A stretch of DNA of 62,812 bases from Candidatus Bathyarchaeum sp. (GTDB lineage: Archaea; Thermoproteota; Bathyarchaeia; Bathyarchaeales; Bathyarchaeaceae), in assembly GCA_020344315.1 (NCBI GenBank), contig CP070820.1:538334-601145 (forward strand), written 5' to 3'. The position numbers and the translations under genes were made by a program. Numbering within the stretch: the stretch's first letter is position 1; the number at the start of each line of letters is the position of its first letter. The notes under the pieces were generated by a model. That model did no database searches. It worked only from the letters and a program-made list of their open reading frames with translations, and was not told the origin of the DNA. Below are positions 1 through 62,812 of this stretch, one piece after another.

Positions 1-339
1 GGAAAGAAGGATGTCCGCTACCTGCTGACTGCCTACCGTTTCCAAGAAACCCGCAAGGTTGAATCGAGTTCAGGTCAGGTCATCAGGAAGCCTGTAGGCG
101 CCATTATAGAGATTCCAAGGGAGCATTTTCCCATACCTTCAGAGGTGCATCAGCTTCTTATGTGCAAGACAAGTTTGGATTCTGTGCTGAACAGAATCGA
201 AGAGGACTTTGGTCGCGGAAAGATCAGTGAGACACTGTATCGTACAATGAGAACCGAGTATGAGAAGTTGATGGAAGATGTCTGTGAAAGGCTGAAAGAG
301 CACAACGAACTTGTTAAGCTGCTGGGTTTAAACCACTAG
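1..339 (+). CDS. 3' end of an unrecognised protein with a C-terminal helical hairpin
   Basis: The reading frame is open from base 1, so the start lies outside the window; 112 residues remain. I do not recognise the family. The last ~60 residues are charged and helical, with the segment GKISETLYRTMRTEYEKL near the end. This resembles the short C-terminal helical modules (SHOCT-like) found on many archaeal membrane proteins. The stop codon overlaps the stop of the convergent gene on the other strand by four bases. The convergent gene ends in a similar module (GLVSRERYETLRRETEDEL), so the two may belong to one functional group. That link is inference. Confidence 0.6.
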   Translation, partial: GKKDVRYLLTAYRFQETRKVESSSGQVIRKPVGAIIEIPREHFPIPSEVHQLLMCKTSLDSVLNRIEEDFGRGKISETLYRTMRTEYEKLMEDVCERLKEHNELVKLLGLNH

Positions 340-1619
340 CTCTTTAGGCTCCGAATTCTCGCGAGTTCGTCTTCAGTTTCCCTTCGCAGCGTCTCGTATC
401 TTTCTCTGCTCACTAACCCCTTCTGCAAGAGGTTGTCCAGCTCTTTAAGACTGGCTTCAAGCCTGACTATCTCAAGGGTGTTTTTGTATTCAGTTTTTTT
501 GATTTCTTTCAGGTAACCTCTTCGGCTTCTCCACAACAAGAATAATGCGGTTGCTCCAGTTGCTGTCAGAGCGCCTGCTCCAAGTTGCCACAGTTCAATG
601 GGATAATGTTCCGTTGGCTCAGTGGTTTGGGATGTGAGCGAAAAGTTTTGTATATAAGTTTCATCGGATCCTACGACCACGGAAGTCTGGGCGGTATTGT
701 ATCCTGAGGCTTCCACTTTGATCGTGTAGTTGTTCGGTGTGATGTTCTCGAATGTATATTCTCCAGCGGGTTCTGAAAGAGTGTAAGTGACTTCTTCTGT
801 TTCCACGATTGTAACTTTTGCGCCGGTGATTGGGATTCCTTCATTATCAGTTATTTTTCCTGTGATCGTTGAAGTTGAGGGCTCTATCGGAGTGGCATAA
901 TATGCTGTAATCGCCGTGTACTTTGTCAAGTCTATGCTCCTGATTGGGCTGATGATTCCGTTGTCCCATTCCACAAAACTGTATACCTTTCCAGCAACGG
1001 TTACATTCAGAGGCATGACAACCGTGTAGCTTCCCTCTTCCAAAGAGCTTGAGAAAGGCGTCGTCCGATTAGTGCCGTCAAGAGTGAATGTCACACCTGA
1101 GATGGGTGATGAGGAGACGCTCAATTCGCGGGTTGGTGGAACTTTTGGTGAAACATGGATAACATCGGTTTCATCAAAACTGATGGGTTTAGGTGGCAAG
1201 GTTCTCAAGAAAATTTGGACAGTCCATTCGCCAGTTTGCTCTAGCCTCGACAAATTGAAGGCGCCAGTGTAGGAGTTTGGCTGGATCATGTTCTGGTCGT
1301 AGTTAAGGTAGAATTCGTGCACATATTCGTCCAACCTGAGTTGGCAATAATGGTTCCTAATGTTGTATGGATCAACCCTGGAAGACCACGCCCAAACGTA
1401 GAGAATATCGCCCTGCACATAATCCCGATCATCAGTTCCGTAATTGGAATGTTTCGAAAATATGTATCCTTCTGTGATTGCTGTCATCTGCGGTTCCTCT
1501 GCCAGAGTTTGACCCTGAGTCGCACTTAGTCCGAACGCTGAGGCTGTGCAAAAGAGCACGTAGATGATGGGGATGGAAGACAGAAGAATCGCTGAGACCT
1601 TTCTCAACTTTATGCACAT
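336..1619 (-). CDS. Secreted/membrane-anchored protein with carboxypeptidase-regulatory-like domain
   Basis: 427 residues. An N-terminal hydrophobic segment (about 8-30) is a likely signal peptide or anchor. Residues ~165-240 resemble a PEGA-like surface beta domain. Residues ~250-328 form a carboxypeptidase-regulatory-like beta fold (TGKITDNEGIPITGAKV), common in archaeal surface proteins. A transmembrane helix lies at ~345-363, followed by a basic stop-transfer stretch and a ~50-residue cytoplasmic coiled coil ending in a SHOCT-like hairpin. The architecture suggests an extracellular beta-rich stalk tethered to the membrane with a small cytoplasmic interaction module. No enzyme motif is visible. 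The start is the ATG before the signal sequence. Confidence 0.75.
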   Translation of the reverse strand: MCIKLRKVSAILLSSIPIIYVLFCTASAFGLSATQGQTLAEEPQMTAITEGYIFSKHSNYGTDDRDYVQGDILYVWAWSSRVDPYNIRNHYCQLRLDEYVHEFYLNYDQNMIQPNSYTGAFNLSRLEQTGEWTVQIFLRTLPPKPISFDETDVIHVSPKVPPTRELSVSSSPISGVTFTLDGTNRTTPFSSSLEEGSYTVVMPLNVTVAGKVYSFVEWDNGIISPIRSIDLTKYTAITAYYATPIEPSTSTITGKITDNEGIPITGAKVTIVETEEVTYTLSEPAGEYTFENITPNNYTIKVEASGYNTAQTSVVVGSDETYIQNFSLTSQTTEPTEHYPIELWQLGAGALTATGATALFLLWRSRRGYLKEIKKTEYKNTLEIVRLEASLKELDNLLQKGLVSRERYETLRRETEDELARIRSLKS

Positions 1620-1967
1620 GCCAAATTGCGAACGTAATTAGATAACCTTTTTGCTACCTTCTTCTATAACAATCTTCCATATTCCCATTTTAAAAAAATC
1701 AAATTTTTATGGGAATCAGGAAGCTGGCATTTATCTATAACCAAGCAATTTTGGGCCATGTTTTGTTACATTGTGTTTGTTCACTGCCAACTTTTTTGGA
1801 CATGGGGTTTTCCTGAGATAGACTCGGAAACAGCCGAACTTGAGGGTTTCCCGAAAGATTTCTACGAGAAAAAAGTATTATATTTAAGACTGGATTACAT
1901 AGAAAGATTTTGCGCGCAAATTTAAACAATCGCAGAAAATCTAAATTCACAGAAAAAGGAGAAAAGG
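1620..1967. other. Intergenic region, no convincing gene
   Basis: A 348-base AT-rich stretch between two minus-strand genes. A 71-codon frame on the minus strand (1735-1950) has no domain and no ribosome binding site, so I do not call it. It holds a hairpin-like palindrome at 1681-1716 and a perfect 12-base palindrome TTTGCGCGCAAA at 1909-1920. Confidence 0.5.
1681..1716. promoter_or_regulatory. Inverted repeat ATTCCCAT/ATGGGAAT around an AT-only core
   Basis: Perfect 8-base arms at 1681-1688 and 1709-1716 flank a 20-base core that is almost all A and T. On the minus strand the core reads like a TATA element. It lies ~65-95 bases upstream of the start at 1619, so it could be a promoter with a symmetric operator around it, or simply a hairpin. 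The regulatory role is inference. Confidence 0.35.
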
Positions 1968-2813
1968 CTATGGTTTGTTAGATGTTTCACTTTTATTCAA
2001 TTCTTTTAAAGCTTGTCTTGCAGCCCTACGGACCCAGCGACTTTTATCTTCTTTAGCTTGAGTTAGGGCCTCTAATGCTCTTGGACCGCCAATATCGCCA
2101 AGAGCTCTAGCTGCAGAAATTCTAACAGCATCGCTTTCATCGTTTATAGCTTGAATAAGAGGATTAATCGTACGCGGATCCTTCAAATTTCCAAGAGTCA
2201 TTGTCGCCTCATTTCGAACCGTCCAATCTTTATGTTGTAATCTTTTCGTGTGAAGATCAAGCAGCGATAATGGAAGGTCCTCTAGGGGCGGAGTAGAACT
2301 TGGGTTCGCTGCCACAAATAGTCTAGCGTAAGGTATATTTTCAAAGGAGAAAACGTTTGACAAATCATTTGATTTGACTTTTTTTACTGGCCAATTTGCT
2401 TCGCCAGAGGGTGAAATAGCGGAATAGAGAAGAAACAAAGGAATGAGAACTGGCAAGAGGAGTATTAATAGTATAACGATTAGTATCACGCGGACAATGA
2501 TGTTCGCCGAGGCCTCTACAATAGCGTTAATGAGGCCATACCACGATATTTGGGGAAGGTAATCCAAAAAATAAGCTAGACTCCAGAATATGGGGGCAGC
2601 TATGGCGAAGTATATTGCGAATTTCTTCCTCGTCTCCCTCAACCGAGTCTTCTTGCAGGATTTACAGATTGGAACATCAACGCGATATTCTTCCTTGTCT
2701 TTTTTCCATTTTAAAGCGTAGGTCGTGAGGTCGGTTTCTACCAAACAGTTAGAACATGTTGATGGAAATTTCTCTGATTTGGGTCGAACAGAAACTTCTA
2801 TCAAAATTTTCAA
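1968..2813 (-). CDS. Zinc-ribbon, transmembrane, HEAT-repeat protein
   Basis: 281 residues with three visible parts. The N-terminus carries two Cys pairs (C20/C23 and C50/C53), a likely zinc ribbon. Residues ~65-140 hold two or three hydrophobic helices. Residues ~188-275 are HEAT/PBS-lyase-type repeats (DWTVRNEATMTLGNL, SDAVRISAARALGDIG, SRWVRRAARQAL), which usually act as protein-binding scaffolds. I see no catalytic residues. The likely arrangement is a membrane protein with cytoplasmic zinc-ribbon and HEAT domains. A TATA-like TTTAATATAAG lies ~40 bases upstream on the minus strand, at about 2852-2862. Confidence 0.7.
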   Translation of the reverse strand: MKILIEVSVRPKSEKFPSTCSNCLVETDLTTYALKWKKDKEEYRVDVPICKSCKKTRLRETRKKFAIYFAIAAPIFWSLAYFLDYLPQISWYGLINAIVEASANIIVRVILIVILLILLLPVLIPLFLLYSAISPSGEANWPVKKVKSNDLSNVFSFENIPYARLFVAANPSSTPPLEDLPLSLLDLHTKRLQHKDWTVRNEATMTLGNLKDPRTINPLIQAINDESDAVRISAARALGDIGGPRALEALTQAKEDKSRWVRRAARQALKELNKSETSNKP

Positions 2814-3091
2814 TCCCCACGTTAGTGCGCGCGATTACTCCTTCCGTATTAACTTATATTAAAGTTTTTGGGCATTACTTCTCATTATTGAAATTTTGAT
2901 ATTATTATGAATTATTTCAAAGTATTTAAGAGAATCCAGAGAAGATTTGACATCCCTCACTCAATTAATGGTTAATTCCGCGCGCAAAAAACACTCGTTT
3001 TTTTCCGAATATGGATGTAATAAATATAGGCCTGTTTGGTCCAGTTATATCTAAACGGCATATTCATGCAGTTATTTGGAACTTGATGCGT

Positions 3092-4354
3092 CTACGCCGT
3101 AAGTTTTGTCAAAATTTCCCTTACTACACTTGCTTGAGCGTCTGTTTTGAAGCCTCTGCTGTTGAAATGCGTTGGGGCTGCTTGGAACCCCTCTCTTCTT
3201 ACTTTGTTAATTACTTTCTTTAGGGCTGGAATTGGTAGGTTCAGTTTGTCGCAGATTTTGTCGACGGTGTAATAGGTGATTGGCGCTTCAGCTTCATTCT
3301 GAACCAAGGATATCATCTTGAGAAGTCTCTTTTCCTGTCTCAAACTTCTTCCCTCCGCCTCCCTCTCCATCAGGGAACAGAAGTTTTTGTCCGCTATCTT
3401 ACCAAGCCATAAGGGACCAGCGACACTCAACTTCGCTTTACATTCTGGACAAACGTGCTTCAGGGGAGAAATTATTCCTAGAGATGTTTCTCTGTGAAAA
3501 CATGAGAAGCAGTGAAGAATGTATCCCATCTGTTGGACGCTCTTGTCTGCTACTCTAGCGCCGTATTTGACAGTCGCATAGGCTCGAACATAATGGTCAA
3601 CGCTGTGGCTAAACAAGACCTCAACGCCTATCTCATGTTTCGCAGCCATCATAGCCAAACATCCAACCAAGAGGCGAACAGCCAGCTCATGACAATACTC
3701 TGTACGCAAGGGATGTCCACCGTATTTTCTAAGGCAAGCTCGGGGATGAACCCCACACAACGGAGCCATATCCGTGGCGGTTAGAGCAAGCAAGCCGCCG
3801 CTACGTAATGCCCGTAGGGCTGCATCTAGGTAGGGCACTGGAGAACCGAACGGATCGACATCCACATAGTTGAATCTCTTTCGTGGCGCCGCATACCTGC
3901 TGAGAAAAAGGTTTGCGTCTTCGTTGGCAACTGCAACCCGGTCTTCCACCCTGTTGAGTGCAGCATTGAATGTGGCAAGTTTAGCCGCTTTGGGGTTAAT
4001 ATCATTTACAGAAACCCTACCAACCCCTTCCACCTCCACAGCAAATCGTACGCCCCGAAGCCCACACCCAGTTAAAGGCTCACAAACTGAGACTTCTCTC
4101 TCTAACATCTTTTGATACACTTGCAAGGCTAAAACTGCCAAGTCTCTGTTCAGCTCCATAGTGGGGTTGTAAAATACTGGCGCCTTAGACGGAGCATACT
4201 CCCAAACCTCTTTCACGTAAGCAGCAAGCTTGGGCACCACCACTTTAACTTCACCCTCTGTTATAGTCTCAGTAGGGAAACCGAAACTCAAACTCCATAG
4301 CTCCCGCGCGTGTACTGAAGCTTTTATTATGGAAACTAGATATTTAGGGTTCAT
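3092..4354 (-). CDS. trm1: tRNA (guanine(26)-N(2))-dimethyltransferase Trm1
   Basis: 420 residues, the normal archaeal Trm1 length. It methylates guanine 26 of tRNA to N2,N2-dimethylguanine using S-adenosylmethionine. The SAM-binding loop is seen as PLTGCGLRGVRFAVEV, and the diagnostic catalytic motif as DVDPFGSPVPYLDAAL. A C-terminal zinc-binding part has CFSC and CPEC pairs. The start ATG at 4354 is only 15 bases from the GTG start of the divergent NTPase gene, so the two promoters must lie partly inside each other's coding region. Confidence 0.93.
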   Translation of the reverse strand: MNPKYLVSIIKASVHARELWSLSFGFPTETITEGEVKVVVPKLAAYVKEVWEYAPSKAPVFYNPTMELNRDLAVLALQVYQKMLEREVSVCEPLTGCGLRGVRFAVEVEGVGRVSVNDINPKAAKLATFNAALNRVEDRVAVANEDANLFLSRYAAPRKRFNYVDVDPFGSPVPYLDAALRALRSGGLLALTATDMAPLCGVHPRACLRKYGGHPLRTEYCHELAVRLLVGCLAMMAAKHEIGVEVLFSHSVDHYVRAYATVKYGARVADKSVQQMGYILHCFSCFHRETSLGIISPLKHVCPECKAKLSVAGPLWLGKIADKNFCSLMEREAEGRSLRQEKRLLKMISLVQNEAEAPITYYTVDKICDKLNLPIPALKKVINKVRREGFQAAPTHFNSRGFKTDAQASVVREILTKLTA

Positions 4355-4369
4355 CTACCCAAAAGCAAG

Positions 4370-4921
4370 GTGTTCACGCTGAAACGAATCATACTCGTGA
4401 CCGGACCGCCCGGAATCGGCAAAACAAGCACACTCCGTCGATCCGTGAAGGAACTTAAGAACCGAGAATACGCAGTTGGCGGCATGATTTGCCGTGAGGT
4501 CCGTGAGGGAGGCGTCCGAGTAGGCTTCGAAATCATGGATTTGTCCACAGGACAGAGAGGATGGCTAGCCCACATAAACCAGCCAGAAGGCCCCAGAATA
4601 GGCAAGTATCGAGTTAACTTAACTGACCTTGACGCTATAGGCGCAGCCTCTATTCTTGATGCCCTTCAAAACGCGGATATACTGGCAATAGACGAAATAG
4701 GCCCCATGGAACTTTCTTCACCAGCCTTCAGCAAAGCCCTAGTCAGAGCTGTAGAAACCAGCAAACCCATGTTAGGAACGATCCATTACGGACTAAGGAA
4801 CTCCCTAATCAGCAGCATCAAAGAGAGAGAAGACGTAGAAATTCTTAAGGTAACCTACGAGAACCGAGAAAGCCTTCACAACCTGATTGCCGATAAGATA
4901 AGCGAATACTTAGAACCTTAG
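4370..4921 (+). CDS. THEP1-type nucleoside-triphosphatase
   Basis: 183 residues, the usual size for the THEP1 family (archaeal P-loop NTPases acting on ATP, GTP and other NTPs; physiological role unsettled). Walker A is GPPGIGKTS near residues 12-20, and Walker B is ILAIDEIGPMEL near residue 105. The start is GTG at 4370; no upstream ATG is possible before trm1 begins on the other strand. Family assignment is strong; the biological role is not known from sequence. Confidence 0.88.
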   Translation: MFTLKRIILVTGPPGIGKTSTLRRSVKELKNREYAVGGMICREVREGGVRVGFEIMDLSTGQRGWLAHINQPEGPRIGKYRVNLTDLDAIGAASILDALQNADILAIDEIGPMELSSPAFSKALVRAVETSKPMLGTIHYGLRNSLISSIKEREDVEILKVTYENRESLHNLIADKISEYLEP

Positions 4922-5027
4922 CAATCGCCTCGAGTTGCTCAAGCTCGGAAATCAGGAAGCCCAGAAGTTCTTATATCCCAAGTTATCAACATGATTCAGG
5001 GATTCTAACGGATAGGGGGAAACTAAA

Positions 5028-5618
5028 CTGGGAAAAGTTTCCATATACGAAAAGATAAAGAGCAAAAGAACCATCAGAAAGTATCTTCAGAAAGATGTTC
5101 CAGAAGAAGTCTTGTTGAAATGTGTGGATGCCGCAAGACTTTCGCCTTCCGCGGCCAATCTTCAACCCCTAAAATACATCATTATTAACGACCCAAAACT
5201 GCTTAAAAAGGTCTTCAGCACACTGAGCTGGGCTGGCTATCTGTCAGATTATCAGCCCAGTGAAGGGGAGATGCCGAGAGCCTACATTATTATTCTGGTA
5301 GACGAAAAAATCAGCCGAACTCCCAATCATGACACGGGCATAGCTGTAATGAGCATCTCAATGGTTGCTCATGACGAGGGCTTAGGCTCATGCATTCTAG
5401 GAGCAGTCAACAGAGAAAAACTGAGAGAAATATTGAAGGTGCCTGAGGATCTAGCCATTGCGTTGGTGGTTGCTCTCGGATATCCAGCAGAAAATCCTGT
5501 AGTAGACACGGCGAAGGCTGGAGACATAAAATATTGGCTTGACGAAAACGGAGTATTACACGTACCCAAGAGGCACCTCAAAGATGTAGCCAAATGGAAC
5601 AGCTATCAAAACCAGTGA
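5028..5618 (+). CDS. Nitroreductase-family FMN oxidoreductase, apparent CTG start
   Basis: Nitroreductase family: FMN-dependent, NAD(P)H-using flavoproteins. The family's N-terminal signature (SIYEKIKSKRTIRKYLQ, then ARLSPSAANLQP, an FMN-phosphate binding region) is encoded upstream of the first standard start (TTG 5112), so that start would cut off the conserved region. In the correct frame the only initiator-like codon after the in-frame stop at 5013-5015 is CTG at 5028. A purine-rich AGGGGGA at 5014-5020 precedes it with 7 bases of spacing. The encoded protein is 196 residues. Substrate unknown. Confidence 0.82.
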   Translation: MGKVSIYEKIKSKRTIRKYLQKDVPEEVLLKCVDAARLSPSAANLQPLKYIIINDPKLLKKVFSTLSWAGYLSDYQPSEGEMPRAYIIILVDEKISRTPNHDTGIAVMSISMVAHDEGLGSCILGAVNREKLREILKVPEDLAIALVVALGYPAENPVVDTAKAGDIKYWLDENGVLHVPKRHLKDVAKWNSYQNQ

Positions 5619-5717
5619 AGATTCAAGATTTCTTGCCTTTGCAAGTCTGCTTTTCAAGCAAAAGAGCCAAAGGTTTCATAAATATGCCCTGCTATATTAT
5701 TTAACTTGGGCGATAGT

Positions 5718-6464
5718 ATGCCAATTGAAGGTAAACTGTACCTGTGGGGAGAGAGAGCGAAATATGTTCCAGAAGAGATGGGTGTCTATGCTTTATACGA
5801 CAAAAACAGAATTCTGATCTACATTGGCGGAAGCTCGAACCTTCGAGAAACCTTCAGTCGCTATCAGGAGACAAACTTTTCCGATGATCCTCGCAAACGT
5901 GAGGCCGTCTACTATCGAAGAATGAGCACCTCAAACTGGGAAGAAACAGTTAAGAAGCTTCTGGACGAATATAACCACGACTATGGGGACATACCGAAAT
6001 TGAATAATCCTTTAAAACCAGAAGAAAAAGTCACTCCAGAATGGGGATTCTACTTTTACGAAGCATTCAACAAACCACTCTTTGAGGCAGCCTTCAATCT
6101 AGAAGATCTCAAAAAGAAGATTGGGAAAGTTCCAGTTACTTCTCTAGAATTTCATCAAAACAGAGGGGACTTTGCTCGATGGATACGGGACGTTTTCAAG
6201 GAAACCCAGTTGGCTGAAAGAATTGCGAAGACAACCAGCACCGGCGAAGACCTCAGATTAGCGCTGTTAAACGCTTTAGGCAACCCTGAGGTAGCTGAGT
6301 GCCCTGAATGTGAAACCTTATCAAAACCGGTCAAGACATGGCAGATGGCTGGGAGACCCAGTAAGGCTGGTGAAAGACTCCAATTAACGATAGCCCTTTA
6401 CAAATGCGAAAACTGCGGCAAAACGTACAGAAATGTAATTAAGAAAGAAAAGATTAAGGCGTAG
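5718..6464 (+). CDS. GIY-YIG-like domain protein with C-terminal zinc ribbon
   Basis: About 248 residues from ATG 5718; an alternative TTG lies at 5706. The N-terminus contains a GIY-YIG-like core (GVYALYDKNRILIYIGGSSN followed by LRETFSRYQ), the fold of UvrC and homing-endonuclease nucleases. The C-terminus carries CPEC and CENC pairs, a zinc ribbon. The middle region is not recognised. The YIG half and nearby Arg are present, but a nuclease role is inference. TATA-like tracts at 5667-5676 and 5690-5700 could drive a short-leader or leaderless transcript. Confidence 0.65.
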   Translation: MPIEGKLYLWGERAKYVPEEMGVYALYDKNRILIYIGGSSNLRETFSRYQETNFSDDPRKREAVYYRRMSTSNWEETVKKLLDEYNHDYGDIPKLNNPLKPEEKVTPEWGFYFYEAFNKPLFEAAFNLEDLKKKIGKVPVTSLEFHQNRGDFARWIRDVFKETQLAERIAKTTSTGEDLRLALLNALGNPEVAECPECETLSKPVKTWQMAGRPSKAGERLQLTIALYKCENCGKTYRNVIKKEKIKA

Positions 6465-6552
6465 CATTCCTTCACGCGAAACTGTTTAGCAGTAAGTTCA
6501 ACGATTCCGCTTCTGTCTATAGAGACGTTTCCATCCTCAGGGCCGTATCTCT

Positions 6553-6774
6553 TCATGGAATGGTTCCAAATTCTTTTGTGAGAAGTTTTTCGATTTTCTC
6601 AAGTCTTCTCTCGATTTCGCCTAGCTTCTCCAATATCTGCTTCAAAACCCTTGTTTCATCCTCTTTCCTTCCGGGAAAGGGAACTCCAGGAGTGGGGGTA
6701 GGCCATGGCCTCTCTGGTTGGAATGGTTCTAAAGGCATTGGTAGCCTTTCCGCCTCTTTTTCGTTTCCATCCAT
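6553..6774 (-). CDS. Small proline-rich coiled-coil protein (73 aa)
   Basis: A longer frame is open to 6909, but the start at ATG 6774 is preceded by a strong GGAGG at ~7 bases and by a TATA-like CTTATAAAAG ~35 bases upstream. The encoded protein is 73 residues. The first half is rich in proline (PMPLEPFQPERPWPTPTPG). The second half is a heptad-like helix (EKLGEIERRLEKIEKLLTK), a probable coiled coil. No family is recognised. A plus-strand frame over the same bases (6560-6892) is low-complexity and is not called. A second proline-rich mini-protein lies ~900 bases downstream. Confidence 0.6.
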   Translation of the reverse strand: MDGNEKEAERLPMPLEPFQPERPWPTPTPGVPFPGRKEDETRVLKQILEKLGEIERRLEKIEKLLTKEFGTIP

Positions 6775-6941
6775 TCTTTTTCCTCCTGTACAAATAGTAG
6801 TTTTTTCTTTTATAAGCTCAAACATGAGCGTGTGGCTTTCCCTTTTACTTTCGAGTATTCTTTTCTCTTTCACATGTCTCTCCAATAGGTAAGGTTCAAT
6901 AGATGCCAAGTTGAAGAGATTATTGGGAGAAATCTCTAGTC

Positions 6942-7553
6942 ATGGATGCGGATTGGGACGATACACCTGAGTTTCCCTTTAGCGAAAGGGACACAAATGT
7001 GTTACATGTGATTGAGGAAGAGGATTTAGCTAGCTTCGCCTTTGAAGGACTAAAGCGGAGATTGAGGGTACATCCAGAGACACTTTCTAGAGTCCTCTAC
7101 AGACTTAAAGATCACGGCATCGTAGAAAAAGGTGTGGAAGGCTACAGAGTTACATCCAAGGCTAAGAAGTTTCTCAAGTTACACTCTTTCAATACTAAAG
7201 CCCCCAGCATGCATCTGCTTCAAACGCTTCTGCCTCCCGACGTTCCGACTCAACATGTTGTCTCGAATCTTAAGGGCAAATGGTTTGGTGTGCTCCGTTG
7301 GCTAGGCTACTCCGAGAACAGCGAAAGTGTTACTTTGAAGTGGATTACTGAGGATGGCGGAACCATAATTGCTGCTAATTTTCAATGCGGTCAACTTAAA
7401 ATAAGCGCGAAGATGTTGTGGGAGAAGGACCTGAACGTTGCGTTACAGGCTTCTTACCAGCTTATGGGCTATATAGCTAAGCTCATTTCGGGAGTGGGAC
7501 GTAACCAAATGGCATACTTCTCCCTTTTCGATCCAAACCGGTTATCAGCCTAG
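6942..7553 (+). CDS. Winged-helix transcriptional regulator-like protein
   Basis: 203 residues. Residues ~15-75 read as a winged helix (RRLRVHPETLSRVLYRLKDHG, then VEGYRVTSKAKKFLKL). The C-terminal ~110 residues are not recognised; they could be a sensing or dimerisation domain. It stands between two small proline-rich genes, the upstream one divergent. A run of seven T residues just after the stop (7565-7571) is a plausible archaeal terminator. Target genes are unknown. Confidence 0.65.
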   Translation: MDADWDDTPEFPFSERDTNVLHVIEEEDLASFAFEGLKRRLRVHPETLSRVLYRLKDHGIVEKGVEGYRVTSKAKKFLKLHSFNTKAPSMHLLQTLLPPDVPTQHVVSNLKGKWFGVLRWLGYSENSESVTLKWITEDGGTIIAANFQCGQLKISAKMLWEKDLNVALQASYQLMGYIAKLISGVGRNQMAYFSLFDPNRLSA

Positions 7554-7564
7554 ATGTGACCTAC

Positions 7565-7571
7565 TTTTTTT
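7565..7571 (+). terminator. Poly-T terminator after winged-helix gene
   Basis: Seven T residues 12 bases after the stop at 7553. Archaeal RNA polymerase commonly terminates at such U tracts without a hairpin. Confidence 0.4.
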
Positions 7572-7663
7572 ATTCCCCGTCAACAAATAGCGCCAGTAAG
7601 GTAATAATAAATAAGAGTTAGTCTCTATCGAGAGAGACGCCCTTTAAGTAGAGTAGAGAGATC

Positions 7664-7786
7664 ATGGACAAACGAAAACTCGGACCAAGTCAACCTTTAG
7701 ACCCCCTTAATCCAGTTCATCCCTCCAATCCCTTTGAACCGCCAAATCCAATCAGACGTCGACCGGGCCCCCATAGACCATTCTAA
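7664..7786 (+). CDS. Proline-rich mini-protein (40 aa)
   Basis: A complete ATG-to-TAA frame of 40 codons. The product starts MDKRKLGPSQPLDPLNP and is unusually rich in Pro (about one residue in three) with Asn-Pro and Phe-Pro steps, ending in a basic Arg-rich stretch (IRRRPGPHRPF). AT-rich bases near 7607-7618 could hold a TATA box, and a purine-rich GAGAG lies just before the ATG. Its proline spacing recalls the front half of the protein at 6553-6774. No function can be read from it; translation is inferred. Confidence 0.45.
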   Translation: MDKRKLGPSQPLDPLNPVHPSNPFEPPNPIRRRPGPHRPF

Positions 7787-7820
7787 ATTCAGCTAAGACT
7801 CTAGCATTTAAGCGAGGCGC

Positions 7821-8384
7821 TTGAATCATAGTCTGAATAAAACTTTATCTTTGCTAAGTGAACACGACGTAACTGCTACTTTCTTTGTTGTGGGGGAACT
7901 ACTTGAAAAATATCCTGAAATAGCCGCTGAAATCGATGATAGAGGACATGAGATAGCATTTCATGGATACTCAAATAGACCTTTATGGGAATTGAACTCC
8001 ACTGCCCTCCACGATGAAATAAAAAAATTCAAATCTGTACTGAAAAAAGATGCTGGTTTGCTCTTGTTAAAGAACTTTGACGAAATACCAATTAAACAAA
8101 TAATCTTATCTACTCCTGTAGGTTGGAATCCTCAATCTGAATACGACGGCAATCCTTGGCAAAAACATAAATCCAAATGGGATCCTGAAGAATTTTTGAC
8201 TAGAAGTTTCAATATAAAAGGAATAACTGGGATCAAAAATATGTACAGTGAAAAGGGTGAATTTAAGTTTAATACTCCAATCTTAAAACCCTTTTTTTAC
8301 TTATTAAAAATAATCTCCCAAGTTTTCACTTACAAAAAGGTAAATATCGCATATGAAATGTTATGTACCAAGAATTTCGCTTGA
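7821..8384 (+). pseudogene. Truncated polysaccharide deacetylase (NodB-like) remnant
   Basis: The frame opens directly after a TAA at 7809-7811, so the N-terminal part of the NodB fold, which carries the catalytic Asp, is missing. What remains fits the family: DVTATFFVVGELLEKYPEIA followed by GHEIAFHGYSN, with the first metal-binding His pair. After about residue 75 similarity fades, and the ~187-residue product lacks the later catalytic motifs. I read it as a decayed or internally deleted deacetylase at the edge of the sugar cluster. A short active variant cannot be excluded. Confidence 0.6.
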
Positions 8385-8552
8385 TTGTGGGCGCTTGATT
8401 TAAAAGAATATTCACACAAGAACCAAAATGAGGCTGTGGTATGGGTGGAGAATGTTGATTCAAATTACTTGTTCCATTTACTATTACATTGCAGATATAT
8501 GGTACGAGGATTGAGATTTTGTTTAAAGTGAACTATGAAAGGAGACTTAACA

Positions 8553-9611
8553 TTGAAGGCTCTTGTTCTTAGTGGTGGAATAGGCACGAGGCTTAGACCT
8601 CTAACCTTCACTACCGCGAAGCAGTTGATACCTGTTGCCAACAAGCCCATTTTGAGCTACGTTCTGGACCATGTTTCCGCGGCTGGAATAACAGACGTTG
8701 CTGTAATAACAGCCCCAGAAACCGGCAAAGAGGTAAAAAACTACGTTAAGAATGGTTCCGCATGGAAGGTTAAAGTCACCTACATACCTCAAGAACCTCT
8801 CGGATTAGCTCATGCAGTGAAAACAGCTAGAGAATTCTTAGCAGAAGACGATTTTGTGATGTACTTAGGCGACAACCTAATCGGCAAAGGAATCAACGAT
8901 CTCATACGAAGATTCGAAACTGAGAAACTAGACACCATGATCTTACTAAAAGAGGTTGAAGATCCAACTCGATTCGGCGTTGCAGTGCTAGATGATGAAG
9001 ATAACGTCAAAAAACTGATTGAAAAGCCAAAAGAACCGCCAAGCAACTTGGCTCTCGTTGGTGTTTACATCTTCTCAAACAAAATCCATCAAGCAATCGA
9101 TAGAATAAAGCCTTCGTGGAGAGGAGAACTTGAGATCACAGACGCTATACAAGAAATGGTGAACCTAGACTTCAGAGTCAGAGCTGAAAAGCTAGACACT
9201 TGGTGGCTAGACACTGGAAAGAAAGATGATATACTTGTGGCTAACGCCAAAATTCTAGACTCGTATGTTAAGCGACAAATAAACGGAAAAACGATAGATA
9301 GCAGAGTTGAAGGAAGAGTTACAATAAAAAAGAACGCTGAAATTACAAACAGCACCATTAGGGGACCATCCATAATCGGCAAACACTGCATCATCAAAAA
9401 TTCCTTCATAGGCCCTTATACAAGCGTAGGGGACGAAGCAAAAATTATTGACAGCTCAGTTGAATATTGCGTAATCTTGGAAAACGCGTTAATAACAGGT
9501 GTTGACCGCTTAGAGGAGAGTTTAATAGGAAGAAAAGCGAAGGTCTCGAAAAACCACAAGAAAAGAGTTCTGAAACTCAATGTAGGTGACTATTCGGAGG
9601 TGGAGATATGA
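8553..9611 (+). CDS. rfbA: Glucose-1-phosphate thymidylyltransferase, long form
   Basis: Sugar nucleotidyltransferase joining glucose-1-phosphate and dTTP to give dTDP-glucose. Signatures: GGIGTRLRPLT, PVANKPI, GDNLIG and the sugar-binding region near DTGKKDD. The C-terminal ~100 residues form a left-handed beta-helix-like tail typical of long archaeal forms. The start is taken as TTG 8553, where the family begins (MKALVLSGG), with AAAGGAGA at 8538-8545 as ribosome binding site; an ATG at 8535 would add six residues and has no such site. Overlaps rfbC by four bases, so they are cotranscribed. Confidence 0.88.
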   Translation: MKALVLSGGIGTRLRPLTFTTAKQLIPVANKPILSYVLDHVSAAGITDVAVITAPETGKEVKNYVKNGSAWKVKVTYIPQEPLGLAHAVKTAREFLAEDDFVMYLGDNLIGKGINDLIRRFETEKLDTMILLKEVEDPTRFGVAVLDDEDNVKKLIEKPKEPPSNLALVGVYIFSNKIHQAIDRIKPSWRGELEITDAIQEMVNLDFRVRAEKLDTWWLDTGKKDDILVANAKILDSYVKRQINGKTIDSRVEGRVTIKKNAEITNSTIRGPSIIGKHCIIKNSFIGPYTSVGDEAKIIDSSVEYCVILENALITGVDRLEESLIGRKAKVSKNHKKRVLKLNVGDYSEVEI

Positions 9612-10123
9612 AAAAATATGCTCTTAAAGGAGTGAAAACCTATGAAATTAAAATATTGCCTGATGAGAGAGGCTTCTTCGCTGAAGCCCTGAGGCAAGAT
9701 TGGAAAGAATTCCTTGAAAATGAGCAGGTAACACAGATAAACATAAGCTACAGCTACCCCAACATCGTCAGAGCTTGGCACAAACACATGAGAGGACAGA
9801 TCGACCACTTTCTGGTGCTGAAAGGAGCCATGAAAATCTGTGCCTACGACGAAGAAACAGGGAAAATGGCTGAAGTAATCGCAACTGGCAAAAAACCTAC
9901 AGTTGTGAGAATACCCGGTAAATACTTGCATGGAACAAAAACTGTAAGCAACGAACCATCGCTACTAGTATATTTCGTCAACAGACTCTATGATTATCAG
10001 AATCCAGACGAACACCGCAGACCATGGAACGACCAAACAATAATTCCCACAGAGATAAATGGCAAAAAAGGTGATCCTCGCGTCGGCAAACCATGGGACT
10101 GGTTCCGTCCTCCGCATAAGTAA
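9608..10123 (+). CDS. rfbC: dTDP-4-dehydrorhamnose 3,5-epimerase-family protein
   Basis: 171 residues, RmlC-like cupin. The N-terminal KILPDERGFFAEALR and the segment RAWHKHMRGQIDHFLVLKG match the core that carries the catalytic His. The family more often has RGLH at this position; here it reads RAWHKH, so substrate preference may differ. The start overlaps the rfbA stop by four bases, and a strong GGAGGTGA after its stop serves the next gene. Pathway: conversion of the dTDP-4-keto-6-deoxyglucose intermediate towards dTDP-rhamnose. Confidence 0.82.
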   Translation: MKKYALKGVKTYEIKILPDERGFFAEALRQDWKEFLENEQVTQINISYSYPNIVRAWHKHMRGQIDHFLVLKGAMKICAYDEETGKMAEVIATGKKPTVVRIPGKYLHGTKTVSNEPSLLVYFVNRLYDYQNPDEHRRPWNDQTIIPTEINGKKGDPRVGKPWDWFRPPHK

Positions 10124-10135
10124 AGGAGGTGATTA

Positions 10136-11155
10136 ATAACGAACGTATTAGTGACTGGTGGAGCAGGCTACATAGGCTCCGTTATGTCCAGAATCCTATT
10201 GGAAAAGGGCTACAATGTAACGTGTCTTGACAGGCTCTTCTTTGGAACCGATTCAATAAAAGACATAGCAGACCGAATAAACCTTGTCAGGGATGATGTG
10301 CGATGGTTCAAGCCAGAAATCCTGAAAGGCATAGACGCCATCTTTGATCTGGCAGCCCTCTCTAACGACCCTAGTGGAGAACTTGACCCACAAAAAACTC
10401 TGGAAATAAACTATAAAGGAAGAGTTAGAGTAGCTAACCTTGCCAAAAAATACGGCATCAAAAAATACGTTTTAGCTAGCACCTGTAGCGTCTACGGCTT
10501 CCAGGAAGGAATTATAACTGAAGAATCTGAGTTGAATCCTCTGACGACTTATGCAAAAGCCAACATGATGGCAAAAAAAGAAGTCTTGCCTCTTGCCGAC
10601 AAATCCTTCTCTGCGACAGTGCTCCGGCAGGCAACAGTTTATGGTTTTTCTTACCGAATGAGATTTGACTTAGCCATCAACGGCATGGTCCTAGGCTTCT
10701 ATAGAAACGGAAAAATCCCGATTATGCGAGACGGAAAACAGTGGCGTCCTTTTATAAATGTAAAAGATACTTCAAATGCTTTCGTGAAAGTCTTGGAAGC
10801 AGAACCAGAACTCGTTAATGGTCAGGTCTTTAACGTTGGCAGCGATGAACAGAACGTGCAGATCTTTGACTTAGCAAAACTTGTGGCGGAATCATGCAAT
10901 CTGCCTTTCAACTACGAGTGGTATGGGGATCCTGACACAAGAAGCTATAGAGTAAGCTTCAGCAAGATCAAAGATACACTAAACTTCAAGCCACAGACAA
11001 CAATTAGAAAAGGAGCAAAAAATGTCTTTGATGCTCTCAAAGAAGGGAGATTGAATCCAGATGACCCGAGGACGATAACTGTCAAGTGGTACAAACACCT
11101 TCTAGGGATGCAACAGTTCCTCAAAGATACGGAAATCAACGGAGTAATTCTATGA
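10136..11155 (+). CDS. NAD-dependent epimerase/dehydratase (extended SDR), apparent ATA start
   Basis: About 339 residues. The Rossmann start reads TNVLVTGGAGYIGS when initiated at the ATA at 10136. AGGAGGTGAT sits at 10124-10133, and the first conventional start (GTG 10151) would remove the first beta strand. The active site shows SVYG and then YAKAN, so the position of the usual YxxxK lysine is Asn. The DLAINGM and RPFINVKDT stretches fit a surface-sugar SDR. It does not look like classical RfbB. It lies in the rfb operon between rfbC and a methyltransferase. The substrate is presumably a nucleotide-activated sugar. Confidence 0.78.
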   Translation: MTNVLVTGGAGYIGSVMSRILLEKGYNVTCLDRLFFGTDSIKDIADRINLVRDDVRWFKPEILKGIDAIFDLAALSNDPSGELDPQKTLEINYKGRVRVANLAKKYGIKKYVLASTCSVYGFQEGIITEESELNPLTTYAKANMMAKKEVLPLADKSFSATVLRQATVYGFSYRMRFDLAINGMVLGFYRNGKIPIMRDGKQWRPFINVKDTSNAFVKVLEAEPELVNGQVFNVGSDEQNVQIFDLAKLVAESCNLPFNYEWYGDPDTRSYRVSFSKIKDTLNFKPQTTIRKGAKNVFDALKEGRLNPDDPRTITVKWYKHLLGMQQFLKDTEINGVIL

Positions 11156-11252
11156 AAAAAGCGTTTATAGGCTCAATTAAACAACTGGACCCAAGTATCA
11201 TACATCAATTGTTTATAGCATCGTCGCGTGTGCGAAGATTTAGGTGTGTAAA

Positions 11253-12053
11253 ATGAGTGTATATAAACTGTTGTTAGATCGATTTACTTTAAGAACACTA
11301 ATTCGAGAATTGATGAGACGGTTCAAGTTTGGTAGCTATGGTTCACGTCTACAGATTGGTGCTGTAGATCGCCCACATTATGCTTACTGTGTTTACAATG
11401 GAGCTTTGTTGGCGAAGAAACTTGGTTATAGTGGGATAAGTGTTTTGGAGTTTGGAGTTGCTGGGGGTCGTGGGTTGTTAAATCTTGAATACCATGCTAA
11501 AGATATACGAAAATTACTATCCATAGATATAGATATTTACGGTTTTGATACTGGGGCTGGTCTGCCCGAGCCTTTAGACTATAGAGACCTCCCATATCAT
11601 TGGAGAAAGAGCTACTATACGATGGATGTTCAAAAGCTACAGGAAAAGTTGAAAACGGCGAAACTAATATTGGGAGATGTTAGAGAAACAGCAGAGACCT
11701 TTTTAAAAGAATATAAGCCACATCCAATTGGTGCAATTCTGGTTGATTTAGATTTCTATTCTTCAACTGCTGCTGCGTTAAGAATACTTGACGGTGATGA
11801 AAAATATTTTCTACCACGGGTATTCTGCTATTTTGACGATGTGATTGGGCATGAAATATCGTTGTACAATGATTATACTGGAGAGAGATTAGCGATAAAT
11901 GAATTTAATCGTACACATAAAAAAAAGAAATTAGCAAAAGCTTATCATCTCGTGAACCAAAAAATGTATCACAAAATATGGATATTCCATAATTTCGAAC
12001 ATAGTAAATATAATAACTTCATAAGCAAAGAAAATCAACAACTACCCCTTTGA
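11253..12053 (+). CDS. TylF-like SAM-dependent methyltransferase
   Basis: About 266 residues from ATG 11253; an in-frame GTG at 11244 is the alternative. Class I methyltransferase motif I is LEFGVAGGRGLLNL. A later acidic segment (AILVDLDFYSSTAAAL) and YFDDVIGHE fit the macrocin/TylF O-methyltransferase-like group that acts on sugars and is frequent in polysaccharide clusters. It probably methylates a surface sugar or glycan made by the neighbouring genes. The C-terminus is lysine-rich. Base composition is more T-rich than in the adjacent rfb genes, compatible with separate acquisition. Confidence 0.68.
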   Translation: MSVYKLLLDRFTLRTLIRELMRRFKFGSYGSRLQIGAVDRPHYAYCVYNGALLAKKLGYSGISVLEFGVAGGRGLLNLEYHAKDIRKLLSIDIDIYGFDTGAGLPEPLDYRDLPYHWRKSYYTMDVQKLQEKLKTAKLILGDVRETAETFLKEYKPHPIGAILVDLDFYSSTAAALRILDGDEKYFLPRVFCYFDDVIGHEISLYNDYTGERLAINEFNRTHKKKKLAKAYHLVNQKMYHKIWIFHNFEHSKYNNFISKENQQLPL

Positions 12054-12186
12054 GGTGTTATTTATACACATGAATCCAGTGGTAAGAATACCGACAAAAT
12101 TTGTTTTTGATGGACAGCTTGAGGAGCTTGTATCTGTTGTCCACTGACCGAATATCTTTTCAACCATACATGACCGGGTAATTTTT

Positions 12187-13053
12187 ATGAAAATAGTAGT
12201 TATAGGGTCAACTGGGCAACTCGGCACAGACCTCATAAAAATATTAGAAAACGGACATGAAGTCATAGGTCTAGCCCACAAAGACATCGAAATAACAGAC
12301 TACGACAGCTGCCTGATCCTGAAGCAACATCAACCAGACATCATCATAAACACTGCAGCCTTCCACAAGACCGATCAATGCGAAGAAGAACCCCTGAAAA
12401 CCTTCAACTTAAACGCCATAGGAGCAAGAAACGTCGCAATGATTTCAAGAGAAATGGGCGCCTCAGTTGTTTTCATCAGTACAGACTACGTCTTCGATGG
12501 CTCCAAGAGCGAACCCTACACAGAGGATGACATTCCATTTCCCATCAACACTTATGGAATCTCAAAACTAGCCGGGGAACACTTCACACGGCAGAACCCA
12601 AAACACTACATAATCAGGATAGCAAGTGTCTTCGGCGCAGCAGGAGCCAGCGGTAAGGGAGGGAATTTTGTCGAGACAATGATAACAAAGGCAAAGAAAG
12701 GCGAATCCATCACTGTGGTAGATGATATGTGGATGAGCCCAACCTACACAAAGGACGCCGCTTTGACCTTGAAAGGGATTATTGAATCAAAACTACCTTC
12801 CGGAACATACCACGCCACAAACAGCGGCTACTGCTCATGGTATCAATTTGCCGAAGGCATATTCCAAATTACAGGGTTAAATCCTGATTTAACACCGATA
12901 AAAACGGGACAACTGAGCATGAAAGCTAAAAGACCAAGATTCTCGGCGTTAAGCAGCATAAAGCTCTCCAGATATGGCATAGAAACGCGAGACTGGAAAG
13001 ATGCGCTCCGCGCATATCTGATCGAAAAGGGGCACATACAAAGAGGCTCTTAG
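12187..13053 (+). CDS. rfbD: dTDP-4-dehydrorhamnose reductase
   Basis: 288 residues, RmlD family, reducing dTDP-4-keto-L-rhamnose to dTDP-L-rhamnose with NAD(P)H. NAD-binding loop GSTGQLGTDL, active-site STDYVFDG, and catalytic YGISKLAGE (YxxxK intact). An ATG start begins directly at the first strand. With rfbA and rfbC it forms three of the four rhamnose genes; rfbB (4,6-dehydratase) is not in the window. The 130-base gap upstream may hold its own promoter (ATTTTTATG just before the start is AT-rich). Confidence 0.9.
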   Translation: MKIVVIGSTGQLGTDLIKILENGHEVIGLAHKDIEITDYDSCLILKQHQPDIIINTAAFHKTDQCEEEPLKTFNLNAIGARNVAMISREMGASVVFISTDYVFDGSKSEPYTEDDIPFPINTYGISKLAGEHFTRQNPKHYIIRIASVFGAAGASGKGGNFVETMITKAKKGESITVVDDMWMSPTYTKDAALTLKGIIESKLPSGTYHATNSGYCSWYQFAEGIFQITGLNPDLTPIKTGQLSMKAKRPRFSALSSIKLSRYGIETRDWKDALRAYLIEKGHIQRGS

Positions 13054-13191
13054 AATCCATAACCAAAGGGAGAATGGAGTTTGCATATAGCCCAGATGGG
13101 AACGGGACGGGTTGGACGCCCAACAGCCTACAAGATGATGTGCACTGAACTAGCCGACAAAGTGATAGAATCAACTTGGAAAGAGTTTTCT

Positions 13192-14208
13192 CTATTCCTT
13201 GTGCTTTTTCAGTATTTTATGGGCAATTGAAAAGTCTTCTTCGGCTTCCCTCTCTGAGCCGACCCCGATCATGCATAAGTCAATTCCCATCTCCTTGTAG
13301 ACGTGTTCTAATGCCTCTTCTGGTTTTATTCTGCCTCCCGCTAATGGTTTGATGGCTATTATCGGTTTTTTAGCTGCCCTTATTGCTTCTTCCGCTGAGT
13401 CTCTATTTGGAAACATCATAACGCCCATACTGTTTATAGGCGTGACATAGCCATCGAACTTGATCTCAGAGTTTTCGAGCTTCGGAATTGTTACGCCAGC
13501 GTGGTGGACCCCCAGAAGAACACGGTCTCCATATCTGTTCCTGAGGCTGTCTACAAGAGTCTCCAGAAGATCGAGCCTGTCAGTTATGGCTAGGAAGTCT
13601 GTTTCGGATCCCAATTCAGCGAATAGGATTTTGAAGTCTTCTAAGATTGTGGTTTCGCTCTCTAGGCTTTCGAAATCGATTTGGAGGTCCTTCAACTCCC
13701 TTCTTCCATAGGGTTTAGAGTGATGTAGCGTCTCTTTGAACTTGGCTTTCCAGCCTCTTCTGCATTGGAGCACTGGGTCTTCTAGGTATTTGTCCAGGAT
13801 CATGTCTCCGACTATTTGTCTCTCGATTTCGTAGTATGTCAGCCACCTTCTGTACGTGTCCACTGACTTTCCATGAATGGTTAAGGGAATCTGGATACAT
13901 GGGATTACCGCTATCTCAGTGTCGGCAAGTCTCTCAATCTCTCTGATGGCTTCAAGGAAGAGGCTCGTAAGCTGGCTATTAGGTGAAACTCCTGCTGCCG
14001 TCACAGTTAAACCGTACTTTTCAACAGCTATTCTCAAGATTTTCACAGTGTTTTGGGTGTCAGAGAATCTGGTTATGTATTCCCGGTTCTTCGCTGAACC
14101 TTGGTATGACTCGCCTACGAACGGCAGATGTCCAAGGATGAGCCTTGGGACAGGTATATCTCCTATCTTTTGAAGGGGGAAGCCACAGGCGGATATGTAA
14201 TTCTTCAT
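13192..14208 (-). CDS. Uncharacterised TIM-barrel protein, aldo/keto reductase-like C-terminal half
   Basis: 338 residues, ATG start. The second half has a repeating beta/alpha pattern with strand-like segments LLGVHHAGVTIP, FDGYVTPINSMGVMMFP, KPIIAIKPLAGGRI and LCMIGVGSEREAEEDF. This is close to the end of aldo/keto-reductase-type barrels. The first half (SACGFPLQKIGDIPVPRLILGH) also resembles the opening of that fold. The usual Asp-Tyr-Lys-His tetrad cannot be read with confidence, so I do not call it a reductase. It is convergent with rfbD and stands alone. Confidence 0.55.
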   Translation of the reverse strand: MKNYISACGFPLQKIGDIPVPRLILGHLPFVGESYQGSAKNREYITRFSDTQNTVKILRIAVEKYGLTVTAAGVSPNSQLTSLFLEAIREIERLADTEIAVIPCIQIPLTIHGKSVDTYRRWLTYYEIERQIVGDMILDKYLEDPVLQCRRGWKAKFKETLHHSKPYGRRELKDLQIDFESLESETTILEDFKILFAELGSETDFLAITDRLDLLETLVDSLRNRYGDRVLLGVHHAGVTIPKLENSEIKFDGYVTPINSMGVMMFPNRDSAEEAIRAAKKPIIAIKPLAGGRIKPEEALEHVYKEMGIDLCMIGVGSEREAEEDFSIAHKILKKHKE

Positions 14209-14524
14209 TATCCTTCATTTAATATTCTAGCGAAGAAATATTTTTGGGGATAGTTTTTGTGGGCTTGCTGAGTCCACCTTAAAATTTTATGTTCTGAATT
14301 CTGTTAAACTGCAGCAAGTCAAATGCGAGCACTCGTGGTTTATGTATGAATGACAAGAAACTGTTTACTCTGGACCTGATTTGATCTTTTTTTCCGTCTG
14401 TAATTTAAAAATTCTGACCAATCTCAAAACAGAGATGTGTTGCTAGGGCTATATGTGTGTATTCTCTGCATGTTAACAATGCAGTAATACTTCTTTTACG
14501 CCATCTTTCTTTGAGGAACCAGAA
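14209..14524. other. Intergenic region, nothing recognised
   Basis: A 316-base AT-rich stretch between the TIM-barrel gene and the zinc-ribbon gene. No open frame of note, no repeat and no RNA gene seen. A T-rich run at about 14389-14394 may serve as a terminator on the plus strand. Confidence 0.4.
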
Positions 14525-14800
14525 TTGCCTGAAACGTTTGCGCAGAGAAGGGGAAAAAGAGAAACGAAGCAATTGCTGGTAAGCGAACTGGATTTGACGA
14601 AGATCCAGGGGAAAGGGGATTTTCCCTGCCCAAATTGTGGGGTTACCATTTCTCCTGAAGATGAAACAGAGGATGTCTACACTATTATTGAGGAGAAGCT
14701 GAAGGGCGATGTTTTGGAAGCGCTGGTGATTCAATGCAACAAGTGTTCTAGCCGAATCCAGCTAACCGGTTTTCCTGTTCTTGAGATGGATTATGTCTAA
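14525..14800 (+). CDS. Small zinc-ribbon protein
   Basis: 91 residues, TTG start. Two Cys pairs, CPNC and CNKC, separated by a ~40-residue helical/acidic insert, make a split zinc ribbon; the segment IQCNKCSSRIQLTGFP is typical. No transcription-factor or enzyme signature is otherwise present. A frame on the other strand (14405-14734) lacks such structure. Probably a nucleic-acid- or protein-binding small zinc protein; function unknown. Confidence 0.55.
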   Translation: MPETFAQRRGKRETKQLLVSELDLTKIQGKGDFPCPNCGVTISPEDETEDVYTIIEEKLKGDVLEALVIQCNKCSSRIQLTGFPVLEMDYV

Positions 14801-14848
14801 ACTAGATTATCTCCTGGCGAGTGCACGATTTTACGCAAGGGTTACACT

Positions 14849-15181
14849 TCAAAGTTGTTTCATGTACTTTTTCACTGCGTTAACCTTATCTTTCATTGTT
14901 CGCGGCTTGTCTCTTCGGTCGTCTATTATCAGGGTTGACTCAACCCGAAGTATGCCCTTGGCAACCATGGCTTCGTGGGCAACCTTCACAGCCTCAAGGA
15001 TCGGCTCTAGACTATTTGCCTCCATAACCGTTCCCATGGGAGTAATTTCGTAATTCAGGCCTTTTACCTCGTCTATTGCTGCTATTGCCGCCGCTACATA
15101 ACTTCCGATGCTCGTTGACTTAATCCCCACAGGGGCTATAGTAAAAAATGCAATCGCTTTGCAAGATTTCCTTGAACTCAT
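14849..15181 (-). CDS. MTH1187-family (thiamine-binding-like, DUF77) protein
   Basis: About 110 residues from ATG 15181, chosen because GGAGAT lies seven bases upstream; longer starts at 15196 and 15235 have no such site. Strand and helix pattern (FTIAPVGIKSTSIGSYVAA, YEITPMGTVMEANSLEPI, VESTLIIDDRRDKPRTM) matches the MTH1187/YkoF-like ferredoxin-fold family that binds thiamine-type ligands or metal and forms tetramers. It probably acts in vitamin handling. No thiamine gene is adjacent. Confidence 0.75.
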   Translation of the reverse strand: MSSRKSCKAIAFFTIAPVGIKSTSIGSYVAAAIAAIDEVKGLNYEITPMGTVMEANSLEPILEAVKVAHEAMVAKGILRVESTLIIDDRRDKPRTMKDKVNAVKKYMKQL

Positions 15182-15263
15182 GGTCTTTATCTCCATAGAA
15201 TGTCTGTAAACAAATAGGGTAGTAATGGATATCAAGTTTTGCGGGTGGAAATAAAAAAGGGGG

Positions 15264-17354
15264 TTAGGAAAGCTCGATTTCGTTGTGTGAATCCAAGCTT
15301 TCCAGATCGTTCATTTTCACTAGTTTGTCCGAGACAGTATATAGCACGTCGTCTATGTAGAGGGACCTCTCCACCGAATACTCCGAATAGAACCAGTAGC
15401 CGTTCTCTAGTAGGTCTTCGTCTAAGTGTGTGATTCCGCCTCTAAGCTCAATTCCATCTGGGGATATGTCGAAGACGTAGGCGCCTTGCCACACGATTTG
15501 GCCATGAGCCCAGTCAGGAACCCCTTCAGGATAGTCGCTTTGGTTTATCTCCGCTACCGAGACTGGTATCACTAGAAGGTTTCTGTTCTTGTCGAAGAGT
15601 AATGCTTTATGATCGTATAGGATTGGGGAGTCTGTTCCTCTGTCTCCTATCTCATACTTGACTACTTCCACTGGATTCGAGACGTCGCTTACGTCGAAGA
15701 GCGATATTTTTACTCCTTGATACCATGCGAAGTCTCCTTCTTCAGACGCTTCGGTTTCTTTGCCTATTCCGATTAGGTGGTTTTCGTCGTAGGGGTGAAG
15801 GTAGTCTGAGTAGCCTGTTACTTCGAGTTGTCCGAGAACCGTGGGGTCGGTAGGCTCCGTTAGATCTATCACGAAGAGGGGGTCGATCTTTCTGAAGGTC
15901 ACTATGTAGCCTCTGTCTCCCATGAATCTGGTCGAGTAAATCGTTTCTCCTGGAGCAAGGTCTTCCAGTTTTCCGACGATGTTTAGACTCATATTCATTA
16001 TGAAGAGATGGTTCTTGGAGACTCCATCACCCCACCATTCGTTTGTGGTTGTTGCTATTCTGAAGAAGCCGTTGTGTTCGTCCATGCTGAATTGGTTTAG
16101 TACATTGCCTGTAACATTTCCTTCAGCCATGGCAACTATTTTCTCTTGGTCCAGTTTAATCCTGAAAATCATTGTTTCTTCTCTTGGTTCTTCTCCATTA
16201 CCACCTAGAATCCAAACGGTAGTGTTTGGAACTACAAGATACATGTTATTCAGCGAAACGTACATTGTTGTGGTATATCCTGTCAAGAAGGGTTCATAGG
16301 TTGGCTCCTCTGTGTCATCCATTACGTCAACTGCGACGATTGTTGTCATATAGTAGAAAACATCTGGAGTGTCGATGTAGCGTATTTCAGTTGCTAGCAC
16401 CTCTTGGGTGTGGTTGCCAGAGATTATGGGTAGAACTGCTTCTACACCTGTTCCATTACTGCTTGGTTGTGTGGCTAATTGTCTAACAACAGCGTAGACG
16501 TAGTCGCCGATCATTCTTGAACCTGAGAGAGTGCCGTTCATGGTTACAGTTCTTGATAGAACAGGGTCTGCTCTGTTGGTGATGTCATAGACTCTAAGAA
16601 ATATTTCCTCATTATACACCGAAGGATTGATCCATAATCCCTCAGTTCTGATTTCAGCAAATCCATATTGTAGAAACGGGCTCCGACTTCCCAGAACAAC
16701 CAGTTTGTTTTCGTTCAGGTAAAGTTGTGCGTCGTAAGTTTCGTTGAGTTCTATCTTTGAAAGCACTTCAGCTTGGTTAGGTGGGTAAGCCTTCAGTATG
16801 TAGATGTCTGATCCTGATATAATATACAAGTATTCGCCGTCATTCTTCACGATGTCCGCTTCGTCCACACCCGCAACCTGAACGTTCGTTGTTGAATACT
16901 CGGAGCCCCCAAAGGTTTCTGCTGATGTAGGTGGTGCTGAATCTTGGGTTGAGAATGCTCCGAAGTCGACAGTGAAACGGTTGAGGTTTTCGGACTGTGC
17001 CGCTTCATCCATTCCTGCTGTGAGGAAGGTTTGGAGTTCTTCATAGCTTGAAAATGTTTTCAGTTCTGATAATTCTGGCGGAGAATCTGGTGATGGTGGG
17101 GCATCAGTTTCTGGCGGTGAATCAGTTTCTGGCGGAGCATCAGTTTCTGGGGGTGAGTCAGTTTCTGGCGGAACATTTGGGTCTGACGGGTCACTTGGAG
17201 CATCTGTGGGGGGTTCAAGTTCTGGCGGAATATCTGATTCTTCATGAACGTAGGGTTGAATGCCGAAGTTGTAGACTGTGGCTGTCAGTATGCACGCTAA
17301 AAGCACTGCAGCGATTCCGTAAGTAAGTGTCCTATTCTTGATTTCTCTCTGCAA
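15264..17354 (-). CDS. Large secreted protein with C-terminal beta-propeller
   Basis: 696 residues. The N-terminal hydrophobic helix (~8-30) is followed by a low-complexity linker of PPETDSPPETDAPP units (~40-92) and then a ~580-residue beta-propeller region. Repeated blade-like segments (VAGVDEADIVKNDGEYLYI, FMGDRGYIVTFRKIDPLFVIDL, LLVIPVSVAEI) match the archaeal 'secreted protein with C-terminal beta-propeller' family, distantly related to WD40. It is probably a membrane-anchored surface protein with a flexible spacer. The upstream winged-helix membrane gene (86 bases away, same strand) may be its regulator. Confidence 0.8.
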   Translation of the reverse strand: MQREIKNRTLTYGIAAVLLACILTATVYNFGIQPYVHEESDIPPELEPPTDAPSDPSDPNVPPETDSPPETDAPPETDSPPETDAPPSPDSPPELSELKTFSSYEELQTFLTAGMDEAAQSENLNRFTVDFGAFSTQDSAPPTSAETFGGSEYSTTNVQVAGVDEADIVKNDGEYLYIISGSDIYILKAYPPNQAEVLSKIELNETYDAQLYLNENKLVVLGSRSPFLQYGFAEIRTEGLWINPSVYNEEIFLRVYDITNRADPVLSRTVTMNGTLSGSRMIGDYVYAVVRQLATQPSSNGTGVEAVLPIISGNHTQEVLATEIRYIDTPDVFYYMTTIVAVDVMDDTEEPTYEPFLTGYTTTMYVSLNNMYLVVPNTTVWILGGNGEEPREETMIFRIKLDQEKIVAMAEGNVTGNVLNQFSMDEHNGFFRIATTTNEWWGDGVSKNHLFIMNMSLNIVGKLEDLAPGETIYSTRFMGDRGYIVTFRKIDPLFVIDLTEPTDPTVLGQLEVTGYSDYLHPYDENHLIGIGKETEASEEGDFAWYQGVKISLFDVSDVSNPVEVVKYEIGDRGTDSPILYDHKALLFDKNRNLLVIPVSVAEINQSDYPEGVPDWAHGQIVWQGAYVFDISPDGIELRGGITHLDEDLLENGYWFYSEYSVERSLYIDDVLYTVSDKLVKMNDLESLDSHNEIELS

Positions 17355-17440
17355 AGTTGAACACTGTTCATCATACTAGTAATGTAGCATATTTTATCCT
17401 AAGCTTTGGAACAATTTGTACCAAAAACTAGAACAAAAAG

Positions 17441-17887
17441 CTAAAATGGCTTCAATCGCCAGAATCGGATGGCTTCGTACCAGAATATGATTGTTACTAT
17501 GGCGCCGAAAGAGATGATGAATAGGTTTTCTCTTGTGATATCTTGAAGTAATATTGTTAGATAAGCTATGTAGAAGATTGAAGAGAAGAGTGCGTAAAAG
17601 AAGTATCTTGGAAACATAAGTCTCCCCAGCTTGACGAAGTGCCTGAGAACACCTATTTTTACTTCGCTGACAAGGGTGTAGTTGCCGCCGATTTGCTGTC
17701 TTTGAACCAAACCTAGCTGGCGTAGCTGTTCTAGGTGATGATGTGCCACACTTGGGCTGCTAAAACGTAGAGCTCTCTCAACCTCCCGAACACTCATTGG
17801 ACGACCGTTCTTCAAGAGAAGCCAGTAGACCTTCCAAGCTTTTCCCCTAAGCTTATAATCGAACTCCGCTTCATCTTCTTCCCGCAA
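17441..17887 (-). CDS. Membrane-tethered winged-helix regulator
   Basis: 148 residues. Residues ~10-75 form an ArsR-like winged helix (AWKVYWLLLKNGRPMSVREV, then SPSVAHHHLEQLRQLGLV). Two hydrophobic helices follow at ~90-138. A DNA-binding head fused to two membrane spans suggests a one-component sensor of membrane or outside conditions. It precedes the beta-propeller gene on the same strand and may control it or itself. Start at ATG 17887 (MREEDEAEFDYKL). Confidence 0.75.
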   Translation of the reverse strand: MREEDEAEFDYKLRGKAWKVYWLLLKNGRPMSVREVERALRFSSPSVAHHHLEQLRQLGLVQRQQIGGNYTLVSEVKIGVLRHFVKLGRLMFPRYFFYALFSSIFYIAYLTILLQDITRENLFIISFGAIVTIIFWYEAIRFWRLKPF

Positions 17888-18108
17888 GCTCCACTCACCC
17901 GATGATAGTCAGAGCATACAGAATCGCTTCTTTCATCTCTATTCTTACTTATTGGAAAGTAACAATGTGCTTTTAAATCCACGCATTAGAACATCCATGG
18001 ACACACACATCAAGCCTAAAAAATGTCTGTGATTCGGTTTATTTGTTTTAGATAACTAAATTAATATGGTTGCATTAATCTAGAAATCCGCTTAGGAGAA
18101 GCGTTTCG

Positions 18109-19677
18109 GTGAGTAAAGCACGAAGTTTAGCTAAGATTTCAGCCAAGGGAGTATTCAACATCTCTTGGGGTCTAGCAGCCTCATCCATAATATCTGCCAT
18201 AGGCGTAATGCTTGTTGCAGGAATTCTCTCTGAATCCGATTATGGTTTAGTAGCAATCGCCTTGGTAGGCCCCAATTTCATCGCAATATTCAGAGACTGG
18301 GGCGTAGACTGGGCAACAATAAAGTACACAGCCCAATACAGGTCAGAAAATAAGCATGCAAATGTTAAAAACGTCTTGGCTTCCCTAATATTTTTCGAGC
18401 TTCTTCTAGGCTTTTCCCTATCTATCGTTTCTTTTCTTCTTTCAGGTTTCTTGGCAAATACATTAGATAGACCTAACATAGTGCCTCTAATCCAGATAGC
18501 ATCATTCACCATCTTCGCAGATGCTCTTCTAAAAGCCTCTCAAGCAGCTTTCACAGGATACGAAAGAATGGAATTTCACAGCATCTCCTCAATAGTTTAC
18601 TCCTCTTTAAAAACCAGTTTGATGACTCTCCTAGTGGTCTTAGGGTTCGGAACATTTGGAGCAACCATCGGACTCACAATCGCATACTTATTATCCGGAA
18701 TAATAGCCATAGCACTCCTCTACGTTGCCATCTACAAAAATCTCCGAAAACAAGAGAACAATAAACTGGAAATTCGAGCAACCCTCAAAACCCTATTCAG
18801 ATACGGACTCCCCCTCTCAATTTCAGCCATTATCACCGGGTCTCTAGCACAATTCTACAATTTTCTAATAGCTATTTACTGCACAGACCTTATCATAGGC
18901 AACTACCAAGTTGCATTGAACTTCGCCTTTATAGTTACCTTCTTTGTAATGCCAGTGTTAACCGTGCTGTTACCCGCCTTTTCAAAAATCAACTCGCAAG
19001 AAGAACGACCTATGCTAGGAAACGTCTTCCAGTTTTCAGTAAAATATGCCTCCCTTCTCATCGTACCCATAGCCTTCGCCATTATTGTCCTGTCTCAACC
19101 AACTGTAGCCGCAATTTTCGGCCAGAAATACTCGCTTTCACCCCTCTATCTGGCACTATACTCTGTCACTTTCATCTACACAGTCTTCGGATATCTGAGC
19201 GTTGAAAACCTCCTGAAAAGTCAAGGAGAAACTGATTTTGCCCTGAAACTAACTATAGTCGCATCGGCTATAGGGCTCTCCTTAAATCTTGTGCTAATTC
19301 CAGCCTTCGGTATCCTAGGATTGCTTGCTGCAAACATTATATCCGGAATCCCCAGTTTGATCATAGCTCTATGGTGGATAAAGAAAAAGTTCAACGCGAC
19401 AATCGACTGGACTTCCTCGGCTAAGATTTTATTGGCATCCACGATCGCAACGACCATTACCTTCGTGGTGACATCTCAGCTGAACCTCAGCAACTGGATA
19501 ACACTAATCATTGGGGCACTGATATTCCTGATAGTGTATTTGACAGCAGCTCCACTGGTAGGTGCCATCAACAAAGCAGATATTCATAACTTTAAAGAAA
19601 TGCTGAAAGGACTTGGGCCACTCGCTCCCCTCTTCACCCTGCCACTACTATTCATTGAACGACTGACCCGCGCTTAG
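18109..19677 (+). CDS. Polysaccharide flippase (Wzx/MATE-type)
   Basis: 522 residues with about 12-14 hydrophobic helices and the N-terminal pattern of polysaccharide-biosynthesis flippases (FNISWGLAASSIISAIGVML, SESDYGLVAIALV). Such proteins move lipid-linked oligosaccharides across the cytoplasmic membrane for surface glycan or glycoprotein assembly. GTG start. It is the likely transporter partner of the rfb sugar genes, although it sits 5 kb away. The codon use is A/C-rich. It is 58 bases upstream of mfnB on the same strand, so partial cotranscription is possible. Confidence 0.85.
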   Translation: MSKARSLAKISAKGVFNISWGLAASSIISAIGVMLVAGILSESDYGLVAIALVGPNFIAIFRDWGVDWATIKYTAQYRSENKHANVKNVLASLIFFELLLGFSLSIVSFLLSGFLANTLDRPNIVPLIQIASFTIFADALLKASQAAFTGYERMEFHSISSIVYSSLKTSLMTLLVVLGFGTFGATIGLTIAYLLSGIIAIALLYVAIYKNLRKQENNKLEIRATLKTLFRYGLPLSISAIITGSLAQFYNFLIAIYCTDLIIGNYQVALNFAFIVTFFVMPVLTVLLPAFSKINSQEERPMLGNVFQFSVKYASLLIVPIAFAIIVLSQPTVAAIFGQKYSLSPLYLALYSVTFIYTVFGYLSVENLLKSQGETDFALKLTIVASAIGLSLNLVLIPAFGILGLLAANIISGIPSLIIALWWIKKKFNATIDWTSSAKILLASTIATTITFVVTSQLNLSNWITLIIGALIFLIVYLTAAPLVGAINKADIHNFKEMLKGLGPLAPLFTLPLLFIERLTRA

Positions 19678-19735
19678 AACTCAAAGCATATAAGAGTCAA
19701 CGAAATGAAAAGACACTCAACTGGGTGAAACTCCA

Positions 19736-20452
19736 TTGAAACTTCTAGTTAGCGTCGTAAACGAAACAGAAGCCTCAGAGAGCATCAAAGGAGGAGCCCA
19801 TATAATTGACGTTAAAAACCCGAAAGAAGGCTCCCTAGGCGCCAACTTTCCCAGAGTAATAAGACAAGTTAAAGGGGCCGTGCGAAGAAACGTTGAAGTA
19901 AGCGCAACAATCGGTGACATGCCAAATCTGCCAGGAACCGCTTCTCTTGCAGCCCTAGGTGCCTGCGTCTCCGGAGCAGATTATGTTAAAGTTGGACTTT
20001 TCGGCGTGAAAACCTCTGAAGAAGCAACGACACTGATGAATGAAGTGTGCAAGGCTGTGAAAGAGTATAACCGCGACTTGAAAACAATTGCTGCAGGCTA
20101 TGCTGACTTCAGGACTGTTGGCTGCGTTAGCCCTCTGGAACTGCCCGCGGTTGCGCATAAGGTAAAAGCTGACGGAGTACTAGTTGATATTAAAGTGAAG
20201 AATGGTAAAAGCAACCTCTTCAATTTTCTAACCGATCAAGAACTAAAAGAAATTGTCGAGAAAGCACACGACAATAATTTGATAGTTGCTCTTGCCGGTT
20301 CTTTAGATAAACAACACATTCGGAGAGTATATGATTTAGCCGCGGATATTATTGGGGTTAGAGGAGCCGTCTGCACCAATAGAGACAGAGTAGCGGGTAG
20401 AGTTCAAAAAGAGAAAGTGATGGAATTCACTAAAGAAATCAGCCTCTTATGA
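19736..20452 (+). CDS. mfnB: (5-formylfuran-3-yl)methyl phosphate synthase MfnB
   Basis: 238 residues, the family's usual size. MfnB condenses two glyceraldehyde-3-phosphates into 4-HFC-P, the first furan precursor of methanofuran. The diagnostic Schiff-base region is GGAHIIDVKNPKEGSLGANF. LLVSVVNETEA at the start and GVLVDIKVKNGKSNLF in the middle also match, the latter with the second conserved lysine. TTG start with GGGTGA ~10 bases upstream. It is convergent with mfnE; their stops are about 9 bases apart. Confidence 0.93.
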   Translation: MKLLVSVVNETEASESIKGGAHIIDVKNPKEGSLGANFPRVIRQVKGAVRRNVEVSATIGDMPNLPGTASLAALGACVSGADYVKVGLFGVKTSEEATTLMNEVCKAVKEYNRDLKTIAAGYADFRTVGCVSPLELPAVAHKVKADGVLVDIKVKNGKSNLFNFLTDQELKEIVEKAHDNNLIVALAGSLDKQHIRRVYDLAADIIGVRGAVCTNRDRVAGRVQKEKVMEFTKEISLL

Positions 20453-20461
20453 AACAAACAG

Positions 20462-21127
20462 CTAAACAGTAACGTGTGTGCAAATGGTTTTCTCGTTTTC
20501 CAGAATATGCCTGATTCTCTCAGGATAGCTGCCGTTAACAACGTAACAATCTGTTTTTGTCTGTAGAAGAATTTTCGACAGGGTTCTGTCAACGCTTGTT
20601 CTCTTGTTCCAACCCAGTAACCTTTTGGCGGGCAACTCCTCAATCAATGCGGCATCCAAATTTTTCTCAGGGTCCTCAGAGAAAATTCCATCCACATCAG
20701 TGACTAGAATCAGCTTCTCAGCCTGCAATAAACCAGCAATGTAAGCGGTTATGGTGTCTGAAGTTACATCCCATGAATGCTCTAAGGGGTCTTCGCGGAA
20801 CATAAACCTCGAAGGCAAAAAAATTGGTAACACACCCCCCGCTGAGTTGCTGATTTTCTCTAAAGAGTAAGAAACGTAGGAATTTGGGGCGATATCAGAC
20901 AATAATAGTCCGTATTGATCCATAGCTAGAATAGCCATTTTGTGAGCAACCATATTTGAGAGACTGAAAGTTTCGTCAAACTTTCTTGTGGTGTCTGCGA
21001 ATTCGCCTCCGCCAGGCACAATAAGCATTCTGTAAGTTTTAGCTAGAACACTTAACTCCTGACATAACCTATCTAGAATGGCGGGGTCCTCGGCTAAGCT
21101 TCCTCCCACCTTCACAACTGCTTCCAT
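20462..21127 (-). CDS. mfnE: [5-(aminomethyl)furan-3-yl]methyl phosphate kinase MfnE
   Basis: 221 residues, amino-acid-kinase fold. MfnE phosphorylates aminomethylfuran phosphate (F1-P) to the diphosphate (F1-PP). Signatures: VVKVGGSLAEDP, VPGGGEFAD, and a later nucleotide-binding LVTDVDGIF. Its ATG lies 16 bases inside the end of mfnF, so mfnF-mfnE are translationally coupled. It is not an aspartokinase or UMP kinase: it lacks their lengths and regulatory domains, and the neighbours support methanofuran. Confidence 0.88.
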   Translation of the reverse strand: MEAVVKVGGSLAEDPAILDRLCQELSVLAKTYRMLIVPGGGEFADTTRKFDETFSLSNMVAHKMAILAMDQYGLLLSDIAPNSYVSYSLEKISNSAGGVLPIFLPSRFMFREDPLEHSWDVTSDTITAYIAGLLQAEKLILVTDVDGIFSEDPEKNLDAALIEELPAKRLLGWNKRTSVDRTLSKILLQTKTDCYVVNGSYPERIRHILENEKTICTHVTV

Positions 21128-22194
21128 CTTACAGGTTTTCCCTCCAAATTACTTGCCACCATAAGAGCCACACCAACCGAGGGCGATACAACAGACGCTT
21201 CAGCACCCAGCATTTCACTCATATCTATTATTTCCTTGAAACCAGCTTTCTCAGCAGCTTTTCTTGCCAGAAAATTTCTGCCAAGCCCAGTAACTACCAC
21301 TGGAATCTTTTCTTGAAGAAGTAGCGGTTGGATTCTTTCATAAACCTGCTTCAAGCCGTCCGTAATTTGCTCCACTTGCCTTTCATAGACAAATTGAGCC
21401 ATACCCATAATTTCTTGTTCATTTAGCATTTCAATGTCTGCGCAAACGACCCGGGCTAACCTTGCCATGGCTTCCCTCTTTGTTTTTCCGCGTCCATCAC
21501 ATGTTTCAGCAGTGTATTCTTCTTCTCCTATATTGTCCAGAAGCAAGTGCACGTCGGCTGACTGAGCGAATAGTTCTGAAGAGAGCCGTACTATTCCTCC
21601 CCGAAGAGGGACACCATCAGTGATTGTAGCAACGTTTGTTCGTAAAGCCCCTGAGTAGACGAGTTCCCCATTCTGAAGCTTTTCCAGATCGGTTCTGCCC
21701 TCAGCAGCAATCTTTCCGTTAATCACTGGAATAATGCTTGTTGTGGTGCTTCCAACATCAACGACAAGGCAGCTTTTAATTATCTGCGAAACCATCCAGC
21801 CCGTTGCAGCCCAATTGGCAGAAGCTACCTTAAGCGGTTCTTTCCGCGCATCCCCCAGTGACAGCAATTCAGCTTCCACGCTAAGAACAAAAATTGGCAC
21901 ACCATTAAAAACACTAGCTGCACAATCTAAAATGTGGTTAACTCCCTCTTTTTTGGTCCAATAGGCGTCTGACAGCTCAGCGGTCATTGTTACTCCAACT
22001 CCATCCAATGAGGTTGAGTCTACCAGCTTTTTTTTCAGCTTTTCCAGAACTTGTGGAAGCTTTTCTTTCCCCATTTTCCAAATAGGAAAATGTTCAATGG
22101 CTGTTCTCTGCTCTTTGATCATACCCTCTTGAGTTTTCAGGAAAGTGGCTTTTGTGTTGACGCCTCCTATGTCTAAGCCAAGAACATTCACCAC
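21112..22194 (-). CDS. mfnF: Methanofuran APMF-Glu synthase MfnF (hydantoinase/oxoprolinase-like)
   Basis: About 360 residues. MfnF joins the furan diphosphate (F1-PP) to gamma-glutamyltyramine to give APMF-Glu. Sugar-kinase/hydantoinase-like ATPase signatures: NVLGLDIGGVNTKAT at the start, CLVVDVGSTTTSIIPV in the middle, and VVTGLGRNFLARKAAEKAGF near the end. The frame opens further to 22266, but GTG 22194 or 22191 begins at the first strand and follows the SD-like GAGGTGA, which is embedded in the end of mfnD. So mfnD, mfnF and mfnE form one tightly packed operon. Confidence 0.9.
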   Translation of the reverse strand: MVNVLGLDIGGVNTKATFLKTQEGMIKEQRTAIEHFPIWKMGKEKLPQVLEKLKKKLVDSTSLDGVGVTMTAELSDAYWTKKEGVNHILDCAASVFNGVPIFVLSVEAELLSLGDARKEPLKVASANWAATGWMVSQIIKSCLVVDVGSTTTSIIPVINGKIAAEGRTDLEKLQNGELVYSGALRTNVATITDGVPLRGGIVRLSSELFAQSADVHLLLDNIGEEEYTAETCDGRGKTKREAMARLARVVCADIEMLNEQEIMGMAQFVYERQVEQITDGLKQVYERIQPLLLQEKIPVVVTGLGRNFLARKAAEKAGFKEIIDMSEMLGAEASVVSPSVGVALMVASNLEGKPVRWKQL

Positions 22195-22195
22195 T

Positions 22196-23413
22196 TCAAT
22201 CACCTCTAACATAGAATGCCAGAAGACGTTTTTTAGCCCTATGAAAGGCTGATTTGGCACCATCAAGGCTGGTTGAGGAGGTTACAAGGAGAGCATAAGC
22301 TGATTCGTTGCCTACGATCGGAAATGGAGGCGAAATGACTTCCCTTAATTTGTAGGTTTCAGCTATAATTTGAGGATGTGAAGGAACCTCTACTTTGGAG
22401 AAGAAGGCATAACCTTGTGTCTGCGCATCTTTTGGAAGCTTATGTCCAAAAACAGCATCAACTATTGCTTGTGCTGGATTGAAATCCGCAGCCCTCCTCA
22501 AACCTATGTAAGATATTGTGAGCCGTGGGTTAACTTCAATCACGACAGGTCCCTCTCTAGCCAATACCATGTCAACACCAACATAACCTCTCAATCCCCT
22601 AATAGATTCAACAACCCTTTGAGCAGTCTTCAAAGCTTCCTCCTCTAAACTATGATCGAAAGGGACAACTCCCCCAGAATATCTGGACTCCTCATCTGGT
22701 GGCGCTAAAGTAACTAACTGCTTGTTTAATGTAACAGACAAGGCTTTATCTCCAGTTGAAATTACGCAGACGCTGGCTCCTTTCCCCCTTATCAACTTTT
22801 GAGCGATAAAATAGTTGCTCAGCGACTCACGCGCCACTTTTTTAACCGCTGCTGCTATGCTACCTTCATCTTTAACGAGGCTTAAGCCAGAACAGCTAAC
22901 TCCGTCTACGGGCTTAAAGACAAGAGGATACCCTAACTCTTTGATTAAACGCCTGATGTTTCCGGTCTTTTCATGGATATCTAGCAGAACTGTTTCTGGA
23001 ACTTTCACTCCTATTCTCTCTAATGTTTCATAGGTTGTCATCTTATTTGAAACCCGTTTTATTGCCTCAACTTGGCAGTTAAGCGATGTTCCTCCAGAAG
23101 ATTCCACAAGTTTCTCCAGCACTTGACCTGACTCTGGAGCAATCACGTAAACGGCATCTACAGCACCTGAAATTTTTCTTAACTTCTCATCCAATTCTTC
23201 AGGTGAGGATACGGAGACTATCTTATCCGCTTCTATGGGTGGGTTAAAGCCAGCGAGTCTTGAATCTAGCAAGGTTGTGACTTGGTGACAAGCGGCTTTG
23301 AAGTCAGCGATTAGACTCCGTAGCATGCCATATCCTTCACTGAGTGTGCTGGCTGAAATCTTCTTATTGATGTATCCGCCTCCAGAGATGTGCTCATAAA
23401 TCAAAAGATTCAA
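22196..23413 (-). CDS. mfnD: Tyramine--L-glutamate ligase MfnD (ATP-grasp)
   Basis: 405 residues, somewhat longer than typical. MfnD links glutamate to tyramine in an ATP-dependent reaction. ATP-grasp pattern: LGYPLVFKPVDGVSCSGLSLV, then FIAQKLIRGKGASVCVI, and the metal-binding VVIEVNPRLTISYIGLRRA. TTG start with the typical opening LLIYEHISGGGY. First gene of a three-gene minus-strand operon. Its start is only 42 bases from that of the divergent hisA/hisF-related gene, so a shared promoter region is implied. Confidence 0.9.
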   Translation of the reverse strand: MNLLIYEHISGGGYINKKISASTLSEGYGMLRSLIADFKAACHQVTTLLDSRLAGFNPPIEADKIVSVSSPEELDEKLRKISGAVDAVYVIAPESGQVLEKLVESSGGTSLNCQVEAIKRVSNKMTTYETLERIGVKVPETVLLDIHEKTGNIRRLIKELGYPLVFKPVDGVSCSGLSLVKDEGSIAAAVKKVARESLSNYFIAQKLIRGKGASVCVISTGDKALSVTLNKQLVTLAPPDEESRYSGGVVPFDHSLEEEALKTAQRVVESIRGLRGYVGVDMVLAREGPVVIEVNPRLTISYIGLRRAADFNPAQAIVDAVFGHKLPKDAQTQGYAFFSKVEVPSHPQIIAETYKLREVISPPFPIVGNESAYALLVTSSTSLDGAKSAFHRAKKRLLAFYVRGD

Positions 23414-23455
23414 ACTTCACCCTCGCAGTATCACCTATGTTATGGGGTAACCATA

Positions 23456-24190
23456 TTGAAGATTATTCCAGTGATTGACGTTTTAAATGGTATTGCTGTC
23501 CATGCTATACGAGGGGAGAGAAAACGGTATCGGCCATTAAGAAGCGTTTTGTGCAAGTCTGCGGACCCCTTGGACATTGCCTTAACTTTTGAGTCCCTAG
23601 GATTCAAGAGTCTATACTTGGCTGATCTGGATTCAATATTAGGAAAGCCAGCGAATTTCGATCTGTACCAGCAGATTATAGCTGAAACTAATCTTGAGTT
23701 AATGGTTGATGCGGGAATAGCTGACATAATCAAAGCCAAGAAAGTGCTTGAAACAGGAGCGACAAAAATTATCATTGGCTCAGAGACTCTGAACAGTTTA
23801 GATTTTTTAAATCAAGTTGCCAAAGCCTTTGGTGAAGACAAGGTCGTGGTAAGCATTGACCTGAAAGAAGGAAAGCTGTTGAGCCTCTCAGAAGCTATCA
23901 AATCAATGGACACTATTTCGTTTGCGCAAAAACTCGCAGACATAGGCATCAGCCAGATTATCGTCTTGGATTTAAGCCGAGTGGGGACTGAGCATGGAAT
24001 CAACTCAGCAATCCTAGAAAACATTCTTGAGAAAACCAGCCTTGAGGTATTCGTTGGCGGTGGAATAACGGGCATCCAAGAACTGGAGGAATTGAGGAAA
24101 CTAGGCGTTTCTGGCGCCTTAATAGCCACTGTCCTGCATAATGGAAAACTCAAAGTTGATGAACTGAAATCCAATAGTTTCTTAGCATAA
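23456..24190 (+). CDS. HisA/HisF-related protein linked to methanofuran genes
   Basis: About 244 residues from TTG 23456 (MKIIPVIDVLNGIAVHAIRG); an upstream frame extension overlaps mfnD and is ignored. TIM-barrel of the HisA type, with DLDSILGKPANFDLY, LMVDAGIADI and VFVGGGITGIQELEEL marking the phosphate-binding strands. Methanogens carry this hisA/hisF-related family (TIGR00734, hisAF_rel) in addition to true HisA. No other his gene is nearby; the cluster is otherwise all methanofuran. A role in cofactor synthesis is inferred from position only. It could be the missing or an accessory furan step. Confidence 0.8.
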   Translation: MKIIPVIDVLNGIAVHAIRGERKRYRPLRSVLCKSADPLDIALTFESLGFKSLYLADLDSILGKPANFDLYQQIIAETNLELMVDAGIADIIKAKKVLETGATKIIIGSETLNSLDFLNQVAKAFGEDKVVVSIDLKEGKLLSLSEAIKSMDTISFAQKLADIGISQIIVLDLSRVGTEHGINSAILENILEKTSLEVFVGGGITGIQELEELRKLGVSGALIATVLHNGKLKVDELKSNSFLA

Positions 24191-24194
24191 GAAA

Positions 24195-25388
24195 GTGAAA
24201 CACATGCCTTCAGAGACAACATCGCACAAAACAAACGAGATGCCGGAGAAGGGCTTGCCCCAAAACATAATTCGTAAAATGCTTGAAGCAAAACTCCAAC
24301 GAGACCTCACCTATTCTTCCGGCAAAATCCTGTGTTCCATGTGTACAAACCCCCACAGCTTCGCCAAACAAATTTACCGGAAGTACCTTGAAAAGAACCT
24401 AGGCGACCCAGGTCTTTTCCCAGCATCCGCAGAACTGGAGCAAGAAACGATTCATATGCTTGGTTCGCTGCTTTCGAATCCCGAAGCCTCAGGAAGTATC
24501 GTTTCTGGTGGAACAGAAGCGAATATAATTGCCCTCTGGATCGCCCGAAATCTCGCCAAGAAGGATTGCGGCGAAGTTATTGTTCCTGTTTCTGCTCATT
24601 ACTCCTTTGACAAGGCATCTGACCTGTTAAATTTAAAGTTGATTAAGGTGAATCTTAACCATCATTTTCAAATGGATGTAAAGGCTGCTGAAAAGGCTAT
24701 TACGCCGAGAACTGTGGCAATTGTTGGTGTGGCAGGCACCACAGGCTTAGGAGTTGTTGATCCCATGCGTGAACTTTCAGAGATCGCCTTGGCACATAAC
24801 ATCTATCTTCATGTAGATGCGGCATTTGGGGGATTTGTGCTTCCTTTCCTTAAGGAGTTAGGCTATAATGCTCTAGATTTTGATTTCAGGTTACCTAGAG
24901 TCTGTTCCATTACAATTGATCCTCATAAGATGGGGTTAGCTCCCATTCCCTCCGGAGGAATACTGTTCAGGAATGCGTCCCTCACTGAAGCTGTCAGCAC
25001 AAGGGTTCCCTACTTGGCTGGAGGAGAGGCGGAACAGTCCACTCTGTTGGGAACGCGTTCAGGTGCTTCCGCAGTAGCCGTTTGGGCGTTGTTGAGGCAT
25101 CTTGGAAGAGCAGGATACAGGGCTGTAGTTGAACACTGCCTTATGCTAACTTGGAAGCTTGTTAAGGAGATTAAGCGGATTGATGGATTAGACATCGTGA
25201 CCGAGCCTACCTTAAATGTGGTTGGAATAAAATCGGACAGAATAGATATTCGGTTGATCTTTCAGGAATTGAGGAAACGTGGTTGGGCGGTTTCCCTCTT
25301 CCCCGGATTCATCAGAATTGTAATAATGCCCCACACTAAACCTTCACACATCAGAAACCTCCTTGAAGACTTGAAAAGAATCCTATAG
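24195..25388 (+). CDS. mfnA: L-tyrosine/L-aspartate decarboxylase MfnA
   Basis: 397 residues from GTG 24195; inner ATGs at 24204 and 24240 are alternatives, and the family usually begins near the last. PLP-dependent group II decarboxylase producing tyramine, which enters methanofuran. PLP site: SITIDPHKMGLAPIPSGG, with the Schiff-base lysine, plus LHVDAAFGGFVLP. The usual SMCTNPH motif near the substrate pocket is present. Four bases separate it from the hisA/hisF-related gene, so they are one operon. Aspartate decarboxylation (to beta-alanine for CoA) is also known in this family. Confidence 0.9.
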   Translation: MKHMPSETTSHKTNEMPEKGLPQNIIRKMLEAKLQRDLTYSSGKILCSMCTNPHSFAKQIYRKYLEKNLGDPGLFPASAELEQETIHMLGSLLSNPEASGSIVSGGTEANIIALWIARNLAKKDCGEVIVPVSAHYSFDKASDLLNLKLIKVNLNHHFQMDVKAAEKAITPRTVAIVGVAGTTGLGVVDPMRELSEIALAHNIYLHVDAAFGGFVLPFLKELGYNALDFDFRLPRVCSITIDPHKMGLAPIPSGGILFRNASLTEAVSTRVPYLAGGEAEQSTLLGTRSGASAVAVWALLRHLGRAGYRAVVEHCLMLTWKLVKEIKRIDGLDIVTEPTLNVVGIKSDRIDIRLIFQELRKRGWAVSLFPGFIRIVIMPHTKPSHIRNLLEDLKRIL

Positions 25389-25876
25389 GGATTACAGGGC
25401 TAGAAAAACCTGAAATTGAGACTCGCAAGTCCGCAGGTCCAGCAACAACCGTTGTAGTAACAATGTCAAGAGACGCTTTAGACAAAATTCCCCAGTTAAT
25501 AGATAACTCAATGCATGTTATTGGGTCATTATGTTAGAAATAACACACGGTATGGCATCATTTTGGGCGAATCATGTGGCAGAACATACTTGGCAAATGA
25601 GCCATTCGCGCGCATTTTGGCATTTTTCTAGCAACATTTGCTTCTGTTCTGAGGTAATTTTCTTGTATCAGCTATACTTTTATGCCGCAAAAGTATATGC
25701 GCCTTCAATTTACATATTATGTTGGTATATTCAAGCTACTTAACAACCTTTTTAGGCAGAAGTGTCCTATTCACTTAGCTACTCAAGTAAAGGAGGATGC
25801 ACGATTTTTGAACATTCAAAAACCGGAATTTTGCGCTCCTTTACGTAGTAATGTGTTATGTTAGAGGTTAGTTAAT
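25389..25876. other. Intergenic region with weak coding traces
   Basis: 488 bases. A plus-strand frame from 25367 to the TAG at 25535-25537 reads like protein (for example AGPATTVVVTMSRDALDKIP) but has no start before an internal ATG at about 25466, so it may be a gene remnant. Small frames at 25531-25864 have no recognisable content. Otherwise AT-rich, no repeats seen. Confidence 0.35.
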
Positions 25877-26182
25877 ATGAGAAGATCGAAGATGGAGATG
25901 TATATTGACATCCTCAAGGTTCTGGCTCAGAATGGACCGTTGAAGCTAACGCATGTCATGTATAAGGCTAATGTGAATTGCAGTGTTCTAAAAGAATACT
26001 TGGATTTTCTAATCCACCAGAGCCTCATTGAAGAACAGATTTTGCGTAAGAAAAGAAACAAAACAAAAATTAGGTATGCGATCACGGATAGAGGAAGAAA
26101 AGTACTCAAGTACTTCAACGAGGTTAACAGAGCCCTACAAATAACTCAAGAAGCAAACATGATTCCGCCAATGCTATACTAG
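25877..26182 (+). CDS. Winged-helix DNA-binding protein
   Basis: 101 residues, ATG start. It reads as a compact archaeal winged helix (MEMYIDILKVLAQNGPLKL, then VLKEYLDFLIHQSLIEEQ and YAITDRGRKVLKYF), the HTH_45-like small regulator group widespread in TACK archaea. No ligand domain. It is convergent with the large membrane protein downstream. Target unknown. Confidence 0.75.
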   Translation: MRRSKMEMYIDILKVLAQNGPLKLTHVMYKANVNCSVLKEYLDFLIHQSLIEEQILRKKRNKTKIRYAITDRGRKVLKYFNEVNRALQITQEANMIPPMLY

Positions 26183-26273
26183 AAGAAATCCTAAGCTTCA
26201 TTCTTGACTGCAGGCGCATCGTTTGAATAGAAGAGGACAACTGGAAGAAAGAAAAAGGGGATTTTTGGTTCTT

Positions 26274-27977
26274 CTATTCGCTTGCTTTTTTGTTGTTTTC
26301 AGGCTCTTTGGCTGTTCGGGTTATTATTCCGGCAGCGATTCTTATTGCAGCTGCAGCGATGAACAGGTATGAGCCTATGGCTAAACCCCAAGTTACGCTC
26401 ATGATTCCGTGGGAGTTGATGGTGTCTGAGAAGTCGCCCATCAGGGGAGACGATGACATTGCCGAAGCCATATCAGTTACTTGTGGGGGTAAAGCTTGCT
26501 CTCCTCCCACGTAACTTGCGAAGGATGGGATAAGCCCAGCCAGCGAAACTATGAAGATTACTATGATTATTACGGGAATTAAGGATGTAATACCGCCTAT
26601 TATGTAGGTTCGTGATAGACTCTTGGCTTTTTCAGCTCCGATAATGTCCAGGGCACTCAGGATAACGCTGGATAGAAGGAGGATACTGAAAGGGACTGCT
26701 AGTCCAAAGAGTGTCGCTAAGCCTTGGTCGCTCTGTAGAGTGTTGACTCTAATGCCGTTAATGCCATCGATGAGAACTAACTCAGTTGTTCCAGCCGTCT
26801 CAAGCAGTGTGGTCTTGATGTTGCCTGTAACAACGTACCATGGCAGAAAGAGGGCAACAGCATAAACGAGAATGCCTACAATTCCCAGAATCACTCCAAG
26901 GGCATCCTTTGAACGCAAAATCTTCAAGATTTTAAGTTTTCCCTCCCTCTTTCGCTTCACAATTGTCCAAATCTTAAAGACTGCACGAACAGCTATTATC
27001 GCTGCAAAGATATAGACGAAATAGAAGACAAGCAAACTTAAAGTGAACCATGTTTGGTTTACCAGAAACTTGTCGCTTCCCCAAGATACAGGATTCAACC
27101 ATTTTTCCGAGTTTTCTCCTTGTCCTGGACCGCTTGGACCCGCAGCGCCCAGAGAGGAGTCAATTATTCTAGCCCAGTTTCCCCATCTTCCCCCAAATTC
27201 TAGCCAATCTTGGGAGGATGGATGGTTTCCAGAGCCTTTTTCGCCTAGCTGGACTATCTCTAGGTCTTCCGGTTTTAGTGTGAAGGCGTTTCCCAATGTG
27301 TCGCTTTCCATGCCGAGTTTACCTTGGAAGGGTCTGAAGTAGCTGGCATGGGAGCCTAATGCTACATAGACTCTTGGGTGAGTACCGTCCACCTTCTCCA
27401 CGTCCTTCCACTCTGCTCTTTCGCCTGCATGATGCTGTGAGTAAACTGCATACTGAGGTGTTTCCGTTGAATCCAAGACTATTTGGATCATCTCCCAGTC
27501 TCCCTGGTGCTGGTTTAGGGTTCCGGGGTTGAAGGCGTAGAAGAACCAGTACTGGACTACAATGTATCCTGATTCGCTTGTTACGTGAGCGTAGATTTTG
27601 TCTCCGAGGCTGGCGCGTCTCTGCCTATAGTCTTGCGCTATCTCTTCGGAGCCGCCTAATGTGTTGTTTAGGAAGTAATCTCCTGTTGTGTATTGTGCGA
27701 TGCTTGCCACTGTTGGTGAGGAATCAATCTGTGTGTTAGTGTCACCTGATTTCATGTAAAGAATAGAGTTTTGTATGTGGTAGTTTGCGTCGGTGGGGAA
27801 GAATTTTTCTCCAGCTGCAAAATGAAGGTATGGCTCATAGGTTAAAGCCAGTTGCTCCTCCTTCAAGTCTGGAATCCCATCATTGTCAGAGTCTTGCGCT
27901 GCAACATTGGTAATTGGGGAGAAAGTTAGTAGCATTATGATGAGGAGTACCGAGAATATTATGATGTGCTTTCGCAT
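26274..27977 (-). CDS. Secreted Vps62-like protein fused to a multi-helix membrane region
   Basis: 567 residues. Signal-like helix at ~5-27, then a calcium-binding-type DSDNDGIPD repeat, then ~220 residues resembling the Vps62-related domain (YWFFYAFNPGTLNQHQGDWEM, VALGSHASYFRPFQG). That domain keeps conserved His and Trp positions, including HQGDWE. The C-terminal half has five or more hydrophobic helices. In other organisms the Vps62 domain is found on secreted or membrane proteins of uncertain role. The outward-facing domain on a membrane bundle is seen; function is not known. ATG start at 27977 followed by a basic signal start (MRKHIIIFSVLL). Confidence 0.7.
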   Translation of the reverse strand: MRKHIIIFSVLLIIMLLTFSPITNVAAQDSDNDGIPDLKEEQLALTYEPYLHFAAGEKFFPTDANYHIQNSILYMKSGDTNTQIDSSPTVASIAQYTTGDYFLNNTLGGSEEIAQDYRQRRASLGDKIYAHVTSESGYIVVQYWFFYAFNPGTLNQHQGDWEMIQIVLDSTETPQYAVYSQHHAGERAEWKDVEKVDGTHPRVYVALGSHASYFRPFQGKLGMESDTLGNAFTLKPEDLEIVQLGEKGSGNHPSSQDWLEFGGRWGNWARIIDSSLGAAGPSGPGQGENSEKWLNPVSWGSDKFLVNQTWFTLSLLVFYFVYIFAAIIAVRAVFKIWTIVKRKREGKLKILKILRSKDALGVILGIVGILVYAVALFLPWYVVTGNIKTTLLETAGTTELVLIDGINGIRVNTLQSDQGLATLFGLAVPFSILLLSSVILSALDIIGAEKAKSLSRTYIIGGITSLIPVIIIVIFIVSLAGLIPSFASYVGGEQALPPQVTDMASAMSSSPLMGDFSDTINSHGIMSVTWGLAIGSYLFIAAAAIRIAAGIITRTAKEPENNKKASE

Positions 27978-28146
27978 ATTTCCAACACCACAACATAAAT
28001 TCCTGATTTCAACCTTTTAGTTGCTAAGTGCCTATAAGGTTTGGCACACCAAACTTTCTTAGTATTTACAGCGATTTTATGCGCACAACAAAGCTAGCTA
28101 TATGAAACTATTAAAAGTGCCACGGTGCAAAAATACAGGAGATATT

Positions 28147-29007
28147 ATGAAAAATCGACACTTGGCAGGCATACTAATTTGCACAATTGTAATCGTGCTC
28201 AGTGCCGTCACTCTCATTTTGTTAAGCAATAGCCTAGTGAATACTGAACCACCGACTGAACCACCAACCGAGCCACCCACTGAACCACCAACCGAGCCAC
28301 CCACTGAACCACTGCATTACACCTACAATCTCGTCAACATTTATCCTCATGACGAAACTGCTTTCACGCAGGGACTGACCTTTGAAGATGGAGTTTTATA
28401 TGAGAGCACAGGGCTCTACGGGCAATCTACACTGCGCCGCGTAGAACTGGAGACCGGCAACACCCTGCAGAATTATGCACTTCCCAGTCAGTTCTTCGGT
28501 GAAGGAATTACAATTTTCGATGACAAAATTATCCAATTAACTTGGAAGTCAAATAGAGGCTTTGTCTATGAAAAAAACTCTTTCGAGTTATTGCAGGAGT
28601 TCAATTATCCTACTCAAGGATGGGGAATCACACATGATGGCAGTAGGCTAATAATGAGTGATGGAACAGCAACTTTGTATTTTCTAGACCCGGAAACATT
28701 CACTCAAGTTGACCAAATTGCAGTGTATGATCCAGACACAGGACCCGTGGCTAGGCTTAATGAACTTGAATACATTCAAGGAGAAGTGTATGCTAACATC
28801 TGGAAAGAAGAAATAATTGCAGTAATAAATCCTCACACCGGACAGGTTACGGGGTGGATAGACTTGGAGGGTATCCAAGATTTAGAAAATCGAGATACAG
28901 GCGGCGTGCTCAATGGTATTGCGTATGACGAAGAAGAGGATAGGCTCTTCGTAACCGGAAAAAGCTGGTCGCAACTTTTTGAAATTGACTTAATTCCTGT
29001 AGAGTAG
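28147..29007 (+). CDS. Glutaminyl-peptide cyclotransferase-like beta-propeller with PTEP spacer
   Basis: About 286 residues from ATG 28147, preceded by AGGAG at 28137-28141. Signal/anchor helix (~5-28), then a PTEP tandem-repeat spacer (~32-55), then a five-bladed propeller with the pattern of the secreted glutaminyl cyclase 2 family (DETAFTQGLTFEDGVLYEST, GEGITIFDDKIIQLTW, LNELEYIQGEVYANIW, GVLNGIAYDEEEDRLFVTGK). Such enzymes cyclise N-terminal glutamine to pyroglutamate on exported peptides. The spacer DNA is a 24-base unit also found in the PQQ-propeller gene at 34 kb. Confidence 0.8.
   Translation: MKNRHLAGILICTIVIVLSAVTLILLSNSLVNTEPPTEPPTEPPTEPPTEPPTEPLHYTYNLVNIYPHDETAFTQGLTFEDGVLYESTGLYGQSTLRRVELETGNTLQNYALPSQFFGEGITIFDDKIIQLTWKSNRGFVYEKNSFELLQEFNYPTQGWGITHDGSRLIMSDGTATLYFLDPETFTQVDQIAVYDPDTGPVARLNELEYIQGEVYANIWKEEIIAVINPHTGQVTGWIDLEGIQDLENRDTGGVLNGIAYDEEEDRLFVTGKSWSQLFEIDLIPVE
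28255..28310 (+). repeat. 24-base tandem repeat coding PTEPPTEP
   Basis: Two exact 24-base units (28261-28284 and 28285-28308) encode (PPTE)n. The same 24-mer occurs, on the opposite strand, three times at 34414-34485 in an unrelated gene. Confidence 0.8.
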
Positions 29008-29085
29008 CTTTTGGCGCCCGTGCTTGAACATTTGAAATATTCCTAAAACTTCTGAACTCTGCGATATTTCCTGTAGAAGCGGATT

Positions 29086-29265
29086 CTACTTGTTATCTTT
29101 GGGTTTCGCTTTTTTCCTTAATCGGGGACTGAAGTAAACTAGAACTGCAATAACTGTTAACACAATCGATATTGGCAGTATCCATTCTGATCTCAGGAGC
29201 CTGTTTAGCAGGAGTAACCCAACTACCGACCAAACCAGAATTGCTGCAACTGTTCTAACATGCAT
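29086..29265 (-). CDS. Small two-helix membrane protein (59 aa)
   Basis: A complete frame from ATG 29265 to TAG 29086. The product (begins MHVRTVAAILVWSVVG) has two hydrophobic helices, ~5-21 and ~29-44, followed by a basic C-terminus (RLRKKAKPKDNK). An SD-like GAGGA lies ~8 bases before the ATG. Two helices with a short polar turn and positive tail is a clear membrane-protein pattern rather than chance. Family unknown. It lies between the cyclase-like gene and citrate synthase. Confidence 0.6.
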   Translation of the reverse strand: MHVRTVAAILVWSVVGLLLLNRLLRSEWILPISIVLTVIAVLVYFSPRLRKKAKPKDNK

Positions 29266-29487
29266 ATTACAATCCTCATTCCCAGAGGTTACTCATGATA
29301 TTCTTTGGATTATGCTATAACTTTTCCCGTATTTTCACAATCAGAAGCCTTTAAACTAGTGATATATGCTTCCCGTATACTTAAAATACAGTGCTCTTGG
29401 ATAAATGTGCATGTTTATATTAATCGGAAAGTTTAATGGAGACGAAACTTTGAATGCCTCGGAAGAAGCGGCAAAAAAACACATGAG

Positions 29488-30636
29488 ATGATGAGAATGA
29501 CGGATGAAAACAAGGATAGAGTTGTGATCCGTGGTCTTAGAGGTGTTGCTGCCGCTACAACTAAAACTAGTTTCGTCGAACCTTTCGGATCCCTCTATTA
29601 TTCCGGATATGACATCGATGATCTCGTGGATCGGGCATCATATGAGGAAGTTGTTTATCTATTGTTACATAATGAATTGCCTACAAAGAGCGAACTAGCT
29701 GCCCTTAAGTCAGAGCTTTTCTCCGAGCTTTGGCTACCCGATCAAGTTATTGAACGACTAAAATCTGCCTCATCTGGCTCTCATCCAATGGAAGTTTTAC
29801 GCACCGAAGTCTCTCATCTTGGAGAATATGATCCTGAACGCGATGATAATTCTGATTCTGCAAACAAAAGAAGGGCCATTCGACTAATCGCCAAAGTTCC
29901 CACAATAATTTCGCTTCTTCATAGAATCCGCACAAAAAAGAACCTCGTTGTTCCCGTTAAAGAATTTAGTTTTGCCGAAAATTTTCTGTACATGTTCCGG
30001 GGAAAGGCTGCAGATCCTGAAGAAAGAGATGCTATGGAACGCTACATGATACTTCATGCGGATCACGGACTTAACGCTTCTACCTTTGCTGCTCGTGTGA
30101 CAGCCGGCACTGGTTCAGACGTGTACTCTGCCATAACTTCAGCTATTGGAACACTCAAAGGACCATTTCATGGTGGAGCCAGTGAAAGGGTGATGAAAAT
30201 GCTTTATAACATCAACAGCCTTGACGAAGTCGAAACCTACATACAAAGCATGCTGGATGACAAAAAGAAAATAATGGGATTTGGTCACAGGGTCTACAGA
30301 ACCGAGGATCCCAGATCAAAGCACCTCAGAGACATCGCTGAAAAGCTGTGTCAACGGACAAATAATCTGGTCACCTACCATAAATGCAAAAAAATTGAGG
30401 ATACTGTCCATGAGAAGAAAGGCATTTTTCCTAATGTGGACTTTTATGCAGCGCTAGTTATGAACGCCTTGGGAGTTCCAAGAGAATTCTTCACCTCATT
30501 TTTTGCCTCAAGCAGAGTAACCGGATGGACTGCGCATGTGCTGGAACAGTATGCAGATGCGGTTCTCATTCGCCCAACATCGAAGTATATCGGCGAATAC
30601 GGAAGAGAGTTTATTTCGATCGAAAAACGGCGCTAG
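29488..30636 (+). CDS. gltA: Citrate synthase
   Basis: 382 residues, typical of archaeal/Gram-positive type citrate synthases. It condenses acetyl-CoA and oxaloacetate to citrate. Catalytic regions: HADHGLNASTFAARVTAGT (first His), FGHRVYRTEDPRSKHLRDIA (second His and Arg), and FPNVDFYAALVMNALGVP (Asp). GGASERVMKML also matches. Start at ATG 29488, with further in-frame ATGs at 29491 and 29497. 2-Methylcitrate synthase activity cannot be excluded by sequence alone. Stands alone; the upstream 220 bases may hold its promoter (TTTATATTAATCG near 29413-29425). Confidence 0.92.
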   Translation: MMRMTDENKDRVVIRGLRGVAAATTKTSFVEPFGSLYYSGYDIDDLVDRASYEEVVYLLLHNELPTKSELAALKSELFSELWLPDQVIERLKSASSGSHPMEVLRTEVSHLGEYDPERDDNSDSANKRRAIRLIAKVPTIISLLHRIRTKKNLVVPVKEFSFAENFLYMFRGKAADPEERDAMERYMILHADHGLNASTFAARVTAGTGSDVYSAITSAIGTLKGPFHGGASERVMKMLYNINSLDEVETYIQSMLDDKKKIMGFGHRVYRTEDPRSKHLRDIAEKLCQRTNNLVTYHKCKKIEDTVHEKKGIFPNVDFYAALVMNALGVPREFFTSFFASSRVTGWTAHVLEQYADAVLIRPTSKYIGEYGREFISIEKRR

Positions 30637-30660
30637 CTAATATGAGGAATAGCTGTTCTC

Positions 30661-31503
30661 TCACAGTCCAACTGCTAAATCTCTCACTTTCCTGAGATTA
30701 TCGACATCATTTCTCCTAGCATCTACTGGTGTTTCAAGTATCAGTGGCAGACTGCCCAGCTTGCTTCCTAGCACGTTTCTGAATCCTTCTTCCCCAATCT
30801 TTCCCATGCCGATGTGTTCGTGGCGGTCTATTCTAGAGTTCAAGTCTCCCTTCGAGTCATTCAGGTGAACAAGTTTAAGCTTCTTGAAACCAATTATATC
30901 CTCAATCTTCCTGATGGTTTCTTTCACCGAGTCCTCTGTTCTGAGGTCGTAGCCTGCTGCAAAGGCGTGGCTAGTGTCAAAGCATATTCCTACGCTTTTA
31001 GGATGCGCTAGCTGTTTGATTATATGCTGGATGTCTTCTAGAGTGCCTCCCATGCTGTTTCTGGTTCCGGCTGTGTTCTCTAGGAGAAGCGTGACGCCTT
31101 CGCCAGTAACGCTGAAAGCTTGGTTTATGGCGTTGATTAATCGCGTAAAACCCGTCTGCATGCCTGCTCCCAGGTGGCTACCGAGATGAGTTACTAGATA
31201 AGGAATCTCGAGTCTTCTGCATCTTTCCAGCTCTGATGTGAGGGTGGTTACGGACTTCTTGTAGATGTCATCTTTGGGGGATGCTAGATTGGGAAGGTAT
31301 GGCATGTGAGCAAAAACAGGTTCCATGTCATGGTTCTTCACCTTATCTGAGAAGGCTCTAGCAGTCCCTGTGGTGAGTTTTGTTGGTTTCCATTGTCGGG
31401 GGTTCCTTGTGAAGATTTGGAAGGTGTTGCAGTTCAACTCGACGGCTCTGTCCACTGCTTTATCGATGGAACCATAGATTGAGACGTGAAACCCGACCCT
31501 CAA
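30661..31503 (-). CDS. nfo: Endonuclease IV (Nfo), AP endonuclease
   Basis: About 280 residues from TTG 31503; the frame is open to 31524, but the family begins RVGFHVSIYGSIDKAVDRA. TIM-barrel enzyme cleaving DNA at abasic sites with three zinc ions. Metal-binding segments: VTHLGSHLGAG, LLENTAGTRNSMG, GICFDTSHAFAAGYDL, LVHLNDSKGDLNSRIDRHEHIG and LILETPVD, in order along the barrel. Convergent with citrate synthase (24 bases apart). Normal length. Confidence 0.9.
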   Translation of the reverse strand: MRVGFHVSIYGSIDKAVDRAVELNCNTFQIFTRNPRQWKPTKLTTGTARAFSDKVKNHDMEPVFAHMPYLPNLASPKDDIYKKSVTTLTSELERCRRLEIPYLVTHLGSHLGAGMQTGFTRLINAINQAFSVTGEGVTLLLENTAGTRNSMGGTLEDIQHIIKQLAHPKSVGICFDTSHAFAAGYDLRTEDSVKETIRKIEDIIGFKKLKLVHLNDSKGDLNSRIDRHEHIGMGKIGEEGFRNVLGSKLGSLPLILETPVDARRNDVDNLRKVRDLAVGL

Positions 31504-31617
31504 GTAAATCAACAACAATGGCATAGTGATGCTCTGTAAAAATGTTTATTCTCGAAACTTATCGTAGAGCTAACCAAAAATTGGGGTTATGGGAGCAGTC
31601 TCAAGATTTACTCAACT

Positions 31618-32505
31618 CTATTTTGCGCGTGCATATGCCTCTACTAAGTCGCGTGCTGTAAGGATTCCTACCAGTTTTCCGGCCTTAGTAATGGGTAGCC
31701 TTCTTACATGTTTTTTAGTCATGGTGGCAGCAGCATCGTGAACGCTTATCCCTAGGGGTGCTGTAATAAGGGGCGATGAGCATGCCTTACCTACTTCTAT
31801 CTTCAACGACTTATCCTTCGCCAAGAACTTGGTGAGTAGGTCTCTTTCTGTGAATATGCCTATCGGTTCTCCTTGGCTTGTGATGATGACACTACCGATG
31901 CTCTTCTCGCCCATTATCTTCGCTACGCTCTCTACAGGGGTTTCCTCATCAGCGGTTATGACTCCCTCAGTCATGAAGTAATCAACTTCAAACCATACCT
32001 GCATGGTTTCTGGAATCTCGGGTAAACTCCTGATTAGGTCTGAAGCTGTTATGATTCCCACAAGCTTTCCGGATTCATGGACTCCAAGTCGCCGTATTTT
32101 TTTCTCAATCATCATTCGAGCCGCCTCTTTTATCTGGGATTTGAGGGATATCGTGGTAAGAGGGTAGGACATGATTTCCTCAACTTTTTCATCTTTTATG
32201 CTAACTCCACCAACTAACCAATCTTTCTCTAAGGCAATTCCCCTACGTACAACTTCCCTCAACAAATCTCTCTCAGTTATTATACCCACTGGCGTGTTAT
32301 ACTTCACCACTATCAAGCTTCCAATACGTTTCTCGCCCATTATTTTGACAGCATCATGCAATGTGCTTTCAGGAGCTATTGTGACGACCTTATGGGTCAT
32401 GATTGCCTCTATCTTTCGGTGACTCGCAAGATCACGCTTGTATTGGGTGTATGCAATATCAATAGCGCTTGGGAACTCCTTACTCAAGTCTTTACGTTTC
32501 TTCAT
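31618..32505 (-). CDS. Protein with four CBS domains
   Basis: 295 residues. After a ~35-residue N-terminus it contains four CBS motifs as two Bateman modules (IMTHKVVTIAPESTLHDAVK; IMSYPLTTISLKSQIKEAA; FMTEGVITADEETPVESVA; CSSPLITAPLGISVHDAAA). Each is followed by the typical GIITERDLLR- or GILTARDLV-type ending. Such proteins bind adenine nucleotides or SAM and regulate partners. No enzyme domain is attached, so it is a free sensor; partner unknown. Confidence 0.9.
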   Translation of the reverse strand: MKKRKDLSKEFPSAIDIAYTQYKRDLASHRKIEAIMTHKVVTIAPESTLHDAVKIMGEKRIGSLIVVKYNTPVGIITERDLLREVVRRGIALEKDWLVGGVSIKDEKVEEIMSYPLTTISLKSQIKEAARMMIEKKIRRLGVHESGKLVGIITASDLIRSLPEIPETMQVWFEVDYFMTEGVITADEETPVESVAKIMGEKSIGSVIITSQGEPIGIFTERDLLTKFLAKDKSLKIEVGKACSSPLITAPLGISVHDAAATMTKKHVRRLPITKAGKLVGILTARDLVEAYARAK

Positions 32506-32687
32506 ACCCTTCCCCCACTACAATATTGAATTGTAGCCTAATTAAAATATAATGCATAAACGTGCTTGAGGATGGATTCAACATAGACTTTATGGTTTAT
32601 GTTAAAGAGCTCAGAGAGAAACTGTTCCATTAAAAAATTAAAGTTTAGATAGAAGCGTTCACCCTATTATTAGGAGGCACGGAGATT

Positions 32688-33920
32688 ATGGAAACGAAAA
32701 AAGCTGCTCTTATTGCGAGCCTCATCACAATTCTACTCCTAGCCCTGTTCAGCGTAGCAATATTTTTGAGCAATCAGCGCCTTCACGGTGAAGAATACAG
32801 GGCTTTAGCTGAGCAACTTCTGGAGGAAGCTAGGGAAGAATTCGAGAGCATTAGAGGTGTTTCCGTAAGGGAAGTTACTCTTGAAGTAGTAAACGTGAGT
32901 TGGGTGATTGAAAACTGGGGAAAAGCATACTCAGACCCTAAAATAGCTGAGATTCTTAGAGAAGAAAAAATCTACAAGGCATTATTCATGATCTCTCAAG
33001 ACGACAGTCTCTATGATGCTAATCTCGATTGGACCGAAAGGGTTCATGCTGCAAAGTGGCAGAATAAAATCTACATTGTAGAAGAAAATTTTCGTTTAAA
33101 TAACCATTTTAGTGTGAAATCAACCTTTGTTCATGAGTTAACCCATATTCATCAGGAGAGTTTTTCTATGCCAAAGAGACCTTCAACATTTGATGGTGAC
33201 AAAGCCAGATCTTCCTTAACTGAAGGCGATGCTACTCTTATGGCTAACACCTTCAGAGGAGAAGGAGTTAACCCCAGTGTTTCTTCGATAATTCCAGATG
33301 AAAAGATTCTCTCTCTGCCTATGATGATCCTATTCTCTGATGAGATTCAGTTTAGCCTTCCGGATACAGTTGATGACCTTAAACGGTTTTCCTACCGTTA
33401 TGGAGTGGGGTTCGTTGAGGAGTTGTATGAGCAGGGTGGCTGGGGAGCGGTTGAAGAAGCATATGGAAATCCTCCGAACACAACTGAGCAGATAATGCAC
33501 CCAGAAAAGTACTTCGGTCAAGAGGATGCCATACCTGTTGAAGCGCCTTTAATGAGTGGCGATTGGAACTTAACGGAGAATGAGAAATTCGGGGAATATT
33601 TCATTATTGTTATGTTGGATAGATGGATTTCTAAGGGCGAAGCTGAGCAGGCGGCGGAAGGCTGGGGCGGAGATAACCTCACTTACTACGAAAGAGGTGA
33701 CGAATACCTCTTTACGTGGAATATTGCTTGGGACTCCCTGGATGATGCCCATGAATTTTATTTAGCCTTTCAAGAGATGATGGATAAAACATCAGCTGAG
33801 AAAGAGAATGGTAACTGCTGGTCTGCTAATGGGAGATACCTTTCGATCCAATGGAACGAGAGCTCAACTCTTATAATAAGCTCGGATAATGAAACAATCG
33901 TTCAGTCAAGTTACAACTAA
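32688..33920 (+). CDS. Secreted gluzincin-like metallopeptidase candidate
   Basis: 410 residues, ATG start preceded by TAGGAGGCACGGAG, a good ribosome binding site. N-terminal hydrophobic helix (~8-28) is a signal anchor. An HELTH zinc motif is at residues 149-153, and a downstream Glu occurs in LTEGDATLM (about residue 179), 26 residues later. That is the spacing of the gluzincin third ligand. The remainder is not recognised. It probably acts outside the membrane as a peptidase. The assignment rests on the motif pair alone. Confidence 0.6.
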   Translation: METKKAALIASLITILLLALFSVAIFLSNQRLHGEEYRALAEQLLEEAREEFESIRGVSVREVTLEVVNVSWVIENWGKAYSDPKIAEILREEKIYKALFMISQDDSLYDANLDWTERVHAAKWQNKIYIVEENFRLNNHFSVKSTFVHELTHIHQESFSMPKRPSTFDGDKARSSLTEGDATLMANTFRGEGVNPSVSSIIPDEKILSLPMMILFSDEIQFSLPDTVDDLKRFSYRYGVGFVEELYEQGGWGAVEEAYGNPPNTTEQIMHPEKYFGQEDAIPVEAPLMSGDWNLTENEKFGEYFIIVMLDRWISKGEAEQAAEGWGGDNLTYYERGDEYLFTWNIAWDSLDDAHEFYLAFQEMMDKTSAEKENGNCWSANGRYLSIQWNESSTLIISSDNETIVQSSYN

Positions 33921-33953
33921 ACAATGTTGATTTTAGTTCTACAATAAACTGGG

Positions 33954-33980
33954 TTTTTTTCTATCTCTAATTTTTCTTTT
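33954..33980 (+). terminator. T-rich terminator after the metallopeptidase gene
   Basis: Seven T residues at 33954-33960 followed by further T-rich runs within 60 bases of the stop at 33920, as in archaeal U-tract termination. Confidence 0.4.
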
Positions 33981-34106
33981 ATGGGATGGAAGAAACTGTA
34001 AGTAAATAACGGGTAAACAAGACTCTATAGGGCATGATTAGTTTTCTCTTAGCCAATGTCTGGTCTAAATTGATTACAACTCTCATGCATCCAGAGAATA
34101 GGGTTT

Positions 34107-34215
34107 ACTGAGGCGTACCATGGGGCGATTCAAGGGAGATAAAAAGATGCAAATCCCAAGCAGCTACAATCGCCTTGGGTGATTTTCATCTTTCCCATGG
34201 TGACGCCTTTTCAGT
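34107..34215. repeat. Imperfect ~109-base inverted repeat
   Basis: Outer arms: ACTGAGGCGTACCATGGG (34107-34124) against the reverse complement of CCCATGGTGACGCC plus TCAGT (34194-34215), with small indels. Inner arms: AAAGATGCAAATCCCAAG (about 34143-34160) against CTTGGGTGATTTTCATCTTT (34174-34193). The left arm holds ~18 extra bases. The loop is ~13 bases. Possible structured RNA, bidirectional terminator, or decayed miniature element. Confidence 0.55.
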
Positions 34216-34272
34216 CCCTTATTCTTCCAGTGCATTACTCCCTACAAAAAAAGGGAGGGAAATTTTTGGGTT

Positions 34273-36897
34273 TTATTTTCGTCTTTTGAGTGCCCAGTAG
34301 GCGCCTATGCCTATGATGCTGGCTATGGCAACAGCTAGTATGATGGCTACTTCAGTGGTGATAATTGGTTGCTCTTCAGTCGGTGGTGGTTCAGTGGGTG
34401 GTTCAGTTGGTGGTTCAGTGGGTGGCTCGGTTGGTGGTTCAGTGGGTGGCTCGGTTGGTGGTTCAGTGGGTGGCTCGGTTGGTGGTTCAGTCTCTGGTTC
34501 GACACTCGGTGTAGGTGCTGGATCTGCGCTTAGGAATACCGAAGAATCGGATCCATAGTATGCTTCGGAGCCATCAAAGGTGGCTATGATTGAGTAAAGG
34601 CCTTCTTCGCCAGGAGTAAACTTGGCTCCGTAGTTGCCGAATTCGTCGGTTGTAGCTGTTGCGAACCATATGCGTTCACCATCTGGTAGGATTGCTTCCA
34701 ATCTCACTGGAACGCCAGAAACGTCATCTGGGCGTTCGTATTGCTTGTATACGTAGAGCATCCATTCATTCATGTTTTCGTCGGCTACTGCGGGAACACC
34801 ATTCTGGAAGCGTAGTTTCACTCCATCGTTCTGTGTTCCTGGAGATACGTCCATCACTGTGCCTTGGATTGTGACGCTTGTTCCTGCTGGTACAGCCACT
34901 CCAGGCGCATTAACTGTTGTTGCGCTTGGTCCTTTGCCTATACCGTATATTTGCTGGTCGTAGGTGTCCATTGTGGTTATTATGCTATCGCCGATGACAG
35001 CGCGTCCTCCCCAGCGGGTTTGTCGGAATAGTCCGTTCGCTCTCCAGACGACAGTGCCATCTTCAGCGTCGAGTGCGAACATTGGTGCACCACGTGGTTT
35101 GGGATCCTGAGCTGAGTGTTCTAGGCTTCCGAAGTAGATTTTTCCGTCAGTGGCGAATAGGGGTATAATCCACCAATTGGGGGATATGTAGGATTCAGAA
35201 TAAGGATCGGCTGCCGCGTAAGTCCATAGCCGCTGGCCTGTTTGTGCGTTGTAGCAATAAACTATACCTCCGACGCTGGCTGAGTATAATTTGCCATAAG
35301 CGATGATTCTGTCGGGACCGAATGTTTCTGTGACTGTATCGCTCCATGCGTCTGCGTAGACTTGTGATTCAGTTTCGTATTTGAATTGGCCGTTTTCGGT
35401 GTTGAAAGCATAGTGTACTAGGTTTTCTTTGGTCAAGAAGACTGCAAGTTGTTCTTCTTGGCTCCAAGCGACCCAACCTGCCTGTCCTATGCCACCAATG
35501 GTTAGGTTACCTTCAACCCACTCTGCGGGGGCGTTCCAAGTTGTGTTGTATAACAAGTCACCTTCGTTTCCGAACGAAAGATCTACTGCCCACATGTTGA
35601 CTTCAGTTTGTGTTACGCGTCTGCCAATCACTTTGTCGCCGACGAAGACTTTTCCAATGCTTCCTGGAAGATCAGCTCCAGGTGTATTTAGTGCAGGTAT
35701 TGAAACGTTCATGTCGTATCCATTTGCCGCATCTTTGCTTCCTAATGATGTGGGCGCCCAGCTTTCACCGAAGAAGCCGAAGCCACCGGCTAGGACTGCT
35801 TCTTTAAGGTTCCATCGAGTTAGTCGCCAATCGGGATGTGTGGAGTTGCCGATGTTGTCCACATCATATTTGTAGATTTGGCCGGTTGGAGCGTAGTAGT
35901 TGCTGCCTCCGGGTACGTCTGTTATGTCAAATAGATAGTTACCAGTGTAGGCGTCACAGAAATACCAAGTTGAACCTTCTGTGAACACGATGTACGAGTG
36001 AGCTCCACGGTTGTTGATTGACCAATGGTGGTATATCATACCAAAGTCTACTCTGCCATCACCATATTCTTCGAAATTCTTTTCCCAGAGTACCTCTCCT
36101 GTGTGAATGTCTACTGCAACAACGGTATCGGGTTCAGGACTTTGGAAAAAGCCAGCCCACAATTTGTTGTAGTACAATATTCCGTTGACTATTATTCGGC
36201 CTGAGAATTTGCCTTCGTATGCATCACCATCATTCATTCCCATCATCCCTAAGTCTCCTCCAGCTAGTCCAGCCTGAGTATCACCTATTGGCATTTGCCA
36301 AAGTATGTGTGAAGTTTCTGGACCATCGTTCCAAGGAACGTACAAGTTTTGTGGAGTTGCCAGCCAACTACCCATAATCGACCACCACTCCCTCAACTGA
36401 GTATCCACTGGTCGATACCAATACTCCTTGGGAAGTACATGCCCAGGATAAGTCGGGACTGGATCTGCGACAACTTCAAGTGCTAGTGGATCACTTTCGC
36501 TTGCTAAGTAGGTGGTACCCGCGTATACTTGCTCCGGAAAGACTGTCGATAAATAATATGTACCTATTTGGTCAGGAACGAAAATTGTTCCGTATGTCCC
36601 AGTCGAAAAAGTCTTGAATGGCCCAAGATCTAATTCCACACTGTCAGGTCTTACTACGTGGATAGTTACGTTGAAGCCATCGTCAGCACTGTATAGGAAG
36701 TTGAGGACTCCGGTGTTTATCAGTGTAGGTGTATCGACTTGCACTGGATTGGTTATGGCATCGATGAACGGATAGGTTACGTTCGTAGGTAGTTGTGCGC
36801 TAACGGTTGAAAAAGCAACAATAACGGCAGGTATGGTAAGCATTAGTACAAGTGCAATTGCAGTCATCATTTTTGACTTATTTATTGAGGTTTTCAT
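34273..36897 (-). CDS. Membrane-anchored PQQ-type beta-propeller protein with PTEP stalk
   Basis: About 874 residues from ATG 36897, preceded by GGAGA; a second ATG at 36918 is seven codons further up. Signal peptide (~10-35), a beta-rich N-terminal domain, then many PQQ-like propeller segments (TVVAVDIHTGEVLWEKNF, GIVYCYNAQTGQRLWTYA, PMFALDAEDGTVVWRANG). A second beta domain follows (~690-800), then PTEP repeats, one transmembrane helix and KRRK at the end. A cell-surface protein on a proline stalk. The PQQ-like repeat does not prove PQQ binding or enzyme activity. Confidence 0.82.
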   Translation of the reverse strand: MKTSINKSKMMTAIALVLMLTIPAVIVAFSTVSAQLPTNVTYPFIDAITNPVQVDTPTLINTGVLNFLYSADDGFNVTIHVVRPDSVELDLGPFKTFSTGTYGTIFVPDQIGTYYLSTVFPEQVYAGTTYLASESDPLALEVVADPVPTYPGHVLPKEYWYRPVDTQLREWWSIMGSWLATPQNLYVPWNDGPETSHILWQMPIGDTQAGLAGGDLGMMGMNDGDAYEGKFSGRIIVNGILYYNKLWAGFFQSPEPDTVVAVDIHTGEVLWEKNFEEYGDGRVDFGMIYHHWSINNRGAHSYIVFTEGSTWYFCDAYTGNYLFDITDVPGGSNYYAPTGQIYKYDVDNIGNSTHPDWRLTRWNLKEAVLAGGFGFFGESWAPTSLGSKDAANGYDMNVSIPALNTPGADLPGSIGKVFVGDKVIGRRVTQTEVNMWAVDLSFGNEGDLLYNTTWNAPAEWVEGNLTIGGIGQAGWVAWSQEEQLAVFLTKENLVHYAFNTENGQFKYETESQVYADAWSDTVTETFGPDRIIAYGKLYSASVGGIVYCYNAQTGQRLWTYAAADPYSESYISPNWWIIPLFATDGKIYFGSLEHSAQDPKPRGAPMFALDAEDGTVVWRANGLFRQTRWGGRAVIGDSIITTMDTYDQQIYGIGKGPSATTVNAPGVAVPAGTSVTIQGTVMDVSPGTQNDGVKLRFQNGVPAVADENMNEWMLYVYKQYERPDDVSGVPVRLEAILPDGERIWFATATTDEFGNYGAKFTPGEEGLYSIIATFDGSEAYYGSDSSVFLSADPAPTPSVEPETEPPTEPPTEPPTEPPTEPPTEPPTEPPTEPPTEPPPTEEQPIITTEVAIILAVAIASIIGIGAYWALKRRK
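34390..34490 (-). repeat. PTEP-coding tandem repeat
   Basis: Three exact 24-base units at 34414-34485 plus variant flanking units encode (PPTE)n at the C-terminal stalk. The unit is identical in DNA to that in the gene at 28.1-29.0 kb. Confidence 0.8.
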
Positions 36898-37320
36898 TTT
36901 ATTTTCTCCGTACTTCATTTATAGACTTTCTAGGGTTTACTGCTAGTGATACTTAAATTTTTTCTAATTAGCCCTACAAAGAGAAAAAACTTCTTGGATA
37001 CAAGTAGCAAAGCCCGAAAAAAATCACCAAAAAAAACCTTATAGACGGAAACAAAAGATAAATGCTAACCGGATCACGAAGAGGCATCTTGTTTGAATTA
37101 CAAATCGAAAAAATAGACTACCAAATTGGAGATTCCATGCCTGTGTGGCCACCGCCACCCACCTAGTTTCCTCAATTAAATTAGACAGTAATTTTTCTGG
37201 TTTCCTTCTCAGAAAAGGGCTAAAATAGAGCTCTCTCCATTTATAAAAAATCGTTAAATATCGAGTTTTCCTTTCTGTTTACTTACCGCGAAACGTCCCC
37301 ACATAGAGGAGAAAGGGAAA
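36898..37320. other. Intergenic region with candidate mini-gene
   Basis: 423 bases. It contains the promoter area of the PQQ-propeller gene, a TATA-like CTTATAGA at 37038-37045, and a 34-codon candidate frame at 37062-37166 listed separately. The rest is AT-rich with nothing recognised. Confidence 0.4.
37062..37166 (+). CDS. Candidate 34-residue peptide with proline tail
   Basis: ATG to TAG, product MLTGSRRGILFELQIEK then a polar stretch and the tail MPVWPPPPT. A TATA-like element ~20 bases upstream suggests a leaderless mRNA. Length alone is weak evidence; the proline tail recalls the other mini-proteins at 6.6 and 7.7 kb. Confidence 0.25.
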   Translation: MLTGSRRGILFELQIEKIDYQIGDSMPVWPPPPT

Positions 37321-37977
37321 ATGGGTGAGAACAATGAGTTTTCACAGTTAACTCAAGCTCTTATAGACAAGTCACTGACGAAAAAGGAACTTCTCAATAA
37401 GGTTAAACAAGACTTTAACTTGCTTCCTTTCCTGCTTAGTGGTGTTCATTCCGCAAAAGCCGCTGTTAGATATGGTTGTGCAAAAGTACTGATGGACTTA
37501 AGCGAAGAGAATCCGGAGAACCTATATCCCTACTTTAATTCGTTCATTGATCTGCTAGACAGCAAATATCGAATCCTAACTTGGAATGCCTTTGCCATCA
37601 TTGCAAATCTAATCCGAGTTGACACAGAGAAGAAGTTTGATGCCATCTTCGACAAGTATTACAGTTTCTTGAATAACGACTATATGGTCACGGTAGCTAA
37701 CATCGTTGGCAATTCAGGCAAGATAGCCTTGGCAAAACCCTATCTCATTCCTAAGATCACGGATGAACTGTTGAAAGTTCAAGGCATTTCTACAACTCCA
37801 CATCTGACCGAAGAATGCAAAAGGGTCATAGCTCAAGGAACCATCAAATCTCTAGACGTGTTTTTTGACATGATCGAACCGAAAAAAAGGGTAATCTCTT
37901 TTGTCAAGGCGCATCTTGATAGTCCACGAAAAAGCCTGAGAACAGCAGCAGAAAACTTTCTTGAGAAATGGGGCTAG
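37321..37977 (+). CDS. HEAT/ARM-like repeat protein
   Basis: 218 residues, ATG start with GAGGAGAAAGGG just upstream. The protein is all alpha-helical with HEAT-like pairs (AAVRYGCAKVLMDLSEENPE, YRILTWNAFAIIANLIRVD, LRTAAENFLEKWG). No catalytic residues, no signal peptide, no membrane helix. Probably a cytoplasmic scaffold. It has no obvious partner next to it. Confidence 0.65.
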   Translation: MGENNEFSQLTQALIDKSLTKKELLNKVKQDFNLLPFLLSGVHSAKAAVRYGCAKVLMDLSEENPENLYPYFNSFIDLLDSKYRILTWNAFAIIANLIRVDTEKKFDAIFDKYYSFLNNDYMVTVANIVGNSGKIALAKPYLIPKITDELLKVQGISTTPHLTEECKRVIAQGTIKSLDVFFDMIEPKKRVISFVKAHLDSPRKSLRTAAENFLEKWG

Positions 37978-38117
37978 TCAACCACACTGCCTGAAGTGCA
38001 GGGTGCCAGTAATTAGAGCGTGTAACTGTAGTTCTGTTGTTCTTGTCTACAAAAACGGATTGGTGATTCAGAACGCTTTAATTTACAATCGTATAAATAA
38101 TGTGTGAAGAGTTCCAA

Positions 38118-38237
38118 ATGAATGACAAACACGAATTTGAGCACCTGTTAAGGCATCATGGATTTTCTAAAAGAGCAATTAAGGAACTCTGGAAATGGTA
38201 TGATCCCTCTGTGAAGAATGGTGTCGCAAGTTACTGA
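38118..38237 (+). CDS. Small conserved-looking protein (39 aa)
   Basis: ATG 38118 to TGA 38237. The product contains EFEHLLRHHGFSKRAIKEL followed by WKWYD and ends GVASY, a pattern I associate with tiny archaeal proteins of unknown role. A TATA box GTATAAATA at 38091-38099 sits about 26 bases upstream, as expected for a leaderless message starting at this ATG; an in-frame ATG at 38100 is the alternative. The helical, aromatic-rich make-up argues for a real gene. Confidence 0.5.
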   Translation: MNDKHEFEHLLRHHGFSKRAIKELWKWYDPSVKNGVASY

Positions 38238-38298
38238 TTGAGCGCCGTGGAAGTTTTTTATAGTAAAGGTTTTAACTATACAGTCTTAGTGAGTTGAA

Positions 38299-38811
38299 TT
38301 GGCTGAGAATGCAAAAGCGGTAATTCAGCTTTCTCTGATGGTGGTTATGTCGGCGTTGGTTGCAGTAGGGACGCTGCTAATTCGTATTCCTAACCCCATG
38401 GGGGGCTATTTCAATGTTGGAGATGTCATGATTTTTGTTGCCGCGCTCACTTTTAATCCCTCTATAGGTGGTATTGCAGGAGGGTTAGGTTCTTCATTAG
38501 CCGATTTTATTGGTGGATATCCCGTATTTGTTATTCCGACGTTGTTCATTAAGGGGTTGGAAGGTTTCATTGCAAGCTTGGTTAAAGATAGGAAAAGTGT
38601 TTTTCGGGATGTTCTTGCGGTTGTTGTGGCTGGTTGCGCGATGGTGCTTGGCTATTTCTTGGTTGAGTTGTTTGCGATTCCCGGGTTTGGATTGGGTGGA
38701 GCATTGGCTGAAGTTCCGGGTAACATTGCTCAGATTACCATAGGCGGGCTTGTGGGGATTCCCATTGCCTTAGTTTTGCGGAGAAGGCTGCCTGAAATTC
38801 TGAGGCAGTAG
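38299..38811 (+). CDS. ECF transporter S component (substrate unknown)
   Basis: 170 residues, TTG start. About six hydrophobic helices with glycine-rich turns (NPMGGYFNVGDVMIFVAALT, GGIAGGLGSSLADFIGG). These are typical of energy-coupling factor S components that bind a vitamin or related small molecule and pair with EcfA/EcfT. No ATPase or T subunit lies in the window, so it uses a shared energising module. Specificity is not readable with confidence. Confidence 0.8.
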   Translation: MAENAKAVIQLSLMVVMSALVAVGTLLIRIPNPMGGYFNVGDVMIFVAALTFNPSIGGIAGGLGSSLADFIGGYPVFVIPTLFIKGLEGFIASLVKDRKSVFRDVLAVVVAGCAMVLGYFLVELFAIPGFGLGGALAEVPGNIAQITIGGLVGIPIALVLRRRLPEILRQ

Positions 38812-38892
38812 TCTGGTTCTCCATACATTTTTACCTGTGTGTGCACAGTTTTTTAGTCTCGGTGTATGAAGTGTTAGGGTGGGTTGTCAATT

Positions 38893-39609
38893 ATGGTTGG
38901 GGCTGCTAGGAAGTTGGAGAAGGTTCTGGTGGTTTCTAAGGCTGATCCATCGAAGATTGAGAAGGTTTTGGTTGGTGAGGGTTTCAGGGTTGTTGATATG
39001 GATCCTGATTTTGTTGTTTGTTTTGGTGGTGATGGCACTGTCTTGTTTGGTGAGAGGAGTTTTCCTGGGGTTCCTAAGCTTATTGTTAAGACTTCGAGGG
39101 TTTGCAGAAAGTGTGATTACACGGTGGACAAGCTGGCTGGTGTTTTGTCTAGGATTAGGGCGGGTGATTATCGGTTGCATGGGGAGATGAAGTTGGTGGC
39201 GGAGTCTAAGGGTGTGAGGCTTGTTGGGTTGAATGAGATTCAGGTTCACATCAAGCTGCCTATCTCTGCTGTTAGATTTTCTGTCTCGGTTGATGGAAAA
39301 GAGTATAATGATTTGATTGGTGACGGCGTTATTGTTGCTACGCCTTTTGGTTCGACTGGATATTATGAGGCGACTGGTGGCGAACGGTTCGAGCGGGGCA
39401 TTGGCGTTTCCTTCAATAATTTGCATCGTAGGAAGGTGGGGAGTTTTGTGGTTTCGGAGGATTCTGTGGTGAGGTTGGTGGTTAGTCGGGGTCCTGCGTG
39501 GTTGTTGGCTGATAATGATAGGAATTTTGTCGAGTTGAATGGTGGGGACTCTGCGGTTGTTAGGAAGGCTGATGGTGTAGCTAATTTCATTGTTGTTTCT
39601 GGGGTGTGA
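38893..39609 (+). CDS. nadK: NAD kinase
   Basis: 238 residues from ATG 38893, with GGTGGG ~9 bases upstream; a TTG at 38884 sits too close to that site. It phosphorylates NAD to NADP. CFGGDGTVLFGE is the GGDG motif, LVGLNEIQVH the NE motif, and GDGVIVATPFGSTGYY the C-terminal glycine-rich loop. A little shorter than many NAD kinases. The coding strand is markedly G+T-rich. GDPD follows six bases after its stop. Confidence 0.88.
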   Translation: MVGAARKLEKVLVVSKADPSKIEKVLVGEGFRVVDMDPDFVVCFGGDGTVLFGERSFPGVPKLIVKTSRVCRKCDYTVDKLAGVLSRIRAGDYRLHGEMKLVAESKGVRLVGLNEIQVHIKLPISAVRFSVSVDGKEYNDLIGDGVIVATPFGSTGYYEATGGERFERGIGVSFNNLHRRKVGSFVVSEDSVVRLVVSRGPAWLLADNDRNFVELNGGDSAVVRKADGVANFIVVSGV

Positions 39610-39615
39610 GTCTGG

Positions 39616-40281
39616 TTGTTGAGGATTGGTCATAGGGGTGCTAGGGCTTATGAGGTGGAGAATACGTTGCGGAGCTTTGAGAGGGCTATTGAGTTGGGTG
39701 TTGATGCTGTGGAGTTGGATGTTAGACGAACGAAGGATGGGAGGGTTGTTGTTATTCATGATGACCGGGTGGATCGGACTACTGATGGTAGCGGTTTGGT
39801 GAGTGAGCTTACGTTGGAGGAGATTAAGGGTTTTGTTACTGAGAATGGTGAGAGGGTTCCCACTTTAGGTGAGGTTTTGGATTTTGTTGGTGGCCGGGTG
39901 AAGGTGTTGATAGAACTGAAAGAAGTTGGGGTTGAGGAGGAGGTTGTGGGTTTTGTTCGTGAGAAGGGACTGGTGGAGAAGGTGATCGTTATCTCTTTTC
40001 TTGAGGAGGCTCTCAGGAGAGTCCGAGAGCTGGATGAGGATATAGTGACTGGCTTGATTTACGTAAGGCACAAGAATCCTATAAAGGCGGCTTTGGAGCT
40101 GAAAGCTGAGTATCTGCTTTCCCTGTACAGGTTTACTCACTCTGCAGATGTGAGGAAGGCTCATGAGGCTGGGTTAAAGGTGATTGTCTGGACCATCAAC
40201 AAACCAGAAGAAGTAGCCATATACAAGAAAAAAGGCGTAGACGGCATAACAACAGACAAACCAGACATCCTAAAGCCATAA
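39616..40281 (+). CDS. Glycerophosphodiester phosphodiesterase (GDPD)
   Basis: 221 residues, TTG start. It hydrolyses glycerophosphodiesters. Catalytic signatures: IGHRGARAYEVENTLRSF (His/Arg and Glu-Asn), VELDVRRTKDGRVVVIHDD (Glu/Asp metal ligands and second His), DRTTDGSG, and AGLKVIVWTINKPEE at the end. Base composition switches inside the gene near 40190 from G+T-rich to A+C-rich. Convergent with metK. Confidence 0.9.
   Translation: MLRIGHRGARAYEVENTLRSFERAIELGVDAVELDVRRTKDGRVVVIHDDRVDRTTDGSGLVSELTLEEIKGFVTENGERVPTLGEVLDFVGGRVKVLIELKEVGVEEEVVGFVREKGLVEKVIVISFLEEALRRVRELDEDIVTGLIYVRHKNPIKAALELKAEYLLSLYRFTHSADVRKAHEAGLKVIVWTINKPEEVAIYKKKGVDGITTDKPDILKP
40190..40210. other. Point of abrupt base-composition switch
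   Basis: Left of here the plus strand is G+T-rich (line 39421-39480: G 27, T 21, A 8, C 4). To the right it becomes A+C-rich (for example 41641-41700: A 29, C 25, G 3, T 3; and 42121-42180 inside purF: A 26, C 18, G 9, T 7). The change falls within the last ~30 codons of the GDPD gene. Confidence 0.65.
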
Positions 40282-40380
40282 TTCTGTTTCCAAAAAGAAT
40301 GGCATTTGTATTACATTTGGAGCCTATTAACAGTGGTATGTTGTTATCAATGTTTTTTCTGGAATCTGCACCTGCGCTAT

Positions 40381-41592
40381 CTAGTAGACTGTTATTCTTC
40401 CGTAGATTAGTTCTTGGCAGAAGTCTTCTATGTTTGCCAGTTCAGCATCTATCACGTCTCTTATCCGCTTCTCCACACTATTATCCAACACACTACCAGA
40501 ATCCATAACTACCTGAGCTGCAGCTATAGCAGGCTGATCAATCGGCTTGCCAATCTGACTCAAAAGCCAAACACAAACCTCAGCCGCCTCAGGCACCTCA
40601 TCACAAACCTTCTGAGCAATCCTGTGACTCAAAGTATTGTAAATCTTCCCAACATGACTAACCGGATTCTTCCCAGCCGCAGCCTCAGTCCCAATCGGAC
40701 GATTCAAAGAAATAACACCATTCGCCTTATTCCCCCGCCCCACCTGACCAGAATCCGCACCATCCGCACTCGTACCCAAAACAGTCAAATAAACACCATC
40801 CACACCACGACCCTCCACATCCAAGGTGTTCAGGTTCACAGTAACCCTCTCAAAACCGCCCTTCCCACCCACAAACTTCGTAACATCCTCCAAAATCGCA
40901 TCCTTCTTCTCCATGTAATCATTCTCACCACTAACAAACCTGTCCACAAAAGCCATAGCAACCGTCAAATCCAAACAATCCCCCATCCGATAACCCATAA
41001 CCTTCACATCCTCCCCAGCCACAGGAAACCGCGCTTTAAACTCCTTAGAATTCACATACCGCTCCGTCTCCAAAACCATCCTCTCAGTCCGACTCAAAGG
41101 CGCATAACCCACAGCCGCAGAAGTATCATTCGCCCCAAACATACACTCCTTCCTCTTGAAAATATCAGTAAGCCCCTGACTACCCGGCTTCAACTCCACC
41201 TGATACCGCATATGCACATCAGGATCAACAAACCGCAAATTCTCCCTCAACCAATCCTTAGCCGTCTGAACCGCAATATCCCCAACAGGAATCTTGGTTC
41301 CATCAACCTCAAAAGTCGCCCTATCACCAAAAATAAGAAGCATAGGCTCATTCACAACCCCCCCACCAAACCTACACTCCACCTCACCAGCAACCAACAA
41401 CGACTTATCAGCATTATGATGCATAATCGACCCAAACTCATCCAAATACGCCTTACTCAACCCAACCGAAACCTGATCCATAATAGCATCACACATAGAA
41501 TCAGGATGCCCAATCCCCTTCCGCTCAACAATCTCAACCATCTGCTTCTCAAGAGGCATCTGTTTCGAACCATTCACCAATATGTTCCGCAT
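40381..41592 (-). CDS. metK: Archaeal S-adenosylmethionine synthetase
   Basis: 403 residues, archaeal-type MAT family. It makes SAM from methionine and ATP. Signatures: IVERKGIGHPDSMCDAIMDQ near the N-terminus, GSIMHHNADKSLLVAGEVEC, and GTSADGADSGQVGRGNKANG at the tripolyphosphate/ATP site. Start ATG 41592. A TATATA at 41629-41634 on the opposite strand gives a minus-strand TATA box ~40 bases upstream. The coding strand is G+T-rich, so the plus strand carries a spurious 457-codon frame, which is rejected. Confidence 0.92.
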   Translation of the reverse strand: MRNILVNGSKQMPLEKQMVEIVERKGIGHPDSMCDAIMDQVSVGLSKAYLDEFGSIMHHNADKSLLVAGEVECRFGGGVVNEPMLLIFGDRATFEVDGTKIPVGDIAVQTAKDWLRENLRFVDPDVHMRYQVELKPGSQGLTDIFKRKECMFGANDTSAAVGYAPLSRTERMVLETERYVNSKEFKARFPVAGEDVKVMGYRMGDCLDLTVAMAFVDRFVSGENDYMEKKDAILEDVTKFVGGKGGFERVTVNLNTLDVEGRGVDGVYLTVLGTSADGADSGQVGRGNKANGVISLNRPIGTEAAAGKNPVSHVGKIYNTLSHRIAQKVCDEVPEAAEVCVWLLSQIGKPIDQPAIAAAQVVMDSGSVLDNSVEKRIRDVIDAELANIEDFCQELIYGRITVY

Positions 41593-41808
41593 AAGAACAC
41601 CTTGACGAAGGCTAACAACAATAATTCATATATACCTTACGATAACACCCGAAACACAACCACAACAACAAAACAACACCACCACACCCCTAAATCACGC
41701 CACAAACACACCACCCACCAGAAAGAACAGCAACACCTTTCCGCCATCAATTTTTGCCTTAAATTTGTAATAAAGATTGATAAATAAGACCACTCAATAG
41801 TTCAAAAT
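41593..41808. promoter_or_regulatory. Divergent metK/purF promoter region
   Basis: 216 bases, almost free of G on the plus strand from about 41640 to 41740. It holds a minus-strand TATA box (41629-41634) for metK and GATAAATA (41779-41786) for purF. The latter centres ~27 bases before the purF ATG, so purF is probably transcribed as a leaderless message. Confidence 0.55.
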
Positions 41809-43296
41809 ATGCTCGAACAGTTAAAAGAAGCCTGCGGAGTCTTCGGAGCACAAGACTTCAAAAACAGATCCGTATTCCCCTACCTCTACTGGGGCCTAAG
41901 AGGCCAGAATCATCGCGGCCACCAATCCCACGGCTTCCTCACCTATGACGGAACCTTCCACAGCCACAAAGGACTAGACCTAGTTCCCAAAATAAGAAAA
42001 GAAGAAATCCAAGAGTGGCTTAAAAAACTCCCCGGACCCGTCGGTCTAGGACACGTAAGATACACCACCTCTGGCGGAACAGACTACCAATCACTAGTAA
42101 AAAGCACCCAACCAATCATAGAAAAATACGGAGACCAAAAAATCGCAATCGCATTCAACGGCAACATCGTCAACACCCCAGAAATAATAAAAGAAATCAG
42201 AGAAGAATACCCAAACTTCCGATTCAACTACGACGCAGAACTAATCTCCAGAAAACTATTGAGACTAGGAAAAAAAGGCAACCTAGCTTCATCCGTCAAA
42301 AGATGCATGAAAGAAATCGAAGGCGCCTTCTCCGTAGCTGGAATGACAGAAAAAGGAGAACTCTTCGCCTTCAAAGACCCCCGCGGAATAAGACCCCTCT
42401 GCTGTGGCTGCAGCAGAGACCGAAAAACCTGCGTAGTCTCCTCAGAAACCGTGGGTCTAGACATAAACGATTTCCAACTCGATTTTGAAATAAACCCCGG
42501 AGAACTTGTAACCGCCTCAAAAGACGGATTTAACCGGGAACAACTGGTGAATGGAGAAAAAAGGGCACTATGCGCCTTCGAATTCGCCTACTTTGCCAGA
42601 CCCGACTCAAAACTAGGAGACAAATACGTTTACGAAGTCCGAGAAGAATTCGGAAGAAACTTCGCATGGGAATACCCAGAAACAACCAGCAAAGTAGATA
42701 TAATCATATCCATGCCCGAAACAGGCAACGACTCCGCCTTCGGATTCCATGAACTAACACGTATAAGATGGGAAAGAGCCTCCAGAAGACACAGATACGT
42801 AGCAGAAAGAGCCTTTATCCTGCTGCCAGAAGAACGATACTCAACAATAGACCGAAAAATCAACATCGTCGACCACAAACTGGTAGGAAAAAACGTTGCA
42901 GTGGTAGATGACAGCATCGTCAGAGGCGACACCACCAAAGTCGTAGTGAAGAAACTACGCGAAATGGGCGCAAAAAAAGTCTACCTCTTCATCACCTTCC
43001 CCCGCATAATAGGCCCATGCTTCTACGGAGTAGACATGTCAACCTACCGAGAACTGATAGGATCACGATACGACCCAGAAGAGATAGCAGAAATAGTGGG
43101 CGCCGACGCAGTAAACTACCAATCAGTAGAAGGGCTTGTTAAAGCCACTGGTCTAAGCAAGGACGAACTGTGCTTAGGCTGTATCACGGGCAAATATCCC
43201 ACGCCCATGGCACAGAGACTGGCAGAAGAAATGAAGGAAAGATTTGAGAACGGCTACAAAGAGAAAGGGAGAATATACGAGACTGCCATCAACTAA
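41809..43296 (+). CDS. purF: Amidophosphoribosyltransferase
   Basis: 495 residues. First step of purine synthesis: PRPP plus glutamine to phosphoribosylamine. The N-terminal catalytic Cys is in EACGVFGAQD (residue 9), so a short propeptide must be removed to expose it. The PRPP loop is VAVVDDSIVRGDTTK. Cys-containing GPCFYGVDM and LCLGCITGKYPTP match the [4Fe-4S] ligand pattern of clostridial/Bacillus-type enzymes. The coding strand is A+C-rich, unlike purD downstream. Probably leaderless; purD follows 28 bases later. Confidence 0.93.
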   Translation: MLEQLKEACGVFGAQDFKNRSVFPYLYWGLRGQNHRGHQSHGFLTYDGTFHSHKGLDLVPKIRKEEIQEWLKKLPGPVGLGHVRYTTSGGTDYQSLVKSTQPIIEKYGDQKIAIAFNGNIVNTPEIIKEIREEYPNFRFNYDAELISRKLLRLGKKGNLASSVKRCMKEIEGAFSVAGMTEKGELFAFKDPRGIRPLCCGCSRDRKTCVVSSETVGLDINDFQLDFEINPGELVTASKDGFNREQLVNGEKRALCAFEFAYFARPDSKLGDKYVYEVREEFGRNFAWEYPETTSKVDIIISMPETGNDSAFGFHELTRIRWERASRRHRYVAERAFILLPEERYSTIDRKINIVDHKLVGKNVAVVDDSIVRGDTTKVVVKKLREMGAKKVYLFITFPRIIGPCFYGVDMSTYRELIGSRYDPEEIAEIVGADAVNYQSVEGLVKATGLSKDELCLGCITGKYPTPMAQRLAEEMKERFENGYKEKGRIYETAIN

Positions 43297-43323
43297 CTCC
43301 AAACCAGAAAATCTGATTTCAGT

Positions 43324-44748
43324 ATGGTAGTGATCTGGATGGAAAGAGTCGGCATCCTAGTAGTTTCGTATGGTTCAAGAGCAGCCGCGATAATAGATGC
43401 CTTCGTTCGCAGCGAAGAATACGCCACAGAAATCTACGTTGTCGACAAACAGAAGAACCCCTTCAACGTGAAAACAGCTAAGAGACACGCTGTAATTTCC
43501 GACTTCAACCTAAAGGAAATTCTCAGGTTCGCCAAAAGACACGAAGAGAGAATAGACTTCGGAATAGTTGGCCCTGAAAAACCAATCATTGCCGGCGTAC
43601 GAGACCTTATCGAAAAAGAAACCCGCATACGGATAATCTGCCCCACCAAAAGATACGCCATCGAAGGCAGCAAAGTGGCTCAACGGCAACTGTTCCAGAA
43701 GGTTGCCCCAGAAGTAAACCCGAAATTCAAGGTCTTCGACCCGAAAGATTATGGCAGCGTTGGGCAGGTTAAAAAAAGTGTCTACGCTTGGCTGAAAGAA
43801 CTTAACAACAAGGTAGCGGTGAAACCTGACAGAGCAACTGCAGGAAAGGGCGTCGGAGTCTGGGGTGACCACCTCAACACTCCCGAAGAGGTCTTCGAGC
43901 ATTTTCTCTCCAACTATGAGCATGGTCCAGTGATAATCGAGGAGAAGGTTCAGGGCGAAGAATCCAGCTTCCAAACATTCTGCGACGGAAAACGCTTGAT
44001 TCCTCTGCCTGAAACCCGAGACTACAAACGAGCCTTCGATAATGATAAAGGACCCAACACAGGAGGGATGGGCTCCTACAAAGACGCTGCTGACATACTG
44101 CCGTTCATGAATTCAAGGGACCGGGAGAAGGAAATCGAACTCATCAACAAGGTTTTCAGAGAGTTGAAAGGAAAAGGAAGCAATCCCGAGTTACGAGGCA
44201 TCCCCTTCTACGCCGCCTTCATCCACACAGACAAAGGACCAAAAATCCTAGAGAATAACAGTCGACCAGGAGACCCGGAAATAATGAACCTGATGCCCAT
44301 CCTGAAAGACGACTTCGTTGAGGTTTGCTACAACATGTTGGACGGAAACCTGAGAAAGGTCAACTTTAGAAAAGAGGCAACAGTTGTGACCTACAAGGTT
44401 CCACCTAACTACGGGGGCTACGCAACCGTCTTTCCTGAACGAGTAGACAAGGCTGAAGTGGATACCGCCGTGGATCTAACTAGAGCACAAAAACTGGTTA
44501 AAGAACGTGGAGACAGTATCAGGGTCTATCCTGGCTCCATGGAGTTGAGAGCTGGAGAAAATTATGCCCTTGGATCTCGAACTGTCTGTATTGTCGGTAT
44601 AGGAGAGGATATTCAAGAGGCGAGGGAATCCTCGTTAGAGGGTATAGGCGCGATTAAGGGCGGGGCTCTCTGGCACAGAAATGATATCGCAGCAAAGGAG
44701 CATATAGAGAAAAGCGTGAGGCACATGAAAAAGTTGAGGAGGCGCTGA
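43324..44748 (+). CDS. purD: Phosphoribosylamine--glycine ligase
   Basis: 474 residues, ATP-grasp enzyme adding glycine to phosphoribosylamine. Signatures: KPDRATAGKGVGVWGDHL (ATP loop), GPVIIEEKVQGEESSFQTFC, GGMGSYKDA, and LENNSRPGDPEIMNLMPIL (metal-binding). ATG 43324 or 43339 are both possible starts. Its stop overlaps the ATG of the next gene (TGATG), so translation is coupled to the HAD gene and likely to ftr. Confidence 0.92.
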   Translation: MVVIWMERVGILVVSYGSRAAAIIDAFVRSEEYATEIYVVDKQKNPFNVKTAKRHAVISDFNLKEILRFAKRHEERIDFGIVGPEKPIIAGVRDLIEKETRIRIICPTKRYAIEGSKVAQRQLFQKVAPEVNPKFKVFDPKDYGSVGQVKKSVYAWLKELNNKVAVKPDRATAGKGVGVWGDHLNTPEEVFEHFLSNYEHGPVIIEEKVQGEESSFQTFCDGKRLIPLPETRDYKRAFDNDKGPNTGGMGSYKDAADILPFMNSRDREKEIELINKVFRELKGKGSNPELRGIPFYAAFIHTDKGPKILENNSRPGDPEIMNLMPILKDDFVEVCYNMLDGNLRKVNFRKEATVVTYKVPPNYGGYATVFPERVDKAEVDTAVDLTRAQKLVKERGDSIRVYPGSMELRAGENYALGSRTVCIVGIGEDIQEARESSLEGIGAIKGGALWHRNDIAAKEHIEKSVRHMKKLRRR

Positions 44749-45854
44749 TGCCAGCAGAAGCGTCGCAACAGAATCCTAGAATATTCGTTACCGACTGTGA
44801 GGGACCTATTTCAAAGAACGACAACGCCTTCGAGTTGACAAGCAACTTTGTACCCGAGGGAGACCACTTCTTTGCCCTGATTAGTAAGTATGATGATATT
44901 CTCGCGGATGTGGTCAAAAAGCCCGGATACAAGGCTGGGGACACTCTGCGGCTGATACTGCCTTTCTTGAGGGCTTACGGAGCAACCAACAAGAAGATAA
45001 AAGAATATTCTTCCAACAACATCTTATTGGTTTCTGGTGCACGAGACACACTCCAATTTGTCAATAGGCTCATGCCCTCCTTCATCGTCAGCACCAGCTA
45101 CGAACAGTATATTTCTTCCTTGTGCCAGCTAACAGGTTTCCTATATAGCAACACCTACTGCACCCGCCTAAACATGGACAAATACGAGATAGACGAAGAA
45201 GAGACGAAGAGGCTACAAGAACTTAAAAGGGAGATGTTGATGCTGCCATTGATTGAAATCCCTAAAAACGCTCAGTCTGTCAACGATTTTACCCAGAGAG
45301 ACCAAGAAACTATACAACGGTTAGATGAGATTTTCTGGGAAGAAATTAGTGGAATGGAATCGGGCATGATGCTTCGGGAGGTTAATCCTGTTGGCGGGTC
45401 AGAGAAGGCAAAGGCTGTGCAGGATATTGTTGAAAAGCTGGAGGCAGGTCTTGAGAGGGTGATGTATGTGGGTGACAGCATAACTGATGTTCAGCCCTTA
45501 AGGTTGGTGAGAGAAAACGGGGGATTAGCTGTCTCTTTCAATGGGAATGATTATTCAGTTCGAGAGTCGGAGATTGCTGTGCTCTCAGGCAACACCACTG
45601 TAACATCAGTTCTCGCAGAAACCTTCAGCAGATTAGGCAAAAATCAGGTATTACAGTTGGTTGAAGAGTGGAGTCCCTCAGGACTGAAAAAATATTGTGC
45701 GTCTCCAGCACTGCGAGAACGAATGTTAGGTTTGTATCCTAAGGTCTTTCCCCAAGTTGAGAAGATAACTGATGACAACAGGGAGAGAATTAAGAGGGAG
45801 AGCAGCGTCTTCAGGAAGACAGTGAGGGGAGAGGCTATAGGAAAGTTAGGATAA
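44748..45854 (+). CDS. HAD-superfamily phosphatase-like protein between purD and ftr
   Basis: 368 residues. HAD motif I reads FVTDCEGPISKND, so the nucleophile would be D16, with Glu at the usual second Asp position. YVGDSITDVQPLR near residue 241 provides the acidic motif. The long helical cap region is not recognised. It resembles the methanogen HAD-like proteins labelled EhaR, though I am unsure of that. Start overlaps purD by one base; ftr follows 18 bases after it. Position suggests a dephosphorylation step in C1 or methanopterin metabolism; that is inference. Confidence 0.7.
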   Translation: MPAEASQQNPRIFVTDCEGPISKNDNAFELTSNFVPEGDHFFALISKYDDILADVVKKPGYKAGDTLRLILPFLRAYGATNKKIKEYSSNNILLVSGARDTLQFVNRLMPSFIVSTSYEQYISSLCQLTGFLYSNTYCTRLNMDKYEIDEEETKRLQELKREMLMLPLIEIPKNAQSVNDFTQRDQETIQRLDEIFWEEISGMESGMMLREVNPVGGSEKAKAVQDIVEKLEAGLERVMYVGDSITDVQPLRLVRENGGLAVSFNGNDYSVRESEIAVLSGNTTVTSVLAETFSRLGKNQVLQLVEEWSPSGLKKYCASPALRERMLGLYPKVFPQVEKITDDNRERIKRESSVFRKTVRGEAIGKLG

Positions 45855-45872
45855 ACATATGACCGTGATTCA

Positions 45873-46778
45873 ATGAAGGCTAGAATAGAAGACACCTATG
45901 CTGAAGCTTTCGACGGATTATATTCCAGAGTCATCGTCACCGCAGACCATCAAGAAGTGCTGGAGAGAGCTGCAGAAGACGCCACAGCCACACCCTCCAT
46001 AGTCATCGGCAGAACTGAAGGCGGCATCGAAAAATGGCTGGACAAACAGGAAACCCCAGATGGACGCAAGGGCGCCATTCTACAGTTCTGGGGAGGAATC
46101 GACGAAAGCAAGCCTCTGGAAGAATCAGTGAAAAAGTTTGAGAAAGAACTCTCATACCGGATACGGCAGGACATCCTCGTGAAGCCTTTCACTGCTCTCT
46201 TTGATGCCTTGCCGAAGCCGGGTGGCAAGATAGGCATGATGGAACGTGTGGGTCATTGCGGAGATGGGTTTGAATGGGAAGAGAAACGTTACGGACGGAA
46301 CATGATTGTTATCCCATTGATGGTTTCTAACTTTTTGATAGAACGTGAATTGGGTTATGCTTGGGGAGTGATGGGAGCCAACTTCTGGTTCATGTGCAGA
46401 ACCAAGCAGGCAGTCATGGAAGCGGGGAGAAAAGCGTTGGATGCCATACATCAGGTTCCGGGCGTCATAACACCTTTCGATGTGTGTTCAGCCGGTTCAA
46501 AACCCGAAACGAAATTTCCGTCGATTGGTCCTACCACTAATCATCCATACTGTTCAACGTTGAAGGAAAGGTTAGGCGAGGAGTCGAAGGTTCCGGAAGA
46601 TGTGCATTATATTCCGGAGATTGTAATCAACGGTTCCTCCATTGAAGCTGTGAAGGAAGCAATGCGAGTTGGTATCGAAAGTGCCTGCAACGTGGATGGA
46701 GTCGTTAAAATCTCTGCGGGAAATTATGGAGGAAAACTTGGACGACACAGAATATACCTGCAGGAGCTGTTTCCATGA
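45873..46778 (+). CDS. ftr: Formylmethanofuran--tetrahydromethanopterin formyltransferase
   Basis: 301 residues, the family's usual length (about 297). It transfers the formyl group from formylmethanofuran to H4MPT in the archaeal Wood-Ljungdahl methyl branch. Diagnostic segments: [20 protein letters not shown] at the start, [12 protein letters not shown], and [19 protein letters not shown] followed by [17 protein letters not shown] near the end. It lies in a purine operon, overlaps the PfkB gene by four bases, and needs methanofuran, which the cluster at 19.7-25.4 kb can provide. Confidence 0.93.
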
Positions 46779-47677
46779 CCTTCCATGTCGTAGGCTTAGG
46801 CGCCCTCAACCTAGACAAACTTTTCAAAGTGAACATGATTGCCCGAGAAGAGGAAGAAGGCTTCATAACAGAACTCAAAGAATCTGCAGGTGGCTCAGCA
46901 GCCAACACCACTGTGGGCTTGGCTAGGCTAGAGCTGAAAACCGGTTTCATAGGGAAGGTTGCTGCAGACCATGAGGGTAACTTTCTCCTTGACGATTTCA
47001 GAACAGAAGGGGTTGACACCAATGGCATAACAGTCTCGGAGAAGGGCAGAAGCGGCGTTGTCATGGGATTCATTGACCCAAAGGGAGATAGAGCATTATA
47101 CGTTGACCCCGGAGTCAACAACCTGATAGAATTCAAAGACATCGACTTAAGTTACGCTGCTAACACCGATTTTCTGCATCTGTCATCGTTTGTTGAAGAA
47201 AAACCCTTCAAAGCCCAAAAAGAACTCATAGATCAGCTTTCCAATGTCAAGATAAGTTTTGATCCCGGGGCACTCTACGCAAGAAAAGGCTTGGAGTCTC
47301 TGAAGCCGATAATCAGAAGGTGCCATGTCATTTTCCCCAACGCCATAGAAACGAAGCTGCTCACAGGACAGGACTATGAGGAAGGCGCCAAAATCTTATC
47401 AGAAGAGGGCGTGAGCATAGCTGCGGTTAAGCTTGGCAAGAAGGGCTGCTACGTCACTAACGGAAAGGAGAGCCACCTTATTGAGCCCTACAACGTGGAG
47501 GTAGTGGACACAACTGGTGCCGGAGACGCCTTCTGCGCCGGCTTTCTCTACGGCTTAATCAAGGGAAGAGACCTTTACGAGTGCGGAAGACTGGGAAACT
47601 TTGTTGCATCCCGCTGCATAGCAAAGATGGGCGCCAGAACCGGATTGCCCAGACTTGAAGACCTAAAAGACCTTTAG
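46775..47677 (+). CDS. PfkB-family (ribokinase-like) kinase downstream of ftr
   Basis: 300 residues, ATG start overlapping the ftr stop by four bases. PfkB signatures: N-terminal [11 protein letters not shown] and [20 protein letters not shown], and the catalytic [17 protein letters not shown] near the C-terminus. It phosphorylates a sugar or nucleoside-like alcohol; substrate not readable. Translational coupling to ftr suggests a C1-cofactor or purine link, for example a ribosyl-phosphate step. Convergent with purQ; the stops overlap by four bases. Confidence 0.85.
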
Positions 47678-48492
47678 AAGCGACTCTTCAGGTATTCTAC
47701 CATAGATTCGAAGACCAGTTTTCCGTCCCCATACGTTGGCATGTTTTCTGTTTTGGTCCAGTCAGGTAGTTGCCAACCGTAAAAGGCTCGTTCAGGGTGA
47801 GGCATCAAACCAAAAACTGTTCCTGTGGGGTCGCAGATGCCCGCGATATCGTGGAAGGCACCGTTAGGATTCACAGGAAATTCACCCTCTGCATATTCGC
47901 CCTCTTTGTTGCAGTATCTGAATACAAGCTGATCATTATCATACAACTTTCTCAGATAGCGGTCTTCATTCTCTTTCGAAAAGAGGAACCTGCCTTCAGC
48001 GTGAGCCACAGGTATCCGTAACACGTTTCCTTTCGGGATTTTCTGGGTGAAGAGGCACCTGCCAGAATTTTCGTGTTTGAGGTAGGTCCATCTGCAGTTA
48101 TAGCCGATGGGAATGTTGGTTGCCAAAGTTGCTTCTGGATACTCACTGATTCCTTCAAAAGCTGGCAGCAAGCCTGCTTCAACCAGAACCTGAAAACCGT
48201 TGCAGATTCCTAGAATTGGTCGTCCCTCTTCGACAAACATTTTCAGGTCGTGACGAAGTTTAGTGAGGGTTCCCTTAGCCAAGATGGCTCCAGCCCGCAC
48301 GTAATCGCCGTAGGAGAATCCTCCGGGAAAAACGAGTGCATTATAGTCTAGGAGACTGGCTTTTTTCACTATTTCGTTAAGATGATTGATGTCTGCCTTG
48401 ACTCCTAGTTCGTCGAAGGCTCTTTTGGTCTCTGCGTCACAGTTTGTTCCGCCGACTCTAATTACGCAGACGCGAATCTCCTCTACTTTCAT
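47674..48492 (-). CDS. purQ: Phosphoribosylformylglycinamidine synthase glutaminase subunit
   Basis: 272 residues, longer than bacterial PurQ but usual in archaea. Class I glutaminase: GICNGFQVLVEAGL holds the nucleophilic Cys, VAHAEGRF and PHPERAF the His/Glu side. With PurL and PurS it forms FGAM synthetase. Four bases separate it from purL. Confidence 0.93.
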   Translation of the reverse strand: MKVEEIRVCVIRVGGTNCDAETKRAFDELGVKADINHLNEIVKKASLLDYNALVFPGGFSYGDYVRAGAILAKGTLTKLRHDLKMFVEEGRPILGICNGFQVLVEAGLLPAFEGISEYPEATLATNIPIGYNCRWTYLKHENSGRCLFTQKIPKGNVLRIPVAHAEGRFLFSKENEDRYLRKLYDNDQLVFRYCNKEGEYAEGEFPVNPNGAFHDIAGICDPTGTVFGLMPHPERAFYGWQLPDWTKTENMPTYGDGKLVFESMVEYLKSRF

Positions 48493-48496
48493 GCGA

Positions 48497-50869
48497 TCAT
48501 CCTCCCAGAACGCCCTTCCAGCGTCTCCTCAATTCTGTTAAATCTGCGCGAACAACGTTTTTTTCCTTCAAACCATAAACCGAAAGAATGCCCTCTTTCT
48601 TAACTCTGCCAATCTCCGCGCAAACACTGCCGTTCATTAAGGCTTCGAAATCTTCTCTACGCTTTTCTGGAACTTCCACCAAGAATCTGCTGTTCGATTC
48701 CGAGAAGAGAAGAAAATCGTTTCTACGGATTTCACTGGTTCTTGGAACCTTTTTCAGGTGCAGTTCTACACCATAGCCGCTACTGAATGCCATCTCCGAT
48801 GAAGCAACTGCTACTCCTCCATCAGATAGGTCGTGGCAAGACCTAATATACCCCGAATCAATGGCTTTTGTGATTAAGTTCATTGTTTCTTTCGCTTGCT
48901 CTATCCTCACTTTTGGCACTGTCGCTCCTGTGAAGCCTTTGAGTTGATAATATTGGGAGCCCCCTAACTCTGGGTAGGTTTTGCCGACTAGGTAGATGGG
49001 GTTTCCCGGCTGCTTTAACTCCATGGAGACTGCCTTCCGTATATCGGGGATTATTCCGATGGCAGTGATTAGGAGAGTTGGAGTGACCGGTCCCAGAGGC
49101 GATTCGTTGTAGAGGCTGTCTTTTCCTGAAATGAATGGTGTTTTGAAGCCTTTGGCGAAGTCGTAGCAGGCTTGGCAGGCTCTTGTCAGAGAACCTAACC
49201 GATCGGGTTTTTGTGGGTTTCCCCAGGAGAAGTTGTCAAGTAATGCTATTCTTCTTCCGCCAACGGCAATGTTGTTTCTTATAGCCTCATCAATAGCTGA
49301 AGCTGCCATCCAGTAGGGGTCAATCTTCCCGTAGTTTGGATTCATTCCACAGGAGATGACGACGCCCTTCCAAGAATCTGGGAGCGGTTTTATGACCGCG
49401 GCGTCGTTTGGTCCACCGTATTTGCTTTGGAGTGGTTTCAGAACTGTGTTTCCTTTCACTTCATGGTCGTAGGTTCTTATCACTGATTCTTTGCCCGCGA
49501 TGTTTGGTGTAGAGATGACTTGGAGAATTTCTTCTGTTAGGTCTGTGGGTTCTGGGAAAGTTGGCTCTTTCAGGTCGGGTTCATTCCACTCTGCGGTTCC
49601 CTTGAACTTTGGAGGGTTAAAAATGAAGTCTATGTCCAACTCTGCGACCCGCTGTCCCAGATAATCAACTCTGAGAATTCCGTCATCCGTGAATTTGCCT
49701 ATTGGGGTTGCTTTGACGTTTTCGCTCTCGAAAATTTCTAAAGTTTTCTGAAGATTCTTCTCTGGAACCGAAAGGAGCATCCTCTCCTGTGATTCGGAGA
49801 CGTAGATTTCCCAAGGAGCCAAGCCCTGATATTTTAACGGTATCTTTTCAAGGTTTACATGAATTCCGCAGTTGGACCTGTCAGCCATCTCTCCGGTGCC
49901 GCAGGAGATTCCGCCGCCACCTATGTCGGTTATGGCTGAGCCTAAACCTTCATCCCTCAGTTTATTGATCGCCCGCTTGACTTTCTCCTCCTCTATGGGG
50001 TTTGCAATCTGAACTGCAGGTCTCGAAATCTCTTCTGACTCTTTAGTTAATTCTGCCGAGGCGAAGGTGACGCCATGGATTCCGTCTCTTCCTGTCTCTC
50101 CTCCCACAAGAAGTGCGATGTCTCCTGGTTTTGTGTCTTTCACAAACTTGTTCTTCGGTAGGATTCCTATGCATCCGCAATATACCACAACATTGCCGAC
50201 GTAGCTTTCGTCGAAGTGTATGGCTCCATTGACTGTTGGGATTCCCATGTTGTTTCCGTAGTGTCCTATGCCTGCGACTACTCCTCTGTAAACGTATTTT
50301 GGATGTTTTGTTCCGGGAGGAAGCTTACTATAATCGTAGTCTAGTGGACCGAAGCATAGGACGTCTGTGCAGGCTATGGGGTCAGCCCAGACGCCTAGTA
50401 TGTCTCGTATGACGCCACCGGTTCCTGTGGCTGCTCCTCCGAAGGGCTCTATAGCAGAGGGGTGGTTGTGGGTTTCAACCTTTGCCGCGATGGTATAGTT
50501 TTCCTCAAATTCGATTATACCGGCGTTGTCTTCGAAAACCGAAACGCACCATGAGGGATTAAGCTCCTTTGTTGCTTTGGCAATGTATGTTTTTAAGAGG
50601 CTCTTGATTTCACCTTCGGGTGTTGTTATGTTGCCTTTGAAGGTTTTGTGGTAGCAGTGTTCAGACCATGTTTGCCCGATGGTTTGAAGCTCCACGTCTG
50701 TGGGGTTTCTTTTCTTTCTGGAAAAATAGTTTTTAACTGCCTTCATCTCGGTTAGGTTCAGTGCGATTCCTAATTCTCTGCTGATTTGGAGCAGTTGCTT
50801 GTCGTCGGCCTCCTGCAGGTTAACTTCTACAAGTTCGAAGGGTACGTCTCTCTTGACGTAATGGCTCAT
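48497..50869 (-). CDS. purL: Phosphoribosylformylglycinamidine synthase large subunit
   Basis: 790 residues, small-type PurL used with separate PurQ and PurS. Signatures: TIGQTWSEHCYHKTF, VETHNHPSAIEPFGGAATG, TDIGGGGISCGTGEM and SGKDSLYN in the two halves of the AIRS-like fold. Its ATG overlaps the end of purS by four bases. Transcribed with purS, purQ and probably purM. Confidence 0.94.
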   Translation of the reverse strand: MSHYVKRDVPFELVEVNLQEADDKQLLQISRELGIALNLTEMKAVKNYFSRKKRNPTDVELQTIGQTWSEHCYHKTFKGNITTPEGEIKSLLKTYIAKATKELNPSWCVSVFEDNAGIIEFEENYTIAAKVETHNHPSAIEPFGGAATGTGGVIRDILGVWADPIACTDVLCFGPLDYDYSKLPPGTKHPKYVYRGVVAGIGHYGNNMGIPTVNGAIHFDESYVGNVVVYCGCIGILPKNKFVKDTKPGDIALLVGGETGRDGIHGVTFASAELTKESEEISRPAVQIANPIEEEKVKRAINKLRDEGLGSAITDIGGGGISCGTGEMADRSNCGIHVNLEKIPLKYQGLAPWEIYVSESQERMLLSVPEKNLQKTLEIFESENVKATPIGKFTDDGILRVDYLGQRVAELDIDFIFNPPKFKGTAEWNEPDLKEPTFPEPTDLTEEILQVISTPNIAGKESVIRTYDHEVKGNTVLKPLQSKYGGPNDAAVIKPLPDSWKGVVISCGMNPNYGKIDPYWMAASAIDEAIRNNIAVGGRRIALLDNFSWGNPQKPDRLGSLTRACQACYDFAKGFKTPFISGKDSLYNESPLGPVTPTLLITAIGIIPDIRKAVSMELKQPGNPIYLVGKTYPELGGSQYYQLKGFTGATVPKVRIEQAKETMNLITKAIDSGYIRSCHDLSDGGVAVASSEMAFSSGYGVELHLKKVPRTSEIRRNDFLLFSESNSRFLVEVPEKRREDFEALMNGSVCAEIGRVKKEGILSVYGLKEKNVVRADLTELRRRWKGVLGG

Positions 50870-51117
50870 CTTGCTTCCTCGATTTCATAACTGTAGTTGT
50901 CTTTGGTTGGGTTGGCAAGGAGTCTTCTGCACATTTCCTCTACTGCTTCCTCAGCTTTTTCTCTAGAGTCTGCTTCAAAAAACACCTCGTAGACCTTGCT
51001 TACACCGACCTTTTTAACGGAATACTTCAGTTCCTTCAGGGATTGTGCTGTCATTTCTCCTTCAGGATCTGAATGTCCCGGTTTGAGACTGACTTCGATT
51101 CTTGCGCGATACATCAT
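50866..51117 (-). CDS. purS: Phosphoribosylformylglycinamidine synthase subunit PurS
   Basis: About 83 residues from ATG 51117 (ATG ATG tandem; the second at 51114 is equally possible); a frame extension to 51138 is unlikely. Small ferredoxin-like subunit bridging PurL and PurQ: YRARIEVSLKPGHSDPEGEM, then VSKVYEVFFEA. A minus-strand TTTAAAT at 51141-51147 lies ~27 bases upstream, suggesting a leaderless start. Confidence 0.9.
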   Translation of the reverse strand: MMYRARIEVSLKPGHSDPEGEMTAQSLKELKYSVKKVGVSKVYEVFFEADSREKAEEAVEEMCRRLLANPTKDNYSYEIEEAR

Positions 51118-51185
51118 GATTGTTAGTGAAAATAACAAAATTTAAATGTTATCTAGATGAAAATTTAAATAAACAGTTAAACCCG

Positions 51186-52271
51186 TTACTTCAACTCCAG
51201 CTTTCTTCCATTGTACTGGGCAACAATTTTTTCTGAGGATGTTGCTTCACCGATTCGTTCTGCTTCAATCCCAGATTTCTCAATTATGGAGATCGCATCG
51301 TCTTCGTCGTTTTTGTCCACGACTACAGCGAATCCCCATCCCATGTTGAAGGTTTTCAGCATCTCCTCATCTGTTACTGTGCCTCTAACTTCTGGAGCTG
51401 TCTTCTGGATCAACTCGAAGACTGGCTGTGGCTTAAAATTGGTGAATTCGAATCCTATTCCTTTGGAAAACTTCATGAGCCGGTCGAACTTCAGGTAAGC
51501 GTCCCCTGTAACATGGATAGCACCCTTTATCTCCACCTCTTTAGCCGCATTCAGGAAAGGTTTAACGTATATTCGTGTGGGTTCTAGGACCTCGTAAATG
51601 ATTTCTTTGTTGAATCCATCTGGAACGCCGAGGGGCTCGTATTTGCCGCCCCACTCTTTGAAGAGAACTTTTCTTACGAGCGATATTCCGTTGCTATGAA
51701 CGCCTGAGCTTCTTAAACCCACGACAGCGTCGCCTGGTTTGATGTTGCTTCCAAAGATAATATCATTCTCTAGAACTTCGCCTACGCTGGCAATGATGAG
51801 GTCGAAGCCTTTTCCAGTTTTTATTCCTTTTATGATGTCTGCTACGTCTCCGATTTCTCCTCCGGGCACTGGACAGTCTGCTTCAGCAGCGCCTTTAGCT
51901 ATGCCCTTCAGCCACTCCCTAACTAATTCGGGATCAGAGATCTGAGCGTGGATGTTGTCAACTAGGGCTAAGGGCGTGGCGCCTGACCTTATTACATCGT
52001 TGACAGCCATGGCAACTCCGTCTATTCCGATCGTGTCATACTTGTCTGCTAGCTGCGCCAAGAGAACTTTGGTTCCAACTCCCTCGATAACCAGATCTAA
52101 GTAGCGGTCGCCGGCAGAAAAGATGTTGCCGTAGGGCAATTGAGCAACCTTTCCGTATCTGCCTAACGGGTAGGTTTGTTTCAGAATTGAGAGAGCCTCC
52201 TTTGATTTCGCTCTTGTCTCTCTATCCACTCCCGCCTCAGTGTATGTGAACTTCTTTGACAACGCTTTCAC
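51186..52271 (-). CDS. purM: Phosphoribosylformylglycinamidine cyclo-ligase
   Basis: 361 residues, AIR synthetase. Signatures: VIEGVGTKVLLAQLADKYDT, GEIGDVADIIKG, GLRSSGVHSNGISLVRKVLF and HVTGDAYLKFDRLMKF. It converts FGAM to AIR. About 70 bases lie between it and purS; it may share the purine promoter or have its own AT-rich one. Confidence 0.94.
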   Translation of the reverse strand: MKALSKKFTYTEAGVDRETRAKSKEALSILKQTYPLGRYGKVAQLPYGNIFSAGDRYLDLVIEGVGTKVLLAQLADKYDTIGIDGVAMAVNDVIRSGATPLALVDNIHAQISDPELVREWLKGIAKGAAEADCPVPGGEIGDVADIIKGIKTGKGFDLIIASVGEVLENDIIFGSNIKPGDAVVGLRSSGVHSNGISLVRKVLFKEWGGKYEPLGVPDGFNKEIIYEVLEPTRIYVKPFLNAAKEVEIKGAIHVTGDAYLKFDRLMKFSKGIGFEFTNFKPQPVFELIQKTAPEVRGTVTDEEMLKTFNMGWGFAVVVDKNDEDDAISIIEKSGIEAERIGEATSSEKIVAQYNGRKLELK

Positions 52272-52474
52272 ATCTGTTCATTGGTGAATTTTTCTTATAA
52301 GTTACGCTGGTCCACTACCAAAGCAGTCTAAACAGCTTCTATCGAAGTAGACGCCTAAAACAAGTTTCAAACTGTAAAAGTTGTTACTCGAGTAAAGAGT
52401 CCAAGTCATATTTGAAGTCTAATAACAGAAGATTGTTGAAAACAGCTTTTTCCTGAAATCGTCAGCACTGCATC

Positions 52475-52981
52475 TTACTTTTTGTTTTCCGATATCTTCT
52501 TTACTTCCTCGGCGCCCTCATAGACCGATTTTTCCATCTTCTGCTTAAACCGATCAAGGCTTTCATTGAGAACTGGGTTGGAGAGGGCAAGGATTCTCAC
52601 GGCTGCGAGGGCAGCGTTTTCAGGCTTAGAGACATAGGCAACTGGTATCCCCCTAGGCATTGCTGTAGAAGAAAAGATTTTGGCGCCTCCGTATTTTTCA
52701 GAGTCTGGAGGACAGGCTATAACTGGATATTTTGTGTAACCGGCAACGACTCCCGAAAGGGCATCTGACAAACCTGCAACAGTGATATAGACAATGTTGC
52801 CGCCGCTGTCCTCGTATTCCTGTAAGTTCTTCAGCAGTTTTTGTGGAGTTCTGTGGGCTGAAGCAACGTTGTAAATACAGGTGATTGGAAATTTTTCTGC
52901 CTTTAGGAAATCTTTGATTCGGGAAGCAAACGAAAGGTCTCTTGGGGACCCCATGAGAACGATAATCTTCTCTTTTGGCAT
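52475..52981 (-). CDS. purE: N5-CAIR mutase / AIR carboxylase PurE
   Basis: About 168 residues from ATG 52981 (MPKEKIIVLMGSPRD); the frame is open to a TTG at 53002. PurE family: NVASAHRTPQKLL (active-site His region), VAGLSDALSGVVAGYT and CPPDSEKYGG. It lacks a PurK partner here, so it may be the class II type that uses CO2 directly; the sequence does not decide this. Confidence 0.88.
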   Translation of the reverse strand: MPKEKIIVLMGSPRDLSFASRIKDFLKAEKFPITCIYNVASAHRTPQKLLKNLQEYEDSGGNIVYITVAGLSDALSGVVAGYTKYPVIACPPDSEKYGGAKIFSSTAMPRGIPVAYVSKPENAALAAVRILALSNPVLNESLDRFKQKMEKSVYEGAEEVKKISENKK

Positions 52982-53019
52982 GACTATACAATAGTTAGGC
53001 AATGAAATTTAAGGTTTGG

Positions 53020-53832
53020 TCAGAGTTCGTTAATTCCCCATTGTTTCCTGATCTTCGCACTCTTCTTGGTTGCCGCCTCAACAGCCCTCATCAACGCCTG
53101 CCTAATCTGACCACCCTCCAGCTCATATATAGCTTCAATAGTAGTTCCGCCCGGCGTCGTCACCATATCCCGTATCTCGGCAGCATGCTTACCAGAGTCC
53201 AACACAAGCTTCGCGGTTCCGAGAACCGACTGAGCTGAACTGTACAACGAAAGGTCTCTGGGCAAGCCAACCTTTAAGCCCGCATACATCAGGGCTTCGA
53301 TTATCACCGAAATGTATCCTGGACCGCTTCCGCTTAGAGCGGTTATGCCATCCATATATCGCTCTTTAACCTCCATGTGGATACCCATCACACCAAGAAT
53401 TTCTTTGACTTTCTCCTTGTCTCCTTGAGTTACGCTGTCGTCGCAACAGTAGGCAGTGAAGGATTCCTGTACCAGAATAGCAATGTTTGGCATGGTCCTG
53501 ACAAACTTAGCTTTAGGCACGATTCGCTTACAGAATTTAAGGGGAACCGTTGCGGCTGTATAGATCAACATTTTTCCTTCAAGTTCGCTGCTTATCTCTT
53601 TCAGAACATTCTCCACAGAGTTTGGCTTCACACATAAGAAAATGACCTCAGAATCTTTTACAGCCTTTTTGTTGTCGCGGGTTATGGTTACCCCCAGCTT
53701 TTCCAACCCCCTGATTTTTTCTAAATCTATCTCAGTGGCTATGATCTTACCATCATATCCGCTTTTCATCAGACTATTAACTATGGCTCCGCCTATCACT
53801 CCCGTGCCTATTACTGCAATACCATCCTTCAT
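53020..53832 (-). CDS. proC: Pyrroline-5-carboxylate reductase
   Basis: 270 residues. Final step of proline synthesis. Rossmann loop VIGTGVIGGAIVNSLMKSGY, FLCVKPNSVENVLKEI, and the C-terminal substrate/dimer region ALSGSGPGYISVIIEALMYA with MVTTPGGTTIEAI. Normal length; no partner proA/proB in the window. Upstream ~300 bases hold only AT-rich sequence. Confidence 0.92.
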   Translation of the reverse strand: MKDGIAVIGTGVIGGAIVNSLMKSGYDGKIIATEIDLEKIRGLEKLGVTITRDNKKAVKDSEVIFLCVKPNSVENVLKEISSELEGKMLIYTAATVPLKFCKRIVPKAKFVRTMPNIAILVQESFTAYCCDDSVTQGDKEKVKEILGVMGIHMEVKERYMDGITALSGSGPGYISVIIEALMYAGLKVGLPRDLSLYSSAQSVLGTAKLVLDSGKHAAEIRDMVTTPGGTTIEAIYELEGGQIRQALMRAVEAATKKSAKIRKQWGINEL

Positions 53833-54145
53833 CCTACGTCCCTTCCATTACCTGTAACTAACCTTTCCAAATTATCTCACTAATAAACTCTTCTTGATCA
53901 CAATTGTGCTCCAGAAACGTTGTGATTCAAAAAAGGCTTCAACCCTTAAGATCGATAATTCTACAATTTTTCCTCAAGAACCAGAAGAAACGCTGCCCAT
54001 ACTCCGGTTCCGCTATGTTACCAATTTCGAAATAAGGCTTTATTTTAATGGACCGCGCTTGTTCTTTTTCGGGCGAACATAAGCTTAGTTGAGAGCTTGT
54101 GCAGACCTGATTAGATAATTGGCATAAAAATCAGGAGAGTAAGAT
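53833..54145. other. Intergenic region, no gene seen
   Basis: 313 AT-rich bases between divergent proC and lonB. A 62-codon plus-strand frame (53894-54082) has no recognisable feature or ribosome binding site. TATTTTAATGG-type AT-rich segments around 54042-54052 could be the lonB promoter. Confidence 0.4.
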
Positions 54146-56323
54146 TTGGATTACTTCGGGGAAGACATAGAGACTATCCACGGCAAGAAATGGAACTGGA
54201 AGAACTTCAAATCCACCAAGGATTATCCGGTTTCCAACAATCTGCTTGAATGGGTCATCGGACAAGAACGAGCACTAAACGAGTGCTATCTCTGTCTAGA
54301 AGAATGGGTCCACAAACTCAAGAACCTCAAAGAAGAAAAGTGGTATGAAGCATGGAAGGACCCAGACAAGGAGAAGCCCCAAATCACCAAAACAGCTCCG
54401 CCGGGACCATACCTCCTTCTATTGGGAGACCCTGGAACAGGCAAATCCTTGATTGGCAGAGCCCTTTCAGTCCATCTAACAGACCTTTACAAAAAAAAGG
54501 ACATTGAGCTCCAAGATGTAGTGTGCTGGCAAAACGAAGTGATCCCCAGCGAACCGAAAATTTCCTGTCACCCCGCTGGAGAAGGAAAAAAAATCCTGCT
54601 GAAACAAAAATTGAAAGAGGCAAAGAAGCTTTTTCTTCAGCGGATCGGAGTCAAAGCTATAATCTACCTGATGATAATTGTAGCCTCCATCTTCATGTTC
54701 GCAGGTTTCTATTATCTATATCAAGAGAAAGTCAGCTGGGACACAAACGCTATGACTGCTTATGGGGAGCCAATACAAACGGTTCACAACGGTGATTTCT
54801 CTAAATTCATGATAGACGCCTTCGTGTCTATCGGAAGCATAACTTTTCTTCCAGCCGGAATGATGCTCATGTTCCTGATTCTAGTAACAGTCCTAGGCCG
54901 GTTCGGAGTTCTCGGAAGCGCCAAAGGAATAGGCGGAGCAAAGGCAACGAAAGTTCCGAAATATATTGTAGATAACTCAAGAAAGGTTGCTCCATTCATC
55001 GACGCCACAGGTCATGGTTCTGCTCAACTCTTCGGAAGCATCGCTTGGGACCCGCTACAGACCGGAGGTCTTGGCACCCCGGAGCATCAGAGGGTAAGTG
55101 CTGGAGACGTTCACCGAGCCCATGGCGGCATCCTCTACATTGACGAAATCAAGAACATGAAGCCGGACGAAGCTATTACTCTGTTGACGGTCCTAGAAGA
55201 CGGTCAGCTGCCCATAACTATGAGGAGCCGTTGGAGCAGTGCTGGGGGGACTGCTGCTATGGCGGTGGCTACTGAACCTGTTCCCTGTATGTGCTTCTTG
55301 GTTGGGGCTGGAAACTTCGACAGCATCGGGCAAGTTCACCCCGCTCTTATGGATAGAATCTATGGTTACGGCAAAGTAGTCAGAATGAACAACGACATGC
55401 CGAACACTGTTGAAAATCGTCGTAAATACGTCCAGTTTATTGCCCAAGAGGTTTCGCGGTTTTGGTTGATACCTTTTAGCAGAGAAGCGTGTGAAGAAAT
55501 GATTGATAAGGGGCGCAGGAGAAGCAACAAAAAGGATGCCTTAAGCACTAAATTCCGTCCCATGATTTCTTTAGTGAAAACCGCTGCTACATTGGCAATG
55601 AGCGAGGGTTTGGAGCTTGTTGAAAGAAGGCATGTTAGAGAAGCCATCGATAAGCACTGTAAAACAATTCAGAAACAGATTCTTGAACATCAGATGAGCG
55701 AGAGAGGAAAACTTCTAGAGATCAGCCCAGAAGGAGCTAGGCTGGGACAGATTTACGGCGTCGCCGTCGTCAAAGACCCTTACAGCGGAGAGATGACTGG
55801 CAACGTTCTCGCAGTCAAGGGCTTCCTAGAGAAACGAAACAAGAGGTGCGACAATTCGCTGCAAGGATACTACAAAGTTACCGGGATAGCGAAGGAAGGA
55901 AAGGAACAGTTCATCGCGGATAGCGTGGCGAAGGTTAGAAGTGTCATTTTGCAGAAGTACGGCGTTGACATCGCCCAAGAATTCTTCACTCATATAGATT
56001 TTGCTCAAGCTTACCGAGTGGATGGACCGAGTGCTGGAGTCACCATGACGATTCTTCTCTGTTCGTTGATAGAGGGAAAGCACATCCGGCAAGATGTTGC
56101 TGTGACTGGGGAGATCAACGTCAGCGTAGATGATGTGGTTCCGGTGACTGCAGTTGGCGGATTACATGAGAAGATTAGAGCCGCTGAGATGTGGGGCTTT
56201 AAAAAAGTTATTGTTCCCGCAAAGAATTACAAGCATTCAATCGACCCTAGAGACTACAAAATCAAAGTAATCCCCGGAGAGACTCTAGACGACTATCTAC
56301 GAGAATCCCTAGTTGACTCATAA
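54146..56323 (+). CDS. lonB: Membrane-anchored archaeal Lon protease (LonB)
   Basis: 725 residues, TTG start. AAA+ domain with Walker A LLLGDPGTGKSLIG and Walker B GGILYIDEIKNMKPDEA. Two hydrophobic helices (~178-198 and ~240-262) sit inside the AAA module, as in archaeal LonB. The C-terminal serine protease part has VDGPSAGVTMTILL (catalytic Ser) and VGGLHEKIRAAEMWGF (catalytic Lys). It degrades misfolded membrane-proximal and regulatory proteins. Stands alone. Confidence 0.93.
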   Translation: MDYFGEDIETIHGKKWNWKNFKSTKDYPVSNNLLEWVIGQERALNECYLCLEEWVHKLKNLKEEKWYEAWKDPDKEKPQITKTAPPGPYLLLLGDPGTGKSLIGRALSVHLTDLYKKKDIELQDVVCWQNEVIPSEPKISCHPAGEGKKILLKQKLKEAKKLFLQRIGVKAIIYLMIIVASIFMFAGFYYLYQEKVSWDTNAMTAYGEPIQTVHNGDFSKFMIDAFVSIGSITFLPAGMMLMFLILVTVLGRFGVLGSAKGIGGAKATKVPKYIVDNSRKVAPFIDATGHGSAQLFGSIAWDPLQTGGLGTPEHQRVSAGDVHRAHGGILYIDEIKNMKPDEAITLLTVLEDGQLPITMRSRWSSAGGTAAMAVATEPVPCMCFLVGAGNFDSIGQVHPALMDRIYGYGKVVRMNNDMPNTVENRRKYVQFIAQEVSRFWLIPFSREACEEMIDKGRRRSNKKDALSTKFRPMISLVKTAATLAMSEGLELVERRHVREAIDKHCKTIQKQILEHQMSERGKLLEISPEGARLGQIYGVAVVKDPYSGEMTGNVLAVKGFLEKRNKRCDNSLQGYYKVTGIAKEGKEQFIADSVAKVRSVILQKYGVDIAQEFFTHIDFAQAYRVDGPSAGVTMTILLCSLIEGKHIRQDVAVTGEINVSVDDVVPVTAVGGLHEKIRAAEMWGFKKVIVPAKNYKHSIDPRDYKIKVIPGETLDDYLRESLVDS

Positions 56324-56470
56324 AAGACGCCCATTCCAGAAATAACGTTACTACATATTCATTGTTTTTTGCTAGGCTTGAGAGTACTGCTAGGGTTTTG
56401 GGGCGTTTCATATTCACGATGTTTAGCGAAAATGTCATAAATTCGATGCATATATAATAAATTGGTTTGA

Positions 56471-56770
56471 ATGATGCTCGACGAAGGGGAGTTACGTCAG
56501 GTTTCCGCTGTATTAAGTGCATTGGGCAGTCCTACAAGGTTAAAAATTGTTGAGCTTGTAAGTGAAACTGAGAGACCCTTGCATATTAAGGCTGTAGCTC
56601 AGATGCTAAAGAAGGACTACGCTACGGTTTATCGGCACATCAAAGTGATGGAAAAGAGTGGTTTAATAGGAGTTTATGAGGTTGGACGTTCACGAGTGAT
56701 ATACCTGAAAAATGCGGACCTCATTAATGAATGTGTCCAAATTGCTCAAAAAATGCTGCGAACACATTAA
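56471..56770 (+). CDS. ArsR-like winged-helix regulator
   Basis: 99 residues, ATG start. Winged helix: VLSALGSPTRLKIVELVSET, then DYATVYRHIKVMEKSGLIGV. TATATAATAAA at 56450-56460 lies ~20 bases upstream, so the message is probably leaderless. No metal-binding Cys pattern as in true ArsR. It precedes the ECF S component on the same strand (88 bases) and may regulate it. Confidence 0.8.
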   Translation: MMLDEGELRQVSAVLSALGSPTRLKIVELVSETERPLHIKAVAQMLKKDYATVYRHIKVMEKSGLIGVYEVGRSRVIYLKNADLINECVQIAQKMLRTH

Positions 56771-56858
56771 CCTAAGTTTACAAAAAAGACATTTTATTTT
56801 ACAAAAAATATAAATGTATTTTAACATACACCCTGTTCTTCTCTACAGGTGACAGTAG

Positions 56859-57401
56859 TTGCCAAGACTGGACACGAAAAAGCTTGCTCTAGCCAGCATA
56901 CTGGGGGCTCTGGCTGCAGCATCCGAGATAATACGTGGACCGCCTTTCGACATACCTTTCCCGCTTCTGCCTGACACTGTTTCATGGGATCTAACGGGAA
57001 TACCTATGATGATCAGCTTGCTCTTTAATGGTACAATAGGTGCAGTGTACACGTCTGTTATTGGTTGCTCAATTATTTTCCTAAGGGGAAATGTTGCTGG
57101 TGGTGTATTCAAAATTGTTGCTGAATTAGCAACTATTTTGGCATTTGCTGCACTTCGTAAAGGTGTTGTTGTCAAGTCAGTTGTTGCTGTCGTTTCAAGG
57201 GTTCTCGTAATGACCATAGCTAATTTTTATTTACTCCAATTCTTCTATGGAGCGCCCGAGTCCTATGTGGTCGGTCTTCTGGTTCCATTAGGAGTATTCA
57301 ACGCTACCCAAGCTCTACTCAACATCATTCCCTCATACATCATCTACTCCAGATTAGGTAACAAATGGCGACTGTGGGGAACAACAGAAACCAATCCTTG
57401 A
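56859..57401 (+). CDS. ECF transporter S component
   Basis: 180 residues, TTG start. Hydrophobic helices with short polar turns (ALASILGALAAASEIIRG, GTIGAVYTSVIGCSIIFL, LVPLGVFNATQALLNIIP). These match ECF S components for vitamin-like ligands. TACAAAAAATATAAATG just upstream gives a TATA box near 56808-56814. It is the second S component in the window without an EcfA/EcfT partner. Confidence 0.75.
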   Translation: MPRLDTKKLALASILGALAAASEIIRGPPFDIPFPLLPDTVSWDLTGIPMMISLLFNGTIGAVYTSVIGCSIIFLRGNVAGGVFKIVAELATILAFAALRKGVVVKSVVAVVSRVLVMTIANFYLLQFFYGAPESYVVGLLVPLGVFNATQALLNIIPSYIIYSRLGNKWRLWGTTETNP

Positions 57402-57773
57402 TTTGTTTTTGATTAAACTAAAATTGGTGGACCGAGCGGGATTTGAACCCGCGGCCTCCTGAGTGCAAGTCAGGCATTCATTCCAGACTGAACTATCGGC
57501 CCGTATTGTTCCTTGCTTTGTTTGATGATAGAAGCTAGATTTAGGCATTTCTGATTTATGACTTATTTGAGTAATCTTTGGGTAATCATGGGTAATCAGT
57601 TGACTAGTAATCTCTTCTGGTAGTTCTTTCCCTATGTAGCACCACTTGATCTTTCTTGTTTTTCCTTCTAGTCCTATGTAATGTGCAACTCTCCAGTGTG
57701 TTCCATGTTTAGTCTTCTTAGGCTGTATACTTCCCTGTTCCTTACATTTGGGACATTGGACTACTCTAGTCAT
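57354..57773 (-). CDS. Zinc-ribbon protein whose frame runs through tRNA-Ala
   Basis: 139 codons. The N-terminus has CPKC and later a conserved-looking WRVAHYIGLEGKTRKIKW followed by CYIGKELP. I associate this small zinc-ribbon type with archaeal integrase or mobile-element neighbourhoods. After about residue 86 the frame reads across tRNA-Ala(UGC) and then into the end of the S-component gene on the other strand. The natural C-terminus has therefore probably been lost. Likely a truncated or chimeric gene produced by integration at the tRNA; not proven. Confidence 0.5.
   Translation of the reverse strand: MTRVVQCPKCKEQGSIQPKKTKHGTHWRVAHYIGLEGKTRKIKWCYIGKELPEEITSQLITHDYPKITQISHKSEMPKSSFYHQTKQGTIRADSSVWNECLTCTQEAAGSNPARSTNFSLIKNKSRIGFCCSPQSPFVT
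57425..57502 (-). tRNA. tRNA-Ala(UGC), CCA encoded
   Basis: Reading the minus strand from 57502, the acceptor GGGCCGA pairs with TCGGTCC and carries the G3:U70 pair that identifies tRNA-Ala. The anticodon loop CTTGCAC gives TGC. The T arm is GCGGG-TTCAAAT-CCCGC. The discriminator A73 is followed by CCA at 57425-57427, encoded in the genome. No intron. Confidence 0.93.
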
Positions 57774-57935
57774 CTTTCTGTATCTCCTTTATTTGGGTAA
57801 TCAATGGTCCCCAGACTAGTGCTATAAAAAACTTGGCTCGAATCTCTTTAGCTCAAAGTATTCTTTCTATAAATAAAATTACTAGTTCCGTCCTCACTCT
57901 CCAAAAGTGCTGTTCTCAACTTGGCATATGATTTG

Positions 57936-57997
57936 GTCAAACTTTCTTGACTAAACGATTAACGTATCAATTATATTTTTGGTCAAAGTTTCTTGAC
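57936..57997. promoter_or_regulatory. Twin operator-like palindromes flanking a TATA box
   Basis: Two copies of GTCAA-N6-TTGAC at 57936-57951 and 57982-57997, 46 bases apart start to start, within near-identical surrounding bases (GGTCAAACTTTCTTGAC and GGTCAAAGTTTCTTGAC). TTATATTT lies between them at 57971-57978, at a proper distance for transcription starting near 58003. A dimeric repressor could cover the promoter of the beta-helix gene. Confidence 0.6.
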
Positions 57998-58041
57998 AAA
58001 AACGCTTTTCCTTTGTATTAACCAATATATTGCTGGTGCCC

Positions 58042-59067
58042 ATGTTAGGGAATAGAAGGGCAACTCTACTACTGATTCTCTTTGTTTCTATTCTAGTTAA
58101 TATTCCAAAAGTCAGGGTAGTGAAAGCAGAAGCTGAGACAATTGTTGTTCCAGACGATTATCCAACCATTCAAGAGGCTATTAACAGTGCAGCTTGGGGT
58201 GACACAGTTTATGTGAAGAAAGGTATCTATCATGAAAACTTAGGGATAAACAAACCAATATTTTTGGTTGGAGAAGATATAGATACAACAATAATTGATG
58301 GAAATCCTCCTGAAGGATACAGAGTACCTATAACTATACAGTGTGATGATGTGTCAGTTTCTGGTTTTAAATTACTTTATGGCTATGCTGGAATCCAAAT
58401 GTGGTCTGTGAAGAACTGTAATATTTCAGGAAACAGGATAGCAGGTGGTCAGCATGGCATTATATTAGGCAGTTCCAAAAGTAATAACATAACTAGAAAT
58501 ATTTTTGAATCAATCGGGCTCTCAAGTGCCATCCAACTAAGTAATTCAATCAATAATTTGGTGAATAGAAACTATATTTACTCATGTACTGAAGGAATCC
58601 AGATTTGGCAGGATAGTGACAAAAATAGAGTTTCTGAAAATACAATAACAAATTGCAAAAACCATGCTATCAGCTTTCAATATTCAGACAACAACATAAT
58701 AATCAGAAATAACATATCAGATTCAGGTTGTGGAACATCCATTTATGTTTCTAACATGAATACCATATCTAATAACAATTACGTCAATAACATCGTACAG
58801 TTTTCTGCAAATGAATGGTATGCACTGACATTTGGACACAATGTTTCCGTAAACACAATTAACGAAAACTACTGGAACGACTACAACGGAACAGACACGG
58901 ATGGGAACGGCATAGGAGACACACCTTACATCATAGACGAGAACAATCAAGACAATTATCCGTTATTGAACATAATCCCAGAGTTTCCCTCATGGATTAT
59001 TCTGCCATTATTCTTGGTTGCTACTTTGTTTGGCATAATCATTAGAAAGAAGTTTAGAGGACTTTAG
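58042..59067 (+). CDS. Surface right-handed beta-helix (NosD-like) protein, PEF-anchored
   Basis: About 341 residues from ATG 58042; an in-frame TTG lies at 58030. Signal peptide ~8-30, then IVVPDDYPTIQEAINSAAWG, the classic opening of pectate-lyase/NosD-type parallel beta-helix proteins, and repeating SGNRI-, NRNYI- and SENTI-type coils. At the end, IIPEFPSWIILPLFLVATLF followed by RKKFRGL: a PEF motif, hydrophobic helix and basic tail typical of archaeal surface anchoring. Carbohydrate binding or a passive surface role is likely. No active site seen. Confidence 0.82.
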   Translation: MLGNRRATLLLILFVSILVNIPKVRVVKAEAETIVVPDDYPTIQEAINSAAWGDTVYVKKGIYHENLGINKPIFLVGEDIDTTIIDGNPPEGYRVPITIQCDDVSVSGFKLLYGYAGIQMWSVKNCNISGNRIAGGQHGIILGSSKSNNITRNIFESIGLSSAIQLSNSINNLVNRNYIYSCTEGIQIWQDSDKNRVSENTITNCKNHAISFQYSDNNIIIRNNISDSGCGTSIYVSNMNTISNNNYVNNIVQFSANEWYALTFGHNVSVNTINENYWNDYNGTDTDGNGIGDTPYIIDENNQDNYPLLNIIPEFPSWIILPLFLVATLFGIIIRKKFRGL

Positions 59068-59275
59068 GACTTTTCCTATTTCCTAAATGTACTGTTCCCA
59101 TAATCAAGTGTGAGTTATAACTGAAGTGAGATTGTAGTTTGGTACTATTGAACTTTGTACAGATTATGAACCAATGTTACTGTTTTCTAATGAAGAAAGA
59201 AAAAGAGGAGAATAGAGTATTAAGTTTGGTTGTCTCTTTCTGTTAACTCTTAATTCAGTCCATAATCATGGTCTA

Positions 59276-60508
59276 TTACCAATACCATGCATCAACGTAG
59301 ATGATCCAATGGTCAAAAGTTCCAGTCAGTAGGCTTGTCATCTCAAATGGAAAAGTCTCGCCAGAATCAAAAAACAGAACTTTGCTCTGGCTACAACCAA
59401 CTAGATTTCCCTTTTCATCGTAGATGCTTACGACCACTTTTGTAGTTACGACATTTTCGTTTCCTACGTTTTTTACCTCACCTCTAATGTAGAGTGTGGC
59501 ATCTTCCTCCTCAACTGAAACATTTGATACCTCAAACATTTGATAATGGGCAAAAGTAGAACCCGAATATGACCAAAGTCGAACCTCATGCGCACGCCCG
59601 TTTGTAAAAGAACGATAGGAGCCGTCTATATGAAAGGGTGATTTCTCTCCTGGAGGTATGGTCAATCGCGTGCATCCCTCATCTTCGATTTCCCATCTTA
59701 TCCAACCATCATCATCATATAACCACGCATACACACCATACGCACTGCATTCGTCATTTCCCACGTTCTCTACTTCTCCTATAATGTGGGTCTCAAAGCA
59801 AGTATATTGTGTTAGCTTCAGAGGTGATTCGTTGGGATACGAGGTTTGTCGAAATATTCTCTTTTCACTTGTATCTACTTTTATTTTCTCAAGCAGCCAT
59901 TTCGCATTTTGGATGTGATAATCAGAATACTCTATCATAAGATCGTATGTCGACACGTCGTCTAATAGAACCCAGAGAGCAATCTGTACCGACCGCCATT
60001 GGAGTTTTGTTTTGGGTGTATTACTAACAAATGCCATTAGCTCCACAGCTTCTGATCCGTAAGCACCAAGGTTTGTTTGAAGTGAAAGAGTTTCTTCAAA
60101 AGACGGGTTGTCCAGATCGATATCTAAGCAATAAGCCTCGATTTTTACGTTCTTCTCGATTTCAGGTTCCACAGTGATCGTCAACCCTCCTACGGTTATC
60201 ATGTTCTGTCCCGATCCAGAATTAATTAATACCCATCCAGGCTCGATTTCAATTTCAATTTCATATTCGACTTCAGATTTGATCTTCATTAGTATCGAGT
60301 CCGCAGAGCATAACCCCATTCCCCGAAACTCTGTGTTTACAATCCCATGTTCAGTAGCATTCACAAGTGAGTACAGTTCTATCTCTTTTTCTTCATTTTT
60401 TTCTTCTGATACCAACCCCTCCAAAAAATCTGAATAACGATAAGCTAAACTACCTATTACTAAGAATGCCAGAAATAAAGTGATTATTATTCCAGCTTTT
60501 CTTGACAT
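59276..60508 (-). CDS. Membrane-anchored protein with two FxLYD-like domains
   Basis: 410 residues, start MSRKAGIIITLFLAFLVIG, so one N-terminal anchor and a large outer part. Two similar beta domains lie near residues 235-310 and 325-405; HIIGEVENVGNDECSAYGVY and YIRGEVKNVGNENVVTTKVV align well. This pattern fits the FxLYD/CARDB-like domains of archaeal surface proteins. The middle region has no recognisable motif. Function unknown. Confidence 0.6.
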   Translation of the reverse strand: MSRKAGIIITLFLAFLVIGSLAYRYSDFLEGLVSEEKNEEKEIELYSLVNATEHGIVNTEFRGMGLCSADSILMKIKSEVEYEIEIEIEPGWVLINSGSGQNMITVGGLTITVEPEIEKNVKIEAYCLDIDLDNPSFEETLSLQTNLGAYGSEAVELMAFVSNTPKTKLQWRSVQIALWVLLDDVSTYDLMIEYSDYHIQNAKWLLEKIKVDTSEKRIFRQTSYPNESPLKLTQYTCFETHIIGEVENVGNDECSAYGVYAWLYDDDGWIRWEIEDEGCTRLTIPPGEKSPFHIDGSYRSFTNGRAHEVRLWSYSGSTFAHYQMFEVSNVSVEEEDATLYIRGEVKNVGNENVVTTKVVVSIYDEKGNLVGCSQSKVLFFDSGETFPFEMTSLLTGTFDHWIIYVDAWYW

Positions 60509-60713
60509 TTACTCCCCCTTTCACTTCAAAACTTACTTTATGAATTGATGTTTAATTAAAGACTTATGGAACATTTCTCTATCTAAATAGATTTACATTA
60601 AGATGTATGAGTAATTATCTTCCCACATCTAGGACAGTGAGCATGTCGCAAACAATTCCATAAAATTTTTTAGGAATATACAGCAAACACACATTGATAT
60701 GGGGGCTTGAATT

Positions 60714-61388
60714 TTGTCGCCTAAGTTCAAAATCATAATTGTTCTCATTCTGGGGATTTTATTAGTGGTGTTGGTTTGGTTGGGAATTAAGGAGACGGAT
60801 TTTATTCGGTATGGATTTCAAACGGGGCGGTTGACAACCGCCAAAGAAGCATATTCCATTGCGGCTTCTTACGCACTTGCAGGAGAACCTGATGCTCGTC
60901 TTAGATATATGGAAATGGATGACTCTAAACCCACTGAGAAATTTCAGGAATTACACGGGAAAGCTATTGGCTGGACTCTGAGATTCTGTGCTCCAGATGG
61001 AGCGGGATTATTATTGGAGTTGAAGGGTAAAACTCTTTATTGGGACGACCCTAATGCATTGGAGGACTGTCCTACTAGTGAAAAGGAATCATGGGAAGCA
61101 TGGGAAGAACAAATGCCAAATAAGTGGTTTTATAACCGCACGATTGTTGGGGAGTGGGTAGATAGTCCTGGTATTGTTTCGGATGCAATGGAACGGGCTA
61201 AAAAAGATGGATTGGAAGGAGATTTAGAATTATGGGAAATGGAACTGGAGTTTACATCGGATTATGGAGAACAAAAACATGTGTGGGGCGTTTTGATTTA
61301 CGAACGCCCAGTGGGAACTGGGTACAAGTACTTTTATGATGCCTCAGATGGAACATATATCACTCGTGAAGACTATTGGATTCGATGA
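60714..61388 (+). CDS. Unrecognised protein with N-terminal membrane anchor
   Basis: 224 residues, TTG start, anchor ~6-24 (IIIVLILGILLVVLVWLGI). The outer part has several Trp/Tyr-rich beta-like segments (GWTLRFCAPDGAGLLLEL, WFYNRTIVGEWVDSPG, HVWGVLIYERPVGTGYKYF) but no family I know. It stands between FxLYD-type and zinc-ribbon genes. Confidence 0.5.
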   Translation: MSPKFKIIIVLILGILLVVLVWLGIKETDFIRYGFQTGRLTTAKEAYSIAASYALAGEPDARLRYMEMDDSKPTEKFQELHGKAIGWTLRFCAPDGAGLLLELKGKTLYWDDPNALEDCPTSEKESWEAWEEQMPNKWFYNRTIVGEWVDSPGIVSDAMERAKKDGLEGDLELWEMELEFTSDYGEQKHVWGVLIYERPVGTGYKYFYDASDGTYITREDYWIR

Positions 61389-61541
61389 GAGGTGCTTTGT
61401 GGTCGAGTATACGGATTTTTAGGGTGAGAGTTGCGGTCTAAAAGTGGTAATCGTGGTGTTTTAATAGGTGTACTGTTCAGGTTAAGGTATTCTCGGATTC
61501 CACTCTTTCTTTTCCTTAGTGAAGTTATGGTGTATGTGTGA

Positions 61542-61712
61542 TTATCTTTCTTTGATTTGTCTAAGTTCAATGCTTAATGGGCTTATAGAGAGCTGTTTTT
61601 CACAGACTGGACATCTGCCATTACATTTTGCTCTAAGGCGATAAAGTGGAATCATGTCTCTTCCTTCATAGAGAATTTGCCCACAACCGTAACAAACAAC
61701 ACTGAAACCCAA
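61542..61712 (-). CDS. Tandem zinc-ribbon mini-gene A (56 aa)
   Basis: TTG 61712 to TAA 61542. Two zinc-binding pairs: VVCYGCGQIL near residue 7 and GRCPVCEKQL near residue 35. YRLRAKCNG between them resembles YYVRAKHNC in the neighbouring gene, so the two are paralogues in tandem. Small zinc-binding protein, function unknown. Confidence 0.6.
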   Translation of the reverse strand: MGFSVVCYGCGQILYEGRDMIPLYRLRAKCNGRCPVCEKQLSISPLSIELRQIKER

Positions 61713-61735
61713 ACTAAAACACCAAAACGGGAAGA

Positions 61736-61909
61736 TTAGTTCCTGAATAAGCTAAGTTGAACATTCATTGGAGTGTGAGAAAGATTTCTGCCACAACTTG
61801 GACATTTACAGTTGTGTTTTGCTCGAACATAATAGGGTTGAATAGCTTCCCTTCCAGTGAATAGGACTTTGCCACAACTACAAGCTATTGACACAGCCAA
61901 TTTACTCAC
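61736..61909 (-). CDS. Tandem zinc-ribbon mini-gene B (57 aa)
   Basis: GTG 61909 to TAA 61736 (a TTG at 61912 is also possible). Pairs IACSCGKVLF and CPSCGRNL; middle YYVRAKHNC. Product aligns end to end with gene A (spacing, YxxRAK, second CxxC). 23 bases separate the two, so they are probably cotranscribed. Such a pair suggests a duplicated zinc-ribbon regulator or adaptor. Confidence 0.6.
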   Translation of the reverse strand: MSKLAVSIACSCGKVLFTGREAIQPYYVRAKHNCKCPSCGRNLSHTPMNVQLSLFRN

Positions 61910-61912
61910 CAA

Positions 61913-62157
61913 ATAGATGTTGTTTTCAATCTGAAAAAATATAAAGTCAGCGACCTAACGACAAGGAAACAAGGGGAGAGAGTAAAATGAAACTGTTGTA
62001 GAGTATTCTTCTAGAAATTTAAGGAATATTCCTCAGTAAGTCTTAAATGTAACTTATAATGTACACCCGAGGTTGCACCAAGAGAGGGGGGAGAGAGTAT
62101 CATTTCTTTATCCAGAGTACTCTTTCCTAGGTGAAAAAGTGAGAAGGAGGTGAAAGA
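61913..62157. promoter_or_regulatory. Leader region with repeated GGGGAGAGAGTA and palindromes
   Basis: The 12-mer GGGGAGAGAGTA occurs at 61973-61984 and 62088-62099. Perfect palindromes AGGAATATTCCT (62022-62033) and AGAGTACTCT (62114-62123) lie between the first copy and the next gene. ACTTATAATG near 62052-62061 may be the TATA box, giving a long (~75-base) leader before ATG 62158, unusual in an archaeon. The ribosome binding site is GGAGGTGA. Confidence 0.45.
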
Positions 62158-62601
62158 ATGAATAAGAAAAAAAGTTTAGTCATTGGATTGCTTTTGGTTC
62201 TCTCGGCAATTATTTGTTTCAACATCAACCCTGTATTTGCTGCTTTACCGAGTGTGGTTAGCATCGAGCCTTGGACAAGTGGAACGGATACCATCCTGAA
62301 TATAACGGTTAGCCATGCTTTCAGCCAGATAGATTATTTAGAATCTGCTGATGTTGAAATAGACGGAACCATTCATACTGTGACCATTAGTAATCAGGAC
62401 TCCGATCCTTTTGTTGTACAATATAACATGGGGGAAGTGACAGGTACCCCTACAGTTCGAGCTAGAGGGTATTGCACAAATGCAGGTTATGGTGACTGGT
62501 CTGAATCTGTTGTAGTTCCAGAGTTCTCATCAGTCGTACTCCTATTAGTATTCATCACAGCCACAATAATAGTGATTATAGTCAACAGAAGAAAACAGTA
62601 A
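62158..62601 (+). CDS. Small secreted PEF-anchored protein
   Basis: 147 residues. Strong GAAGGAGGTGAAAG before ATG. Signal peptide ~7-28; a beta-rich middle (~30-115); then VVPEFSSVVLLLVFITATII and NRRKQ at the end. This is the same PEF-helix-basic tail seen on the beta-helix protein at 59 kb. The middle domain is not recognised. Probably a surface protein. Confidence 0.65.
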   Translation: MNKKKSLVIGLLLVLSAIICFNINPVFAALPSVVSIEPWTSGTDTILNITVSHAFSQIDYLESADVEIDGTIHTVTISNQDSDPFVVQYNMGEVTGTPTVRARGYCTNAGYGDWSESVVVPEFSSVVLLLVFITATIIVIIVNRRKQ

Positions 62602-62707
62602 CATTAGATTATCTCTTGTACAATTAAAGTTGGTCCACAAGTTATAAAAACTGAATTCTAGAGATTATACCCACACTATAGTAGAATTAAGTTTCTGGGG
62701 GAAAGTA

Positions 62708-62812
62708 ATGTCACTTATACCAGCCTTTGAGTTGGGTTTATGGAATGCTTGGATTTTCATGGGTCCCTCTCTATTGGTGATGCTTCTCTGGATGCTCGTG
62801 GGGGCAAAAAAA
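62708..62812 (+). CDS. Start of a membrane protein, possibly isoprenylcysteine methyltransferase-like (truncated by window)
   Basis: The first 35 codons only. ATG 62708 with GGGGGAAAG just upstream. MSLIPAFELGLWNAWIF followed by a hydrophobic helix resembles the N-terminus of archaeal ICMT/PEMT-type methyltransferases. Too short to be sure. Confidence 0.35.
   Translation, partial: MSLIPAFELGLWNAWIFMGPSLLVMLLWMLVGAKK

Follow-up and report, generated by a model that had tools for sequence, protein, structure and literature searches.

Does the group of genes at positions 19736-25388 of this DNA form a working methanofuran biosynthesis cluster, what would it serve in an archaeon without mcr, and what part does the HisA/HisF-related gene in its midst play? 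The window, that is the whole analysed stretch of 62,812 nucleotides, comes from a genome that consists of a single contig of 1.557 Mb, is rated 88% complete and belongs to an organism closely related to Ca. Bathyarchaeum tardum, within the genus Bathyarchaeum or its genome-taxonomy equivalent. The closest named relatives of its MfnB are those of Bathyarchaeota isolate M17C-01 and Ca. B. tardum, at 71%. Judged from sequence, we put at about 0.85 the probability that the cluster is a working methanofuran biosynthesis cluster and that it includes a homologue of the bacterial protein Orf17.

Gene content of the methanofuran cluster

The earlier note had listed mfnB, mfnE, mfnF, mfnD and mfnA together with a hisA/hisF-related gene, and all six were confirmed in position and strand. 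The gene mfnB (19736-20452, plus strand) encodes the (5-formylfuran-3-yl)methyl phosphate (4-HFC-P) synthase and matched the Pfam family 4HFCP_synth with 260 bits (cut-off 22.4). Its product aligned end to end with M. jannaschii MJ1099, a protein of solved structure (4rc1, 4u9p), and in the alignment with 4rc1 the residues D25, K27 and the lysine of SGADYxKVG were in register, with the VKNPKEGSLGANFP and SGADYxKVG stretches kept. The next three genes form a minus-strand run with short overlaps from 23413 down to 20462, in which mfnD comes first and mfnE third. MfnD (22196-23413), a tyramine--L-glutamate ligase of the ATP-grasp type, had MfnD as its best family (129 bits, cut-off 400) and matched ATP-grasp_3 with an E-value of 3.5e-38. 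MfnF (21112-22266), the hydantoinase_A-like enzyme that condenses F1-PP with glutamyltyramine, reached 348.5 bits against TIGR03123 (cut-off 244); its homology runs from near 22182 onward, and the true mfnF start thus lies inside the ORF. MfnE (20462-21127), the F1-P kinase with an amino acid kinase fold, overlaps mfnF by 16 bases and had MfnE as its best NCBIfam family (179 bits, cut-off 300). The plus strand carries the gene for the HisA/HisF-fold protein, hereafter orf17 (ORF 23390-24190; TIGR00734 181.3 bits, cut-off 179.85), for which a TTG at 23456, roughly 40 bases away from where the divergent mfnD starts, is the likelier start. After a spacing of 4 bases it is followed by mfnA (24195-25388, plus strand), encoding a PLP-dependent tyrosine decarboxylase (TIGR03812 482 bits, cut-off 299). 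All six genes are open and full length.

Curated cut-offs were exceeded by MfnA, by MfnF with TIGR03123 and by the match to TIGR00734; the NCBIfam equivalog cut-offs were missed by MfnB, MfnE, MfnD and in a second MfnF model. The profile searches that the earlier note had proposed returned the expected Mfn family as the best one for each of the five Mfn proteins, and no unrelated family matched better. Furthermore, mfn genes are grouped likewise in dozens of other archaea which, together with the expected best families, makes chance or misassignment very unlikely. The clustering is conserved in Bathyarchaeia, in Nitrososphaeria and in one bacterium, Dethiosulfatarculus, and the window's own order (mfnB on the plus strand, mfnE, mfnF and mfnD on the minus strand, orf17 on the plus strand) recurs among them. 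The locus thus resembles the MfnA-MfnF pathway of Methanocaldococcus jannaschii, five of whose six enzymes are encoded side by side in the window; it differs in forming one compact cluster with Orf17, in belonging to an mcr-less archaeon and in that its mfnC would be unlinked.

The statement in the earlier note that only mfnC is absent holds for the cluster, within which no mfnC was found, and is uninformative, since no relative has mfnC there: among 80 named mfnB loci, no aminotransferase was found close by mfnB. We regard mfnC as probably unlinked, as it is in all relatives seen. Elsewhere the genome encodes four full class I/II aminotransferases. One of these, an alanine aminotransferase (PRK08363, 585 bits, cut-off 534), is our guess for MfnC, and the three others resemble shikimate-context, cobalamin (CobD-like) and histidine genes.

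Taking the Mfn reactions from the literature, and gene content, clustering, co-occurrence, fold and residues from the present analysis, we propose the following scheme. MfnB would turn two glyceraldehyde-3-phosphates into the furan phosphate, an unlinked aminotransferase would carry out the MfnC step and MfnE would form the diphosphate, while MfnA and MfnD would produce glutamyltyramine; MfnF would then join the furan diphosphate and glutamyltyramine halves. The resulting methanofuran would feed a methyl branch that consists of Fwd, Ftr, Mch, Mtd and Mer and has no Mcr, and Orf17 would be a further core protein of the methanofuran pathway.

Orf17 as a companion of MfnB

The hisA/hisF-like gene of the cluster is a homologue of orf17. 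In Methylorubrum, an orf17 deletion left cells with neither methylofuran nor its late intermediates, dH4MPT was still made, and the reaction of Orf17 is unknown (PMC8141765). The 'archaeal-like' cluster of Methylorubrum extorquens (orf22, orf21, orf9 and orf17) and the window both hold homologues of MfnB, MfnE, MfnF and Orf17 together; however, the window also has MfnA and MfnD, the tyramine type, whereas M. extorquens is without a homologue of either (PMC8141765). A role of the archaeal protein as a histidine enzyme was rejected, as the genome has a separate hisA and hisF. TIGR00734 gave 181.3 bits for Orf17 compared to 73 for the HisA of the same genome, and in a phylum sample of 161 genomes its best matches fell into two groups, with at least 117 bits for Orf17 and at most 98 bits for HisA.

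We found Orf17 in 23 of the 24 genomes of the phylum sample that have MfnB; in one of these 23, its gene is divided between the ends of two contigs. None of the 137 genomes without MfnB has it (Fisher p 6e-27, uncorrected for kinship). The sole exception among the 24 has mfnB, mfnE and mfnF and no Orf17 match in its genome, and in two further genomes no Orf17 adjoins mfnB. Among the 80 named mfnB loci, Orf17 was in reach at 54, and at 42 of these the two genes stand head-to-head within 400 bp of each other. Orf17 also accompanied mfnB in those methanogen (Methanosarcinales-type) loci that showed no mfnD, mfnE or mfnF nearby.

The AlphaFold model of Orf17 (pLDDT 96.3) had HisA/PriA and HisF as its closest solved folds, with TM-scores of 0.77-0.86. 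Orf17 shares with HisA and HisF (PF00977) the (beta-alpha)8 fold and both catalytic aspartates, and differs from them in a long loop 1 with R24 and Y27, in D87 and E112, and in VG(S/T) for DGT. A true HisA or HisF would be expected in a histidine gene context, with GGG at the N-terminal phosphate site and a DGT motif; Orf17 has an mfn context, D87, E112 and VG(S/T) instead. In an alignment of 53 members, D10 and D137, the catalytic aspartate pair of HisA/HisF, were invariant (53/53), as were R24 and Y27 of the longer loop 1, E112 and a HisF-like H230, and D87 was conserved in 52 of 53. At the N-terminal phosphate site, where HisA and HisF have a Gly and an Ala, Orf17 has D87 and E112; its C-terminal GGG stretch is retained, and VG(S/T) stands in for DGT. 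The acidic N-terminal site and the kept C-terminal GGG thus suggest a substrate with one phosphate and, opposite to it, a group suited to two carboxylates. F1-P, whose phosphate and amine lie at opposite ends, would fit, and a precursor of 4-HFC-P might. The HisA/HisF aspartate pair would provide acid-base catalysis on this mono-phosphate substrate, the far end of which would be held by the two carboxylates, for example through an amine as in F1-P, or would be that of an acyclic 4-HFC-P precursor.

The residue pattern and the pairing with mfnB point to the furan branch, and we give even odds to Orf17 acting there beside MfnB. The archaeal methanofuran core with its first glutamate reportedly needs no enzymes beyond MfnA-F (PMC8141765), so that no known step demands Orf17. 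Orf17 could instead act on the tyramine/glutamate side, or be a non-catalytic partner of MfnB, rather than a furan-branch enzyme: orf17 lies 4 bases upstream of mfnA here, and the two are probably co-transcribed; moreover, M. jannaschii is not known to lack any step of the furan branch. However, the steady neighbour of Orf17 across other genomes is mfnB and not mfnA, and M. extorquens requires orf17 even though it has no mfnA or mfnD homologue (PMC8141765). Furthermore, the catalytic aspartates are invariant. We consider these alternatives less likely and favour a furan-branch role for Orf17.

A methyl branch without Mcr

The earlier note had seen no mcr gene, and this was borne out across the genome: a search for mcrA found none, while the control search recovered mcrA in both methanogens. 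Of the other genes that it had proposed to look for, Fwd(DBAC), Mch, Mtd and Mer are all present on the same contig. FwdB (568 bits), FwdA (814), FwdC (271), Mch (412), Mtd (376), Ftr (393) and Mer (447) all scored above their curated cut-offs, and FwdD reached 99 bits, under its exception-model cut-off. FwdD, FwdB, FwdA, FwdC and Mch form one operon-like gene run at about 302.4-307.8 kb of the contig with Mtd directly upstream, Ftr lies at 280.4-281.3 kb, outside the window, and Mer at 31.6 kb. These data support a methanofuran/H4MPT methyl branch encoded in a genome without mcrA; its genes would fit acetogenesis and oxidation alike. To that extent the interpretation in the earlier note stands, and it is one already known for the genus; its argument from the window's own ftr does not. 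B. tardum has been described as having the complete archaeal Wood-Ljungdahl pathway, with both methanofuran and H4MPT but without McrA (PMC10477458), and the Mcr-free methanofuran/H4MPT physiology of the genus Bathyarchaeum is thus not new. B. tardum and the present organism, of the same genus and with MfnB proteins 71% identical, both lack mcrA and have methanofuran/H4MPT carriers in common, as predicted from genes for the latter organism; nothing essential differs between them, and no mfnA was seen within 10 kb of mfnB in B. tardum.

A cluster of this kind might also be a remnant that outlived the loss of the methyl branch, or might have been repurposed to make a different furan compound. 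Archaea that lost the pathway are reported to retain remnants of H4MPT/methanofuran biosynthesis (PMC9635834), and mptG (beta-RFAP synthase, TIGR00144) had no match in the present genome, which is rated 88% complete. However, the FwdDBAC-Mch operon, Ftr, Mtd and Mer share the contig with the cluster, most of them above curated cut-offs, the six cluster genes are intact along their full length, and mptG is present in three congeners (212-218 bits), which, for a genome of 88% completeness, makes a remnant or repurposed cluster improbable. A working methanofuran cluster thus remains the preferred reading. As many genomes with mptG have no Orf17, and Orf17 tracks mfnB, Orf17 follows methanofuran and not H4MPT. 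An older proposal (MJ0703) that Orf17 serves H4MPT, for example in ribofuranosyl ring opening, would suit HisA-type chemistry, which targets ribosyl-amine substrates, and the usual co-occurrence of both cofactors, but is very hard to sustain against its absence from many beta-RFAP synthase genomes, its presence almost only with mfnB, its clustering with mfn genes and a bacterial orf17 mutant that keeps making dH4MPT (PMC8141765).

The window's ftr, which the earlier note had counted as support for the pathway, proved to be a different gene. This formylmethanofuran:H4MPT formyltransferase paralogue (45873-46778, plus strand), here FTR2, lies in a purine operon and reached 248 bits against TIGR03119 (cut-off 293), compared to 393 bits for the Ftr outside the window. 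In all 12 Bathyarchaeia genomes examined (the window's genome and 11 others; eight families), FTR2 lay downstream of purD and a HAD-like gene and had a PfkB kinase adjoining or nearby, and in a tree the purine-operon FTRs formed a single divergent branch with 100/100 support. FTR2 was thus rejected as the pathway Ftr, being a member of a second FTR clade, under the cut-off and in a purine operon, with an ordinary Ftr elsewhere. The catalytic Glu245 of the solved structure 1ftr has its aligned counterpart conserved in FTR2, and so is a stretch of ten residues. PurT did not reach its cut-off in any of 61 genomes of the class, and PF00551 (PurN) was absent from the 13 closest genomes. That FTR2 acts as a GAR formyltransferase is a reasonable inference. 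A review noted that a GAR formyltransferase was not found in several H4MPT-using archaea and doubted formyl-H4MPT as the donor (PMC3261824). The second FTR of Methanothermobacter was rejected as a parallel, having been reassigned to EhaT (PMC3087415). Some genomes without FTR2 offer another candidate: in G136, which has no FTR, this is a PurT-like gene; in G027 and G043, with one FTR each, it is a PF00551 match.

Methanofuran genes among Fwd-bearing Bathyarchaeia

In a class sample of 121 Bathyarchaeia genomes, FwdA was found above its cut-off in 80, MfnB in 32 and MfnF in 32, with 31 genomes sharing MfnB and MfnF. Fifty of the 80 genomes with FwdA had neither MfnB nor MfnF; 28 of these 50 are at least 90% complete and 19 at least 95%. 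Three relatives (G059, G001 and G142) have the same FwdDBAC-Mch block as the window's genome. Of the 37 FTR genomes in the phylum sample, 15 were without a full MfnB, one of them with broken MfnB pieces only. Failure to detect MfnB through divergence alone is an unlikely cause, since MfnF vanishes together with MfnB, as does Orf17 where it was searched for.

The window's lineage is thus a methanofuran maker in a class where most carriers of Fwd are not recognisable makers. Relatives that lack the mfn genes may have a non-homologous route to methanofuran. Tentatively, and with the odds somewhat against it, we suggest that de novo methanofuran synthesis could be the exception among Bathyarchaeia with Fwd, Ftr and Mch, and that the others might import methanofuran from donors like this lineage, make it by an unknown route or use another formyl carrier. 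We found no open-licence paper that states the MfnB/MfnF gap in Fwd-bearing Bathyarchaeia.

Altogether, the cluster is one more clear case of a pathway that was already known from the genus. Orf17 accompanies methanofuran synthesis in archaea and in bacteria, and its conserved residues indicate where to look for its reaction. Furthermore, the MfnB/MfnF gap raises the question of how an abundant sediment group carries out the first step of its carbon pathway, a step that published reconstructions assume.

A formyltransferase paralogue in the purine operon

A purF-purD-HAD-FTR2-PfkB operon lies at 41809-47677, with counterparts at L121-L131 in the compared genomes. FTR2 (45873..46778, plus strand), a paralogue of formylmethanofuran:H4MPT formyltransferase, was fixed within this operon in 12 Bathyarchaeia genomes, and the gene for the HAD-like protein (44748-45854) was flanked by purD and FTR2 in 12/12 loci compared. 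Neither PurN nor PurT was found in the closest genomes, and FTR2 is a candidate for the missing GAR formyltransferase.

An apparently exported protein

The gene at 28102-29007 encodes a glutamine cyclotransferase (PF05096, 318 bits), which is apparently exported; the protein also carries a PPTE repeat linker.

Methanofuran genes in other genomes

The bacterium Dethiosulfatarculus sandiegensis carries five of these genes in the order found in the window (mfnB+ mfnE- mfnF- mfnD- orf17+; L059), and this shared order suggests either cross-domain transfer or an arrangement of old date. In G048, mfnB was in pieces interrupted by stop codons (G048:C66:11244-11779; L144) while FTR was intact despite this, and methanofuran synthesis may have been lost recently. 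Three genomes of one family (f7), G019, G178 and G166 (L138, L140 and L142), all had mfnB. Orf17, the HisA/HisF-fold protein, had zero matches anywhere in G019 and was not found adjoining mfnB in G178 and G166; a replacement for Orf17 might be sought in these f7 genomes.
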